IMG/VR virus record: IMGVR_UViG_3300045125_000065
Span: 1-55,811 of that record
DNA length: 55,811 nt
Origin: a virus
Reading direction: 5' to 3' (one strand)
The position numbers and the translations under genes were made by a program. Every line of letters begins with the position of its first letter. Within the stretch, counting starts at the first letter, position 1. The notes beneath the pieces were generated by a model that worked only from the letters and a program-made list of their open reading frames with translations, did not search any database and was not told the origin of the DNA. This document shows, one piece after another, positions 1 through 55,811 of the stretch.

Positions 1-157
1 CATCCATATAGACCACCAGTCCCCTCTGCGGGATGATCTGATGTTTGTGCGCTTGTTGCAGCCACTTGGCGCGCCACAAATAGGCGATGCGCTTCTCGAT
101 TGGAAGCGCGGCAAGGTGTTTTTGAACTTCGGGATCGCTGAAAGTTTCCGCGAGCAC
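1..157 (-). CDS. terL: Terminase large subunit, N-terminal part (continues at 55811)
   Basis: This is the first 52 or so codons of the DNA-packaging ATPase/nuclease whose remainder lies at the right end of the window. It begins at a GTG whose G is the last base of the preceding stop (TAGTG). The reading VLAETFSDPEVQKHLAAL is followed by a basic stretch (WRAKWLQQAHKHQIIP). A one-base deletion near base 25 shifts the frame; corrected, it reads GDWWSIWM and joins directly to MLAGRGAGKT at the right edge. The order terS, small membrane gene, terL is tight and overlapping. The join across the window ends is the best evidence that the sequence is a closed circle. Confidence 0.85.
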   Translation of the reverse strand, partial: MLAETFSDPEVQKHLAALPIEKRIAYLWRAKWLQQAHKHQIIPQRGLVVYMD

Positions 158-255
158 TATTCTTCGTCAGACTCTTCCGAATGATTTTGATAAAGATAAA
201 TGCAGACCACAGCGAGTAGGACAATCCCCGCAAGAATCAACGCCAAGTCACTCAT
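157..255 (-). CDS. Small single-pass membrane protein, 32 aa
   Basis: ATG at 255 overlaps the terS stop (ATGA) and its TAG stop overlaps the terL GTG, so it is translationally coupled between the two terminase genes. A hydrophobic segment covers residues 4-22 and the tail is acidic (HSEESDEE). Function unknown. A membrane protein of this size could be a holin-like or membrane-anchoring accessory, but nothing in the sequence settles that. Confidence 0.7.
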   Translation of the reverse strand: MSDLALILAGIVLLAVVCIYLYQNHSEESDEE

Positions 256-797
256 TCTTCAACCGCTTTCTTAAGCTCGGCGTTCTTCAGGATTGCATCG
301 AGCAACTTGCTTGCTTCGACTTCAGCCTCCACCCGAATCGGGCATGCTCGCATCGCCCGCGAGCGCTACACGGTCGCCGTACCGCTTCGGATTCCATTTC
401 GCCAGGAGCTTCAACCCGATCTCGGCGCGGGCCTTCTGCCATTGCACGAATCCGCTATCTACGCGCGCTCCGCCCTCTGAGAGGATCCGTTCCGGAGGGG
501 TGTTCATGTCTAGCCAGATTTGCTCGGCGATCGCTTCCTGCCCGATCTCGCGCGCCTTCGCGATTGCTGCGGAAAGACCGACTCCCTTATCCCCAGCAGC
601 ATCGTCCCGATACATCCAATCGTATACTGGTTGCGCCACTCTGGAAAGCCGTCTTGCCTGCATATCTCCCGCAATGGAATTCCCTCGGCGAGCATCTCGC
701 ACATTTGCCTTGCGATTTCTGGCGTGTATTTGCTTGGGCGCCCTGTTTTTTTCTTTTCAGGCTTTTCTGGAGCGTCTTCTTTCGGTTTGCGCGGCAT
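252..797 (-). CDS. terS: Terminase small subunit (two frameshifts)
   Basis: DNA-recognition subunit of the packaging motor. The N-terminus is charged (MPRKPKEDAPEKPEKKK) and is followed by GRPSKYTPEIARQMCEML and EGIPLREICRQDGFPEW, the helix-turn-helix pattern typical of terminase small subunit-like proteins (GRPSKYT motif). The frame shifts near 650, after which YDWMYRDDA and the long helix RARAEIGLKLLAKWNPKRYG-like region continue. A second shift near 345 leads to the C-terminus EVEASKLLDAILKNAELKK. The gene ends in an ATGA overlap with the small membrane gene. About 181 aa when corrected, normal for the family. The frameshifts look like indels, because conserved sequence continues on both sides. 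Confidence 0.85.
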
Positions 798-828
798 GTC
801 TTTATCTCTCGCTTGTTAAGCTGACGAA

Positions 829-1110
829 TTATTCAATGCGCGGGTGTGTTGCCCATCTATTTATTTCTTCTACTGCTTCGAGCAATTCTTCCGTGAACCG
901 ATCAACCTTGTCTTTATTCGGCGCGGGAAGCACGAGTTCTGCGCGGATGTCTCGGCATATCTTGCTCGCCAGCAGCGCGGCTTGCAGGGCTTCGCTTTGT
1001 TGCGGCTTGTCGTAAATAATCGACATTCCCTGACTGGTCATTTCCGCTTTTACGCCGTTTAGCTCAACCGTGATCTTTTCGCCGGGTTTCGGCTGAATGT
1101 GCTCAAACAA
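829..1110 (-). CDS. Hypothetical protein, 93 aa
   Basis: Not recognised. It starts MFEHIQPKPGEKITVELNGV and has a predicted helical C-terminal half (AALLASKICRDI, then TEELLEAVEEINRW). It lies immediately upstream of terS in the same orientation. Composition is ordinary for this genome and the frame is open throughout. Confidence 0.6.
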   Translation of the reverse strand: MFEHIQPKPGEKITVELNGVKAEMTSQGMSIIYDKPQQSEALQAALLASKICRDIRAELVLPAPNKDKVDRFTEELLEAVEEINRWATHPRIE

Positions 1111-1137
1111 CTGCGCGAAGTATTTTTCGTTGTTTCA

Positions 1138-1211
1138 TTGGATGAAGCGCGGATTCGAACCGGCAATACGATCTGGGCGTCGGGGTTTTCCTGATTAACC
1201 TATTCATCCAA
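1138..1211 (-). tRNA. Degenerate tRNA-like element
   Basis: A 74-nt element closed by a perfect 9-bp acceptor-like stem (TTGGATGAA/TTCATCCAA, 1203-1211 with 1138-1146). It contains a near-consensus T-arm loop, GGTTCGAATCC, at 1151-1161, and a D-arm-like GGTT...AACC with GG in the loop. I cannot fold a canonical anticodon arm: the best loops lack U33, so no isotype is assigned. It may be a tRNA damaged by an indel, a tRNA remnant, or a tRNA-mimicking RNA. Confidence 0.4.
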
Positions 1212-1396
1212 ACGGGAGCCGGCGCAGTTTCTTGTGCGCGCGGGAGGCTACGACACAATTAACCGGGAGCCGCCGGCTTTCGTTTAGATGCGGGCTTCCC
1301 ACCCGCTCGCGTCCTTAGACGTGTGCCGGTTACGATTGTCCGGCGGCGCGCCAGCTTTCGCGCTTAGGCGCGACCCCTAGAAACGCCCGCGCCCGA
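1212..1396 (-). ncRNA. GC-rich structured non-coding stretch with three similar hairpins
   Basis: No convincing reading frame. On the minus strand three short hairpins with CTAA/TAAG-type loops recur: CGCGCCTAAGCGCG, CGTCTAAGGACG and CATCTAAACG. Each is followed by a G(A)AAGC or GAGC element and a GGC-rich arm. The sequence GCCGGCTCCCG also occurs near both ends of the stretch (with small variation). Such density of local inverted repeats suggests a structured RNA, perhaps processed together with the adjoining tRNA-like element. Not assigned to a known family. Confidence 0.4.
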
Positions 1397-1528
1397 TTAA
1401 CACATCGCAAGCAACACAAAAGCAAGAATGAAACAGGTTCCTGCCAACCACTTCTCTCTAATCGTTTCAGATTTTACAACATGATAAGGCGACTTTTTCA
1501 TCATTTCTATAATTTCGTCACGGCGCAT
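1397..1528 (-). CDS. Small membrane protein, 43 aa
   Basis: It starts MRRDEIIEMMKKSPYHVV and ends in a hydrophobic segment (WLAGTCFILAFVLLAMC). Its start lies inside the 3' end of the upstream 77-aa gene (overlap 22 nt), as expected for a coupled operon gene. The N-terminus is cytoplasmic and charged, with a single C-terminal membrane anchor. Function unknown. Confidence 0.55.
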   Translation of the reverse strand: MRRDEIIEMMKKSPYHVVKSETIREKWLAGTCFILAFVLLAMC

Positions 1529-1740
1529 TCGTTTAACCTCCCGTTTTCTCCGAAATCGATATCCGGTACGTCCGCCCTCTCTACGTCCGTTATATCAATC
1601 CACTTTAAGCCTGAGCGCAACTGCCCGTCCTTGAACGTGTCGGATTGCACTTTGCCAATCGCCATGATGAGCGCTTGCGGATCGTTGAATTGCAAGCATC
1701 GCTTGATTCGCTGTGCTAGATAATCACATAGCATAGGCAT
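1507..1740 (-). CDS. Hypothetical protein, 77 aa
   Basis: Not recognised. Reads MPMLCDYLAQRIKRCLQF and later DITDVERADVPDIDFGENG. The start overlaps the end of the upstream gene (1724-1740). A second ATG two codons later (1734) is also possible. Confidence 0.55.
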   Translation of the reverse strand: MPMLCDYLAQRIKRCLQFNDPQALIMAIGKVQSDTFKDGQLRSGLKWIDITDVERADVPDIDFGENGRLNECAVTKL

Positions 1741-2029
1741 AGTGCCCCCCGACCTGCATCAAGTAATGGCGCAGCGAAACAACCTCGTAATGATTGAGTC
1801 TCCAGCTTGGAACGCGCTCATCGAGCACAAAGCCATGAAGCGCCTGCGGGATGAAAATAAACTCAGCGTCGAATCGGCAGATGAACTGCCCCGCGTCCCC
1901 GTTTCTTGAAAGTCGCCGGTCGTAAAACTCAACGAGCGGCATGAGCTTGTTCACCGTCCCGTTGTTGCGGCCGTAACGATCGCCGATTGCAACATAACGA
2001 ACATTAAAATCACCAACCTTAACCATCAT
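1724..2029 (-). CDS. Hypothetical protein, about 101 aa
   Basis: The start at 2029 (MMVKVGDFNVRYVAIGDRYG) is chosen because GGGAGG lies 5-7 nt upstream; an upstream in-frame ATG at 2047 lacks such a site. Not recognised; probably soluble, with a mixed alpha/beta composition. A terminator-like hairpin lies just upstream, so it may depend on read-through. Confidence 0.6.
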   Translation of the reverse strand: MMVKVGDFNVRYVAIGDRYGRNNGTVNKLMPLVEFYDRRLSRNGDAGQFICRFDAEFIFIPQALHGFVLDERVPSWRLNHYEVVSLRHYLMQVGGHYAYAM

Positions 2030-2051
2030 GATTCCTCCCAGATTCATGCGT

Positions 2052-2074
2052 TAAAAGGCCCGGAATCTTCCGGG
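2052..2074 (-). terminator. Intrinsic terminator-like hairpin
   Basis: Minus strand CCCGGA-AGAT-TCCGGG followed by CCTTTTAA. It follows the cysteine-rich gene (2089-2295) and precedes the next start. The U-run is short, so partial termination is likely. Confidence 0.5.
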
Positions 2075-2088
2075 GTTGCCCTCGCGGG

Positions 2089-2295
2089 CTATGCGATTCC
2101 CCAAGGACACCCATCCCTAGAGTTGCATTCGGTGATGACGTACCAGCTATCTCTAGTTGAGTACGGATCGGAGACTTGGATACTGCGCGGGCAGTCTGAA
2201 CAGCTTGCGGGCCGCGGGCCGGGGGCATCACATTTGCCCGATCCGGCGCGGTGGGGGAAGGCGTAGGCGGTACAGGTGCAAGGTTCTTTTTTCAT
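2089..2295 (-). CDS. Small cysteine-rich protein, 68 aa
   Basis: Start at 2295 (MKKEPCTCTAYAFPHRAGSG). The longer in-frame ATG at 2322 lies inside the leader hairpin and is rejected. Cysteines occur as CTC, GSGKC, CSDC, TEC and DGC, suggesting a metal-binding knuckle. It is driven by its own promoter and conserved 5' hairpin leader. Function unknown. Confidence 0.6.
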   Translation of the reverse strand: MKKEPCTCTAYAFPHRAGSGKCDAPGPRPASCSDCPRSIQVSDPYSTRDSWYVITECNSRDGCPWGIA

Positions 2296-2313
2296 TTTGT
2301 TTCTTTCGCTGTC

Positions 2314-2327
2314 CTGCGACATTGCAG
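2314..2327 (-). promoter_or_regulatory. Conserved 5' leader hairpin, copy 1
   Basis: CTGC-AATGTC-GCAG followed directly by GACAGCGAAAG and then the start of the 2295 gene. Copy 1 of 4: this stem has 4 bp because one pair is an A-C mismatch relative to copy 3. The hairpin would sit at the very 5' end of the mRNA made from the promoter at 2335-2363. Confidence 0.6.
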
Positions 2328-2334
2328 TGATTTA

Positions 2335-2363
2335 ATTTTATGTTGCACTAGGCGCTGTGTCAA
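2335..2363 (-). promoter_or_regulatory. Sigma70 promoter (P1)
   Basis: Minus strand TTGACA (2358-2363), 17-nt spacer, TAAAAT (2335-2340): a near-consensus host-type promoter. It lies between a strong terminator and the cysteine-rich gene. Confidence 0.8.
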
Positions 2364-2375
2364 TGCCCACTTCGC

Positions 2376-2400
2376 AAAAAATCCCGGCGCATGGCCGGGA
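2376..2400 (-). terminator. Strong intrinsic terminator
   Basis: Minus strand TCCCGGC-CATGC-GCCGGGA followed by TTTTTT, directly after the stop of the 123-aa gene (2407-2778). It insulates that gene from promoter P1. Confidence 0.85.
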
Positions 2401-2406
2401 CGTTCT

Positions 2407-2778
2407 TTACGCAGTGAGCTTGTAGGGCTTGTTCCACTTGCCGACGTTGATTTCGGTGTACCAACCCACATGGAAATAATCCGCCTGTGTGTCGCTTTCG
2501 TCGAAATTTCCAATGTTCATTGCTTCGCGCACCTTGAGCAGAAATTCTCGCGCGATGCCTTCGTGGTGATCCTTGATCCAATAGACATTGATGCTTACCG
2601 ATCCTGACCGCTGCGCGCTTTCATGGGCGTTCGCCAGGAAATCAATCGGACCTTCGGTGATGTTGAGGCAGAGCGTGCTGTGGTTGCGGACGGACAAGGT
2701 TGCCTTGATACCGTATTGCTTGCAGATCGCCTTGATCTGGGGGCGAGATGCGCTCTTTTCGCTGTTGATATAAGCCAT
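2407..2778 (-). CDS. Hypothetical protein, 123 aa (LPD29-like fold possible)
   Basis: It starts MAYINSEKSASRPQIKAICK, has a central SINVYWIKDHHEG and ends YFHVGWYTEINVGKWNKPY. The alternation of a helix, short strands and an aromatic-rich C-terminus resembles small phage proteins sometimes grouped with the large polyvalent protein-associated domain 29, but this is recall only. It has its own promoter, hairpin leader and terminator, so it is a monocistronic unit. Confidence 0.6.
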   Translation of the reverse strand: MAYINSEKSASRPQIKAICKQYGIKATLSVRNHSTLCLNITEGPIDFLANAHESAQRSGSVSINVYWIKDHHEGIAREFLLKVREAMNIGNFDESDTQADYFHVGWYTEINVGKWNKPYKLTA

Positions 2779-2800
2779 GATTTTTCCCTCTTTCGCTGTC

Positions 2801-2814
2801 CAGTCATGCGACTG
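2801..2814 (-). promoter_or_regulatory. Conserved 5' leader hairpin, copy 2
   Basis: CAGTC-GCAT-GACTG followed by GACAGCGAAAGAGGG and an ATG. A 5-bp perfect stem whose base pairs differ from the other copies while the flank GACAGCGA is identical. Confidence 0.65.
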
Positions 2815-2821
2815 TGTTTAA

Positions 2822-2851
2822 ACTTTAACTTACATAACCCGGCCGTGTCAA
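2822..2851 (-). promoter_or_regulatory. Sigma70 promoter (P2)
   Basis: TTGACA (2846-2851), 18-nt spacer, TAAAGT (2822-2827); a 17-nt spacing to TTAAAG is also possible. The -35 box sits in the loop of a CCCGGC...GCCGGG hairpin that follows the upstream gene, so terminator and promoter may overlap. Confidence 0.7.
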
Positions 2852-2870
2852 GCCGGGCGTGCAGATTTAT

Positions 2871-3035
2871 TCAAAAACTTATTTTGATATTGTCGGGGTC
2901 TTGCGCATGCACAACGATCTCAATCACGCCTTGGTCGGCCGTATGGATGAGGATGCAGCGCCAGTTGATGTCGACAGACTCTAGAATCTCGCGGATTTCG
3001 ATGCGCACGACGTTTTGAATGTCGGTTGTGACCAT
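2871..3035 (-). CDS. Small acidic protein, 54 aa
   Basis: MVTTDIQNVVRIEIREILES then HTADQGVIEIVVHAQDPD. It is preceded by GAGGAG 9-14 nt upstream of the ATG and by promoter P3 with its hairpin. Not recognised; the strand-helix pattern suggests a small folded protein. Confidence 0.6.
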   Translation of the reverse strand: MVTTDIQNVVRIEIREILESVDINWRCILIHTADQGVIEIVVHAQDPDNIKISF

Positions 3036-3055
3036 GATTTTTGCTCCTCGCTGTC

Positions 3056-3069
3056 CTGCAACATTGCAG
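3056..3069 (-). promoter_or_regulatory. Conserved 5' leader hairpin, copy 3
   Basis: CTGCAATGTTGCAG, a perfect palindromic hairpin, followed by GACAGCGAGGAG, in which the Shine-Dalgarno sequence directly abuts the conserved flank. Confidence 0.65.
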
Positions 3070-3076
3070 TGATTTA

Positions 3077-3105
3077 ATTTTGTATTAACTTTTAATGCCT
3101 GTCAA
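3077..3105 (-). promoter_or_regulatory. Sigma70 promoter (P3)
   Basis: TTGACA (3100-3105), 17-nt spacer, CAAAAT (3077-3082). The -35 box overlaps the last codons of the upstream 74-aa gene. Confidence 0.7.
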
Positions 3106-3316
3106 TGCTTTTTTGCAGCCCCAACACCATGTCAAGCGCAGTCTCCGTTGGCGCGCTCATCACGTCTTTCTCGATCAGCCACCAAAAATTCACGGGCAAC
3201 CACTTTCCCTCTTTAAAGACCTCAACGCATCCGTTCCGTCGAATCCTGTACCGTTGGGCGCCCGCGATCTCTCGCAGCTTTTCTCGCAACGCGCGTTTTC
3301 TTTGCTCAGCGTTCAT
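3092..3316 (-). CDS. Hypothetical protein, 74 aa
   Basis: Basic N-terminus (MNAEQRKRALREKLREIAGA) then KEGKWLPVNFWWLIEKDV. ATGA overlap with the upstream gene at 3313-3316. Not recognised. Confidence 0.6.
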   Translation of the reverse strand: MNAEQRKRALREKLREIAGAQRYRIRRNGCVEVFKEGKWLPVNFWWLIEKDVMSAPTETALDMVLGLQKSIDRH

Positions 3317-3528
3317 TGCGTAATACCCGAAGGCGGAATCGTGAAGGTTTCAGTGTGCCCGCTGCGGCTTTCCCAGGCGCGCAATTCAATGATTGGTTGG
3401 CCGCAGATGTCCAGCGCGCGTTCTGCCTCCATTGCCCACGCGCGCAGCTGCTCCGCATTTACTGGCGGCCGCTTCGAGTTCTCGCGCAACCAACGATTGA
3501 TAAGTGTCATGCCGCGTGCATTGACCAT
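3313..3528 (-). CDS. Hypothetical protein, 71 aa
   Basis: Helical N-terminal half (RPPVNAEQLRAWAMEAERAL) and a short beta C-terminus. Coupled by overlap to the next gene. Not recognised. Confidence 0.6.
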   Translation of the reverse strand: MVNARGMTLINRWLRENSKRPPVNAEQLRAWAMEAERALDICGQPIIELRAWESRSGHTETFTIPPSGITQ

Positions 3529-3542
3529 GATGTTTTCCTTTC

Positions 3543-3833
3543 TTAACGGCTCGTGACCTTGACCGAATAAACCGCCGCGGTTTTCGTGTGCGCGACGATG
3601 ATTGCTTCAGGAATCGACAGCTTCTTAGCTATCGACTTCCAGTCAATAGTCGAGCGGTTGCTTTCAATGTAAGTCGCGCGGAACTGCGCGCCGTCGAACT
3701 GCTTTTCGCCCGACAGGCTAGCCTGCTCTTTGATCGTGTTTTTGATTTCGTCGGCGCGCTTGGTGAGCGCGTCAATCTGGGCGAGGAGATCGCCAAGGGT
3801 GTCAATATCGGTGCGGGTGATGGTGGTGTTCAT
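3543..3833 (-). CDS. Hypothetical protein, 96 aa
   Basis: An N-terminal coiled-coil-like helix (DTLGDLLAQIDALTKRADEI) followed by AQFRATYIESNRSTIDWKSI. Proteins with this pattern occur among replication-region accessory genes of other phages, without known function. First gene after promoter P4. Confidence 0.65.
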   Translation of the reverse strand: MNTTITRTDIDTLGDLLAQIDALTKRADEIKNTIKEQASLSGEKQFDGAQFRATYIESNRSTIDWKSIAKKLSIPEAIIVAHTKTAAVYSVKVTSR

Positions 3834-3854
3834 AATCTTGCCTCGTTCGCTGTC

Positions 3855-3868
3855 CGGTCAAGTGACCG
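3855..3868 (-). promoter_or_regulatory. Conserved 5' leader hairpin, copy 4
   Basis: CGGTC-ACTT-GACCG followed by GACAGCGAACGAGG and an ATG. Same geometry as copies 1-3, with compensating base changes in the stem. Confidence 0.65.
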
Positions 3869-3875
3869 TGTTCAA

Positions 3876-3905
3876 ATAATAAGTTACACGAACGAGGCGC
3901 GTCAA
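3876..3905 (-). promoter_or_regulatory. Sigma70 promoter (P4)
   Basis: TTGACG (3900-3905), 18-nt spacer, TATTAT (3876-3881). It follows the Ref-like nuclease gene directly. Confidence 0.65.
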
Positions 3906-3912
3906 GTTGTTT

Positions 3913-4239
3913 TTAATCGTTCCTCTTTAAGCGCTGCTTCACCTCTTCGAGCAATTCAAGCTCGCTCGTGCCCCAGAGTTTTGCGAAGCCCTTCGTGCCT
4001 AAACCATGTACGCCCGTATTGCCTCGGTGGTGCTCGGGGCATAGGGGGAGCGTGTCGTAATGGCTCGCGCGCCTTGCTGCGCCCGTTCCCGCGCGGATGT
4101 GGTGCACTTCAGCCGGCGTTCCTGAAAACCCCATTCGCTCACAGATGATGCAGCCGAGCTCGGCTACTCTCGACAGGTATCGGCGCTCATCTTTTGTCAA
4201 AAGCGTCCCCAAACCCTCTCGCGATGCGGTCGATTTCAA
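3913..4239 (-). CDS. Ref-like RecA-dependent HNH nuclease
   Basis: 108 aa. Contains a treble-clef HNH arrangement: C30 and C33 (LGCIICERMG), HHIRAGTG at 46-53, H60, LPLCPEHH at 65-72 and H78 (GVHGLG). This matches phage P1 Ref-type recombination-enhancement nucleases, which nick DNA at RecA filaments; the family assignment is from motif recall. It overlaps the upstream gene by 53 nt and lies downstream of the RusA gene, consistent with a recombination module. Confidence 0.75.
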   Translation of the reverse strand: MKSTASREGLGTLLTKDERRYLSRVAELGCIICERMGFSGTPAEVHHIRAGTGAARRASHYDTLPLCPEHHRGNTGVHGLGTKGFAKLWGTSELELLEEVKQRLKRND

Positions 4240-4510
4240 TGTTATTTTGGCGGCTCACCCAAGGCAGCGTTACGCCCACCAATTTTCTAAACTCCTCAAC
4301 GCTTCCCGGCTCGTTATTCATTCCGGCCATAATTTGCTTAGCCTTACGGGCCACCGTTGCAATATCGGCGTCCCCTTTTCGCTCGGCCAAGGTTTCGGCT
4401 AGCCGCAAATGCGCGCCCAGATCGGCCAGGTGTTCCGGCTGCAGCCACTCCTGATCAAGCGCAAGCAGGGCAATGTGCCCTGGCAATTCGAGATAATTCA
4501 AGCGCTTCAT
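4187..4510 (-). CDS. Hypothetical protein, 107 aa
   Basis: Start taken at the ATG at 4510 (MKRLNYLELPGHIALLALDQ) rather than the GTG at 4525. Leucine-rich helical middle (LADLGAHLRLAETLAERKG) and a C-terminal helix overlapping the nuclease start. Not recognised. Confidence 0.6.
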   Translation of the reverse strand: MKRLNYLELPGHIALLALDQEWLQPEHLADLGAHLRLAETLAERKGDADIATVARKAKQIMAGMNNEPGSVEEFRKLVGVTLPWVSRQNNIEIDRIARGFGDAFDKR

Positions 4511-4568
4511 GCCCAACGGCAGCACAATCGGCCGTGGAATTCTTTTTTCTGAGACACTTTTTCGGTTT

Positions 4569-4705
4569 TTATTTATAAAAAGTCATCAAAATGATCGCAA
4601 TTAACGCTGCCGCCAACGCGCCGACGATTACGCCATAGATAAAGCCGGCCCCCAGCCCTCCTGGTAGCCTTCCTCCAGCACAGTCTCGAATTCATCAGGA
4701 CTCAT
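4569..4705 (-). CDS. Small membrane protein, about 45 aa (one frameshift)
   Basis: Starts MSPDEFETVLEEGYQEGW; then the frame shifts by one at a G-run near 4645 and continues AGFIYGVIVGALAAALIAII, a clear transmembrane segment, ending MTFYK. Its start overlaps the upstream stop (ATGA at 4702-4705). Function unknown. Confidence 0.5.
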
Positions 4706-5028
4706 ATCGTTGATTTCCCTTCCGCTCTGTTCGTGGCCTCCCGGCTGCGCCACACCTCGATTCTGGCTTGCGCCGCCACCAGCCCCCACCTAATTTCTTC
4801 TTCAATCAAAACCGCTTCTTTCAGCCCCGCCAGCAACTTTAAGTATTCCGGGTCGCTGTAAGCCTCCCGCTCCTGGGCATTTACAGCGTTTTCCATGCTG
4901 CGCTTCATCAGGATTGCCTTCAGGCTCTTGCGGTACTCCTCCAGGTAGATTCGCTCTGCCTTAGCCTGGGCGTATCGTTTGCCGTGCTTGAAAATGTATT
5001 CAATCGCGGCTTCAGGGTTATCCGTCAA
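4702..5028 (-). CDS. Hypothetical phage protein, 108 aa
   Basis: Almost entirely helical and charged (AIEYIFKHGKRYAQAKAERI, then IEEEIRWGLVAAQARIEVWR). ATGA overlaps on both sides. The pattern resembles small proteins found near RusA in other phages; role unknown. Confidence 0.65.
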   Translation of the reverse strand: MTDNPEAAIEYIFKHGKRYAQAKAERIYLEEYRKSLKAILMKRSMENAVNAQEREAYSDPEYLKLLAGLKEAVLIEEEIRWGLVAAQARIEVWRSREATNRAEGKSTI

Positions 5029-5249
5029 TGTCTATTCCCCGCGATGTAGTCTTTCGTAATCATGATTGAAATTTCATGGTCAAGATCAAGCGGAATCACC
5101 AAAGTCTCTCCGCTTCGTTCGCCCGCAAAACAATGTCGCTCGGTCAAATCAATCATGGATTTTGCCCCGTCCAGCAAAGACTCCAGCGCCTGGCGGGCTT
5201 CCAGTTGGTCATTCTCGTCCGTCAAATTCATGTTTTCGTGTTCAATCAT
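5025..5249 (-). CDS. Hypothetical protein, 74 aa
   Basis: An acidic helical N-terminus (NLTDENDQLEARQALESLLD) followed by a beta-rich C-terminus (SGETLVIPLDLDHEISIMI). Coupled by overlap to RusA upstream and the 108-aa gene downstream. Confidence 0.6.
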   Translation of the reverse strand: MIEHENMNLTDENDQLEARQALESLLDGAKSMIDLTERHCFAGERSGETLVIPLDLDHEISIMITKDYIAGNRH

Positions 5250-5587
5250 GCTTGCCTCACCTTAACTTTCAGAACACCGCCCTTCTGCTCCGCCCAATAA
5301 ATACGCAAGTCCACAATCTGCGAATCGTCTTCCCACGTTTCTGCATGAGTCAAAGCATCAATTGAGGGCTTTAAAAGGTTATCGAGATCCCGCTTTCGGT
5401 TATCCGGGCGAAAAGCCTCAATCTCAACAGCAACTTTGCTCAAAATTTTCGGGGATGGATTTTTTGCCCGCTGCAACAGCACAAGCTTCCGGTACTCCCT
5501 GCCCGCTTTTGAAATGATGATTCGATTCCTGAAAACCCGGTAGTAAGTGTTGATCGTGGGCGGCCACGGCAACTCGAATTCAATCAT
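5246..5587 (-). CDS. rusA: RusA-family Holliday junction resolvase
   Basis: 113 aa, full length for RusA. N-terminal LPWPPTINTYYR motif, basic DNA-contacting stretch RPDNRKR at 60-66, and the catalytic acidic set in DLDNLLKPSIDAL (D67, D69, D77), with DDSQI at 87-91. It resolves branched DNA intermediates of replication and recombination before packaging. The frame is intact, with ATGA overlaps on both sides. Confidence 0.92.
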   Translation of the reverse strand: MIEFELPWPPTINTYYRVFRNRIIISKAGREYRKLVLLQRAKNPSPKILSKVAVEIEAFRPDNRKRDLDNLLKPSIDALTHAETWEDDSQIVDLRIYWAEQKGGVLKVKVRQA

Positions 5588-5805
5588 CGCCAGTCATCCT
5601 TATCGCCGCGGTTTCCTTTGGCCCACTGATCTTTCGCGTCAGCCTCAAGCGTGCTTTCCGGGTGTAGCTGGTTCCACCCGCGTACCCACTGCCCTTTTGA
5701 GTCGGTGTATCCCTTCAGCCATTCAAACGCCCTCTGCCTGTTTTCCGCCCGCATCTTAAGCAGCCATCTCACCAGGCACTGATGGCGATAGTCTTCATCT
5801 TTCAA
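5584..5805 (-). CDS. Hypothetical RusA-linked protein, 73 aa
   Basis: MKDEDYRHQCLVRWLLKMRA, a tryptophan-rich middle and the C-terminus DQWAKGNRGDKDDWR. Genes with this signature often precede rusA in phages of Proteobacteria (recall). Overlaps both neighbours by ATGA. Confidence 0.65.
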   Translation of the reverse strand: MKDEDYRHQCLVRWLLKMRAENRQRAFEWLKGYTDSKGQWVRGWNQLHPESTLEADAKDQWAKGNRGDKDDWR

Positions 5806-6788
5806 AAATCACCCAAGTCGTCAAAAGCCATCGGAACACCGAAAGAACTTTCCAGAAACTGTTGTGATGCTGTGTGATACCAAAGCGTAATGGATTCTTC
5901 CGCCTCCCCATTTCGCTGTTTCTCGCAGGACAAAATCGCGTCAGGGTGCGTATCGTCAGGGATCGCGGCCTTCTCCTTTTTCTTGTTTCTCCACATCAAC
6001 AAAACATTATCAACCTGATCCGTGATCGCGCCCGAGCCCTTGATGTCGTGTTTATTCGGCTGTATTTCCTCGCTGCCGAGCTTACGGATGTGATGAACCA
6101 GGTGGATGTGAATGTTGTGATCGCGCGCCAAAGCCGTGAGCTCATCCACAAAATACTTCTGAGCGTTGTAATCGTCTTCAGCCGGCACGCATTTCATCAA
6201 GCTATCAATGAACACATGCTGGATGCCCAACTCCACCGCACAATAGCGCGCCATCGCTATCACTTCCCGCGAAGATGTGCTCCCCTGCTGGTCGTAAAAC
6301 CACAGCCGGTTGCGGGAAAAGTAGTGCATCCGATCCAAAACCTTATTGATGAACGCTGCGCGATCGCTAAACATCACCGCATCAATGTTTTCGCCCGCAA
6401 ACTGCCTCAACATTCGATATAGAGAACGCTTCGGCTTCATCTCAAAGCTGGCAATGCAGACCCGCTGATCCTGCCTGACCAGCGCTAAAGCAATCTGCCC
6501 CGTCACTAAAGACTTGCCCCCGCCGTTTGAGCCGGCGTAAAGCGTGACTTCACCAAGACGGAAGCGAAAATGCCCGTGCGTCTTCTCCCAAGGCAATGTT
6601 GTGCTGAGGTCTTTTGTGGGCGGCGCTATCAGGTCTCGCCGCAACTCCTCAATCCAGACATTTGCTTCATGAACCTTGTGCGTGACATCGTGCGCTTTCA
6701 GATATTTTTCGGTATCAATGTCCTCGGATTTGAGAATGCGAACCCGTCGGGCTTCGTCTAACTGCTTCGCGCGTTCCTCAACCAGCAT
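5802..6788 (-). CDS. DnaB-like replicative helicase (RecA-fold ATPase)
   Basis: 328 aa. Walker A GSNGGGKS at 86-93, catalytic glutamate region SFEM at 114-117, Walker B HVFIDS at 191-196, the sensor-like HLVHHIRK at 229-236 and a conserved DIKGSGAITDQVDN stretch. It unwinds DNA ahead of the fork. The N-terminal roughly 70 residues are a linker-type segment rather than a full DnaB N-domain, as in phage helicases that work with a separate primase. It overlaps the start of the primase-like gene by 11 nt, so the two are probably made together. Confidence 0.88.
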   Translation of the reverse strand: MLVEERAKQLDEARRVRILKSEDIDTEKYLKAHDVTHKVHEANVWIEELRRDLIAPPTKDLSTTLPWEKTHGHFRFRLGEVTLYAGSNGGGKSLVTGQIALALVRQDQRVCIASFEMKPKRSLYRMLRQFAGENIDAVMFSDRAAFINKVLDRMHYFSRNRLWFYDQQGSTSSREVIAMARYCAVELGIQHVFIDSLMKCVPAEDDYNAQKYFVDELTALARDHNIHIHLVHHIRKLGSEEIQPNKHDIKGSGAITDQVDNVLLMWRNKKKEKAAIPDDTHPDAILSCEKQRNGEAEESITLWYHTASQQFLESSFGVPMAFDDLGDF

Positions 6789-7206
6789 TGGCGTACCTCA
6801 CGGCCTCATCAATACGCTCAAATGCGGTCTTTACTCGCGCCCGCGTTTCTTCCGAAGGCATCCGGCCCTTATCAATGTCCAAGGCCGTGATGAGAACAAC
6901 AAGCGCCTCAAAATGGATAATCCGCATCAGGTCTGACGCGAAAAACGCAGGCTTGACGGACCGCATGGGCCGATCCTGCGCCAACGGCTCAGGAAACAGG
7001 TCGTGAATCGTTAGCCCTAAAGCCGTCAGGACTTCCTCTGACGAACACCCCGCGAAGCAATGCAACAGGATGCGCCCATCCTCAAGCATCTTGATCGCCA
7101 GTGACGGCGTTTTATCACCATGAGCAGGACAGCACGCCGTCCAGGTGTTACTGCCTCGGCCCCTCACTTTGAGGAGCTTCCCGAGCAAAACCTCTAACTT
7201 CGACAT
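6778..7206 (-). CDS. DnaG-type zinc-finger protein (primase N-domain only)
   Basis: The ATG at 7206 is preferred over the GTG at 7212 because AAGGGA is correctly spaced from it. CHC2-type zinc finger: CCPAHGDKTPSLAI (C26, H29), then LLHCFAGC (C50, C54). The whole protein is only about 142 aa and has no TOPRIM domain, so it is either a template-recognition partner of the helicase or of host primase, or a reduced primase. The C-terminal half is helical and unassigned. Confidence 0.8.
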   Translation of the reverse strand: MSKLEVLLGKLLKVRGRGSNTWTACCPAHGDKTPSLAIKMLEDGRILLHCFAGCSSEEVLTALGLTIHDLFPEPLAQDRPMRSVKPAFFASDLMRIIHFEALVVLITALDIDKGRMPSEETRARVKTAFERIDEAVRYANAG

Positions 7207-7278
7207 CGTCACTTCCCTTTTAGGTGCCCGGAAACGAGCTTTATAGCGCCTGTACAGCGTTTTTTTGGGGATGCCTAT

Positions 7279-7302
7279 GCCTACCCATAGGGGAGGCTTT
7301 TT
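7279..7302 (+). terminator. Plus-strand (antisense) terminator
   Basis: GCCTACCCATAGGGGAGGC followed by TTTTT on the plus strand, in the gap between two minus-strand genes. Its U-run points against the coding direction, so it would stop antisense transcription entering the initiator gene. Confidence 0.55.
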
Positions 7303-8145
7303 AAATCACTCTACGGCCCATAAACCATTTTTCTCCCGTTGGTGAAATGCAAATCTTGTTGGGGTCTTCCGGTTCCCAGTGTTTCGGCTTGGTTTGGGTT
7401 TTCAGTTCTGCGAAGGCTTTCGCTGCTCCGTCGTGCCCTAGTCCTTGCCAGCCCTTCTCCGCACAAATCTTCACTCCCTGTGCTGGAGTCCCTCCGTGTT
7501 TGGCCGCATCAGACTTTAACCTTGCCCAAGCCGTAGGGGTCAATGCCTTTTTCCCGCGGGCTTTCATCCAGTCTTTGGCGTGAACCGGGTCTATCCCTTC
7601 CGCTACTAGATCGGCGATGGCGATGACCTCTTTTTCAACGTCAGGGTTTTGGGTTTTAGGGGGTTCAAGGGTTGAGTGTGTAAGCGCGTTAGCGCGTTTT
7701 GGCGCGTCAGCGCCTATGTATACATCTGTGTTTACATCTGTAGTTAGTGATTGGCCGGTTCCGGCCCGGGTCTGGGCCGGTTTGGGCCAGTCCAATCCGC
7801 CTGTTTTGTCATCGTCGCCTAATTCTTTTGATGGAATTTTTTCAGCAAAAGATCGGCCCGCAACGTGTACCAAGCAGTCCGGTCATAAGGACTTTCATTG
7901 AAGCAATCGACTTCAAGCGCGCCAATTTCACGCAGCTTATCGACGATCCTTCGCAACTGACGGCGAGTCCAATAGGGGAAAAGCCGCAACCAAGCCCGCT
8001 GACTGTTGAACACCCAATACTTCCCTTTGTGGAAGTTGTGTTCGTTAGCTTCGTTGCGTTGAATCCAGAACCGCAAGTTTTGAATAAAGACAGCTTCTTC
8101 CACGCCGTATTGCACGGCAAGCTCCGGGTCGAACATATGCAGCAT
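7301..8145 (-). CDS. Replication initiator / winged-helix replisome organiser (one frameshift)
   Basis: About 280 aa once corrected. The N-terminal part, FDPELAVQYGVEEAVFIQNL with WVFNSQRAWLRLFPYWTRRQ and LREIGALEV, is the winged-helix layout of phage replication organisers. A shift in the A-run near 7845 moves the frame into a linker (TDVNTDVYIGADA) and a C-terminal domain rich in K and W (WEPEDPNKICISPTGEKWF). Start at the ATG at 8145, with GGAGAT 7 nt upstream. The Shine-Dalgarno lies in the 3' arm of a long hairpin (8154-8242), suggesting translational control. It lies directly upstream of primase-like and helicase genes. Confidence 0.75.
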
Positions 8146-8153
8146 CAATCAAT

Positions 8154-8242
8154 CTCCATCGGTGGGCGGCCCCGGTATAGGAATTACCGAAGCGAGGCCC
8201 CGTTACAGGGTTTGACGGCATCCGAGGCCGCCCCCGATGGAG
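8154..8242 (-). promoter_or_regulatory. Long structured 5' leader sequestering the initiator Shine-Dalgarno
   Basis: Positions 8154-8171 and 8226-8242 form a 17-bp stem with a single bulged base (8163). The enclosed loop holds two further hairpins (CCC...GGG around 8196-8208 and CGGTA...TACCG around 8173-8189). The outer stem includes GGAGAT, the ribosome-binding site of the initiator gene. Confidence 0.65.
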
Positions 8243-8275
8243 ACTGCCCCGCTTTTTTGCGCTTCCTACGGCGCA

Positions 8276-8583
8276 TCAGCTAATGATTTTACGCGGCCGG
8301 CCCAGCTTCTTTCCTTTCGGATTTTTGTGTTCTGCGATGGCGGCGTCCAGGTCGGCGTTAGCCCACTTGCCATCAGGCGTAGCAACAAAAAAGCCTCCAG
8401 CACACCTTCAACCACGTCCACGTCGTATTCCACAAGGCTCGCTATCCTCGCCGCGTCCCCAGCAATCGGGCCTTCGACGATGTAATAAAGATCAATCAGC
8501 CTGCGGTACACCAAATCATCGGCCGGCCCGATATCCTTCGTCTGACTCAGGTACCGCGCAATGTTGAATTTGTACACGTTCAT
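8276..8583 (-). CDS. YdaU/DUF1376-like replication protein (one frameshift)
   Basis: MNVYKFNIARYLSQTKDIGP and the following DDLVYRRLIDLYYIVEGPIA match the YdaU/DUF1376 layout seen next to phage replication genes. The frame shifts in a T-run near 8392 and then reads FFVATPDGKWANADLDAAIA and KKLGRPRKIIS to a stop at 8276. About 102 aa. ATGA overlap with the repressor-like gene upstream. It probably assists loading of the replication proteins, but this is inference. Confidence 0.7.
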
Positions 8584-8789
8584 CGTGCACCTCCAAAAAG
8601 ATCAGGTCTCAAACTCTCTTTACTTACTTCGCCTCCTGTAATCTCATGGATCAGCACTGCCAGCGAAGCGCTCGGCACCTGCCGCTCGTTGATGATCAAC
8701 GCCATCCATGTTTTTGTAATACCGAGTCTTTTTGCCATCTCGATCTTGGCCCCCCGCGGCTTATCTTTAAAGTAGTCTTTCAGGTTCAT
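8580..8789 (-). CDS. Cro/YdaS-like transcriptional repressor
   Basis: 69 aa. MNLKDYFKDKPRGAKIEMAK RLGI forms the first helices of a helix-turn-helix, followed by a recognition-helix region (TWMALIINERQVPSASLAVL) and the Cro-like tail ITGGEVSKESLRPDLFGG. It is first in the leftward operon, preceded by GAGAGG, and faces the divergent promoter region it probably controls. The lack of an integrase argues against a classical lysogeny switch, although a plasmid-like lysogen is not excluded. Confidence 0.8.
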   Translation of the reverse strand: MNLKDYFKDKPRGAKIEMAKRLGITKTWMALIINERQVPSASLAVLIHEITGGEVSKESLRPDLFGGAR

Positions 8790-8824
8790 CGCTCACCTCT
8801 CTTCATGTAAAATGATCTTAACTG

Positions 8825-8853
8825 ATTATCGGGCGACACGAGGCATCTTGCAA
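8825..8853 (-). promoter_or_regulatory. Leftward promoter sharing its -35 box
   Basis: Minus strand TTGCAA (8848-8853), 17-nt spacer, GATAAT (8825-8830), upstream of the Cro-like gene. The -35 box is a palindrome used by the opposing promoter too. Confidence 0.65.
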
Positions 8854-8876
8854 GCGGTTGTTTAACGTCGTATGAT
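8848..8876 (+). promoter_or_regulatory. Rightward promoter sharing its -35 box
   Basis: Plus strand TTGCAA (8848-8853), 17-nt spacer, TATGAT (8871-8876), driving the rightward accessory arm. The core is CTTGCAAG (8847-8854), a perfect 8-bp palindrome. Confidence 0.7.
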
Positions 8877-8913
8877 GTGATTGCCTTGAACAAAGACATG
8901 GGAATGACAGCGA

Positions 8914-9150
8914 ATGGAAAAGCCTCGAATCCTTGATCCCTCAACAATTTGGGAGCGTTTTTGTCGTGAGTGGGAGCTTCTTGGGCAGCTGCCGCCGTCT
9001 CAAGACCCGCGCATCCTCGATCGACGTCGGCGCACTCAGTATCCGTGGATTGAAAATGAAAGATCAGCAGGCACAGCAACAGTTGATGCTAGAGCGAATG
9101 CAAGCTTGCGAAATGGCCTTGTCAAAGGCCCGTTGGGGGAAGGCGACTGA
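8914..9150 (+). CDS. Hypothetical first gene of the rightward arm, 78 aa
   Basis: MEKPRILDPSTIWERFCREW and QDPRILDRRRRTQYPW look protein-like. The last 30 residues overlap a different, more convincing frame (9056 on), so the true product may end earlier or fuse to that frame through an indel near 9055. GACAGCGAATG at 8906-8916 repeats the flank of the leftward hairpin leaders. Confidence 0.45.
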   Translation: MEKPRILDPSTIWERFCREWELLGQLPPSQDPRILDRRRRTQYPWIENERSAGTATVDARANASLRNGLVKGPLGEGD

Positions 9151-9225
9151 AGAAGATTGGTTTTTGATCTGGAGCGAATGCGGCCTTGCAGATCGTTTTA
9201 TCCCCTGTGATCCTTTTTGGAGTAG
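9056..9225 (+). CDS. Hypothetical protein, about 57 aa
   Basis: MKDQQAQQQLMLERMQACEM then KATEEDWFLIWSECGLADRF. The open frame runs on into the next gene. A one-base deletion in the T-run at 9213-9217 would place the natural stop TAG at 9223-9225, just before the next start, so I end it there. Confidence 0.45.
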
Positions 9226-9229
9226 AAAA

Positions 9230-9874
9230 ATGAGTCTTATAGCGAAAGATAACGGCGAATCCGGCTTTACCCCTGTGCCACCGGGCATGCACTTGGCCCG
9301 ATGCTATCGGGTCATTGATTTAGGCACGCAAAAAACAGAGTACCAAGGCACGATCAAATACGCCGCCAAAGTGCTGCTCCAGTTTGAAGTGCATGGCGAA
9401 GATGAAAACGGACAGCCTTTGGTGACATCTAAAGGCGAGCCCATGACCATTGGCAAACGCCTGACCTTAAGCCTTGCTGAAAAATCCACGCTGCGCAAAG
9501 ACCTGAGCAATTGGCGCGGCCGGGACTTCACCCCCGAAGAACTGCGCGGCTTTGAATTGAAAAACCTGCTGAACGTGTGGGCGATGATTTCTGTCTCTCG
9601 TAGCGTGGGCAACAACGGCAAAGAATACACAAACATCGCAACGATCAACCCTGTTCCCCCCGCATTGAAGAAGCAAGGCCTGCCGCAAGGCTTCAATCCG
9701 GCCGGAATTTTTGCGATTGCCAACCCGGACATGGAACTCTTTGAGACCTTCAGCGAACGGATCAAAGAAACAATCGTCACTTCGCCTGAATGGACAAGCA
9801 AACGCAACCCGCCTGAAGTCAAAAAGACATCAGCCGCGGGATTTGAAGACATGGTGGACGACATCCCCTTCTGA
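9230..9874 (+). CDS. Phage single-stranded DNA-binding-like protein
   Basis: 214 aa, starting MSLIAKDNGESGFTPVPPGM with GGAG 8 nt upstream. Then LARCYRVIDLGTQKTEYQGT, LLQFEVHGEDENGQPLV, LSNWRGRDFTPEELRGFELK and GKEYTNIATINPVP: the layout of a widespread phage OB-fold replication accessory protein, usually annotated as ssDNA-binding. Its C-terminus ends DMVDDIPF, the acidic tip with terminal F typical of SSB proteins that recruit partners. The frame is intact. Confidence 0.75.
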   Translation: MSLIAKDNGESGFTPVPPGMHLARCYRVIDLGTQKTEYQGTIKYAAKVLLQFEVHGEDENGQPLVTSKGEPMTIGKRLTLSLAEKSTLRKDLSNWRGRDFTPEELRGFELKNLLNVWAMISVSRSVGNNGKEYTNIATINPVPPALKKQGLPQGFNPAGIFAIANPDMELFETFSERIKETIVTSPEWTSKRNPPEVKKTSAAGFEDMVDDIPF

Positions 9875-10048
9875 ATGAAGTCGCTGTAAACATGGGTGCC
9901 CTAGCGAATTGTGGGCAAAAACAATCGCAGACACAGGCCAATACTCCCTCAATTTGAGTCTCCACTGGCTGATGTGTCAGACACCCCGGAAAGACGGGGA
10001 CACAGATTTCTCCGAAAAACCGCGAACATTAAATACTGGAGCAACATC

Positions 10049-10394
10049 ATGAAAACTTTTATTAGCCGCGTTATTTGCTCCGAGTCTTGCGTTCGCAGGC
10101 AGCGCATATGACCTTTATTCCGCCAGCGGGAAATTCACATTGTTTGAAAGTTCGGTGCGCGTAGAGACCGCAGGCGAAAAAATGGTTATCACAGCAATGT
10201 GGGAAAGCCGTTTGGACGGCAAGCTCGTGCGCTGGAAGACGCATACAACTGGCTGTGATCAACCTTATGGGAACATTGTAGTGAGCAACGATAAAATCGT
10301 TAATCAATACGAATGGTCAATTGAAGGCACTCGCATTTACGATGGTTTCGCGAACAGTAGCTGTCTTTATTATTTACTCAAACTAAAACCATAA
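10049..10394 (+). CDS. Secreted or periplasmic protein, about 114 aa (one frameshift)
   Basis: GGAG precedes the ATG at 10049. Removing one A from the A-run at 10052-10055 gives MKLLLAALFAPSLAFA, a clean signal peptide with an A-x-A cleavage site. The mature part reads GSAYDLYSASGKFTLFESSV, ITAMWESRLDGKLVRWKTHT, two cysteines (TTGCDQ, SSCLYY). Probably a small disulfide-bonded beta protein exported by the infected cell. Function unknown; an envelope-modifying or exclusion role is only a guess. Confidence 0.6.
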
Positions 10395-10433
10395 AGCTCT
10401 ACGGGAGGCGGGCAAAAATGAACAAGGGAAACC

Positions 10434-10580
10434 ATGTCCGACGAATTCTGCTCCGGCTGTCAAAAATATCGCCCCAAAGAAGAGATGGTTCGCAAAAAAC
10501 TTCCTAAGGGTGGGCACAGAAGAATGTGCAAAGGTTGCTTGGAGCGATCAAGAACCCGGAAAGACGCGAAAGAAAAATGA
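10434..10580 (+). CDS. Small zinc-knuckle protein, 48 aa
   Basis: MSDEFCSGCQKYRPKEEM then MCKGCLERSRTRKDAKEK: two CxxC pairs (C6/C9, C32/C35) with a basic tail, as in small DNA- or RNA-binding zinc proteins. AAGGGA precedes the ATG. Its stop overlaps the next start (ATGA). Confidence 0.6.
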   Translation: MSDEFCSGCQKYRPKEEMVRKKLPKGGHRRMCKGCLERSRTRKDAKEK

Positions 10581-10657
10581 ATTCGTATGCCGCAGCACAG
10601 CAAAACTTAGCGGCGCTGGCCGCTTATCCCAAAGCGTCAAGCTCCCCGCAAACATGA
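10577..10657 (+). CDS. Micropeptide, 26 aa
   Basis: MNSYAAAQQNLAALAAYPKA followed by SSSPQT and a stop. It is joined by ATGA overlaps at both ends to its neighbours, which is the main evidence that it is translated. Confidence 0.4.
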   Translation: MNSYAAAQQNLAALAAYPKASSSPQT

Positions 10658-10854
10658 TCAGCCCATCGATGCAGGAAATCATTGATGAATTGCGGGTGGC
10701 CCTAACCGCGAAGCGTGAATGGACGGCTCTAACAGACGAACAAATTTTGGAACAATGGGCTTTTGCGTGTCTGCAAGACGGCACCACTAGGCAGCTTGTG
10801 CTGGCGTTTGCTCGTAATATCGAAACAAAATTAAAAGAAAAAAACGGATGTTGA
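10654..10854 (+). CDS. Hypothetical protein, 66 aa
   Basis: MISPSMQEIIDELRVALTAK, then REWTALTDEQILEQWAFACL and AFARNIETKLKEKNG. The REW-x-x-LTDE motif and the ARxIExxLKEKN tail recur in the protein at 12612-13002, indicating related domains. Confidence 0.6.
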   Translation: MISPSMQEIIDELRVALTAKREWTALTDEQILEQWAFACLQDGTTRQLVLAFARNIETKLKEKNGC

Positions 10855-10890
10855 AGCTGAAAAAACCTCGATCATGTTTAGGAGACAAAC

Positions 10891-11749
10891 ATGCAGATTG
10901 GTCGTGTCGGTGGTTACAGTGCCTATCAACCCGCCAAGCCTCAACGGGTTGCCCCTACTCTTACTCGCAAGCCCACAGTCTCTGAAAGACTGAACGAGCT
11001 CATTGAAAATCACGACGAATATCGTCCGCCATCGCCCGATATTTCCCCAGGCACTCCGCCAGAGGCTGAAGAGCCCCGATTACGGCTATCGCGAGTTTCG
11101 TTCAACGCCAACCCCCAAATTACCGAATTCCGGCCGGACGACCCACCCTTAGCGGTCAATCAGCAAAAATACGTTGAATACTTGGCAGATCAACTTGCCC
11201 AGTCTCAAAAACTTATTGAACAACTCAAACGCGAAGCCGCAAAAGCAAAACCACTCCCTCGTGTTCAAGTTGTCGGCCAACCTCGCGCAATTGTTCAAAC
11301 TCCAAAAACTGTGCAGGCTGCTAAACCAATCCAAAAACCTCGTGACTATTACTTCCCGACGATTGCGCCGTCCATCAGAAAAACCTCTGGTTGGAAAAAG
11401 ATGGCAAAAATTGGGGTGGTTGGCGCAGTAATTGGGTTTGGCGTAATGGTAGTTAATCCATTTGCCGGAATGGCTGTTGTTTTAACGTGCGGGGCAATTG
11501 CGGCAGTCTGCGGAATGATGCACAAAAACACCACCGTTCCTTGCTCATACCAATTGCAAACAGGCTAACGACGCAATTTATAACTGCATAGATACTCGCG
11601 CTGAAAGCTTGGACTTATCCGCGTTTGATATTTCCAAACTTCCTGAATATCTATTAACAAATAGAAACCTTAAACAAGTATTTGTCTCCCCTGCCACCCG
11701 GCAACGAATCGGGCCCAATTTTGGGAATATCCAATTGGTGGCCAAATGA
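10891..11749 (+). CDS. Membrane protein with coiled coil and C-terminal hairpin (one frameshift)
   Basis: About 285 aa. A proline-rich N-terminus, a short coiled coil (YVEYLADQLAQSQKLIEQLK), a basic linker, then two adjacent membrane segments (KIGVVGAVIGFGVMVV and AVVLTCGAIAAVCGMM). A shift in the A-run near 11525 continues into an extra C-terminal domain (SLDLSAFDISKLPEYLLTNR, IGPNFGNIQLVAK). SD AGGAG precedes the start. No known family; architecture shared with the gene at 11906. Confidence 0.6.
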
Positions 11750-11909
11750 ACGACAAAGACAAATTAATAGAACAACTACAACAACAAAAAAAGATATGTG
11801 GAATGCGGCCATTGATGCCGTTTTGGCCGAATTACGCATCGCGCCACCTAGTCGTATAGGTGAAGCAGCATTTATCCGTCGTGTAATCTTATTAAAGGAA
11901 CTGGAATGA
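11746..11909 (+). CDS. Hypothetical protein, about 54 aa (one frameshift)
   Basis: ATGA overlap with the previous gene. Reads MNDKDKLIEQLQQQKK, then after a shift in an A-run (about 11790) DMWNAAIDAVLAELRIAPPS and FIRRVILLKELE. Helical; not recognised. Confidence 0.5.
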
Positions 11910-12393
11910 TTTCCGTAACATCTCTCGCAACGAGCAAACCCCTAAGCGAACCGAGTGTCCAACAAAAACCTACCGAATCCGAGATTCGTGATCTGCTAGG
12001 CGCAATTGCGTCTGCCCGATACACCGCGGAATGGATTAAAAACGAAGTTCAACTGCCGGTGCGCACCGAACGTCAGGTTGTGAATCAGCCTGTTCCGATT
12101 CGGCCAATCCCAATACGTCCGATCGTTTCTGCTCGCACTGAGGTTGCGTCTTCTCCCGAAGTTGAGATTCCTCAAGCGCCGCAAATCCAGCCTCCCCGGC
12201 ATCTGTCCAGCAAGTTAAAAAACCTGGCGTGCTCAAGCGCCTTGCTGTTGGGTTAGCTGTATTTGGCGGGGTGGCTGGCGTGCTTGGGGGAATCATTTCG
12301 ATTGTTGTCCTAGGCCCGGTCGGACTCGCCATTTCCGGCGGCAGCTTCTTGCTTGCCGCTGCCGCTATTGCAACGCTCAAAGGCAACGGCTGA
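11906..12393 (+). CDS. Membrane protein with C-terminal TM hairpin (one frameshift)
   Basis: About 162 aa. A polar N-terminal region (EIRDLLGAIASARYTAEWIK) and an RPIPIRPIV linker; after a shift near 12195, KKPGVLKRLAVGLAVFGGVA, then two glycine-rich membrane segments (LGGIISIVVLGPVGLAISGG, FLLAAAAIATL). Same layout as the 10891 gene: soluble head, proline linker, basic patch, membrane hairpin. Confidence 0.6.
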
Positions 12394-12396
12394 CAT

Positions 12397-12615
12397 ATGA
12401 ACGACAAACAACTTCCCGATCGTATCTATGACTGGCTTTACACGCAGCTATCAGTGGCGAGGTATTTTGGTGGAATTACATTGAACGGCACGCGTTACGT
12501 CGTGGCCCACGATGAGCCGGGATTGCCACTTGTTCGTTGGGATGTGTTCAAGCAAAAGGCTAAAGACAAGGCCAAGGAAAAACCAATTACCGGGACGCAA
12601 GGAGAACTTCTGTGA
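12397..12615 (+). CDS. Hypothetical protein, 72 aa
   Basis: MNDKQLPDRIYDWLYTQLSV, VARYFGGITLNGTRYVV, lysine-rich tail. Stop overlaps the next GTG start. Not recognised. Confidence 0.55.
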   Translation: MNDKQLPDRIYDWLYTQLSVARYFGGITLNGTRYVVAHDEPGLPLVRWDVFKQKAKDKAKEKPITGTQGELL

Positions 12616-13002
12616 AATTGCGGGAAGCGGCGCAACAGGCGCTTGAGGCGTTGGATATGTGGAACCCGACATTTGGCGTGGCAATAAATAAACGAGCAGA
12701 AGCCATCGTCGCCCTTCGCGCCGCGCTATCCGAAGAAGCCATGCAACGCCTGACGGACGTGCAGCAAAGAGATGGAAGTTGCCGTGCAGCAGCCGACTAC
12801 AGAGTCAACGTGCGCCGAGTGTGGAAAAAGCCAGCAAGATGGATGGGCGCTTTACTGTGTTGAATGTTTAGAGTCCGTTCCAGCTAAGCGCGAGTGGGTT
12901 GGGCTGACGGACGAGGATATTGCTGACCTGTATTTCGGCGAATTCCAGATGTATAAATTCGCCCGCGCTATTGAAGCCAATCTGAAGGAAAAAAATTCGT
13001 GA
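12612..13002 (+). CDS. Hypothetical two-domain protein (frameshift or two overlapping genes)
   Basis: First part KLREAAQQALEALDMWNPTF to EEAMQRLTDVQQ; second part from 12772, EVAVQQPTTESTCAECGKSQ with a CxxC pair, a second CVEC pair, then REWVGLTDEDIADLYFGEFQ and ARAIEANLKEKN. A one-base shift near 12770 would fuse them into a protein of about 129 aa, a common layout for this phage family. If separate, the second starts at 12772 with AAGAG upstream. Confidence 0.55.
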
Positions 13003-13256
13003 AATACACCCTCGACGAACTACTAAATACCAAAGGCATGAACGAGCCTGCTCGCCAGTTGATCCTCGGAGTGCACAAGGAGATGCAAAGGAGCCAGATT
13101 GGAATTATCGCAGCATGGAGGGTTATCAGATCGTTGCTTGATGAGAAACACTGCGGCGAGCTTAACGACGACGCGTTGGATGAATTGGTTATTGAAATGC
13201 TTGATGCTGCCGTTGATCGGTTGTGTGAGGGCAAGCACGAGGGAGCGTTGCAGTGA
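12999..13256 (+). CDS. Hypothetical protein, 85 aa
   Basis: GTG start inside the previous gene's end. Helical (KYTLDELLNTKGMNEPARQL, DDALDELVIEMLDAAVDRL). Not recognised. Confidence 0.55.
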   Translation: MKYTLDELLNTKGMNEPARQLILGVHKEMQRSQIGIIAAWRVIRSLLDEKHCGELNDDALDELVIEMLDAAVDRLCEGKHEGALQ

Positions 13257-13588
13257 CCGACCGCGAACTCTTAGAGCTTGCAGCAAAAGCAGCGGGGATT
13301 GAGATACAAAATGCCGCATTCTCAAGCGGCCCGCATCTAGCCGGCACGCTGACGCGATGGAACCCCCTTGATAACGACGGCGACGCGCTGCGGCTGGCAG
13401 TGAAGTTGAATCTAGTCATTGATTCCAGTTCAAGCGAAATAGAAGTATTCGCTCCTAAACATATCATTCAAACCGAGTGGGCAAGAGTTTCCATGCGTGC
13501 ATCAGAAAGCAACACAGCCGACCCCTACTCCGCCACGCGTCGTGCAATTGTTAAGGCTGCGGCTGAGATTGGAAGGGCAATGAAATGA
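13253..13588 (+). CDS. Hypothetical phage protein, 111 aa
   Basis: MTDRELLELAAKAAGIEIQN with TLTRWNPLDNDGDALRLAVK, then RASESNTADPYSATRRAIVK. This combination (LLELAAKAAG and WNPLxDDGDALRLA) is common in phages and prophages of Burkholderiales and relatives, without known function. Coupled by ATGA. Confidence 0.7.
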   Translation: MTDRELLELAAKAAGIEIQNAAFSSGPHLAGTLTRWNPLDNDGDALRLAVKLNLVIDSSSSEIEVFAPKHIIQTEWARVSMRASESNTADPYSATRRAIVKAAAEIGRAMK

Positions 13589-13761
13589 CTGAAACCGTAA
13601 AAGCCAAATACAAAGCCAGCATCCCCGGCAAGAGCAAAATTGAGGTTGATAACGGCTCGCTGCCGTTGGAACTGAATAAGCTGATTGTGTGGATTATGAC
13701 CAAGCCGGAGCGCGCATTAGAAATGGTGCTGGAATATGAGCGGGAGAGGAGCGAGAAGTGA
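13585..13761 (+). CDS. Hypothetical protein, 58 aa
   Basis: MTETVKAKYKASIPGKSKIE, LNKLIVWIMTKPERALEMVL. Overlaps previous stop (ATGA) and next start (GTGA). Not recognised. Confidence 0.5.
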   Translation: MTETVKAKYKASIPGKSKIEVDNGSLPLELNKLIVWIMTKPERALEMVLEYERERSEK

Positions 13762-14105
13762 CTTTCAAATGCCCCGTGAAATACCGCGTCAGTGTTCTCG
13801 ACTTTCCTCCGGGTGATGAGTACAACGGCATGTTTCTCGTGCCGCTGAAATACGGCCAGTTCGTCAAAGTTATGGCGAGCAACGGAATGGGCTGGGAGCA
13901 TGTGAGCGTTAGCCGGGAAGACCGCTGCCCTACTTGGGATGAAATGTGCCAAGTCAAAGCCTTGTTCTGGAGTGATGAAGATTGTGTGATTCAGTATCAC
14001 CCGCCGAAGTCTGAATACGTTAATCAACATCCGTTTTGCTTGCACTTATGGCGACCGATGGAGGTCATCTTGCCGAGACCGCCGAAGATTTTAGTGGGGG
14101 TTTAG
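13758..14105 (+). CDS. DUF7694-like phage protein, 115 aa
   Basis: GTG start. Contains GMGWEHVSVSREDRCPTWDE, MCQVKALFWSDEDCVIQYH and PPKSEYVNQHPFCLHLWRP, the hallmark strings of a widespread small phage protein family. Function unknown; intact frame. Confidence 0.7.
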   Translation: MTFKCPVKYRVSVLDFPPGDEYNGMFLVPLKYGQFVKVMASNGMGWEHVSVSREDRCPTWDEMCQVKALFWSDEDCVIQYHPPKSEYVNQHPFCLHLWRPMEVILPRPPKILVGV

Positions 14106-14106
14106 C

Positions 14107-14800
14107 ATGACTCCGCTTATCCGAGATTGGGTACGCGCCTACGCACAAACTGGAGGCGATCCTGCCGCTGGTATGTGGTTTGACATTAGCGGTGCGCTGC
14201 ATCGAGCCGATGTTCAGTCGCTTAACCTGACGATGCAGCAATCTCGCCCACCGTTTGAACATTGCTTTGTGGCTTGTGCTGGCAAGAAAGAGAACGCTAG
14301 CCACGAGGTGATGATGTTCGTGATGGGCGATGATCCAGCCGAAGCAATCGTTGTATCGGCGGTTATCAAGATCGGCAACAAGCAAAGACGATTGCCGAAG
14401 CTGATGTACCAAGTTCGTGACGGCCAGATATTTGCCGATGCGTATGAAGGCGAAATCACCAATGACGACAAGCAGATGATCCTGCGGTTACTGGCGCTTT
14501 GGTATGGCTCGCTTGCCCAAGGCGGAGAGGGCTACCAAGCCACTATCAAGCAATCATTCACCAGCCGCCGATTGCAGGCGCAGGGTAAGCCACCTCAGTT
14601 TGACTGGCACACGGTAAAGATCGAGCCGCCAAAGCCAAAAGCAGAGCCACAGGGCGGCACCCACGCCAGCCCGAGGCTGCACGATAGGCGTGGGCATATC
14701 AGGAGGACTGGCAAACGGTAAAACGTGTTGGGTGAAGGCTTGCAAAGTAGGCGACGCAAGCAAGGGTGTGGTGTTTAAGGATTATGAGGTGAGAGCGTGA
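14107..14800 (+). CDS. Hypothetical phage protein, about 230 aa (one frameshift)
   Basis: MTPLIRDWVRAYAQTGGDPA, WFDISGALHRADVQSLNLTM, MILRLLALWYGSLAQGGEGY. After RRGHIRR an inserted A near 14710 shifts the frame; corrected it ends LANGKTCWVKACKVGDASKG and VVFKDYEVRA, a C-terminal tail known from other phage proteins (RRGHxRxLxxGKxxWV). Next gene starts in its stop (GTGA). Confidence 0.65.
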
Positions 14801-14880
14801 ACTGCGAGCATTGCGTTTATCGCCGGGCATTACGCGGATACATCGTTTGTGCAAAGTGCCTTAAGGAATTTACCTGCTGA
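14797..14880 (+). CDS. Miniature zinc-knuckle protein, 27 aa
   Basis: GTG overlaps the previous stop. NCEHCVYRRALRGYIVCAKC followed by LKEFTC: two CxxC pairs separated by 13 residues plus a terminal Cys. Probably a real micro-protein given the exact coupling and cysteine spacing. Confidence 0.5.
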   Translation: MNCEHCVYRRALRGYIVCAKCLKEFTC

Positions 14881-14898
14881 TGCGCAAAGGGATAAAAA

Positions 14899-15123
14899 GT
14901 GGCAAAAATAATTGAATTTACTGGAATAACAAAACTTGATCTTTCTCCTGACAAAGTTCTTGAAAACAATAAGGGTGAGTTTGAGGGTTTAGTTTTGATG
15001 GGCTGGAATACGGACGGTGAAGAAGTGTTTGCCTCTACTTATGCAGATGGCGGAACAGTGCTGTGGCTGTTGGAGCGTATGAAGTTGCGACTACTTCAAT
15101 CCGTTGAGCAGGAGGCCATGTGA
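14899..15123 (+). CDS. Hypothetical phage protein, 74 aa
   Basis: GTG start. AKIIEFTGITKLDLSPDKVL, VLMGWNTDGEEVFASTYADG and GTVLWLLERMKLRLL. The pattern (GWDxDGEExFAS...ADGGxVLWLxER) is shared by many phage accessory genes of unknown role. Confidence 0.65.
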   Translation: MAKIIEFTGITKLDLSPDKVLENNKGEFEGLVLMGWNTDGEEVFASTYADGGTVLWLLERMKLRLLQSVEQEAM

Positions 15124-15323
15124 CCCACTGGCGACGAATCAGCGGCGAGTCAGAATCCGGCGAACCCGTCACACACATCATCCCGCTAAACGACTTGCGC
15201 GAGCACACCCTGCGCGGCGACTGCTGGTGCGACCCGATGCTCGATTGGGATTACGGTATCGCCACGCATAACAGCGCGGATAACCGAGAAGCGTTTGAAC
15301 GAAATGAAAGGAAGCCGTCGTGA
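15120..15323 (+). CDS. Hypothetical phage protein, 67 aa
   Basis: THWRRISGESESGEPVTHII, then PLNDLREHTLRGDCWCDPML and HNSADNREAFE. The VPLNDxREH...CWCxP...HNSxDxRE pattern is a frequent small phage family. GTG start coupled to the upstream stop. Confidence 0.65.
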   Translation: MTHWRRISGESESGEPVTHIIPLNDLREHTLRGDCWCDPMLDWDYGIATHNSADNREAFERNERKPS

Positions 15324-15574
15324 TTAAAGAAAATCAAATAGGCATAGCCAAAAGAGACAAATACTGGAACGAGCGAAATGACCAAGAGAAGTTAGAGGCA
15401 TTGCGCACCCAGGTTCAACAATTGACCTATCAACTTGGGCAAATGGGCGCGATTGTTGAGGGGCTTATGCAACACAGCCATGCAGACGGAAAAATTGTTG
15501 CTCCGATTGAACGACGCGAAAGACATGAACCTTATATGCCAATTTCGTTGAAAGAAAACCATGAAACGCGATGA
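15320..15574 (+). CDS. Hypothetical protein, 84 aa
   Basis: Central coiled coil EKLEALRTQVQQLTYQLGQM; the 3' end overlaps the next gene. Not recognised. Confidence 0.55.
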   Translation: MIKENQIGIAKRDKYWNERNDQEKLEALRTQVQQLTYQLGQMGAIVEGLMQHSHADGKIVAPIERRERHEPYMPISLKENHETR

Positions 15575-15875
15575 CATTATCCGCATGGCACAAGAAATAT
15601 GGGCGGCGCCACACTGGACAGATGCACAAGTAGAGAGGCTTGAACGCTTCGCCGCTCTAGTCGCAGCAGCAAAGGGTGAGGAAATGAAGTCGCAAGGCTG
15701 GCGCCAATGCGCTGTGGGCCAACGCACTACGCAATTCTGCGGCGCGACCGAAGCGGCGATCAAAAAGGAGCGCGAGGCAATTGAAAAAGCAATTGAAACT
15801 GAAGCTTTGCGTTGGGAGCCATCACGCGATTTTAAACTTTGTCTCGCCGTTATCCGGTCAAGGGGCGATAAATGA
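15561..15875 (+). CDS. Tandem paralog 1, 104 aa
   Basis: MKRDDIIRMAQEIWAAPHWT, LERFAALVAAAKGEEMKSQG. Shares the MxRDDIIRMAxE start and ERFAALVAxA core with the next two genes. It differs by an extra middle segment (RQCAVGQRTTQFCGATEAAI). Likely product of local gene duplication. Function unknown. Confidence 0.65.
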   Translation: MKRDDIIRMAQEIWAAPHWTDAQVERLERFAALVAAAKGEEMKSQGWRQCAVGQRTTQFCGATEAAIKKEREAIEKAIETEALRWEPSRDFKLCLAVIRSRGDK

Positions 15876-16111
15876 ACCGCGATGACATCATCCGCATGGC
15901 GCGCGAGGCGGGGGCAGTGGAGTGGGGAGATTCAGTCATCCCGGCGATGATGGACATTGAACGCTTCGCCGCGCTTGTTGCCGAGGCAGAGCGCGAGCGC
16001 ATTGCAAAACGATGGGATGGATTGCACGAACGGTATCTTAAAGACACCCTGCGCCGCCAGATGATGTTGAGTTATGAGCTGGTGGCAAAGATGATTAGGG
16101 GCAACGAATGA
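15872..16111 (+). CDS. Tandem paralog 2, 79 aa
   Basis: MNRDDIIRMAREAGAVEWGD, IERFAALVAEAERERIAKRW. ATGA overlaps on both sides. Confidence 0.65.
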   Translation: MNRDDIIRMAREAGAVEWGDSVIPAMMDIERFAALVAEAERERIAKRWDGLHERYLKDTLRRQMMLSYELVAKMIRGNE

Positions 16112-16362
16112 CTAGCGATGACGTAATGCGGATTGCGCGCGAGGCTGGAGCAGGTGAACCTGAAAGTTTATATGGTCGCACTGATTATGTGGTGATGACC
16201 CAGCATGAACTTGCACGCTTCGCCGAGCTTGTTATAGCAGCCGAGCGCGAGGCGTGTGCGGAAATCATTGAGCACAACGTGGCCGCATGCAAGGAAGGTT
16301 CTCTTGCAAGAAGTTTATTAGAGAGCAATGCCAAAGCCATCCGCGCGAGGGGCAAGAAATGA
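16108..16362 (+). CDS. Tandem paralog 3, 84 aa
   Basis: MTSDDVMRIAREAGAGEPES, ELARFAELVIAAEREACAEI. The most diverged of the three paralogs. Last gene before the only sizeable break in the rightward arm. Confidence 0.65.
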   Translation: MTSDDVMRIAREAGAGEPESLYGRTDYVVMTQHELARFAELVIAAEREACAEIIEHNVAACKEGSLARSLLESNAKAIRARGKK

Positions 16363-16423
16363 GTCGAAACATGATTATTAAGCTTGCCATATAAGGGCCT
16401 CTCTTAAAAAACAGATCGCATCC

Positions 16424-16453
16424 AAAACAAGGTAAAAATTTTTACCTTGTTTT
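16424..16453. repeat. Perfect 30-bp palindrome
   Basis: Left half AAAACAAGGTAAAAA, right half TTTTTACCTTGTTTT, with no central spacer. It lies in the 190-nt gap (16363-16552) between paralog 3 and the next gene. It could act as a bidirectional terminator (low-GC stem with flanking T-runs), a regulator operator, or a cruciform site. Confidence 0.75.
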
Positions 16454-16552
16454 TGCCAGTCCTTGCTCGTGTAAATTGCCCTGCCGCATTTTTTGTCTTG
16501 TTTGTTTCGTGTAGAATTGCCGGCAATCCACTACGTTTAACTTCGGATTGCC

Positions 16553-16852
16553 ATGACGCCAAGCGCCTTGGGCCAGGCCCCTTTAAACTACATGATGGTT
16601 CATACGCCTGTCGCCCCAAACTACAGCTTCCTCCAAGCCGAAAACGCCTATCTTCGGCAGGCCCTTGAATGGCGGGATGCCATGCTGGTTGAGCAGCAAA
16701 ATCGTCTAACCCATCTGCACTCAGTCAATGCTCAGTTGCAGCATGACGCCCAGCGCTGGGCAAAATTTAAAGGCATCATCGACAAGCAACAAGGCGAACT
16801 CACTAGCCAACAATTACAAAACATTGTGGATACAGGCAATCGTAATGGCTGA
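16553..16852 (+). CDS. Hypothetical coiled-coil protein, 99 aa
   Basis: LQAENAYLRQALEWRDAMLV and EQQNRLTHLHSVNAQLQHDA form a helical, heptad-like region, followed by GELTSQQLQNIVDTGNRNG. First gene after the palindrome. Not recognised. Confidence 0.6.
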   Translation: MTPSALGQAPLNYMMVHTPVAPNYSFLQAENAYLRQALEWRDAMLVEQQNRLTHLHSVNAQLQHDAQRWAKFKGIIDKQQGELTSQQLQNIVDTGNRNG

Positions 16853-17030
16853 GTTGCCGTGGGACTATGCACGTTGCACTGGCGCAAACAAGCCCGTGTG
16901 TCTGGACTGCATGAGGAAATCGCCTGGGCGGCCTGATGGCTGGCAAGTTTATATAGCCGGGCAACCTATTGACGACATCACCTGCGAAAACCACATCTCC
17001 CCCAAGGATTGGCATGAGCCTAACGGTTAA
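16845..17030 (+). CDS. Small cysteine-containing protein, 61 aa
   Basis: MAELPWDYARCTGANKPVCL, then DCMRKSPGRPDGWQVYIAG and TCENHISPKDWHEPNG. CLDC plus separate C and H residues suggest zinc binding. Overlaps both neighbours. Confidence 0.55.
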   Translation: MAELPWDYARCTGANKPVCLDCMRKSPGRPDGWQVYIAGQPIDDITCENHISPKDWHEPNG

Positions 17031-17775
17031 AGACCCGTCAATTTCGGATAGCGATCACTGGTATAGCCGCGACGGCATCCCAACTTATACCGTTGAGGGC
17101 GAAAACAGGAAAGTCCGCGCCACAACGCTGCGCGACGCAAGAAAACACAACCTCGTCCCAAGCGTGACGACGATTCTCAAGCTCATCAACAAACCCGGCT
17201 TGAATCAATGGCTCAACATGCAGGTTCTGTTAGCCGCCATGACTTTGCCGCGCCGCGAGAATGAACCCGAATCTGCTTACATTGATCGAGTCATTGGCGA
17301 CAGCAAAGCCCAATCCAAAGCCGCCGCCGATGCGGGAACGGCCATCCACGCCGCAATACAGGCCTTTTACGATGGCGCAGTCACCGCGGCCCACGAAGAT
17401 TATGTCCTCGCCTGCGTAAACGCCATAAACCTGCGCTTCGGCGATCAGGCATGGATTGCCGAACGCTCGTTCGCCCATGAACTTGGGTTTGGCGGCAAGT
17501 GCGATCTGTTTGCGCCGAATATCGTCGTGGACATCAAAACGCAGGACTTCCTTGAACACAACACTGTCAAAATTTACGACGAATACCTCATGCAGCTTGC
17601 CGCGTATCGAGTAGGTCTCGGCATGCCCTATGCCCGCTGTGCAAACGTATTTGTCTCGCGTCTTCAGCCCGGCCTTGTCTTTATCCACGAATGGAAACCC
17701 GAAGATCTTGAGCGGGGCTGGAACATGTTCTCGTCGTTGCTGAAATTCTGGCAATTAAAAACAGGCTATCAATGA
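17014..17775 (+). CDS. PD-(D/E)XK nuclease (RecB/Cas4-like exonuclease)
   Basis: 253 aa from the ATG at 17014, with AAGGA upstream. After SVTTILKLINKPGLNQW and an AGTAIHAAIQAFYDG segment come the catalytic strands GGKCDLFAP (D164) and VVDIKTQ (D173, K175), followed by the YDEYLMQLAAYRVGLG helix that gives the Q of the QxxxY motif. This is the PDDEXK_1 layout of phage exonucleases used in recombination or host DNA degradation. Intact, and the most distal enzyme of the rightward arm. Confidence 0.85.
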   Translation: MSLTVKDPSISDSDHWYSRDGIPTYTVEGENRKVRATTLRDARKHNLVPSVTTILKLINKPGLNQWLNMQVLLAAMTLPRRENEPESAYIDRVIGDSKAQSKAAADAGTAIHAAIQAFYDGAVTAAHEDYVLACVNAINLRFGDQAWIAERSFAHELGFGGKCDLFAPNIVVDIKTQDFLEHNTVKIYDEYLMQLAAYRVGLGMPYARCANVFVSRLQPGLVFIHEWKPEDLERGWNMFSSLLKFWQLKTGYQ

Positions 17776-17984
17776 AAAAAATCAACGCATTCCAAACCAG
17801 TGATGGAAAAGTTTTTGGCAGCGAAAAAGAAGCAATGCTGCATGAAACCACGCTTGATAAAGCTCACGAAATAGACCTTTTTCTGTCAAGCGATCTCAAC
17901 CCTTATCGGTCTATACCTCAACGGGTTGTGGCGCGCAGTTCAATTCTGAATTGGGAACTCTGGAAAGAAAACAATGCTGTCTGA
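17772..17984 (+). CDS. Hypothetical protein, 70 aa
   Basis: KKINAFQTSDGKVFGSEKEA then MLHETTLDKAHEIDLFL: the 'FxTSDGKxFxxxxEA' start is frequent in small phage proteins following nucleases. Function unknown; ATGA overlap upstream. Confidence 0.65.
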   Translation: MKKINAFQTSDGKVFGSEKEAMLHETTLDKAHEIDLFLSSDLNPYRSIPQRVVARSSILNWELWKENNAV

Positions 17985-18219
17985 CGACGACATTAAACAA
18001 ATCTTTTTCCTGAGCGACAAGCCGCGGCCAACTGCCTTGCTCGCGGACGATGTTGATATCATTCAATTCGCGCGCAACATTGAGCAATTCGTTATCAAAA
18101 CCAATATTGATAAACGCGCCGAAATCGCATTAAACCTGGACGATTACATCACCCAGGCGGCCAATGAATCACGGAAACTTATCGCAAGTTTTGTGGGGAA
18201 GAATGATGTCTCAGTATGA
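17974..18219 (+). CDS. Hypothetical protein, 81 aa
   Basis: MLSDDDIKQIFFLSDKPRPT, IIQFARNIEQFVIKTNID. Its FARNIEQ segment resembles the ARxIEx motif of the 10654 and 12612 genes. Not otherwise recognised. Confidence 0.55.
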   Translation: MLSDDDIKQIFFLSDKPRPTALLADDVDIIQFARNIEQFVIKTNIDKRAEIALNLDDYITQAANESRKLIASFVGKNDVSV

Positions 18220-18367
18220 CCCGTCCGAATCTCTGATTGAGATCAAACGCAAAGCCAAAGAGTTGAGCGAGATTCTCGCTCCGTCTGATCCTGACAGGGA
18301 TTACGTATTCCTGGCGGCCAACGATATTGTTCGTGCCGCTCAAAAAATCATTGACTGGACGAACTAA
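18203..18367 (+). CDS. Hypothetical protein, 54 aa
   Basis: Start at 18203 (MMSQYDPSESLIEIKRKAKE) with GGGGAAG upstream; an ATG at 18206 is equally possible. Last gene of the rightward arm, convergent with the virion operon. Confidence 0.55.
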   Translation: MMSQYDPSESLIEIKRKAKELSEILAPSDPDRDYVFLAANDIVRAAQKIIDWTN

Positions 18368-18388
18368 AAAAGCCCCGCCGTAGCGGGG
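18366..18388 (-). terminator. Terminator of the leftward virion operon
   Basis: Minus strand CCCCGC-TACG-GCGGGG followed by CTTTTTT. It lies between the convergent arms, 25 nt past the last virion gene. The plus-strand side lacks a U-run, so it mainly serves the leftward unit. Confidence 0.85.
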
Positions 18389-18412
18389 AAAGCTCCCACA
18401 CGAGTAAACTGT

Positions 18413-19789
18413 CTATTGAGTCGGCAATGTGCCGCCCAAAGGGGCCATTCCGCCCGCAGGAATTCGGGTTTTTTCCTGTGCGGCCTGCCGGATCATTTGG
18501 GCGGCATCTTCAGGGACAGCGCGCGCTGCCGCAGCCGTTCCAAATCCTCCCGAAGCATTGGGCTTGCGATGGAAAGAGGAATCCCGATCGGGGCCAATGG
18601 CGTAAAGGATAACGCCCCGCCGAGCGCGCCCAGCCCAGCCAAACCAGCAATAGCCGGGTCAGACTTGGGGCGGCCTAATTCCTGTTTTGCAGCCGTAAGT
18701 TCTGATCCAATCGCATAGCCGGAAAGCAGCGGAGTTAGCTTCCCGATCAAACGACCGGCGGGGGCCATCATGCCCTTAAAGCTCTGCGCGACTTGCTCAA
18801 GGGCGGAGGAGGGCGCCGGCGGAATCGGGGCAAGCGTTCTTGGCGCTAAAACTCCGCTAGGCGTCGCAGTAAGCCCGGGCGCTTCAGCAAGAATCTGACT
18901 CGGCGTTTTTGCGACTACGCCTTGCTGCACCAATCCCTCAAAAATTTGATTGATTTGCTTGCGTGCTGCCGCTTGTTGCGCGGTTTCCACGTTAAAACCT
19001 TCCATCCGTGCGCGGCCGGTTGTACCTTGCGGCTCAATTGCGCCAGTCCCCGGCGTGCCTTGCTGAATACGTTGGACTTGTTCAGGCGTATAGCCCGGAA
19101 AGCTTCGCGTTGCGCCGCAATCCGTCCCATTTCGGCGCGCTTGCCTAAAAGATTCTGCCGCTTTTCCGGCAGCCTCTTTACCTAACAAAACGGTAGGAAC
19201 GATAGCGCCTGCTGCGGCGCCAAGCCCGCCCGCAATCTGTCTTTGCTGCGCTTCGGCTGCTAGGTCAGCACCTTTTTTAGTTGCCGGAATTGCTCTAGAT
19301 CTTTGTTCATTTCGGGCATTTCAATCGCCGGCTCCGGTTTGAATGGGTCTTCAACCTGAACCTTCCCCGAAAACGCACCAAGATTTTGCAGGCTTTTAAC
19401 GTATTTATGGCCCGCTTTATCATCTGCGCCGGCAATAAAACGATTCGCCACATCCGGGCCACGGTTGTACGCCAACGCAGCAATTTCCGGCGTTCCTTGA
19501 TAGGTATCAAGGTGGCTTTTGAGGTACTTTAGGCCTGCTTCAATGTTTTTGTCCGGGTTGTGAAGATCGCCAGGGGAATAGCCAAGCCCGCTCCCGGTTG
19601 AGGGAGAACCTGCATCAAACCGATTTCCTTGGCGCCGCCGATCTTGTGCGGGTCAAGCCCGCTTTCGTGATAGGCTAATGCCACCGCGAGTTGGGGAGGC
19701 ACTCCCATTTCCTGCGCTTTGCGGATGATTTTTTCGGCGTAAATCACCTGCTCGTCATTTAGCTTGTCGATCCAGTTAATCTTCGGCAT
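18413..19789 (-). CDS. Virion-associated lytic transglycosylase (SLT domain; several frameshifts)
   Basis: About 458 aa when corrected. The N-terminal SLT fold carries catalytic E42 in YHESGLDP, IGGAKEIGLMQVLP and, after a shift near 19590, STGSGLGYSPGDLHNP, AGLKYLKSHLDTYQG and ALAYNRGPD. Further shifts near 19275 (A-run), 19150, 19100 and 18520 lead through an Ala/Gly/Pro-rich region with hydrophobic segments to the end ILPAGGMAPLGG-like tail at 18413. A transglycosylase fused to a long hydrophobic tail at the end of the virion genes fits an internal ejection protein that opens peptidoglycan during entry. Confidence 0.75.
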
Positions 19790-19793
19790 CGCT

Positions 19794-21497
19794 TTATTCC
19801 TTGAATTGGGCTTTCAGTCTAGCCCGCGCATTTTGAAGCTGGTCAGGCGTAAATTTCCCCGGAGCGGCGGGTTTCTCGGCTTGTTTCTGCTCTGACGGGA
19901 TAGAAGGCTCATATCCGAATGTCTTGGCGACCTTCCTATCGTAATTGTCACGACGGGCAAGGTAATCATCCGATTCTTCAAAATCGAGATAGTTGGCGCC
20001 CTTGTTCGCTTTCTTGAATTTGACCCAATTGCGCTGCTCGTCGATTTCGTACTGATACCGCATCTTAAGCAACTTGGACACCCGAAGCAGATTTTCGGGG
20101 GTATCTGTTTCCGTTCCAGCAAGCGATCGAACAATGTCGTTTTCATTGTTAGAAATCGCGCCTTGGCCTTGCAGATACATTCTGCGGAAGGCCAGCGTGA
20201 GTTCTGCCGCGTTGCGAGCAACGGCTTTTCTGTCTTCAACGTCGCCCTTGCTGCCAGTCGCTACAACGATTTGATTCTCAAGTTGCGGGATACTGATTGA
20301 CCCGCCCGGCGTTGAAATACCTTGCGAGACAGCGCCCAAAATCGCATTACCAACACCGGGTTGGCTCAAAATGCCAAAAGGATTTCGTCCTTGCGCGGCG
20401 GCTCTCTTAACAAGAGCATCGGTATCCGCCGCCGCTTGAAAGCCACGTTGCGCACCTTGAATTTGCGAGTTGATGAGCTTCTCTTTTTCAAGAGCCATTT
20501 CTTCGCGGCCGACTGCCTGCTTCTTGATTCTTTCCGCTTCAGCGGCAGATTCGGATACTGACGGCAAAGCCGTTGGCGCGGCTTGTTCAGCAGCGCGGGC
20601 TTGCCCAGCGGCAGGCTGAATCGCTCCCCCGCCTTGCGGCGCTGCCGCTTCGGCTGGCTTTGCGGCTCTCTGTGGGAAAGTTTCTATTTGCTCAACAAAA
20701 TCCAAATAAGCCGGATCGCGAGCAGCGCGCAGAGCATCCAATTGATAGGCTACCTGCGTTGGCACCTTGACCGTTTTTACTTTGCCCGGCCGACTAATGT
20801 CGGGAATTTGCCGCTCAACCAATTCGCCCTTCGGCGCGGGGTAAAACATCCCGGTTGCTTCATCAAACGCGCCAGATTCAGTGACCTTGATGTTTTTCTG
20901 ATCAAGCTCCTGAGCTTTAAGCATCAACTCTTGAGGCGGCATTCGATTACGATTGAGCTCAATGAACTGTCTGCCAGTCAGCCTGTTCGGATTCGGCGGC
21001 ATAATCTGAACACCCGTCTGCGCCATTTGTGCCAAGGGCCCTGCTGGCGCTTGTCTGCCCCGCCTGCGCAGCGGGTTGAGCAAGATATTGGCCAACCCCT
21101 TGAGGCGACAAACCAGAAACAGATCCCGGCGAAACAGGCTCGCCACGCAGGTAACGGTTAAAAGCTTCGTCCGATTGCTTCTGGCGTTCAATATCAAGGG
21201 ATTGAGCGGCCACATCCATCTGCATCTTCGCAAGATCGGCCTGCTGCTGCGCAGATTGCTCTTCGCCTGCCGCGTATCCTTTAGCGGCGGCGCCCAAACT
21301 TTCCCAAAAACTCCCGGTACGCGATGGGCCTAAAAACGCGGCGGCAGCGCCCAATAACGCCGGATCAAGCGTTTGTTGCTGCCGGGCTTCAAGTGATTTG
21401 TTCAGGCGATCAAGCGCTTGCTCATAGGCGGCGCGCTTTTCTGCGATCGCAGGCTCTTCGCCCCCACATAAACCTGCGTTTGCGGTTTGGTCGGCAT
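19794..21497 (-). CDS. Large internal virion protein candidate, about 567 aa (frameshifts)
   Basis: Starts MPTKPQTQVYVG at 21497. Corrected reading continues AAYEQALDRLNKSLEARQQQ, SRTGSFWESLGAAAKGYAAG and MQMDVAAQSLDIERQKQSDE. The long intact remainder is helical and Gln/Ala-rich (ERIKKQAVGREEMALEKEKL, FLIKE FRRMYLQGQGAISNNEND). Shifts near 21460 and 21000. No enzyme motif; a GSFWESLGAAAKGY-type start and position before the transglycosylase suggest an ejected internal protein. Confidence 0.6.
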
Positions 21498-21516
21498 ATC
21501 CGTCCTTTTACGCTAA

Positions 21517-22509
21517 TCAACCGTAGTTTTCTGGGTTGTAATTCAAAATGAAGTCGGCAAGTGCTTGATTGGCTTCAGGCGATTGCTCGCCTGTGAACAA
21601 GCCTGGCAGAATGCGTTGCCCAAGTTTCTCAATGAGTTGATAGCCTTTTGCCTGGGACGTGCCTCCTGTACCCGTCGTGCCCCCTTGGGTAGCGCCAAGC
21701 AAAGAAAGAATCCCCGAAATTGCTGATAACGGCGATTGCTGATATTGCCCTTGTTGCCCCGGCCCTTTTAGCGTAACGGTAGTTGAAAGCGGCACTGAAT
21801 ATCCGCCTAACAATTTTGCGCTTTCAGATGCCACGCGCAACGGCGCATCAAGCAAGCTTTGCTCGTATGCCTGCCGTTCAGCGCCGGCTTTCGTCAAAGC
21901 GCCCGCACCGAGCAAACCATATTCTTGCGCTTTGCCGGCCAAGGAGCCTTGTGTTTCGGCCGCCTGTCTTTCAAGCTGGGCCTGATTCAACGCAGTTTGC
22001 AGCGCGGAGGAATACCCGGATTGCAGCGCGCCGGCTTGTTGGCCCGTTAGGTTGGCCTGAATATCGGCCATCGTTTGCCCGAGCGCGCCCGCGTAACGCT
22101 GGCTGCCGAGCCCGCCGCTGCCCACAAACCCGGCCTTCAAACCCGGCAGAATTGATCGCTGCACGTTTTGTTGCGACAACCGCGCCATTTCATCCACCAC
22201 CGACTGCGTATAGGGGTTCATGAACGACGAAATGCGTTCAGGCGTTATCCCTCGTGCAGCCGATGCGGCAGTTTGCTGCGCCGCAGAAAGTCCCGGCTGA
22301 TAAGCCGTAGCCGCGCCGGGCACGGCCGCATAACCTTGTTGTTGCAAAGGGTCAAACCCTGCAACCATCTGCTGCGGCGTGCGGCCCATCGCTTGCTGCC
22401 CAGCCTGCGCTAGGCCCGACAGATATTGCGTATAGTATTCCGGCGCAGTTGGGGCTGTGGTAGTCGTGGTAGTAATGTCTGGGAGCGGAGCCCCTTGGGT
22501 CAAAGACAT
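21517..22509 (-). CDS. Virion structural protein, 330 aa
   Basis: Intact. MSLTQGAPLPDITTTTTTAP, then PEYYTQYLSGLAQAGQQAMG and PYTQSVVDEMARLSQQNVQR; GSGGLGSQRYAGALGQTMAD; Gln/Ala-rich helices; the C-terminus QALADFILNYNPENYG. This pattern is seen in uncharacterised structural proteins of podoviruses placed next to internal virion proteins. AGGAG upstream overlaps the end of the 35-aa gene. Confidence 0.6.
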   Translation of the reverse strand: MSLTQGAPLPDITTTTTTAPTAPEYYTQYLSGLAQAGQQAMGRTPQQMVAGFDPLQQQGYAAVPGAATAYQPGLSAAQQTAASAARGITPERISSFMNPYTQSVVDEMARLSQQNVQRSILPGLKAGFVGSGGLGSQRYAGALGQTMADIQANLTGQQAGALQSGYSSALQTALNQAQLERQAAETQGSLAGKAQEYGLLGAGALTKAGAERQAYEQSLLDAPLRVASESAKLLGGYSVPLSTTVTLKGPGQQGQYQQSPLSAISGILSLLGATQGGTTGTGGTSQAKGYQLIEKLGQRILPGLFTGEQSPEANQALADFILNYNPENYG

Positions 22510-22511
22510 TG

Positions 22512-22619
22512 TTATCTCCTAAATTTCCGAGAACCCTTTAAATACTCCAAGGGGGATTTAGCCGGAGGCGGAAGGTCTTTAGGATGCGAAGACCGCGCGC
22601 GCGTTCTGATTTCGTGCAT
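22512..22619 (-). CDS. Small basic protein, 35 aa
   Basis: MHEIRTRARSSHPKDLPPPA followed by KSPLEYLKGSRKFRR. Intact frame filling the space between two virion genes. Its C-terminus (K-S-x-LEYL...basic end) repeats the C-terminus of the giant protein upstream (KSKNPLEYLALASGKGRRK). Confidence 0.5.
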   Translation of the reverse strand: MHEIRTRARSSHPKDLPPPAKSPLEYLKGSRKFRR

Positions 22620-22640
22620 TAAATCGCGGGCCACGTGCAG

Positions 22641-25600
22641 TCATTTCCGGCGGCCTTTGCCTGAAGCAAGCGCAAGATATTCGAGGGGGTTTTTCGACTT
22701 TGGCGGGATAGTGTGCAATCCGCCAGAGCGTTTGTGCTTACGGATTTCTTCTCTGAACTTGTCCAAGAGTTCCGATCCTGCTTTCGTTGATCCGTTGCCG
22801 AGCGCCGACACAATTTCAGCATCAAGCACATATTCACCATCTGCAAGCATCGCAGGGATATCATCAGACTGCCCATCCCCCGCGCCGGTTACTGCGTCGC
22901 CATGACGGAAATCAACTCGCATTTTGCCCGAATGGTGCACAACTATTTAATCCGCCGCCGGCAAATTTCCTGTATCGCGTTCCGGTTGCACCGCCCGCCG
23001 CCATCAATGGCGTCGCCAATCCGCCCGCAGCAAAGTTAGAAGTTTGGCTCAAAATATCGTCAATCTCATTCGGTTGGCCGTAATTAAAATAATTAGCCAT
23101 TGGCTGCTCCGTTGGTTGAGGCGCGAAGGAAGATTCGGGTTTAGCGTAACTGCTTGCCGCAACTTGGCTAAAAAACTGCTCAAGCGGGCCTTTAAACCCG
23201 CCTTTGCGCTGCTTGGTTTGCAAGAATAAATCAGGTGTCGGCGCCGCTGGGGTTGCAACAACCGCAGGCGTTGCCCTAAAACCCTGCATAAGGTCTGAGA
23301 ACCTCTGTTGTTGTGCCGCAGCCTGCGTTGCGGCTTGCTGACTAGCAAGCGCTTGCCCGACTCCAGCAATCTGCGAGCCCAATCCGGATTGCACGCCAGC
23401 TAATTGCTGTTGCAACCCTGTCTGAACGCCCGCGATCGTTTGCCCAAGCTGTTGTTGGCCGGCAGTAAGCTCAAGCATCGCTTGGTTGGTCGCGTTTTGG
23501 AACGACACGCCCTGCGCAACCAGATCATCTACGCGCTTGGCAAAGTCCTGCTGCAAATTGCCAATCTGCTTTTGAGTTTCTGCCGTGGCGGCTTGTTGCC
23601 CGGCCGCAAGCTGCGCCTGCCCTTGCTGCAATCCTGTAACCGACACGCCCAGGTTTTGCAGTTGGGATTGCGTAGCCGCTTGGTTTGTCGCTGCCGTGTT
23701 GCCAACCTTATCAATCGCGGCTTGCAAGGCGGCGTCAGAAGATTTCCCCGCGGCCGTGGCAGCATCAAATTCTTGTTTGAATTGCGATTTAACCTGGTCA
23801 AAATTCTGCCCGGTTTGCGCCGCAAAATCGGCGAGCTTTTGATCGGCCGTGGTTAGCTTATCTTGCAGCGATTGTTGCCCCGTCGTTAGTGCGCCAATCT
23901 GTTGCCCGACTTGCCCAAACTGCGCTTGTGTTTGCGCTTGATTAGCCTGCGCTTGCGAAGTAACACTATTGATCGCCGATTGCAGCGCCGCATCCGAAGA
24001 CGCCCCTGCCGCTTGTGCGGCGGCAAACTGTTGCTGAAACGATGCCTGCAAATCAGACAGCTTTTGCCCTGTGCTGGCTGAAATCTGCGCCAAAGCCTGA
24101 TCAATGTTCGAAGGCGTGCTGGGGGTCGGCGTCGGTGCGGGCGCAACAGCTGGGGCTGGCGTAACCGCGGGCGTTGGCGCAAAGGTCGCTGCTGGAGCCG
24201 GGGCCGCCGCAGGGTAGTTTCTTTTGCCGGAACGGGCGTAGCCGTTGGCGGCAAATCGTACATCAATCCTTAAGCGTTTCCGGGGCGGGCGTAGGAACCG
24301 GCGTAGCCGATGTTGGGGCAGCCGCCGCAGGCTGGCCCGTTGCAGGCGTAGCCAATGCCGGGGCTGGCGTCGTGGCTGCGGGCGGCGGCGCAAGCAAACA
24401 CCTCCACAGGCTTGGATACCGGCGGCGCAAAGTCACTGGCAATGCTGATTGGGGCGAACCCTTGAGCGCCTCCACCGCCACCTTCTTGACCGCCGACAAG
24501 TGCATATCCGGGGCCGGGGGTGGGTTGGTCAACGGAACCAAACTGGAATATGGATTGCAGCTTTCCGTCTTGATCTTGTTTGTAAGTACGAATGCTTGTG
24601 TCGTCAGGCAACACTAGGCGGTCTGCGCCCGTTGGGGTGTAGCTTGCAAGACAGCTGCGTTACCAAATCACGCAGCTGCGCATCGCTTAGATTTAACCGC
24701 TTGTTCTTTCGCTAACGGGGCAAGTTGGCCTACTTGCTTGTCAACAAAAGACTTAAATTCTGCGCTCGTAACGTCGGCTCCGAGCGTTTTCGCCGCGAGC
24801 TGCTTTTGCGTCGCGCTTTCCCAGCCTTCGCTTTCGCGCCCACTTCGGCATATTGGGCGCCCCCGAGCGCTGCATTGACTGCGTCAAGCCGGGATTTCGC
24901 CGTGCTGTATCCCGCGCTGCCGGGAGGAAGGGTATCTAGCTGTTGTTGATATGCGTTCCGCGCCGCAGCAAGGGATTGATATTCGCCCTGCGTTTTATCA
25001 ACACCGCCTGCCAGCCCACCTGCGTCAATGGTGGATTCCAGAAACGTCGGCATCTGCGCAGCAAACGTCGATTGCATGGCTGCTTGCTCGGCGTCCCGTG
25101 CATTGGCTGCGGCAACAATATCCTGCGCGCTAGGGGTTGTCGCAGGCGTTGCTGCAGGCGCAGCCGTCGCGGAGGCGGTTGTCGCGAGGGTCATGGCAGA
25201 CTTGACCGCGCTTGACGCGGCGGATGTCAGCGCGGCTTCAAGAGAGGTCGCGCCCCGTTACAGCTGCTGATGCCGCGCCCGACGCCGCGGAAGTAATGGC
25301 TTTGGCAAGTTCCGGGTTCAGGTCTTTTACAAAATCTAAACCTTTAACGGCAGCGCCGGCGCCCGCACTGGCCGCGCCAGCAGGGGCACCGCCGCGTCAC
25401 GTCGCCGCCAGTAATTGCCGACTTAGCCGCGCCCATAGCCGCGCCGGTTAGCGCTTCTGCCGCTGCCCCCGTTATTCCCGCTTTCGCAAGCTCGGCAGTT
25501 ACGTTACTAACCAACGGGCTCGCAATTGAACCAAGTCCCCCGGTAATCCCGCCCGTCAAAGCCCCCTTGCCAATGTCTCCACCTTGCAACGCAGCGAGCC

Positions 25601-25913
25601 CGCCGCCTGTGGTCGCGCCCGCAGCCCGCCGCGCCTGACACGCCACCACCTAATGCGCCGGCTAACGGCCCCATCCAAGGAGCCAACCTCAAGAGCAGGG
25701 GCCAAGTCCATAATGCTGAAGGATTTCTCAGCGGGACGAAGTACACCTGTTGGAACCATCAGCCCATACTCGGGCGAGTGTTGAACGTAAGGCGCTGCCT
25801 CCGCGAACATTTCTGTGGGACCGCCAAACGACCACAAGCGGCATATTGTTTTGAACGCGCGTAATCGCCTTGAAAGTGTACCCCTCCGGCAACGCCGCGC
25901 GCTGGCTCGGCAT
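22641..25913 (-). CDS. Giant Ala/Gly/Gln-rich virion protein, about 1090 aa (many frameshifts)
   Basis: Reconstructed from consecutive fragments: MPSQRAALPEGYTFKAITRV and EMFAEAAPYVQHSPEYGLMV; a glycine-rich hydrophobic domain (GDIGKGALTGGITGGLGSIA); DFVKDLNPELAKAITSAASG; LGADVTSAEFKSFVDKQVGQ; RLVLPDDTSIRTYKQDQDGK; a Pro/Ala linker; a long coiled coil with repeats (GQKLSDLQASFQQQFAAAQA and GQNFDQVKSQFKQEFDAATA); and the C-terminus DGQSDDIPAMLADGEYVLDA, which occurs at the end of other large phage virion proteins. At least eight one-base shifts. Probably an internal or tail-associated ejection protein; no enzyme motif visible. Confidence 0.6.
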
Positions 25914-25919
25914 AACGCA

Positions 25920-26600
25920 TTAGGAGTGGGCATACGCATTGCGCCAGTCTTGGCCCATGGCGGTCAGCGTTTGCTCGGGCAGCGAAGCGAATCCCGGAAC
26001 ATTTTGTCTAATAAAATCAGCAGATACAGTGGCAGGTTGAGCCAGAATGTTTCGGGCTACGTTTGCAACGTCATTTACAACTGTTCTTGTCCATGGGTTA
26101 TCCCCATCAACAGTTTCATATGTGACGTATGGCTTGAGTTGCGCAAGGTCTTCAAGAGTTTGACCTTTAGTATCAAGATCAAAACCTGCAAGCTGGCTTT
26201 TAAGATACGTTTTTGGAGCCTCGGCTGGAGGCTTGTAGTCAGGCATCTGGCTGACGATCTGCATATACTGGTTCTGCATCGCAGCCAATAAATTTGCTCG
26301 TTCGGCATCAGACGTTCTTGATGTGCCCCATCCAACCCCATGTTTATTCATGTGGTCTTGCCAGTTCCAGCCCACGATTTGTTCCCAAACCGGGTCGTTT
26401 GTTAAGCCCGGATAGAGAGATTTAGGCGGCGTAATAGGCTTTGCGGGCGCTGGCACAACAGCGGGAGCCTGTCTTGCAGCAATAGCCGATTTTGCTGCGG
26501 CTTGTTGCGCGGCGCGCTGTGCTGCCTCATATTCGGCTATCGGCACACCACTGCCATACCCGGCGCAAAAGTGGCTCTTTTCGCGGCCGGGGATTTTCAT
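25920..26600 (-). CDS. Virion-region hypothetical protein, 226 aa
   Basis: Start ATG at 26600 overlaps the preceding stop (TGATG). An Ala/Gln-rich helix (AAQRAAQQAAAKSAIAARQA), a proline linker, then LYPGLTNDPVWEQIVGWNWQ and ending FASLPEQTLTAMGQDWRNAY. Intact. Could also be the N-terminal part of the next gene, but stop and start are separated cleanly. Confidence 0.55.
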   Translation of the reverse strand: MKIPGREKSHFCAGYGSGVPIAEYEAAQRAAQQAAAKSAIAARQAPAVVPAPAKPITPPKSLYPGLTNDPVWEQIVGWNWQDHMNKHGVGWGTSRTSDAERANLLAAMQNQYMQIVSQMPDYKPPAEAPKTYLKSQLAGFDLDTKGQTLEDLAQLKPYVTYETVDGDNPWTRTVVNDVANVARNILAQPATVSADFIRQNVPGFASLPEQTLTAMGQDWRNAYAHS

Positions 26601-26889
26601 CAAGGTTTCCAGTAAATTTCGCCATAGTCAGTTCGTAGTTTTCCGCAGTCAGTTATTGATTGCGCCCGCCAGCGCCGCCGCCCAATCAAACCAGTTGTCA
26701 AATTGCTCCGGGATGGGCACAGCTTCGTTATTAAATAGCCCAATCGCAATTAGCCCATTACCCCCATTGCTTCCAATCTGTCGCTGCGGTTGGGATTTCT
26801 AGCTGCTGTTCGGCGTAAAGCTCAACCATAAGACTTGCCCACGACTCAAACGTATGAAATCGCGGGTCGTAAATCTCAGCTTGCGCCAT
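26600..26889 (-). CDS. Small virion-region protein, about 96 aa (two frameshifts)
   Basis: Starts MAQAEIYDPRFHTFESWASL in a TAATG overlap. A shift in the G-run at 26757-26763 leads to GLIAIGLFNNEAVPIPEQFD and NWFDWAAALAG; a second gives ITDCGKLRTDYGEIYWKP, ending in a TGATG overlap with the next gene. The FxxWxxWA pattern is typical of small podovirus tail-region proteins. Confidence 0.55.
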
Positions 26890-29104
26890 TAATAGCCCCG
26901 CACATCGCCAAAATCTGCGCTCACACAACAATCCGCTAAGCTGATAATTCCCCCCGGCCACATCAGACACAAACCTCAGCCGCAACTCACGCCGCTGTTC
27001 TTTCATGTCAATTTTGTTCGTCGTGGCGTCAAACTGATAAGCCTGCGAACCACGTCATCAGACTGCGCATATGGCCGGCCCACAACGAACAACGACATCG
27101 GGCCAGACAGAACAAAGTCAGGTTCTACGCGTTCCAGTCTCAGCCACCGGTTAGCGCCTTCAAGGGATAGTTCGCGAAGGGCCGCCTGTCACCAACCCCA
27201 AATCGCTCGTCTCAAAATAACTTTCGATGGCTGTAACGTTTTGCCCTTCGACCTCATCTGTGCCAATTTCGTGCTGGAACAATTTGATCTGATTGGGCGG
27301 GGTCGAAAAAATCAACGTTTCCGACAGGCTTGCCGTTGCCGCCGCGCTCATCACAATTATTTGGGCATAAATTGCTGTGACAGGCACCAAAAAGCCCGCG
27401 CCACTGCCGCCGAGGTTAAGGTTGCTTGCGCTCAGAATATTGCCAACCGCATATCCGGCACCAACGTTTACGATCGTAACCGCCGTTACCGCCCCGCCTG
27501 TTACAGTAATGTTGGCAGTCGCATTCGCTCCCATGCTATTGGTAAGCGGGACGTTAGAATAAACGCCATTTACATAGCCCGCGCCGCCCGTAATCGTGCC
27601 AAGCGTTTTTATGCCACTCGTCTGGACGGCTGTTACCGCCGTGCTGTCTGGAATATACCCCCGCAACAATCAAAGATACGCTGATCAAAGGGTCATACGT
27701 ATCAGAATACAAATATTGGCTGCCACTGATTATTGGATATGTTCCAGACGTTACCGTAGTCACCTCAGATGTTTGCCAATCTGCATTAACAGGGTAATGG
27801 AATACTTGGGAAAAATATCCTGCGCTTCTGCGTGCGCCTTGGGCAGATCCCGAGTCATACCATGTGTTTTCACGGACATTATAAATAATTGCATCCGGTA
27901 CATTCTGACGCATCCCCGCGCGGGTAATACCACCAGATCTCGCCAAATCTGGCACTTTTTACTTACCCAGATTTTTTGTCTCTGACTGTAATTCAGGTTG
28001 TCAAAGAAATAATTCTGGTTCATGTTGTTGGGGATTTCTTTAACAGTCCCGTTATAAAGCATGAACCTGTCCACGCCGCACCAATAATAGATGCCGTCGT
28101 ATTCAATTACTGACTGGCTGGAAATAATTGATGTTCTGGCTGCTGATAATGTCATAACGCCAGTATTGAGCCGGGGTGCCTTGACCGCCGATATAAGAAA
28201 CCCGAATCAGACTGTCGAGACTCCAGAACAGCCCAGACGGCGCATTTGACCCGCCACGCACAGGCAAGGCGGCAACAATCTTGCCCGAAGCGACGTTTGT
28301 TTCATTTGCATCTGCCGTCACCCAATCCTGGGCATTACCGGCCGAGCAATTCTTTATTAAGCCGTTATTGCCAAAAACAAACACGTAAGGATGCAGCACG
28401 ACAACACCGCCAGAGACAGCTGATGTTGTTCGCTAAAAGTGGATGTTGCTGCGCCAGTCCCAGTCGCGTTTTGAGACAACGTGATATTTACACCCGATAC
28501 TGCGGCGATCGTCGTTCCGGCCGCAATGTTTGCTCCGGTCATTGGTTTGCCCTACGCCAATCAATCGGATTGGCTGTCGCGACAGTGGCGGCCGTATTCC
28601 CTGCGGCCGTCGTCAGCGTGTCCGTAAAAACCCCGATCTGGCTCAATGATGTCCCGGTGATATCCCCGATCAAAACCGGCGTATTGGCACTGCTGTCAAT
28701 TGCGGCCAGGTTCTGCCCCGGATGCGCCAGCAAGGTGTTCAGCCCCGCGCCGGCGACATCATAAAACCCGTCAAACTGCCAAAGATTCAGAGCGGAGGCG
28801 GTAAAACTGGAAAGACTGAAATCTGTAACGCCGGCGCCGATGCCATTGTTATCAATCTGAAGATTTTGCAGACCACTACTATGTCCGGAAAATACTGATC
28901 CATGAGGCTATTCTGGGATGCAACCCAGATTCCGCGTGACGGGCCTTTGAATTCGCTGGAAATAACACGATATCCGCCTATTTTACGCGGGCGGCCGCGC
29001 TGAAACCTCACCCAGCGACCGTCATTGTAAAAATTCTTGTCCAGCACCGTGCCATCGCGTTGAATTCCTGGCTCGGTGTCCAATGCAAAAACTTTTGCGG
29101 TCAT
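26889..29104 (-). CDS. Nozzle-like tail protein, about 738 aa (many frameshifts)
   Basis: Starts MTAKVFALDTEPGIQRDGTV and LDKNFYNDGRWVRFQRGRPR, then repeated blade-like segments: LNLWQFDGFYDV, HPYVFVFGNNGLIKNCSAGN, SVIEYDGIYYWCGVDRFMLY, NVRENTWYDSG. The C-terminal part is beta-rich (GVYSNVPLTNSMGANATANI) and ends KIDMKEQRRELRLRFVSDVA...DFGDVRGY. The N-terminal beta-propeller-like content and position next to the adaptor resemble podovirus nozzle/stabilisation proteins (P22 gp10 analogues); this is inference. Confidence 0.6.
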
Positions 29105-30351
29105 GGGAACACGCCCCCTTGGACCCCGCCCGTAAAGACGCCTGTCCCCGTAATCGTGAGGCCGGTTGCATTCAGCCCGAATCGTTTGTTCCCAACAATG
29201 CTAATTCCAAATTCGCCGGCAATTGGCCGGTAAATGCCGTGAGACGGCTCCGATCCAAAACTCAACGATGGCGAGCCCACCGATCCATTAACCAGCGAAA
29301 GCGTCGTTGCCCCTGCGGCAACTGTATTCGCGTTGTAAATGTTTACCGAATCGCACAACAACGTTACCTGCTGCCCTGCGGGGACAATTGCGGTCGTTGC
29401 ACCGGCCACGCTGGTTTTAAAAGTTATGGTGAAATTTGCGACTGTGCCATCGGTTTGATTGGTTACGTAACACACCTGAACCGTTTGCGGCAGGATAATC
29501 GTTACGTCACCCGACAAAGTTCCTGTAAATTTCAGGATTGTGTTGGAGGCTTCAGCCGACGTGAGCGTATAAGTCCCGGATGTAACCGCCTTGGTAAGCT
29601 GGGAAAGTTGAACTGCGTGCTCTTGTTCAGCCCAACGGTATATAAAAAGCCGCCCCAGAACACACAATCACGCAGGAATCCGCTGGCTGCAACGAAATTG
29701 AGGCGCCCCCGTTGATCTGGTTGCCCCTGAAGTTGCAACCGCAAGCGTTCCTGTGCCGTTGTTGCGCAGCAACATGAACCAGTCGTCCGCCAAAGACCCT
29801 GCTGAAGTCAGCGTCAGCGTCCCTGCGCCGCCTGTCCAGACATATGCCTTGGCCCGATCCGACGCGACTGCCGTATAGTCAGCAAAAACGTTTGAACGGA
29901 ATATGCCGTATTGAGCGTATCGGCGATTGCCTTCAACCCGCTGCCCGCAAGCGCCGCAGCATCATTCGCTGACGATCCGACCCCGAATGCAATCAACCCT
30001 CAGGTTCCAGCTTCGCTGGCGTTGGTTTTGATATAGATATATTTGGCGGCGCCCGCAGCAACCGTAACTACTGGGTTTCCGCTGTAATCTTTAACAGTAA
30101 AAGTTTGTGCGCCCACATTACGGATTAGGCGCATCCCGACCAACGGATGCCTGGTTTGCAGGCGGCATGATCAAGGACAATCCGCCGCTTGCTGCGGTCA
30201 CATCCATGATCCGCGCAGCTACTGAAACCTCCCGTATCGTTTCCGTTTAACGGCCATTCGAGCGTCGTATCGGCTGAAATTGTGAAGCCGCGGTAGGAAA
30301 CGTCTGTGGGCTGGATCACGTTGCCCGTAAATGGCGAGACAAACTTGTCAT
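29101..30351 (-). CDS. Beta-rich tail protein, about 416 aa (frameshifts)
   Basis: Corrected start M(x)KFVSPFTGNVIQPTDVSY, then RGFTISADTTLEWPLNGNDT. Segments AARIMDVTA, GAAKYIYIKTNASEAGT, DRAKAYVWTGGAGTLTLTS and DWFMLLRNNGTGTLAVATSG follow. The C-terminal part TSGTYTLTSAEASNTILKFT resembles fibre shaft domains and overlaps the next start by 4 nt. Probably a tail hub or fibre-attachment protein. Confidence 0.6.
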
Positions 30352-31001
30352 GATTTCACCTTTAACTTTCAGGAATCGCGCCACGGCTCGCCTGTCGCCT
30401 GTCCGCGTCAGGTCTTCAACCTTCAGCATTTGCACGGCCTGCTGATATTGGGCCTGCCACATCTGAATGCGCTCATCGTTTTTCAGGAATGGCATGGCCT
30501 GCAAAAGCGTGCCATAAAGCATGGCCTGAGGCGCGTATTGCGTGAACCAGTTAGATTGATTGGTTGAGTCCAGCGGCTGCACGCGCTCGTAGTACAGCAC
30601 TTCGAATGAATAATCATCATCCGGCGTTGGCGCGATCATCCAGTGCGTATAGTTGTAATCGCAGTAATAAATTGGCGTGTCCGTTTGAGTTGGGTCAGGC
30701 CAGTATTCACGCAGGTATTCATATTTGCGCAGCAACACCGGCTGGCGTTTCCCGCCGACGGTCACATTCATGGAAACCGTCTTGCGCCATCTTGCTGGCT
30801 TATCAATGATGTTATTGCCCAACACCATTGCTGCGTTGGCTACCGCAAGGTTGCCAAGGAATTTGATATCGGCCAGAGCACCTGCTCGGCCAACATGATG
30901 AAGGTCGGGATTTTGGCGATTGTGGCTTGATCCGTGCGCTCCAGATACGTTTCCACGTCATCGACCAAACTGTCGTACGTCATTACTGCCGCTACGGTCA
31001 T
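30316..31001 (-). CDS. Head-tail adaptor protein, SU10-type (one frameshift)
   Basis: Start MTVAAVMTYDSLVDDVETYL, then ERTDQATIAKIPTFIMLAEQ; a one-base shift near 30870 leads to ADIKFLGNLAVANAAMVLGN. Then WRKTVSMNVTVGGKRQPVLL, REYWPDPTQTDTPIYYCDYN and HWMIAPTPDDDYSFEVLYYE. This matches adaptor proteins of the SU10/phiEco32 type that dock the tail to the portal. About 228 aa; the last residues overlap the next gene start. Confidence 0.75.
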
Positions 31002-31051
31002 AACGACACCTCTTAGTCACATATCTGAATTTTATGCCGTTTTAGCTCACG

Positions 31052-31412
31052 TTACGCGCTTCCATTCAGGCCATTTAGGCCGCGGCTGAAGTGCGGCGCA
31101 TCAAAAAGTTTGACGCCATTCCCGCCCCAGCTATTCATCGGATGAAGCGACTCCCAGAACGCCCCAAGCGGAGCCAGAATTGATTTTTCCTCCAACCGAG
31201 TTTCCCGTCTTTAAAGAAATTCAGGTCAATGGCCAAACGCTTAAGATGCAGAGAGTCCATCGTCTTGGATCTCCTGTCTTGATGATAGATTTCCTGTTGC
31301 TCCGGGCTGCGATACAACTCGCCTGCCGTCACCACAAAACCCATGCCCGCGCCTTCTGAACCAGTTTGGCCGCATCCAGCAGAAACGCTGCCTGTTCCGA
31401 TATCAAATTCAT
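31052..31412 (-). CDS. Endolysin, M15-type L-Ala-D-Glu/VanY-like peptidase (two frameshifts)
   Basis: Starts MNLISEQAAFLLDAAKLVQK; then VTAGELYRSPEQQEIYHQDR, the zinc motif SLHLKRLAIDLNFFKDGKL (SxHxxxxAxD), and after a second shift GAFWESLHPMNSWGGNGVKL and DAPHFSRG with the third zinc ligand. About 119 aa, normal for single-domain phage endopept­idases. No signal peptide, so it depends on the holin encoded just upstream; starts overlap (31409-31412). Confidence 0.8.
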
Positions 31413-31917
31413 CTTGCGCTCTTGATTTGGGCCAGCTTTTCCACACACCTTGATCCAAAGTACGCTCCAAATACGATGATGCCCCACTGTCCGAGCAGCG
31501 ATACGTAGGCTTCGTTGGCATTAAACCCGAACGCCGACATCATTGAAAACAGAAAATAGCCCACAAAGATCGCTATAAGCGCCATAGGGCGAATGTTTTT
31601 AGACAGCCAAGAGTCAGATGTCATGTCCGACATGCCAACGCGCCGTGACGTTGTTTTGCTCGTTCTGGATCAGGCCGGCTTCAATTTTGATTGCAGTCCA
31701 GATCCAGCCTTTTGTCCTCGAGCCTGATTTTCAGCAGTTCTCTTCATGCTCAAGCTCGAACTAGCTTGAGTCTCGTTAACCGATTCCGCGCTTGGCGGCT
31801 CGTTAACATCAACGCCTGTTTTTTCGCGAATCCAGTCCTGCCCTTTGGCAACAGCAGCGTTCGCCACTAGGCCTAAGCCTTGAGCCAGCAAGCGCCGGCA
31901 ACAAAGGCAGGAATCAT
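31409..31917 (-). CDS. Holin, GTA three-transmembrane type (several frameshifts)
   Basis: Corrected reading: MIPAFVAGALLAQGLGLVAN, AAVAKGQDWIREKTGVDVNE, a charged helix (FELEHEEN, LEDKRLDLD, EAGLIQNEQNNVTARW) and then DSWLSKNIRPMALIAIFVGY FLFSMM and QWGIIVFGAYFGSR. This is the order of the GTA_holin_3TM family (N-terminal membrane segment, coiled region, two C-terminal membrane segments). It forms the inner-membrane lesion that releases the endolysin. About 169 aa. Confidence 0.75.
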
Positions 31918-32139
31918 GGCTTGTCCTGTTTATGATCCAGCTTTTCAAAAAATCTGCTTGAGAATGGCTTTTACCTCAGTTATGTCCGCACGATAGTCAT
32001 CTTTTGCCACATATTCTTTTGGCAAATCCGAAATTGCATCTTCAAGTTTTTGCAGTTTGCGCGTAATTGAATTGAACACAAAAACGGCAAGAAACCCGGC
32101 GATACTGACTACCGCGTTGAACAACTGCTGGTTATCCAT
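31914..32139 (-). CDS. Membrane-anchored coiled-coil protein, spanin- or XhlA-like
   Basis: MDNQQLFNAVVSIAGFLAVF VFNSI is an N-terminal anchor; then KLQKLEDAISDLPKEYVAK and ITEVKAILKQIF form a helix. One T too many or few near 31960 shifts to EKLDHKQDKP, ending in an ATGA overlap with the holin. Type II membrane topology with periplasmic helix fits an inner-membrane spanin, but no lipoprotein partner was found. Confidence 0.6.
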
Positions 32140-32311
32140 TTAAAACTCTTGAGCTGTCTTAGCAAGGCGAGCCCGCTGGCCAAGTTTGCCGGGCTTTTTG
32201 GCAGCCGTTTCAAGCTTTTTGGCCGGGATAGTCTTGTCCTTCCTTGACGCCTAGAGCCTGACGAAGGGCCCCCGGTTTCTTGATAGCCTTGCCAATCCAT
32301 TTTTCACTCAT
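32140..32311 (-). CDS. Small basic protein, about 56 aa (one frameshift)
   Basis: MSEKWIGKAIKKPGALRQAL GVKEGQ, then after a shift TIPAKKLETAAKKPGKLGQR and ARLAKTAQEF. Lysine-rich with repeated 'KKPG' units; found in the virion or lysis regions of various phages. Probably nucleic-acid associated. Confidence 0.6.
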
Positions 32312-32688
32312 CTAGCTTTCACCTCAGATTGAAAATCTTGGTCAATTTGGCCCTTGCGGCTTCAGCCTGAATGCCATTAACGAGATTTGCCACTTTACAA
32401 AAGGGCGGCCACCCAAATACGCCAGAATGGAATTTACGAGATCTACAGAAAATGAAAGTTTTTGCACGATACGCTTTACAAAAAATGTAAGTTTTTAGCC
32501 TTTTCCCTGCAAACAGGCCGCAGAACGGCATTTATTGACGACACCACGCGGGCCAGTTTTCGCTTAGGCGCCGTCGATAATGGTAACCGAATGAGGAAGT
32601 CTTGCAATCCAGAAGAAATTGCAAAAATAACAGCAAAAAACATGGTTTTTGACTTGGGGACTTCATGTTTTTCAGTCAATTACAACTT
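32312..32688. other. Gap in the virion operon with direct repeats
   Basis: 377 bases between the fibre gene end and the lysis cassette with no convincing minus-strand gene. It is AT-rich and holds two imperfect direct repeats of about 22 bp (from 32442 and from 32474, pattern TnTACAnAAAATGnAAGTTTTT). A plus-strand frame (32462-32692) crosses it. Confidence 0.5.
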
Positions 32689-32692
32689 TTAG
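32462..32692 (+). CDS. Possible antisense-oriented small gene, 76 aa
   Basis: The only candidate plus-strand gene within the virion operon. Reads KFLAFSLQTGRRTAFIDDTT, then NPEEIAKITAKNMVFDLGTS. Its start lies in the second direct repeat, which could serve as operator or promoter. Without homologs it may be chance; if real it would be a moron-type insertion. Confidence 0.25.
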   Translation: MHDTLYKKCKFLAFSLQTGRRTAFIDDTTRASFRLGAVDNGNRMRKSCNPEEIAKITAKNMVFDLGTSCFSVNYNF

Positions 32693-34812
32693 CTGAACAG
32701 CATAAAAAAGCTGCCAGTTACCAGGCACTCCAAAACCCATCCCGAGTTATTTCCGCCATTAGTGGAGTTCGCTCCGCGCGTACCAAGTGCTACCCGGTGT
32801 TGCTGTGCTACGGCTGATTGACAAATAATCAACACTTACAATTCCTACCCTGTTTTGGTCAGCGTGTAGGAGCTTGTCGTAGAAGATTGCAAAGTAACCA
32901 CATTTCCAGACGTGCCATGTTACTGTCCACGCCGCCATCGTCTGAGTTGTTCCAGCCGTAAATGCAATGGTATGCGCAACTGTTTTTGTGCTGGCAAGCT
33001 CAGAGAATGTGTTGCTGCCAGGAAATTGTCAGGTTGAAGTTCCAGTGCTACCGCCAATCGTAAGTTTGTTGTAGGTCAGCCACCGCCGGCAAATGTTCTT
33101 GCAGTGGTTGATGTGTCTGACAGAACGAATGTCTGCGGTATTTTTATTGAATGTATCCGGTGTGACCGCAATGTTCCATACCGATCCCGTGCCAGACAGT
33201 GTCCACGTACCAGAGCCCATGGTCAGTGTCTTGGCGTTAGAAACATATGTCTGGCCAAAACGGCGCTATTATTAACAGCAAAAGCCCCGTCGTTACGCTG
33301 TAATTGTTAGCATTGAATGATGACTGGTTAAGAATGCCAGAGTGCGCGCGGCAGAAAGAGCCAAGCTATCTTGCAAACGCACTGTGTTGCCGTATCCTTC
33401 CTGCGTATTGATGTCAATTGGGAATGTTTTTCCAGATGAAGTAATGTCCTGTAAGTTACGTTGTATCCAGACATGCGTATTGCACGCGCACCACCACCCG
33501 AAATTGTTAGATTGCTAAACAGTGTAATACTTCCAAAAACATTATCCTGATCGAGCGTTCCAGAATTTAATGTCATGGCTGTAGTACGGTTTGAAACACC
33601 GTCTCGCCATGGTAATGTTTCCGATCATTAACCCTTGAGTATCAAGCGTTATTGTGCCAGCCGATCCAGCCTCGCGAATAAGTTGCTGTAGATCTTGAAT
33701 CAATGGATAATTTGCAACAGCTGGAACGCCACTATTTGTTAACGCCCATCCGGTAGCTGTCCAGTCTTGTGACCCAGCCAGATTCCAGTAAGCACTGCGT
33801 CCAGTTGCAAAGGTAATGCCAGAGTTGTTTCCTGCGTCTCCCAATACTTTGCACGAGCACTATCATTCCACTGAAGCTGCGCCTGCCGCGCTGATGTCCC
33901 GAAAATCTGTGCCGAAGATATTGATTGCGGCAGCTGTAATAGTGCGCTGCGTTCCCGGATTATTTGATCTAATCCAGAATCCGCGATAGACAAGAGTTGC
34001 CGTTCCGCTGACTGTAAAAGTGCCATTCACTGTCTGATTGGCAGAAAACGACACACGGTTCGTCCCGCTTGATGCACGATCAACGAAAGTCAGATTGTTG
34101 TATGTGTTGGCGCCAGCAATAATGTGTGTATTATTCAGTGTGCTACCGATTGTTACGTTATAAAACGTTAAGACCGCCACCATTAAATGTTACGTTAAAA
34201 CTCGTACAGGAAATTGTTGATGTGTTCGAGTTGAATGTCAGGTTCGTTGTTGTTGAGTAGTTCTACTGCGCTCGTAGCAGACAACGTGACTGTACTCGAT
34301 CCCAAGGTAATTGTCCGAGTATTTGAATTGCTTGAGGACAATGCCCCCGCAGTCACATTGTAGTTTGCGGTCGTGAATGTTCCCTGAGTTATCGTCAAAT
34401 TGCGGCGTTTGGATATTTAACGCATCTCCAAGCGTAACGGTTATGCCCGAACCATTAACATTCAGTTCGCTGAAATTCTTTCCAGACGTAACTACTGTTG
34501 CTGTGGCATTTATGGTAACTACGCCAGTATGAGTATAGGTCATGCCCGCAACAAGTGTATATGTTGCCAGACACCGTTATGCTGGCTGTGCCAGTAAGCG
34601 TGCCGGTGAATCCCGTACAGTTGATACTTTTTGCTCCAGTGTTGCCACTGGCAATCGTTACAGTGTTGGCACCTGAGGCCGCATCGAGAAACACAGCCAT
34701 CGGCGATCGTAGGTATTGCTTGGCCACCAGCCCCCCAGAAGTAAGAGCCCATTTTGTTCCCGCCGTACCATCCCACGATCGCCGTTCCGCCGACCCAATA
34801 ACGGTTAGCCAT
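32689..34812 (-). CDS. Tail fibre / receptor-binding protein, about 707 aa (many frameshifts)
   Basis: MANRYWVGGT start, a signature of phage surface-binding beta proteins, followed by WDGTAGTKWALTSGG and AVFLDAASGANTVTIASGN. Then a long run of beta-solenoid-like repeats (NYNVTAGALSSSNSNTRTIT, NTYNNLTFVDRASSGTNRVS, TFSELASTKTVAHTIAF), ending NGGNNSGWVLECLVTGSFF. The repeated 'T-x-L/V-T-x-S' spacing suggests a parallel beta-helix. Likely host attachment. Confidence 0.65.
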
Positions 34813-36271
34813 TATTCCTCCACCGGGGGATTGCGCACGAATTCAGCCAGCTATTTACACGAGCGCGTTTCATTTCTTCAATTTGCTCGGCAGTGAATGT
34901 GGTCGTCGGGCAGGTACAGGGCATCCCGATACAAGCCAAACTCTGTCGTAAATTCAAAATCAATCTTCATTACGCCCTCCTGCGCGACTGCAACAGCGTC
35001 CCAACGGCTATCCGCCGCGTTCCAAATGCTGCCGATATAAACGGTTTTGCTAATAACGGTAGTAGTGGGTAACGTGACGCCAACAGCACGGAACGCACCC
35101 GAGCTACCGGTTGTCCATGTCAGAGCGCGCGCCACTCCGTTATCCTTAATCCTCAACACGAGTTTTTGGCCGTCAGTTGGTGTGCCAGAAGGCGCAGCAA
35201 TGGTGGCGGCTTGAGCAAGGGCCGTGACGTTGTATTGGTCTGACGCATCGCTTGTAGCCGTGATTGTCGCAGCATCGGCAATACTGGTAATGCGCGGCGT
35301 AATGCGCTTATTCGTCAGCGTTTGCGTTGTATCCAGCCCGACCAAAGTGGCCGACGTACCCGGCAGCGTCATCGTTGTGCTGTCGGTGCCGCTAAACGTA
35401 AGCGTGTTATTAACCGTCGCTGTCTTGCCATCGGCAATCGTGATCGTGGCGCTCGTGGCCGGGGCAGTGATGGCAACCTTGTTGATACTGGTAGCCGAAG
35501 CAACTCCCCAGCGTCGGGGTTGTCAAAGACGGCGAAGTCGCAAATACCAGCGCACCACTACCTGTCCTCATCAGTTACTGCTGCCGCAAGATTGGCACCG
35601 AGGGCGTAGCCAAGAACGTGGCGACGTTTGCGCCAAGGCCCGAAACGCCCGTACTGATTGGCAAGCCGCCACAGTTCGTCAGCGCCAGAAGTAGGCGTTC
35701 CGAGAATCGGTGTTACAAGTGTAGGGGTTGTAGCAAATACCAAAGCCCCAGACCCGGTTTCATCCGTTACCGCCGCAGCCAGATTCGCGCTGGAAGGAGT
35801 CACAAGAAACGTGGCGACATTTGTGCCGAGCCCAGATACGCCAGTACTGATCGGCAGCCCGGTGCAACTGGTCAGCGTCCCCGAAACCGGCGTGCCCAGA
35901 GCAGGCGTTACCAGAGTTGGGCTGGTTGCGCGCACAACACTGCCCGTGCCGGTGTTGGCCGTCCAGACTGGCAATGTGCCATTTGACGTTAATACGTAAT
36001 TGGCGGCCCCAATGGATAAAAATGTCGTCGTATTGGCGGCTGACTGGCACGGCACCGACCCGCCTGCGCCACCCGCGATATTTGTCGCCGTTGTGCCGCC
36101 GCTTGATGCGTCCGCGATTACGAATACATTGCCACCGCTGTCTTTGGCATAAAGCTTTTTGTCGGCAATATTTATTGCCAGCTCGCCATTGACCAGATTG
36201 CCTGCCGCAGGCGCGGCCGAGGCAGTGGTACTGTAGTAAAGAGAAATTGGGGTATATCCGCTTTGCGCCAT
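34812..36271 (-). CDS. Tail fibre with collagen-like phage repeats, about 486 aa (frameshifts)
   Basis: MAQSGYTPISLYYSTTASAA then LVNGELAINIADKKLYAKDS. Tandem repeats follow: TLVTPALGTPVSGTLTSCTG with LPISTGVSGLGTNVATFL and PSSANLAAAVTDETGSGALV, present at least twice. The middle (SATITIADGKTATVNNTLTF) leads to a conserved C-terminal domain (GQKLVLRIKDNGVARALTW, YIGSIWNAADSRWDAVAVAQ). Its stop overlaps the next start (TAATG). Confidence 0.7.
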
Positions 36272-36302
36272 TTTTTGCCCCTTAGGCCATGACGGGCCAT
36301 CG

Positions 36303-37336
36303 TTAATCTGTTTTGTTTTCCTGCAATCTGCATTTGTCCCTGAATATCAGGCCACAAAGTTGCTTCGTTACCGTTTGCAATTCTTGTCACGGTGTAATAA
36401 CTGTTACGCAAAGGGGTCGCCGTGCCTAGAGATTGTGTGATGTTGATGCGGATATTAGGCGCTACAGAAGCGTTCGCTTCGTAAATAAACTTCATAATCA
36501 CCGCGTGGCTTACGCCAGTTGTCAATGAGCCTGTCGCACCGAACGCTGCCGCCGTTGATGTGCTGTTGAAAAACGCTGCCTGGTTAGCAGCGCCAATTGC
36601 TGTCCCACCTGCAACTGCGCCCGTTTGTAGAATACCGTTTACGTTCACCGGCGCAGACGATGATGTAAGTGTAAAAGTAACCGTGCCCGCTGTTGTTTTG
36701 GTGAAATAGCAGTATGCCGTTATTTCATATTCACCACCCGCAACCAAATTCAATGCGCTATTCGCACCAAAGAAATTTGAAATGGCGGGGCCAATAGCAG
36801 AGCCGTTTGCAGTTAAACGGAAAATCTGATTGCTTAATAAATATCCGCGCCCACTTGTTGCGTCGTTTGTTACCTTGAATACCTCTCCGTTATATTCAAC
36901 ATTACCGCCAGTGGGAAAATTGTAATCAACACCAGCCTCAAACCTCATGGCGGCGGTCGAAATGTGCCGGGATTAATTTGTATAAATGATGCCAGATCAG
37001 GAGTAACGCCAACCCCCAAACAGCCAACACCAAAGCCGGTGTCTTTGACAACTATCCCGACATTGGTGCCAACCCGCGTAATTACAGACACATTGCTAAA
37101 ATCAATTCCGGTGCCCGTATTAGACTGCTGAAGCGATATTCGGGATACGTAGATAAGCCATCAGGAACTTTAACGGTACTTACTGAAAGGTTAGATGACC
37201 ACGTAGGCGTACTTGCGCCCGCAGACTGCAAAAGTTGATTGGTCGTGCCCGCCGCAGTAAATGCAAGCTCTGTGCCGTTACCAACACCTACGGCCCCCGC
37301 AGTTGGCGTATTGCTACCATTAATAATAATTGGCAT
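36303..37336 (-). CDS. Fibre-like protein, about 344 aa (frameshifts)
   Basis: MPIIINGSNTPTAGAVGVGN GTELAFTA start; SVSVITRVGTNVGIVVKDT; then a C1q/TNF-like jelly-roll region (FRLTANGSAIGPAISNFFGA, EYEITAYCYFTKTTAGTVTF). I end it at 36303 (QENKTD stop in the corrected frame); without the shift the frame runs to 36172 inside the next gene. Confidence 0.55.
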
Positions 37337-37345
37337 TTTTATTTC

Positions 37346-40300
37346 CTAATATATTACCCAAAGCGACGTACTTGCCACAGTTACAGTATGGCCTGTTGAA
37401 ACAGTTACCGGCCCCACAGAAAACGCATTTTGTGCAGACGAAATACTGGAACTTGCTGCGGTGGTTTTGTTATTTGTGTTGTAGACTTCAGCGCCCGCTG
37501 TTGCCGCAATCGTAATTGAGCCAGCACCATTGGTAATGGATATGCCAGAGCCAGCGGTCAAAGTTGCTTTAGTAAGCGTGTTTCCAGTGGTATTGCCGAT
37601 TAACAGTTGACCATTTGTATAGGTCGTTTGTCCTGTTCCGCCATTTCCTACGGCAAGTGTTCCCGAAACATGCGTGGTAAGCCCAACTTTACCCCATGAG
37701 GGCGCAACACCTACACCACCAGAAATCAATGCGCTTCCGGTAGCAACATCTGCCAGTTTTGCAAGCGTTGACGTTGTATCTGCGTAAAGCAAATCGCCCA
37801 CTGCATAAACGGTCTGTCCTGTTCCGCCTTTATTGGCCGCTATTGCGGTCGCACTCCATGTTCCACTAGTAACTGTTCCAACCGTGACGATGCTTGCGCT
37901 ACCGGCAACAGGCGACGCGCCGACAGTGCTGTAATCAACTGTACGGGCTGCGCTGCCGTTATAAGTCGTACCCGCGACCGCACCGCCAGTTGTATTAAAC
38001 GTAACCGCGTTAGCTACGCTACCTGCGCTGCCTGTTGTGTTCTGATTGAGTGTTGGGAAATCTCCGGCGACAGCAATTGTCAGTGCTCCCGTCCCCGTCG
38101 TGCTTTTCACAATACCAGTCGAAAGCGCACTGGTTCCCGCCGAATAATCGGTGCCTGCTGTTGCTGCACTCAGCGCGGTGCCGTTGCCTTTTACTATCCC
38201 ATTAACGGATGTGGATAAAGTCAAAGCCGGTGTTGCGCCGCCACTTGATGTTCCTGCAAACCCATTCGCAGTTGATACCGAAACGGCTGTTACGGTGCCT
38301 GAAGTACCTGTTAATACGCCTCCACTCAGCGTCAATCCGCCTGCAACACTAATTTCTTCTGCTGCGCCACTTGCTGCTGTAGTACGCCCGAGCAGCCTTG
38401 ATGTATTCATTGTCAGACCGTTGGCTGAAGCATATGCGCTTGGTGCCACATAATCTGTTGCCGCTACGCCAATTGATAGTACGCCGGTCGTGGTTGTATT
38501 TTTACTAAGCCGGTTGTAAGTGATCCAAGAAACTGCGCGCCAGAAAGCCCCGTATCTGCCGTGCCTTGAGCAATGAATTTATTGGCAAACGCAACATTGG
38601 CCGAGCCATCCACTGAGTTGCCCGCCAGATTTCTGGCGGTTGTCCATTTTGCTGCACTGCCCGTCGTATTTTGATTGAACGTGGGCCAAGTAAAGGTGCC
38701 GGTACTAAAGTTGCCTGAAGTCGGAGTGCCTAGCGCTGGCGTGACGAGCGTTGGGCTTGTATCCAGCACAACCGGAGCCGCTGCCCGTGCTTGTTGTTGT
38801 TCCCGTTCCGCCATTAGCTACGGGCAAAGTTCCTGACACATGAGTCGTCAGGCCAATTTTCCCCCAGCTTGGGGCTACACCAACGCCACCGGAAATCAGG
38901 GCATTGCCGGTTGCCACATCTGCAAGCTTAGATAGCGTCGTGGAGGCAGACGCGTAAATCAGATCCCCTATCGTGTAAGACGAAAGCCCTGTCCCCCCGT
39001 AATCCGCGCCGATGGTGTTGGCGTTCCACGCCCCAACGGTCAGCGTGCCAACGCCCGTAATGCCGGTATAAGACCCGCTCAGATACGACGCGCCAACCGT
39101 GCCGGACGTAATCTGATTGCCGTTTATTGCAATAGGCGTAGTTGCCGCGGCGGTAAGTTGGCCTTGCGCATTTACAGTGAAAGTCGCCACTGCGGACGCC
39201 GAACCGTAAGCGTTCGCGCTGACGGCCGTATTGGCAATAGAAAACTGCGTCCCGGAAAGAGAAAGCCCTGTCCCGGCAGAATAAACCTGCGCGCTTGAAA
39301 TCAGCGCAAATGCGATATTCGTCGTGCCGAAAACAATTGTCCCGACTGTATCGCAGGTATAAGTATTGCCTGCCTGAGTATTGCCGGAACTGACAAAAAA
39401 CGTGTCGCCCTTGCCCAGCCCGTTAGGGCTCGTGGGGCTATAAGTGTCCGTGTCAGAAGACCGGGTAAGCACCCAATTTGTCGTCCCATTCCCTACCGTG
39501 GTGACAACACTAAACCCCGTTTTCAACGGCATTTGTCTGGTTATAAACAAGAACACGGTCGTTGATGGATGCCGTTACTCCATCCGGCGCGAACGCTACT
39601 TTGGTGCCGTTATTTGTAAGCGTTGCTCCAACGCCCACGCCGGCACCGCCTGGCTGGTTATAAACTGCATTCAGGTTGCCCGTAGAAGCGGCGTATTTGA
39701 CGGCAGTATGGTAATGAATGCCCGTTGTATAAAGCGTGTCACATACTGCTTTGTGGCCAATTGAAAGTTGCTTACCGGGTCTTGGGTGACCTCAACTGAG
39801 GTTAATCCACCAAGCGTAAGCGAAGTTCCGCCAAGGGCAACATTGGTTGTGCCCAGCGTGACGGATGAATTGGCAAGATACGAATTGCCGATTGGGGTGC
39901 CATTCCAAACCCCGGCTGTAATCGTCCCGACCGTAACAATACTTGTGCTTCCAGCCAGAGGCGAAGCACCGACGGTATTGTAAGAAATGGTCTTGGCAGC
40001 CGCTCCATTGAAAGACGTGCCAGAAGCGTCCCCAACTCCGCCGTTGTTGAATGTCAGGCTGTTGCTCGTGTTGGCTGTAATCGTTGCCAATCCACCCAGC
40101 GCCACAGTCGTGCCATTAAACGTAACACTGGAATTTGTTAATGCCGAATTCGGGATGTTGTTGAATGTGTTGCCGAGCCCAGACAGTGTTTTATTAGTAA
40201 AAACCTGAGATCCAGACAGCGTTGCTACTGTTGCGTCAATTTCAATCGTTCTGGCGACAGAGCCATCAAACGACACCCCCGAGCTCATCTGCAACCCAGT

Positions 40301-41420
40301 AGACGCGGTCAAAGGATTTGGAGTTGCGGCAGTAATTACCCCCGCCCCTCCTAACGCAACGGTTGTCCCATTAAATGTGACACTGGAATTTGTCAGAGAC
40401 GAATTTGGTATATTCGTCAGCGTGTTACTGCTTCCGCTAATAGTCTTGCTGGATAACGTTTCCGCGCCCGCCAAGGTTGCAAGCGTCCCCGTTGCTGGCA
40501 AAACAACACTGGTTGCCCCAGACAAATTAAGCGTTAGCGCGTTATTTGTGGAAAGGTTCCCGCCAAGCGTAATATTGAACGAGCCATTATTAACGCCCGT
40601 GCCGCCACTTGCCGGATTAAGAATTCCCCCAAGAACAACAGCCCCTGTTGCCGGGGCGAGACGGGGAGAGTCCTGTACCCCCGGCACTAAATGTTGTTAC
40701 GCCGCCCGACAACGAAAACTGCCGCCACGATCCAGCCGAAAATCCGTCAAACGTTTGCGTGTCGCTGTTAAATCTGAACTGTCCGTTTATACCGGACGGT
40801 TGCTGCGCAGAAGTGCCTGTTGGCACCACCATGCCAGCGGTGCCCGGGATTACCGGGTCTGATGCCAGCGAAACGGTTGGGTTGCCGTTGCCGTTGCCAT
40901 TTGCAACATTAACCTGACTGGCCGTGCCAATTATCTGGATGCCCTGAATGCTGGTGCCGCTAATAACCGACAGCAGTCCGGTGCCCCCGGCGTTTGCAAG
41001 CGACAGCACAAGCCCCGACAACGACAAGGTGGGATTCGCCGCAATTCCATCGCCGTTGGTAATGGCCAATCCGGCGCCCGTGACGGCAATCTGCCGCGAC
41101 GTAACGGCATTGGACGCCGTTTTTACGATGAGCCCATTAGAGGCGGCTTCAAGGCTTCCTGACGCGCCATTCAATGACAATTGCAGCGTTGATAACGCGC
41201 CGTTGTCAGTCAGCCCGAGCCCAACTGTCGTCGACAGTCTGCGACTGTTTGGCAACGTTGGCTCCTGATTCATTGTCAGGAAAGTCTGCTGTTGCGCTGG
41301 GCTTGCGGCGATTGCCCCGGTTGTAGTCTTTAGCGTTTGCCCATTCTGGACAATCGCCACCAATTCCGTTCCCGTGATCGGCAGCGCCGACGGAAGCTGG
41401 CTGATGGTTATATTTGGCAT
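37346..41420 (-). CDS. Major long tail fibre, about 1358 aa (at least four frameshifts)
   Basis: N-terminus MPNITISQLPSALPITGTEL VAIVQNGQT (virion-attachment type start shared with the 43394 gene). Long series of fibre repeats, e.g. IPNSSLTNSSVTFNGTTVAL twice, GTGLSSYTIGDLIYASASTT versus GTGQTVYAVGDLLYADTTST, and KLADVATGNALISGGVGVAP twice. The C-terminus NAFSVGPVTVSTGHTVTVAS is a compact beta end. Shifts near 40670, 39650, 38760 and 38460. Longest fibre of the phage. Confidence 0.7.
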
Positions 41421-41421
41421 A

Positions 41422-41766
41422 CTAAGGCTGTGTCTCTAGGCCGTCCAGGTTGCCATCATTTTGCACGACCTCAATATTTTGCTCAGGCGAAAGAACCCAT
41501 CCCCCATAAACCCCTGTTGAATCAATATTGTTCGGATCAATGGCAACACTGACATCAGGACGCGGGAAACGGATCACGATTTTTTCCGTTTTTCTCGCCG
41601 GCAATCGATATGGGTCAAGATCGTCTGCACATCCCTGCCCGCATACCTGAAGTCCGGGGAAATTGCGGTCAGCCCGCATTTCCGCGTGCGGGCGTTTCAT
41701 CTTGCAGCGGTCGCAGACTGCGATTGCAATATCTGAAAGCCCGAACGTATCAAGAAAGCGTGGCAT
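41422..41766 (-). CDS. Zinc-binding virion accessory protein, 114 aa
   Basis: CDRCKMKRPHAEM and VCGQGCADDLDPYRLPARKT: four cysteines in two pairs followed by a DPYR motif, a layout conserved in small proteins next to fibre genes of podoviruses. Intact; overlaps its neighbours closely. Role unknown, possibly structural. Confidence 0.65.
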   Translation of the reverse strand: MPRFLDTFGLSDIAIAVCDRCKMKRPHAEMRADRNFPGLQVCGQGCADDLDPYRLPARKTEKIVIRFPRPDVSVAIDPNNIDSTGVYGGWVLSPEQNIEVVQNDGNLDGLETQP

Positions 41767-41768
41767 GC

Positions 41769-42840
41769 CTACCTCGTATAAGGAGACAAATTCGGGGCCA
41801 GATAGATCGGCGACTTGTCGCGCTCTTCCTGCTCAACAAGTGTCAAATATTTATTGGCCTGATCTTCAAGATACTGGATACGATCCATCCCGACCTCGGG
41901 CAATTCCAAAGCCATTTGATGCGCCAGCAAAGACTGAATTGCCAAATACCAGCGCTGCGGGATTTCCAGTTCTCCCGAAAGATCCCCTACGTCCATAATC
42001 TGGCGTGAGTACCACACCACCATTTGTACGAATGTGTTGCTCGGAACCGGCCAAAGGTAAATTTTTGCCTGTGGGATGGTTCTGTCAAACCAATACTGGA
42101 ACGGCTGGTTTGCAGTAAAATTTTTTATTCGGCAAACTGGTGTAATCATCCCGATTCAGCCGGGCCATCGGGATTTCCGTACTGTTATTGCCGAAATACA
42201 GCTCTCGAACAACCAGAGTGTTGCCTCCGGTCTCTCGCATGCGGTAGTACTGCGCCGTCTGGCCCGGATCAATGTCATACCAAAGCCACTGATTATCAGC
42301 CCACGCGGTTATTCCGGGGTCGTAGAGCGTGTTCCACGAGGCGCCATCATCTGAACATTCAAAAATGGCGTGAAAAGTCCCAGACACGCCCGGCAAAACA
42401 CCAATTGACCCCACATAAACAGGATTGTAGAGACCGTAATTAACGGCAATGTATCCGTCTGGCGCAGACTGGGTGCATTTTGTGTTGATATTACCGTCAA
42501 ACGCATTGTCAGGAATCCCCGATGAGGCTGAATACCCGTTTGAAATATTAGGCGTTGGCCGACTCATGCGCCGATAAAGCGCGTTCAGCACATCATTTCC
42601 ACCTACCGGCAAATCATAGATATATTGATCAACCTTCAGGCCATAAATTTTTTTTCAATGGCCCAATACTGAATGCCAATGTTAATCAGGTTGGAAAGCA
42701 CGTAAAAAAGCGACTCGCGGGCCGACAAAACCTGCTCGCTGGTCAGCTCTTCAGCCAGCTTTGCCGGCGCGTCGCGCTCCGTGATCAATCAGCTTTTGTA
42801 CGCTGACTACCGTCGTGCCAGCCGTTCCTGAGTAAGCCAT
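41769..42840 (-). CDS. Virion protein with discoidin-like insertion, about 356 aa (frameshifts)
   Basis: N-terminus MAYSGTAGTTVVSVQKLIDH and AEELTSEQVLSARESLFYVL (helical), DQYIYDLPVGGNDVLNALYR. Then a segment reading DNAFDGNINTKCTQSAPDGY, IAVNYG, GSIGVLPGVSGTFHAIFECS, YYRMRETGG, which has the F5/8-type (discoidin) carbohydrate-binding pattern. The C-terminal part (MARLNRDDYTSLPNKKF, IYLWPVPSNTFVQMVVWYSR) is typical of tail-adaptor-type structural proteins. The glycan-binding domain appears inserted in a structural core. Confidence 0.65.
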
Positions 42841-42847
42841 AAGGCAA

Positions 42848-43392
42848 TCACCATCCCGAGCATTTCCAGCGTTTCATAGAAGCCCGCGCACGGCTGCCGG
42901 GCTCACTTTTTCTGCGATCGGGGCCATTCTTGCGCAGAAAGAATCCTTGCGCGGGCCGCCTTGCGGCTGCGGAGCCTTCAAATGTGAGCCCGTCTCGCGG
43001 TTATATTTTGCCCGGCCCTTGTCCGTAAGCCCTGCGCCTTGTTCAACGGGCAGCTTTTCTCCGCGCCCCACGCTCAAAGATACGCCGCCTTTAGCCATTT
43101 TCGCGGTTTTTGCCGATTCTTTAAAGGCTTTTGCAGTCGGAGCGCCAGGGCTGCCGGGTTTTCTCATTTTCTCGCCTGATCCATGAGCGATGCGCTCGCG
43201 CTTGGCGTGAATGTTGGCGTACAAACCACCCTCCGCAGCGTGCTCTGGAAGCTCCCCATAAGCCTTTTTGCCCACGTTGGACGACGTGTATTCCTTGGCC
43301 GCAGATGAAGCCATGCCGAGCCGTTTAGCCACTTTCGGGCTGTGCTCAATTGCCTTCATCAGCCGAAACTGGGCTTTTGATTTGGCGGGCAT
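42848..43392 (-). CDS. DUF6321-type basic virion protein, about 181 aa (one frameshift)
   Basis: MPAKSKAQFRLMKAIEHSPK start (common in virion proteins) and a C-terminal DUF6321-like block GLTDKGRAKYNRETGSHLKA, GPRKDSFCARMAPI and, after the shift, RARASMKRWKCSGW. Lysine-rich; probably a DNA- or capsid-associated minor protein. Confidence 0.65.
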
Positions 43393-43393
43393 C

Positions 43394-44473
43394 TTAGGCC
43401 ACCTGCAGGGCGGTAAGAATTACGGCAGGGGAAACCGGGTGAACGGGGCTGACTCCCGAAGGGAACGACGCAATCACGGTGTTCCCTGTGTTAGACGCCC
43501 ACGCCAGTTCAATGTATTGGCCTGCCGTGACTTGCTGGAACAAATTCAGCGCCAGAATGCGAGCGCCCGGAGATGTGCCGTGCTTGGAGTTAACCTGCTC
43601 AATGCTTGCCGATTGCGCGACATCTACGCCGTTAAGCCGCAGCCAAACGGTCACGTTATCTTCTGACGTGGTGAAGTTCAAAAGCTGCAAACTGAACTGG
43701 ATGTTGTAAAGCCCGGCGTTCGCAAACGTGACGCGGCTCGTTGATACGATGCTGATATTGTTGCTGTAAATTGTCGTGTCGTATCCGATAACGGACGATG
43801 CGCTGGAGGACGCTATGGCAGCGGCTTCACTAACAGCAACGCCAGCGTCATGCGCGACGTTAGTCGTGCCTTTAACGCCTCGGGTAATGCCGGTGAAAGA
43901 CGTCGCGGTCTTTCCGGTGTATTGGATGACTTCGTTTTCAATAATGATGTATCCAGCGCTGCCAAACTGCGTTGTATCGCCAACAACAATCGGCGTCGTC
44001 GAGTTGTTGGTGATTGCATCGGTCAGCGTCGTTTCACCGTTTTGCAGGAACGCGCCGTAGGCCAGGTTAATTGAAGCCGCCGACAGCGTTTGTTCTGATG
44101 CGCTAGTGATCTGCCCTTGCGCGTTGATCGCAAGCACGGGAATTTTGGTGGCCGACCCATAAGTGGTCGCCACCACGCCCGTATTGGCAATTGCAAAAGA
44201 CCGATTGGCCGTCAGATTGCCGCCGCCAGACAAACCCGTCCCGGCCGTTAGCGTAATTGCCGAATGCGCAGCGGCCAGATTCGTTCGAGCGCCTGCGGCC
44301 GTAATCGCCCCGGTACCGCCCTGCGTCACAAGAACAGGATTGACGTCTAAAACCTGTGAAACGTAGCTTGCCGTCGTGACTTGTTTGTTGACCCCGGACT
44401 GCACAATAGGCGTAATTTCAGTGCCGTCTAGCGTCGCCGCTGCGGGCATCGCGGAAATTTTTGTGTCAGCCAT
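43394..44473 (-). CDS. Tail fibre protein, 359 aa
   Basis: Intact. MADTKISAMPAAATLDGTEI attachment start (compare the long fibre), ARTNLAAAHSAITLTAGTG, a turn-rich middle (NEVIQYTGKTATSFTGITRG) and a C-terminal jelly-roll (NISIVSTSRVTFANAGLYNI, NVTVWLRLNGVDVAQSAS). Probably a side fibre or fibre adaptor. Confidence 0.7.
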   Translation of the reverse strand: MADTKISAMPAAATLDGTEITPIVQSGVNKQVTTASYVSQVLDVNPVLVTQGGTGAITAAGARTNLAAAHSAITLTAGTGLSGGGNLTANRSFAIANTGVVATTYGSATKIPVLAINAQGQITSASEQTLSAASINLAYGAFLQNGETTLTDAITNNSTTPIVVGDTTQFGSAGYIIIENEVIQYTGKTATSFTGITRGVKGTTNVAHDAGVAVSEAAAIASSSASSVIGYDTTIYSNNISIVSTSRVTFANAGLYNIQFSLQLLNFTTSEDNVTVWLRLNGVDVAQSASIEQVNSKHGTSPGARILALNLFQQVTAGQYIELAWASNTGNTVIASFPSGVSPVHPVSPAVILTALQVA

Positions 44474-44715
44474 CAGCAGGCCTCCAATTGAATTTTGCTC
44501 ACATCGTCTTGTTGCAAGACATATCCGCTATTTTCCATCAGGATGAAACAGGCTGTTGGCGGGACGGGCGGGACGAGGCACGAATATGTATCAATCACCC
44601 CATCTCCCCCGAGATCTGCGCCATAACCAGTATCAGCATCAGCTGTTACGCCCGAAGCACAACCGGGCGTCGTTTGCGCCTGATCGGAGACTCCTGACCA
44701 GCCGATGTAGGCCAT
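44473..44715 (-). CDS. Hypothetical protein, 80 aa
   Basis: MAYIGWSGVSDQAQTTPGCA with GADLGGDGVIDTYSC and CFILMENSGYVLQQDD; three cysteines. Immediately downstream of the 44715 gene. Not recognised; perhaps a small decoration-type protein. Confidence 0.5.
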   Translation of the reverse strand: MAYIGWSGVSDQAQTTPGCASGVTADADTGYGADLGGDGVIDTYSCLVPPVPPTACFILMENSGYVLQQDDVSKIQLEAC

Positions 44716-45019
44716 TAAATGCCCGCCTGAAGCAATTTGAGTGTAACCGAGCCGCCGCCGGAATTAACCGTAATGCGGATGCCCGTCACCGGAAACGCGT
44801 AATTTCCCGTCAGCATTGGCCGCTTGCGCAGCCACCGAAGAATGCGGGAACCAGGTCGTAAAGCCGATCGCCGGATCATCAAACGTATGTTGAACGGTGT
44901 AATCCACCGTGCCAGAAACAATCACACCAAAACCCACATTAAACGGGCTGATGTTGGTGTTCATCACGATAGCCGAGCTAGAACCCGCGCCCGTTTTGGA
45001 AACGGTTTGAAGTTTCTAT
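44715..45019 (-). CDS. Small beta-rich virion protein, about 100 aa (frameshifts)
   Basis: Removing one A near 45018 places ATG after GAGGG and gives MKLQTVSKTGAGSSSAIVMN; then TNISPFNVGFGVIVSGTVDY, TVQHTFDDPAIGFTTWFPHS and after a shift TGIRITVNSGGGSVTLKLLQ. Widespread phage protein pattern; likely a decoration or baseplate component. Confidence 0.65.
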
Positions 45020-45061
45020 GTTGCCCTCATTCAAAAACGGGGCCGAAGCCCCCGCTTTGTT

Positions 45062-46034
45062 TTACTTCTTTACTTTGCCGCCAGCGCGTTTTTTGACCGG
45101 GGGCGTAACTGTTTTACTGACTTCCTTTTCGGTCGTCGTTACCCCGCCCAAATCCTTTACCTTTTGCGTAAGCCCGCTCAACCAGTTAATCGGGTTCATT
45201 GCTTCGCGCATCGCCCGGTTTTCCTCGGCTTCGCGCTTGTAATGCTCCTGATACCCCTTGGTTTCGCGGGCACTTTGGGCGTCACCGCCATCAGCCATGC
45301 AAACCTTACCGCCCTTCTTGAAGGTGCCAGAAAGGGCCGTAATGCTCACAGGCTTGGACGGCGTTTTTCTGCCTTGCGGCATCGCCACGGGACGACCGGT
45401 GTCAACAAGACCCCCGTGGCGTAGGCTTTTTTGCGGAGCCGCCTTTCTTGTAGCCGCCCGCGTTTGCCTTCGCCACACCACCGGTTGCGTAACCGCCGTC
45501 ATTGCCAAGCTTCACTTCGCCGGTCTTGGCAGGGCTTTTATCGGCCTTGCCAGTCACGACACGAGTTTCGCCCGCCACAGACTTGATTACGCCGCCTTGA
45601 GCATAGCAACGGCCGCCCTGCTTGTAGCCGCCTTGGCCCTTCGCCACCCCGCCCGTTGCCAAACCTTTATGGGCTTTGGAAGCGGGCTTGCCTTCATGAG
45701 ACTTCAGTTCGCCTTCAATTTTGGCAAACTTCTTCATTTCGGCCTTGTGCTCGGCTTTGGATTCGCCGCCTTCTTTCATCATGCGAGCCGCGGGGCCGAT
45801 TGGGGCCGCCGGACCGGGGGTAGCAGGCAGTGCCCGCATAGCACGACGACGCGCCATCAAAGACGGCTGGCCGGGCGCGGCAACGGGCATCATTCCGCCG
45901 CGGGCCGGAACCGCGACAGCAGGAAGGCCGCCGCCCGCCTGCATTTTCTTTTCCACCTTGCCGCCCTTTTTGAGCTTGAGCTCGACGGTCGGCTCGGTGG
46001 TGTACATCTTCACCATCGGCTTGAATTGCCCCAT
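45062..46034 (-). CDS. Lysine/glycine-repeat structural protein, about 323 aa (one frameshift)
   Basis: Start MGQFKPMVKMYTTEPTVELK (GGAGC upstream). A Lys/Ala-rich body with repeated GG-x-A-K-G-x-GGYK-x-GG units (GLATGGVAKGQGGYKQGGRC, GYATGGVAKANAGGYKKGGS), then DTGRPVAMPQGRKTPSKPVS, SGTFKKGGKVCMADGG and a basic tail. Probably a virion minor protein contacting DNA or capsid. Confidence 0.55.
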
Positions 46035-46036
46035 GA

Positions 46037-46728
46037 TCAACGCTCCTTGGCGACGAAGATGTAATCAACCGTCATGGTCTTCGCCACAGCTTCGCCGTTT
46101 TGAAGCGCAAAAGAGACGGTCAGATTCGTGGTCGAAAGCGGAAGATTCGTAACCACCGAGGAACCCGCCAGCGAGCCGTTCGCAAAGTAGAACATTGATG
46201 CGCCGTCATAGTAGAAACCAAGACGGATGAAGGTGTCATCAGCTAACGTCGTTACTGCGGAATTGGTCGTGCTTGCGCTGGCTTTCGTCAGCACAAAATC
46301 AACCGTCGCAGCGCCGTCGTTCTTGATGAAGAACACGCCATTTGCCACAGCCAGCGGGGTGGTGTCGGTCACTTGCAGACCCATCACCAAATCAGATTGC
46401 GTTGCGTCGCTAACTTTGAAGCGCGATTCAAAAACAGTTTCTTGCCGGCAGTGAAGGTGAAGGAATTACCCTTCTTCTGCATCGCCACCAAGTCATTGTC
46501 CGCCGCCGTGTTGGTCAGCAGCAAAAGACCGCCATCGCCATCTGCCAATGCTTCAGTAGCGCCTGCATCCGTTTCTGTAACAGTCCAATCTCCGGCTACG
46601 TAGTAGTCGAAGTCTTCCATGTACGTATGAAACAGCGTCGGCGCCGGCATTGCCAGATCAGCAAACGGAGAATCTTCGCTCACGTTGGTCACCCCATTGG
46701 GGAACCGCGTCACGAGAAGATTTGCCAT
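46037..46728 (-). CDS. Beta-sandwich structural protein, about 230 aa (one frameshift)
   Basis: MANLLVTRFPNGVTNVSEDS, then FHTYMEDFDYYVAGDWTVTE, ADNDLVAMQKKGNSFTFTAG; shift near 46425; DATQSDLVMGLQVTDTTPLA, FIRLGFYYDGASMFYFANGS, and AKTMTVDYIFVAKER. A concanavalin-type domain found next to capsid genes in many phages. Probably head-associated. Confidence 0.6.
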
Positions 46729-46784
46729 CTATTTCCTCCTTTATTTGAAGGGAGGGGACAATTTGTCTCCCCCTTCATCTGTCA

Positions 46785-47701
46785 TCAAACGCCGGGGGTG
46801 CCGTACATCGCGCGCGGATCGGTGAAGCCCACGTCATAACGCTCGGTGGCCTTGTAGCGCATGGTGTCGGTTTCGAAGTCGCCTTCCATGGTCTTTTCCA
46901 GACCGCGACGCATCATGAGCTTCATGCCTTCCGGCGCGTCGGTCTGCACCCACCACGCAGTAGCGGAGGTCAGACGGGAAATCACTGCAGCGCCTTCATC
47001 AAGCAGCCCAATCGACTTGATCGGGTTGATGTCGTTGTTGGCGTTGCCCGAGCGCAGCACGGACTTCAGCAGCACTTCGGCCTGGAACACGTTGCCGGGG
47101 GCCACAACCAGCTGGCGCGGCACCAGACGAATCTTCTTGCCGTTGTTGTCCACCGCCTGACGAATCTGGATGAGCATTTGTTCAAGCGAGGTTTGCGACA
47201 GGTTGGCGGGCGTGGTCAGCAGGTTTGCAGAACGTGCCATTGACGATCGGATGCGAGGCACTGTTCAGCTGCACGCCGTCGCCGCCCGGGTAGGAAGCGT
47301 TGAAAGCGCGGTTCAGCACGTTCGCGCACAGCGTTTCCTTGGTCTCAATCAGGGACTGAGCCAGATGGCGGGCATACACTTGGCCGATACGGATGTGGTC
47401 GCCGTCTTCGGTCAGCACTTTGGTCAGCGCGAAGGCAAGGCCATACACGCTGATACACATAGCGCTTCAGGAAGAGCACGCCGCCTTGCTGATAAGTGAC
47501 CGGAGTGCCGTCAGGCAGCTCGGGCGCAGCGCCGAAGCCGTACAGCACGGGCTCTTCATGGTAGTTACGCGGAATGCCGTCTTGCTCACGGAACACACGC
47601 GTCCACTCATCAGCACGCTGGTCATAAACACCATCGAAGCACTCATTCAGGATGGGTTCAACAATGGAACGAAAATCAGTACTACGCATCGGGGCTGCCA
47701 T
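46785..47701 (-). CDS. Major capsid protein (two frameshifts)
   Basis: About 305 aa. Start MAAPMRSTDFRSIVEPILNE with AGGAGG upstream. After a shift near 47460, AKVLTEDGDHIRI-type region, SLIETKETLCANVLNRAFN and GGDGVQLNSASHPIVNG; after a second shift near 47235, LTTPANLSQTSLEQMLIQIR, LVVAPGNVFQAEVLLKSVLR, NDINPIKSIGLLDEGAAVIS and the E-rich arm ERYDVGFTDPRAMYGTPG. This series of motifs is typical of HK97-fold phage major capsid proteins. It lies between decoration and beta-sandwich head genes. Confidence 0.85.
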
Positions 47702-47714
47702 GTATCAACCCTCC

Positions 47715-48287
47715 TTAGATGGCGTTAACAGTCGCATTAAATTGCGACTTGTTAATGGTTACGCGAACAACCGTGTACGCATCGCCCCACGCGTTGTCGG
47801 GGTACGGAGCCAGGTCACGAATCAACATCTGAGCGCTGTTGCCTGCGCCAGCCAAGGTGGTCGACAGGGTGCATTGGCTAAGGCCAGTGGTAGTCGAGCC
47901 CGCGGTGGTGTTGGACAAATCGGCTTGGTCGCCAATAGCGGTTTGAGCCAGCGAGCCAGCAGCCTGGATTTCATAAACGATGTTGGGATCGTTGTAGAAA
48001 TACGCCACACAGGAACCGGTTTGATAAGCGGTGTTGGCGGGCCAGTAGTTGGACACGCGGCGACGGCCGGTGGTGTCAGTCCATTCCACGCCAGCGAAAG
48101 CGCCTTGGAAGGCGTCGCCCGCGGCGGCCACGACCAGATTTCCGCTGCTATCAAGCTTAACGGGCTGGCCTTTCAGAATGTCGGTGTTGTAAGCAGAAGC
48201 AATACCGCCAGCAAGCGCCTGAGCGCGATCCAGACCAGAAGGATGGAACGCGGGGCGCAGGCCGAACGGAGCATTAACAGAACTCAT
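47715..48287 (-). CDS. Head decoration-type protein, 190 aa
   Basis: Start MSSVNAPFGLRPAFHPSGLD chosen for AAAGGAG upstream (a longer in-frame start lacks one). KGQPVKLDSSGNLVVAAAGD, FQGAFAGVEWTDTTGRRRVS and DPNIVYEIQAAGSLAQTAIG form a compact beta protein; intact. The layout matches head-decoration/minor capsid proteins encoded next to the major capsid gene. Confidence 0.7.
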   Translation of the reverse strand: MSSVNAPFGLRPAFHPSGLDRAQALAGGIASAYNTDILKGQPVKLDSSGNLVVAAAGDAFQGAFAGVEWTDTTGRRRVSNYWPANTAYQTGSCVAYFYNDPNIVYEIQAAGSLAQTAIGDQADLSNTTAGSTTTGLSQCTLSTTLAGAGNSAQMLIRDLAPYPDNAWGDAYTVVRVTINKSQFNATVNAI

Positions 48288-48846
48288 GTCTAACTCCTTT
48301 GTTATCCCTATCAAAAGACGGGGTAGGAACATTTCGGTTTAAATCGCCGAAGCCATCGCCTTCAACTCGACCCAACGAATGCCCGGAGCTATCGCGCGCG
48401 CCTTGGAGGTTTTCAAGCTGAACCCGAATTTTGTCGGCTTCTTCCATCGGCGCCTCATGGTGCATTTGCAACATAATGTCCTGATAAATTTCCTCGGGAA
48501 TCTTGCACAGGATCATTTCATTGCACGCGATAACACCTTCAAACTGCCCAGCCTTGACCTTGTAATTTTCAAAGCCGGGGAACTCATCGGCCCTGACCGG
48601 CACATAACCTAGCCGGATACGCTTATCAATGCTGTCGTAGCTGTTGGTTGTCGAAAGCCAGCAAAGATGCCAACCCGCAAGCGAAGGCACTTTCGGCAGT
48701 GCGCTTTGTGTCCATTCATCGCTCCACATCTTTCGACGCTCTTGCGCTGAGATGAACTTTTCTTCAACTGGGGCACGGTTTAGGTCTTGTGAAGACCGGG
48801 AATCACGGCCGCCGGCATTGAGAGATTTTTTAAGACGAGAATCCAT
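48274..48846 (-). CDS. Head-region hypothetical protein, 190 aa
   Basis: MDSRLKKSLNAGGRDSRSSQ, RKMWSDEWTQSALPKVPSLA, IRLGYVPVRADEFPGFENYK, LCKIPEEIYQDIMLQMHHEA. Intact, between scaffold and decoration genes. Known as an uncharacterised head-assembly neighbour in related phages; exact role unknown. Confidence 0.65.
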   Translation of the reverse strand: MDSRLKKSLNAGGRDSRSSQDLNRAPVEEKFISAQERRKMWSDEWTQSALPKVPSLAGWHLCWLSTTNSYDSIDKRIRLGYVPVRADEFPGFENYKVKAGQFEGVIACNEMILCKIPEEIYQDIMLQMHHEAPMEEADKIRVQLENLQGARDSSGHSLGRVEGDGFGDLNRNVPTPSFDRDNKGVRHEFC

Positions 48847-48849
48847 GTT

Positions 48850-49770
48850 TTAGCCCCTGTTCCTGCGGTCATAATCCGCATATGCCTTGATCATTCGGTT
48901 GCGTTCAGATGGGTTATCCCATTTGCCCGCCTCTTTATTGCCCGAACACGTTCGGGACTTAACCACAAAAGAATTGCCGCTTTGCCGGCCAACCGATGAA
49001 TCACGGCTGGAACCCGTTACAACTGATCGGGGTTTCTTGCGTGGTGCCTCATCTTGAAAGTCATTGTAGCGATGTGGTAAACGTTTTTGCAAGCGCCTGT
49101 CCAGTTCGTCCCAATACTCTTCCGTTGCCGGGTTCCACCCTTCGGATACCAACTTGGAATCAATTACTTTCGCGATTTGAGAATCCTCATCGGCGCCATT
49201 CGGGTCATACCAGTCGTTGTCCTCCATCCATTCGCCCGCAAACCTCTTTAACTGAGGATCAATCGGGCTTACTTCAGGGGTGCGAACGGTCTGCTCTTTA
49301 ACCCCGCGCATTGCTTCAACCTTGCGGCGGCTGTCGTACCACATCTCCTGCGCTTTCATAAACGCAGTGCCGTCGCTGTTGTCGGTTGCCTCGCGCATTT
49401 TCTGCTGGGCGTATTGCAGGCGCAGCTCTTCGTCCTCAATTGCTTTATCCAGCCGCGCCAAGTCGGACGAATGCGCCTTGCGCTCAATAACCGCCAGACG
49501 CTCCATCAATTCCTGATTCTGGCGTTGCAACAAGGTCAGGCGCTGATCCTTCTCCTCGTTGGTGCGCTTGATGTACTCTTTCTTGGCCCTGCGCCGCGCA
49601 CGCCGAGCCGCGCGGATATCCTCGCGATCATCATCATCCGCTTCAACCTCGCCGCCTTCGGTCGCTTGCACAGGCTGCGCTTCGCCCGCGGCGTCTTCGG
49701 CTTCCGGCAGATCAACCGTTGCGGAGCCGTCCTGCTGCTCAACCACATCCAGTTCTTTTTCTTCGCTCAT
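48850..49770 (-). CDS. Capsid scaffolding protein
   Basis: 306 aa, intact. Acidic N-terminus (EEKELDVVEQQDGSATVDLP, EGGEVEADDDDRED), a basic patch (RRARRRAKKEYIKRT), a coiled coil at about 75-125 (LTLLQRQNQELMERLAVIE), and a charged C-terminus. This layout and the position just before the capsid genes identify it as the internal scaffold that shapes the prohead. Confidence 0.75.
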   Translation of the reverse strand: MSEEKELDVVEQQDGSATVDLPEAEDAAGEAQPVQATEGGEVEADDDDREDIRAARRARRRAKKEYIKRTNEEKDQRLTLLQRQNQELMERLAVIERKAHSSDLARLDKAIEDEELRLQYAQQKMREATDNSDGTAFMKAQEMWYDSRRKVEAMRGVKEQTVRTPEVSPIDPQLKRFAGEWMEDNDWYDPNGADEDSQIAKVIDSKLVSEGWNPATEEYWDELDRRLQKRLPHRYNDFQDEAPRKKPRSVVTGSSRDSSVGRQSGNSFVVKSRTCSGNKEAGKWDNPSERNRMIKAYADYDRRNRG

Positions 49771-50206
49771 ACGAACGCCCTCATCGCCAACGGATCGCCG
49801 GTAATTTTCGCAATCACCTCATGATCGTTCAGGATCATAAAAAGCGCGGGGTCGTCCTTGTCGTCGCCGCCAGGCACCTTCACTTCCCAACGATCCCCGC
49901 CCCATTTAGGCACGCGGATAAAATCCCCCGGCGCGCACCACGATCCTTCGGGCCATTCCAACATCGTGTCGCGATGCCGAAAGCCAACGGGCCAACCTCA
50001 ATTACCTTGGCCACCATGTTGTTCCACTTTTCCGCCTCGCGCGTTTCTTCCACGAGAATAATCCCCATCCTGGTTGCCTCTTTCTTGGTGCGCCGAAGCT
50101 GAACAAGAATGCGGCCGCCAAGAGGTTTAGCACCGGGGTCCACGCTCGGAAATGCCCAAGCCATCTCGGCTTCGTTAGAAGCCTCCGGTCGTTCAATAGT
50201 CATCAT
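49767..50206 (-). CDS. GroES-like co-chaperonin (one frameshift)
   Basis: About 146 aa. KPLGGRILVQLRRTKKEATR, then MGIILVEETREAEKWNNMVA and KVIEVGPLAF carry the Cpn10 pattern (xGxRVLV...GGIILP...VxAVGPG) with a mobile-loop-like region; after a shift near 49975, EGSWCAPGDFIRVPKWGGDR, DDPALFMILNDHEVIAKITG. Cpn10-fold proteins such as T4 gp31 replace GroES to help fold large capsid proteins in GroEL. Sits in the capsid assembly block, which fits that role. Confidence 0.75.
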
Positions 50207-50375
50207 CTTCCTTCATCAAATCATCAAGGATGCGCAACGCCTCAGCCAAGCCGGCGTGCATACCCACCATGCGGTGATAAGACTCCCAATTCGCCGCATT
50301 CCCTGCGGCAAGGGACACAGCTATCTCAAGCTGTCGAGTCTTAATCCCGCCGATTAAGTCACTAATTGAGGACAC
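50193..50375 (-). CDS. Hypothetical protein, 60 aa
   Basis: GTG start. SSISDLIGGIKTRQLEIAVS, then MHAGLAEALRILDDLMKEDD. Helical; overlaps the chaperonin start by 14 nt. Not recognised. Confidence 0.6.
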   Translation of the reverse strand: MSSISDLIGGIKTRQLEIAVSLAAGNAANWESYHRMVGMHAGLAEALRILDDLMKEDDDY

Positions 50376-50522
50376 TTACTTTTTCTTCACCTGCGCAAGG
50401 CCGCCGGTTTGTTGCTGTTGGCCCTTTTCCTGCAAGCTCGTGCCATCAAGCTTTGCGCCCATCGCGATCCGCTTGTGATACGGCACTTCAACGCTCTTTT
50501 GTTGCTGATCATTTGCAGCCAT
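50376..50522 (-). CDS. Small protein, 48 aa
   Basis: MAANDQQQKSVEVPYHKRIA MGAKL, then a Gln-rich tail QEKGQQQQTGGLAQVKKK. Intact, right after the portal gene. Role unknown. Confidence 0.6.
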   Translation of the reverse strand: MAANDQQQKSVEVPYHKRIAMGAKLDGTSLQEKGQQQQTGGLAQVKKK

Positions 50523-50523
50523 T

Positions 50524-53061
50524 TCAACCTCCTGTTTTTAAGGTTAGATCGGCGACGGTCTTGTCCTGCTCCTGCTGGAGCTTGGCCGCATCCCGCGTTA
50601 AACGGGCCGTCTCGATGCGTTCCTTCAGCTCCTGATCGCCTGTTGCAATGGCGAGCCGAAGCTGGAGTTCCTCCATCTGAAGTTGCATGTCGTTTTGAAT
50701 CTTGTGCATCTCCAGTTGCATTTTTGCCTGCAGGTCTTCGCCCTTGAGCTGCATTTCTGCCTGATCGCGCGCAGCCCGGCGTTGCGTCTCGGCCATGCTG
50801 GTCTGCATAAGCACTTGCGCCTCGGGCGGCAACGGCGCTTGCGGCTTGCTTTGCTGCAAGGTTTGCATGATCTTCTGAATCACCGGCATCACCTTTTCAA
50901 AGGTGGATTCAGTGTCCATCATCACATGTTGCGACGCCGCGCCGAACAACTGATCGATAGCCTTCGGGTCATTAAGCATGTCGTATTCAGGCAATTTCTC
51001 GCCAACCGCCTTTTGCGCGTACCCGTGCATACGATTCAAATACCACAACACCAAATGCTGCTTGATGTGCTCAATAGCCTTTTCAGTAAAGGCCGGCGCA
51101 ATCATCGGATTCGCCCCCAGATACGGGTTTTGGGCGTAATCAAGATGCGCCTGGATGTAGCCCAGATGATCCTGCTCGGGATACGCAAACGCCGCCTGCC
51201 CAATACTCATCGCCACGTTTTCGTTCGCGGCGTCCAGCTTCGCGGGCGGAGGCACGTCAATCATCAGCTCATTAATCCCCGGCACTTTGATCTGCTTTAA
51301 AAAGCGCATCACCACCGCGCGGCGGTTAAACAGATCCGGGAACTTGTCGACGAGCGCCAACACGGCCTGCGTCTGCGCCATCCGCTGTGTTTCCGAGAAG
51401 ATGTGCGGGTCAGACACCGGGATGACGTCTGTAACACGGGCAAAATCCTCGCGTTTGACGTCCAGATCCTCCACCACCTCGCCGCGGCGCATGTCCTCCA
51501 AATACCAGCGGTTGATGCGCGAAAGAATCTTGAGCACGCGGCCCTGAGACTCATGCAAACGAGCGTGAATTGCCGAAAACACCGCCGCGCCCTGCTCAAT
51601 GAGCGCTTGCGTTGTCCCCACCGGAGTATTCGACGACACATCCGCAATCTTTTCCTCGGCAGTCGTCACAACGCCCTTAGCGGCGTTCGTCAACCAGCCC
51701 ATCAACTCCATCAACACCGGGCTTGGCGGGTTAAATGGCATGGGCATCGCCAGTTTGCGCACATCATCCACGCCCGGCGCCGCCTCAATCTCGGCAACCT
51801 GGGTGACTTCAACAACCTGAGACTGCCCCGAAACCTTCGCGCCCTTGAGCTTCAGGAGCGTTGCAGCGTTATTGATGTGGGCAGAATCCAGCAACGCGCG
51901 CAAAGCGCCTGTAAGGGCCGCAGAAAGGCCGCCAATAAGGTGCGGCAGGCCCACAGCGTAAGCGCCACGCCACGGAATGAACTTGAACTCGACAATCCAG
52001 TCGAGCTTAGCCATCGTGTCATCGCCCTCTTCCCAATTCCGATAAAGCCCAATTACTTCGGACTCGATATCGTCAATCATCAGGATATAAGGCGCCAGCT
52101 GCCCGTCGCTTTTCTTGTCGCTTTCAATCTCAAGCCAGGTATAAATGTGATACACCCGGCGCACGCCATCTTCATTATCGTTCGGTGATTTGCCTTCGAT
52201 TCTATCCGTGGCTTTTTGCGATGCCGTGAGCTCAGGCTCCAGCGAAGACCGGAAAAAATCCGTATCCCGATACAGCCCAGCGTTAATTCGTTGGCGGTAT
52301 TCATACTCGGAAATATCATCCACTTCCGTTACGCGCTGTGCCGTGTAAAAGTTTGCCGACGCGAAGGGCAGCAATACATTATCAATAGGCAAAAACTGCG
52401 CACACGGCCGCTTTTGACGCTCGTCATACCAGAGTTTTAGGTATTGCGAGCCACCGAGCGGCAGTTGCGTGAGCATTTGTTCCTGCTCGTCGCGGAACTC
52501 CTCGATCTGCTCGGTCAATTGCCAGTTCATGTAGTCGCGTTTACGCTCGGCGATCGCGGTTTTGTCTTCCGTGACGTTGCCCAAAATCTTCGTTTTGGTC
52601 GGGCCGTCAGGCGGGAACATCTCTTTGATCGCCCGTGCCGCGAAATCCACGCAAGCTTCAGCCATTACGGGGTGCACAACACGCGAGGCCCCCTGAAACT
52701 GCGCCCCGCCGGGGCATCGTTGCCCAAGCCAGTACGCCGAATGCCTTCTTCGTACTGCTTATCACGCTGTTTGCGGGCTTCCTTGTCCTTCTCGACGTTC
52801 TCGATATACCGAAGCGCCAAGCCTTTTAAGAAAGGGTATCGATCTGCCCATCGTCCGCCAGATTGGCATAAAAGTCCGTGTCTTCCATCGGCCCTTTCGT
52901 GTCAAGCTGAACGACAACCGAGCCATCGGGCAGTTCTTCAAGCTCGGCTTCGTCTAGGACAAGCGGTTCTTCGCTTTCTTCGGGCTGTTCTTCGGGTTGC
53001 TCCCCGGCACTCCCTCAACGAATCGACCAAATTCAGGATCAATCGGGAATTCATTAGCCAT
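50524..53061 (-). CDS. Portal protein, about 845 aa (frameshifts only in the N-terminal 120 codons)
   Basis: N-terminus MANEFPIDPEFGRFVEG, acidic segment EEPLVLDEAELEELPDGSV, then after shifts ALRYIENVEKDKEARKQRDK. The intact body has DFAARAIKEMFPPDGPTKT, NWEEGDDTMAKLDWIVEFKF, AHINNAATLLKLKGAKVSG (portal crown/stem), GLPHLIGGLSAALTGALRAL and a long C-terminal coiled coil (MQLKGEDLQAKMQLEMHKIQ) forming a barrel-type tail. Length and layout match podovirus portals (P22-like or SU10-like). Dodecameric ring through which terL pumps DNA. Confidence 0.8.
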
Positions 53062-53175
53062 CAGTCGGGCCTTTCGTCTTTAATCATTTCAGTAAATGCA
53101 GCAGAGGAATCCTAGCCGTTTGTTCCGGCGCTTGTCCCAGCAATCGCTCCAACGCCCGACGTTTCTGCTTATCCA
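53062..53175 (-). CDS. Small protein, about 38 aa (one frameshift)
   Basis: MDKQKRRALERLLGQAPEQT AR, then after a shift SSAAFTEMIKDERPD, ending in a TGATG overlap with the portal start. Helical, function unknown. Confidence 0.45.
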
Positions 53176-53187
53176 TATCTCACCGTT

Positions 53188-54516
53188 TTATAGGTCTAGC
53201 GACAATTGCCCGCCCTTTATGGCATCAATTCTAGCTTGAGCGATTCGAACATATTCGGCCTCTCGCTCAATACCGATAAACCGGAATCCTTCCAGTTTCG
53301 CAGCCTTCCCCGTTGACCCGCTGCCCATGAAAGGGTCAAGCACTACACCACCGGGTGGCGTGACTAGGCGGCAGAGGTAGCGCATTAGGTCAGTGGGCTT
53401 GACAGTGGGGTGAGTATTGGCGCGCGGGATGTCAACGACTGGCTTGCTGGTCATAGGATTGATCTTGAGGCCTTCTGCGCCAATCAAAGTTGCTTTCTTT
53501 TCAAACCCCTCAAGTCCTTCGTCCCGGTCTTTCTTGCTGGCTTTAGCGCAGTAAAAGAATCGGGCGGCAGAGCCGGAGTCGCCTTGCCATGTTTTTGGCG
53601 TGCGCTTTGTTTCAGTCCATCCAGTCGGATTTGTACGATCTCCACCCTTTCGCACTTGTCCGCCTCCGCTCGTGGTAATCGGAAACAACCCAACCACCTC
53701 ATCGCTGCCGTCGTGGATCAGGTTGGCGGGCCAGCGGCCAAGCGCCTCAGATCGGGCGACGTTCTCGCGGATGCGTGCGGCGTAGGCCTCTGCCGCCGCT
53801 TGGTCATTCATCCACGGGCGCTGCCAGCCCTCATGGATTTTCCCCGCGTTCTGCGCTTTCTCTGCGCCACCGCCCAGCTTATCGTCGGTCGCCACCCTGC
53901 ACCCATCAATGTTCAGCGCCCCAGTCCCATGCTCCAGCACGTTCTCGGCCACGGTGCCGGCCAGCGGCTTGCGCGCAACGGTGATGGGCTCCATGGCGGG
54001 CTTCAGGGCGGTGCCCCAGCCTTGCCACTGGCGGGCGGCGTTGGTGGCGGGGGCGGTGATCTGTGAGGATTTCAAACGGGTTTCGTAAGTGCTTGAGGAC
54101 AGCCCATGGCCAAGTGCCTCGCCTCCGTCATGCGGGTTCAGGTGGTATCCCGGAAGCCCCAGCTTCGACCACCACCTCACGTTCAGCGCCCGCCGCCTTG
54201 TCAATCGCCTTGCTCACATCCAGCGACTTCGGGAAGCCCGACCCGTGACCCAGGCAATCATGTCGCGGATCTCAAACCCCGCATCCTCGATCCGCACGGC
54301 CATGCGGTGCTGCGTGCGCGTGCCAGCGAAGGCCAGCAGGTGGCCGCCCGGTTTCAGCACACGCAGGCACTCGGCCCAAACGTCCACGCCGGGCACGTCA
54401 TAGTCCCACTTCTTGCCCATGAACGACAGGCCATAGGGCGGATCGGTAACCACCGCGTCGACGCTGCAATCGGGCATGGTGCGTAGCACTTCAAGACAGT
54501 CGCCGTGGTAGATCAA
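53188..54516 (-). CDS. DNA methyltransferase, beta-class N4-cytosine/N6-adenine type (one frameshift)
   Basis: About 442 aa. TTG start with GAAAGG upstream. Motif IV DPPYGLSFMGKKWDY at 25-39 lies before motif I (VLDPFMGSGSTGKAA near residue 392), the order of beta-class amino-methyltransferases. A shift near 54205 separates the two. The long middle (target recognition) contains NIDGCRVAT, ENVLEHGTGALNIDG and ANTHPTVKPTDLMRYLCRLV. Probably methylates phage DNA to evade host restriction. No restriction partner seen. Unusual place, inside the packaging block. Confidence 0.85.
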
Positions 54517-54553
54517 ATGATGCCTTTCGTAATAACGCGCATGGTGTCTTTAG

Positions 54554-55811
54554 TCATATCGCGTATGGATTGACCCGTTTGCTCTGCCCGCTGTCCGCAA
54601 AATCGTCATCGTCCCAATCATCCCGCGGCGGCGGGTCAATCTCCAGCCACCCGCTATCCCGCAGGAAGCGCAGCGCTTGGGTGGCCGCGTCCACAAAATC
54701 ATCGTGCGTTGTCTCCGGGAATGCGCATATCTGGCTGACAAATCCTTCCGCCCAGTCTCGGACGAACCCTTTTCTTGCCTGGCTCTCGGGTATCCAGACA
54801 CGCCCCGCAGCGATGATGTTCGACACGATATTCAGACGCTGCATCTTGTCCGCGCGGCCGGGGTTGTACGCCCGTACTGGCAGGTGCGCCCGCTGCAAGT
54901 CCTGTATCAGGCTGATGCCGGCGCTCTTATCCTCAACGAGGATCAGATCCACCCGCTTCGGGTTTTTGTCGTCACCGAATACCGTCGCGAACTCGTCGAT
55001 TACCTTCGGCCGCAGGTCTGGGTACTGCAATCTTTCCTGCCAGCAATCAATCACCATCACGGCCATAGGGCCGTCCAGAGGCTTGAACACGCCGAACACG
55101 ATGCACGCCGTCGGGTCGTTGGCGGTCTTCGGTGTAGGCGCAATCGTATGATTGGATGACGTATTCAAACCGCGGGAAGGGCTTCTGCGCGGGCCAAAGG
55201 CGAAACATGTCACGCTTAACGATGCCGGCTCCTTCAGGGTCAATGATCTCGGCGTGGATTTCCTGGCGGCCGAGATTCGTTCCTTCGTACTGGAGGATCT
55301 GTTTCTGAAGTTATCCGAAAGGTTCGCCAGGTTCGCGTATGTGCTCGCGGTCGTGACGGCCACGTCCTCCCCGTCCCTGCCTAGTAGATCGAGGATCAAG
55401 TCCTTGGGCCGGGGCGTGGTCGTGATGATTGTGCGCGTTCGCTTTCCCAGGCGCACAGATAGCTGAATCTGATCCCACGCCTCGGTGATGTAATCCCACG
55501 CCGCCAACTCATCAAGCCACGCGCCATGCCACTGCGGGCCGCGGAAGCGCTCGGGCTCACTGGCCGGGATGCCGACCAGCATGCTGCCGTTGATAAGCGT
55601 AATGGTTGGCCGAGGCTGTTTGATGTACTGCTTGATGAGCGTTTGAGGAATGACGGCGAGCAGCCCGGATTCGCCCTCAAAGCATGTCCCCTGCACGTCT
55701 GAGCTGGTCGGCGCGGCCACAAGCCAGCGCTGTCTCCGGCTCTTGCCATGCCCAATAGCCCACCGTTTCAGCGGCCGTCCTAGTCTTCCCGGCTCCACGC
55801 CCGGCAAGCAT
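54554..55811 (-). CDS. terL: Terminase large subunit, main part (starts at 157; several frameshifts)
   Basis: Continues from base 1. MLAGRGAGKTRTAAET is the Walker A region. Then LVAAPTSSDVQGTCFEGESG in an alternative frame, LINGSMLVGIPASEPERFRG, WHGAWLDELAAWDYITEAWD (Walker B region) and RTRTIITTTPRPKDLILDLL (coupling motif). Two shifts (about 55310 and 55135) hide DNFRKQILQYEGTNLGRQE, IHAEIIDPEGAGIV. The nuclease half has IVFGVFKP, MVIDCWQERLQYPDLRPKVI, VDLILVEDKSAGISLIQDLQ, PETTHDDFVDAATQALRFL (acidic catalytic cluster). About 471 aa in all. Confidence 0.9.
   Translation of the reverse strand, partial: CLPGVEPGRLGRPLKRWAIGHGKSRRQRWLVAAPTSSDVQGTCFEGESGLLAVIPQTLIKQYIKQPRPTITLINGSMLVGIPASEPERFRGPQWHGAWLDELAAWDYITEAWDQIQLSVRLGKRTRTIITTTPRPKDLILDLLGRDGEDVAVTTASTYANLANLSDNFRNRSSSTKERISAARKSTPRSLTLKEPASLSVTCFAFGPRRSPSRGLNTSSNHTIAPTPKTANDPTACIVFGVFKPLDGPMAVMVIDCWQERLQYPDLRPKVIDEFATVFGDDKNPKRVDLILVEDKSAGISLIQDLQRAHLPVRAYNPGRADKMQRLNIVSNIIAAGRVWIPESQARKGFVRDWAEGFVSQICAFPETTHDDFVDAATQALRFLRDSGWLEIDPPPRDDWDDDDFADSGQSKRVNPYAI

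Follow-up and report, generated by a model that had tools for sequence, protein, structure and literature searches.

Why does a phage place a short hairpin, spelled differently each time, directly behind several of its promoters? The question arises from a virus record of IMG/VR, analysed here over its whole length of 55,811 bp (the window, to which all coordinates refer) and containing tailed-phage genes (terminase, portal, tail proteins, RusA and a DnaB-like helicase). A preliminary description of this DNA had reported four promoters, P1 to P4, each followed by a 14-nt hairpin of preserved loop length, an invariant GACAGCGA and a Shine-Dalgarno sequence, and had taken the changing but still pairing stems as the sign of an RNA element where the message begins, perhaps one that stabilises short mRNAs. 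Our analysis of this locus and its relatives suggests that the virus probably uses the hairpin as a cap-like shield against message degradation.

Four promoter-hairpin units in a block of small genes

The four units lie on the minus strand, within a block of small genes adjoining the replication genes. A consensus promoter scan returned five promoter-like sites, where whole-region shuffles led us to expect 1.6, and four of the five are P1 to P4, exactly where they had been placed before. In each unit, a sigma70 promoter is followed by the hairpin, GACAGCGA, a purine-rich Shine-Dalgarno sequence and the ATG of a small ORF, an order that the preliminary description had recognized as far as the Shine-Dalgarno. 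Between the -10 hexamer and the hairpin are 7 nt ending in CA. The position 7 nt past the -10, the usual place of a transcription start, is A in all four units, and the hairpin runs from +2 if this conserved A is taken as +1. The features are as follows.

2335..2363, minus strand: P1 promoter, TTGACA (2358-2363), 17 nt, TAAAAT (2335-2340), 11 of 12 matches
2314..2327, minus strand: P1 hairpin CTGCAATGTCGCAG, predicted +1 A at 2328; covariance model E 1.1e-9
2306..2313, minus strand: P1 tail GACAGCGA
2089..2295, minus strand: P1 gene, 68 aa from ATG 2295 (MKKEPCTC...); weak phrog_5016
2822..2851, minus strand: P2 promoter, TTGACA (2846-2851), 18 nt, TAAAGT (2822-2827)
2801..2814, minus strand: P2 hairpin CAGTC-GCAT-GACTG, predicted +1 A at 2815; -6.3 kcal/mol; model E 2.6e-7
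2793..2800, minus strand: P2 tail GACAGCGA
2407..2778, minus strand: P2 gene, 123 aa; phrog_10415, function unknown
2381..2401, minus strand: terminator-like hairpin and T run closing the P2 unit
3077..3105, minus strand: P3 promoter, TTGACA (3100-3105), 17 nt, CAAAAT (3077-3082)
3056..3069, minus strand: P3 hairpin CTGCA-ATGT-TGCAG, predicted +1 A at 3070; -7.7 kcal/mol; model E 1.2e-8
3048..3055, minus strand: P3 tail GACAGCGA
2871..3035, minus strand: P3 gene, 54 aa; no family
3876..3905, minus strand: P4 promoter, TTGACG (3900-3905), 18 nt, TATTAT (3876-3881)
3855..3868, minus strand: P4 hairpin CGGTC-ACTT-GACCG, predicted +1 A at 3869; -9.1 kcal/mol; model E 2.4e-7
3847..3854, minus strand: P4 tail GACAGCGA
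3543..3833, minus strand: P4 gene, 96 aa; weak phrog_6244; orthologues elsewhere have the same leader slot

All four hairpins do span 14 nt, with stems CTGC/GCAG (P1), CAGTC/GACTG (P2), CTGCA/TGCAG (P3) and CGGTC/GACCG (P4), but their build is not uniform: P1 has 4 bp and a 6-nt loop with an inner A.C mismatch, and P2 to P4 have 5 bp and a 4-nt loop. The preserved loop length of the preliminary description holds only locally. The single-sequence MFE fold of P1 adopts an alternative pairing of UGUC in the hairpin with GACA in GACAGCGA; no such pairing with the tail was seen in the P2, P3 and P4 copies. ATG 2295 is the probable start of the P1 ORF; the upstream ATG, at 2322, falls within the hairpin. 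The transcripts had also been proposed to be monocistronic. This agrees with P2, whose gene ends at the terminator-like hairpin (2401-2381), but three ORFs (96, 71 and 74 aa) lie between P4 and P3, and thus not every unit is clearly monocistronic.

GACAGCGA taken alone is weakly enriched (6 copies in the window against 1.8 expected, a count attained in 2 of 100 shuffles). When 18 copies, four of them the window's own, were made into a covariance model, it matched exactly the four copies in the window, with E from 1e-9 to 3e-7. The combination of promoter, hairpin and tail found here is not a product of chance.

The hairpin recurs in related phages with different tails

Scanning viral-contig DNA for a loose form of the element returned 103 contigs. 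Among unrelated contigs, the matches with all five positions paired mostly stand behind a TTGAC-17/18-TAnnnT promoter (L014/L050/L093, L046, L042, L035 and L024), and those with fewer pairs are chance matches lacking promoters. When promoter and tail were demanded and pairing was left free, about 30 further viral-contig copies were recognisably the same element, and all of them were paired. Among the relatives is one named record, MW202545. Phages picked through their RusA gene have the element too, with still other stems. In the genome contigs, only chance matches were seen by inspection among the matches listed.

The tail behaves differently from the hairpin. A scan with the P1/P3 hairpin without its tail placed the hairpin at start sites of many phages, followed by quite different sequences such as GTTTATTAGGAG, GTAACGATACAAGGAAG and GAACGTAAAAAGGATC. 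Across other phages, tails begin with GTAAC, GTTTAT, TTTTATTTG or RACAGCGA; the supposed invariance of GACAGCGA holds in the window and its nearest relatives and breaks down elsewhere. Since the same hairpin is found before different tails, the hairpin is the core and GACAGCGA a lineage-specific linker, which we rejected as the defining motif. Identical hairpins also precede different genes in related phages (e.g., CTGACACATTGGTCAG), and one and the same gene is preceded by different hairpins across phages.

Phages of Sinorhizobium, Agrobacterium, Klebsiella and Methylophilales encode relatives of the P2 protein (phrog_10415) at 35-50% identity. No element precedes the homologues of the P2 gene in T4-like and jumbo phages, and the IMG/VR homologues of the P2 protein that were examined are without the hairpin leader.

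The hairpin occupies one slot behind the promoter

Strict promoters preceding an ORF were used to measure where stems begin; a loose promoter scan gave 336 at offset 7 against about 260, with heavy background, and was set aside for the strict scans. In family contigs, a strong stem starts at offset 7 behind 69 of 123 strict promoters, compared with about 2-6 at each of the offsets 0-5. Unrelated viral contigs gave 14 of 156 at offset 7, with a slight rise at 6-7 that perhaps reflects leftover family members, and bacterial contigs gave 9 of 73 with no peak. Among 102 elements, which were chosen by pairing, +1 is A in 88 and the discriminator is 7 nt in 80. Element-bearing loci in the strict scan mostly hold one to three copies, and one locus holds four. 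With 7-8 nt between the -10 and the hairpin, the stem-loop is predicted to begin within 1-4 nt of the 5' end, as stabilising stem-loops of the ompA/papA kind do.

The same slot can be followed in front of a single gene. Relatives of the P4 gene number hundreds; the 80 best loci were chosen from the protein alone, the hairpins playing no part, and together with earlier loci gave 88 unique leaders. In nearly all 88, a sigma70-type promoter is followed by a hairpin in this slot; by inspection, the hairpin is there in all but three (L304, L306 and L401/L402, in which none was seen). The first of these, PQ492659.1 of Limnohabitans phage DC33, is filed as an inovirus, an odd assignment for a circular genome of 39 kb that holds many small genes. 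With promoters called without the downstream sequence and dinucleotide shuffles as the control, the best hairpin starts at offset 7 after the -10 in 40 of 88 leaders (3.2% in shuffles) and at offset 8 in 9 of 88 (5% in shuffles), and mean hairpin energy is -5.8 versus -2.9 kcal/mol. Leaders that fall off the slot mostly have added outer pairs or a mis-called -10. An automatic stem cut-off (44 of 88) was dropped as too strict, most of its misses showing a hairpin, and the first paired base of the MFE fold is confounded as a metric by untranscribed flanks.

Stems in these orthologous leaders include CTGAC/GTCAG, CTGC/GCAG, CTGG/CCAG, CGGTC/GACCG, CCAAC/GTTGG, TCAAC/GTTGA, CTCGC/GCGAG, TGCAATC/GGTTGCA and ACGCC/GGCGT. 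Hairpin length across phages ranges from 12 to 27 nt and loop length varies; some stems, at about -3.5 kcal/mol, are weak, and weaker than those of classic stabilisers. The search of related phages, a check proposed in the preliminary description, thus came out positive: the slot recurs, and the 5' end of the hairpin keeps a fixed distance from the -10.

Pairing is kept while the sequence changes

In 18 distinct 14-nt hairpins, a set picked for fitting one length, 94.4% of cells are paired against 71.4 (sd 3.4) after shuffling, and the covariation score is 0.614 against 0.239 (sd 0.043), with 0 of 500 shuffles reaching either the score or the pairing; shuffles ignore kinship and relatedness inflates covariation, so these figures are not probabilities. 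Sliding the partners by 1-3 columns lowers the covariation score to 0.009-0.124. Altogether 21 cells are altered on both sides: the outermost C-G pair is constant, and pairs 2-5 each show both-side changes. RNAalifold independently returned the same five pairs. In a test anchored on the tail, 40 of 57 rows have all four outer pairs and 235 cells are paired against a shuffled maximum of 202, mis-registered duplicates being among the rows; an earlier version of this test was contaminated by chance bacterial matches.

Both the covariance model and the covariation analysis thus gave positive results, and stems in homologous copies stay paired. The variety of stems in orthologous leaders is a stronger argument than the shuffle statistics. 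Through covariation beyond all shuffles and many stems before one gene, pairing rather than sequence is seen to be kept, which supports the original view of an RNA element located at the start of the message. Shape and position of the stem-loop are conserved; its sequence is not.

Sequence features around the element

Several other features were observed near these promoters. Many family promoters (leaders L357, L395, L399, L305, L310, L314 and L337) carry a palindrome spanning the spacer and the -10, such as GTTTAAC-N5-GTTAAAC, TCTAAC-N5-GTTAGA or ATTAAC-N5-GTTAAT; these vary symmetrically and may be operators for a phage regulator. In P2 (2840-2859), L093, L141, L147 and L167, a GC-rich inverted repeat encloses the -35 in its loop, for example CCCGGC-TTGACACG-GCCGGG or GGGG-TTGACAG-CCCC; a terminator or operator may have fused with the promoter there. 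RACAGCGAA recurs at varying distances, often right before the start codon. In addition, (A/G)ACAGCGAA stands directly 5' of start codons in L332, L329, L035 and L046 (e.g., CAGCGAAGGACAGCGAA-ATG), and this adjacency suggests that the motif is part of the ribosome site and not of the hairpin.

A candidate shield for the 5' ends of early mRNAs

We infer from this arrangement that the conserved A is +1, that the element is active as RNA rather than as DNA, and that it protects the mRNA. The explanation that we favour, and consider somewhat better than an even bet, is that the 5'-terminal stem-loop with its one unpaired nt shields early phage mRNAs from RppH/RNase E-type decay. A host-sigma70 promoter would give a transcript opening with one unpaired A, followed directly by a short stem-loop from +2 to about +15 and then by an unstructured purine-rich linker holding the Shine-Dalgarno sequence. 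Because the triphosphate end would have only one unpaired nt, RppH-type conversion and 5'-end-dependent RNase E entry would be hindered, and the short mRNAs of the early region would therefore last longer, while the open linker would keep the ribosome site free.

RppH prefers single-stranded 5' ends and RNase E relies on such ends too, which is why 5' structures can stabilise a message, and RppH of B. subtilis requires at least two unpaired nt (PMC3997798). Against protection, the share of E. coli mRNAs for which RppH matters is only about 10% (PMC3997798), the MFE fold of P1 differs, and some stems are weak. A broader version, conceivable but unlikely, is that the hairpin is a general 5'-end identity tag for this group of phages: any short stem-loop at +2 would let early mRNAs escape a decay system, driven by host or phage, that clears other mRNAs, and the tag would be the structural counterpart of a cap for the early regulon.

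Alternative explanations

Conservation covers a stem-loop one nt from the predicted 5' end but neither its sequence nor its loop or tail, which is a poor fit to the target of a sequence-reading protein, to an operator and to a terminator. The hairpin might still be bound by a phage or host RNA-binding protein that recognises shape over sequence, marking phage mRNAs or regulating translation. Its recurrence on several genes of one phage and the sub-groups with common loop motifs such as GCAAT..GC would suit such a protein, but stems, loop sequences and loop sizes are highly variable, also inside a single phage, no loop motif is common to all, and most such sites need no fixed distance to +1, so that we regard this explanation as rather unlikely. 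We are similarly doubtful of an action on RNA polymerase or the ribosome, with the hairpin aiding promoter escape, working like HK022 put, or freeing the ribosome site from the leader. The hairpin does sit directly behind the initiating polymerase, and the linker past it is purine-rich and mostly unpaired; put sites, however, are longer RNAs of specific sequence, the four window copies show by inspection no consistent pause motif at the proper distance, and no U run follows the stem.

It is improbable that the unit is a mobile promoter cassette resembling the PeSLs of T4-type phages, spread by recombination, with a hairpin that is incidental or serves shuffling. The identical hairpins before different genes would be expected of a cassette, but the strongly divergent hairpin sequences give homologous shuffling no help and yet keep their pairing, and the orthologous P4 gene retains the slot while its stems change. 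More improbable still is that a phage repressor uses the palindrome as a DNA operator that overlaps +2 to +15. Inverted repeats at promoters usually are operators; here, however, half-sites are unlike between copies in one genome (CTGC, CAGTC, CGGTC) and take many forms across phages, the arms are 2-17 nt apart with no shared half-site or fixed spacing within or between phages, and G-T pairs occur (e.g., CGGTC/GATCG). Chance or a terminator by-product is scarcely credible: 4-5 bp stems are common and P1 and P3 score as terminator-like on the opposite strand, but the offset-7 peak (69 against 2-6), the flat bacterial controls, covariation exceeding every shuffle and the lack of a T run on the opposite strand of most other copies all speak against it.

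Comparison with known systems

The preliminary description knew of no named element like this one, and we found none either: the window has no Rfam match at gathering score, a permissive Rfam search of 2250-3950 gave one chance-level match with E <= 5, and the papers searched describe no phage early-gene leader that recurs and is defined by its structure and its position at the start site. Searches for motifs that rely on sequence miss such elements, and caution is advisable there.

A phage mRNA opening with a stem-loop linked to stability is known from the T7 gene 10 leader. That leader has a fixed sequence and belongs to T7 RNA polymerase promoters, whereas the present element combines host-type sigma70 promoters with variable stems. 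PeSLs (promoter early stem-loops) of T4-type phages likewise join an early promoter to a stem-loop in several copies per genome; they are called promoter-terminator motifs in the title of reference 37 of PMC4503421. Compared with PeSLs as that title presents them, our hairpin lies after the start site, has no coding-strand U run (GACAGCGA or GTAAC follows instead) and is no terminator. In cluster K mycobacteriophages, SAS/ESAS are short repeats just upstream of the start codon in numerous non-structural genes; some have inverted repeats, and their function is unknown (PMC3203893). They resemble the phage element in lying near start codons but are defined by the start codon and conserved in sequence (the 13-bp GGGATAGGAGCCC; 17-bp inverted repeats with a consensus) (PMC3203893), whereas the transcription start defines our element, and what it conserves is structure. 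The 13-mer GGGATAGGAGCCC was absent beside the start codon in the leaders read, whose tails are GACAGCGA, GTAAC or other.

In its proposed mode of action the element is like the leaders of the ompA and papA mRNAs of E. coli, which have a stem-loop at the extreme 5' end with few or no unpaired 5' nt (PMC3997798, its references 92-95) and leave the ribosome site free (PMC3997798). There, the structured leaders are larger and each belongs to a single host gene; the phage element, in contrast, is a minimal hairpin of 12-27 nt, found on several early genes of one phage, with stems that change freely between copies. Free change within a fixed slot provides a large natural set of variants for testing protection, and this set could show how much 5' pairing, and how many unpaired nt, protect an mRNA. 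That 5'-terminal hairpins stabilise individual bacterial mRNAs is known already; here, evolution has apparently put one hairpin, at exactly one position, on many early genes of an uncultivated phage group, which suggests a simple counter-decay strategy in phages.
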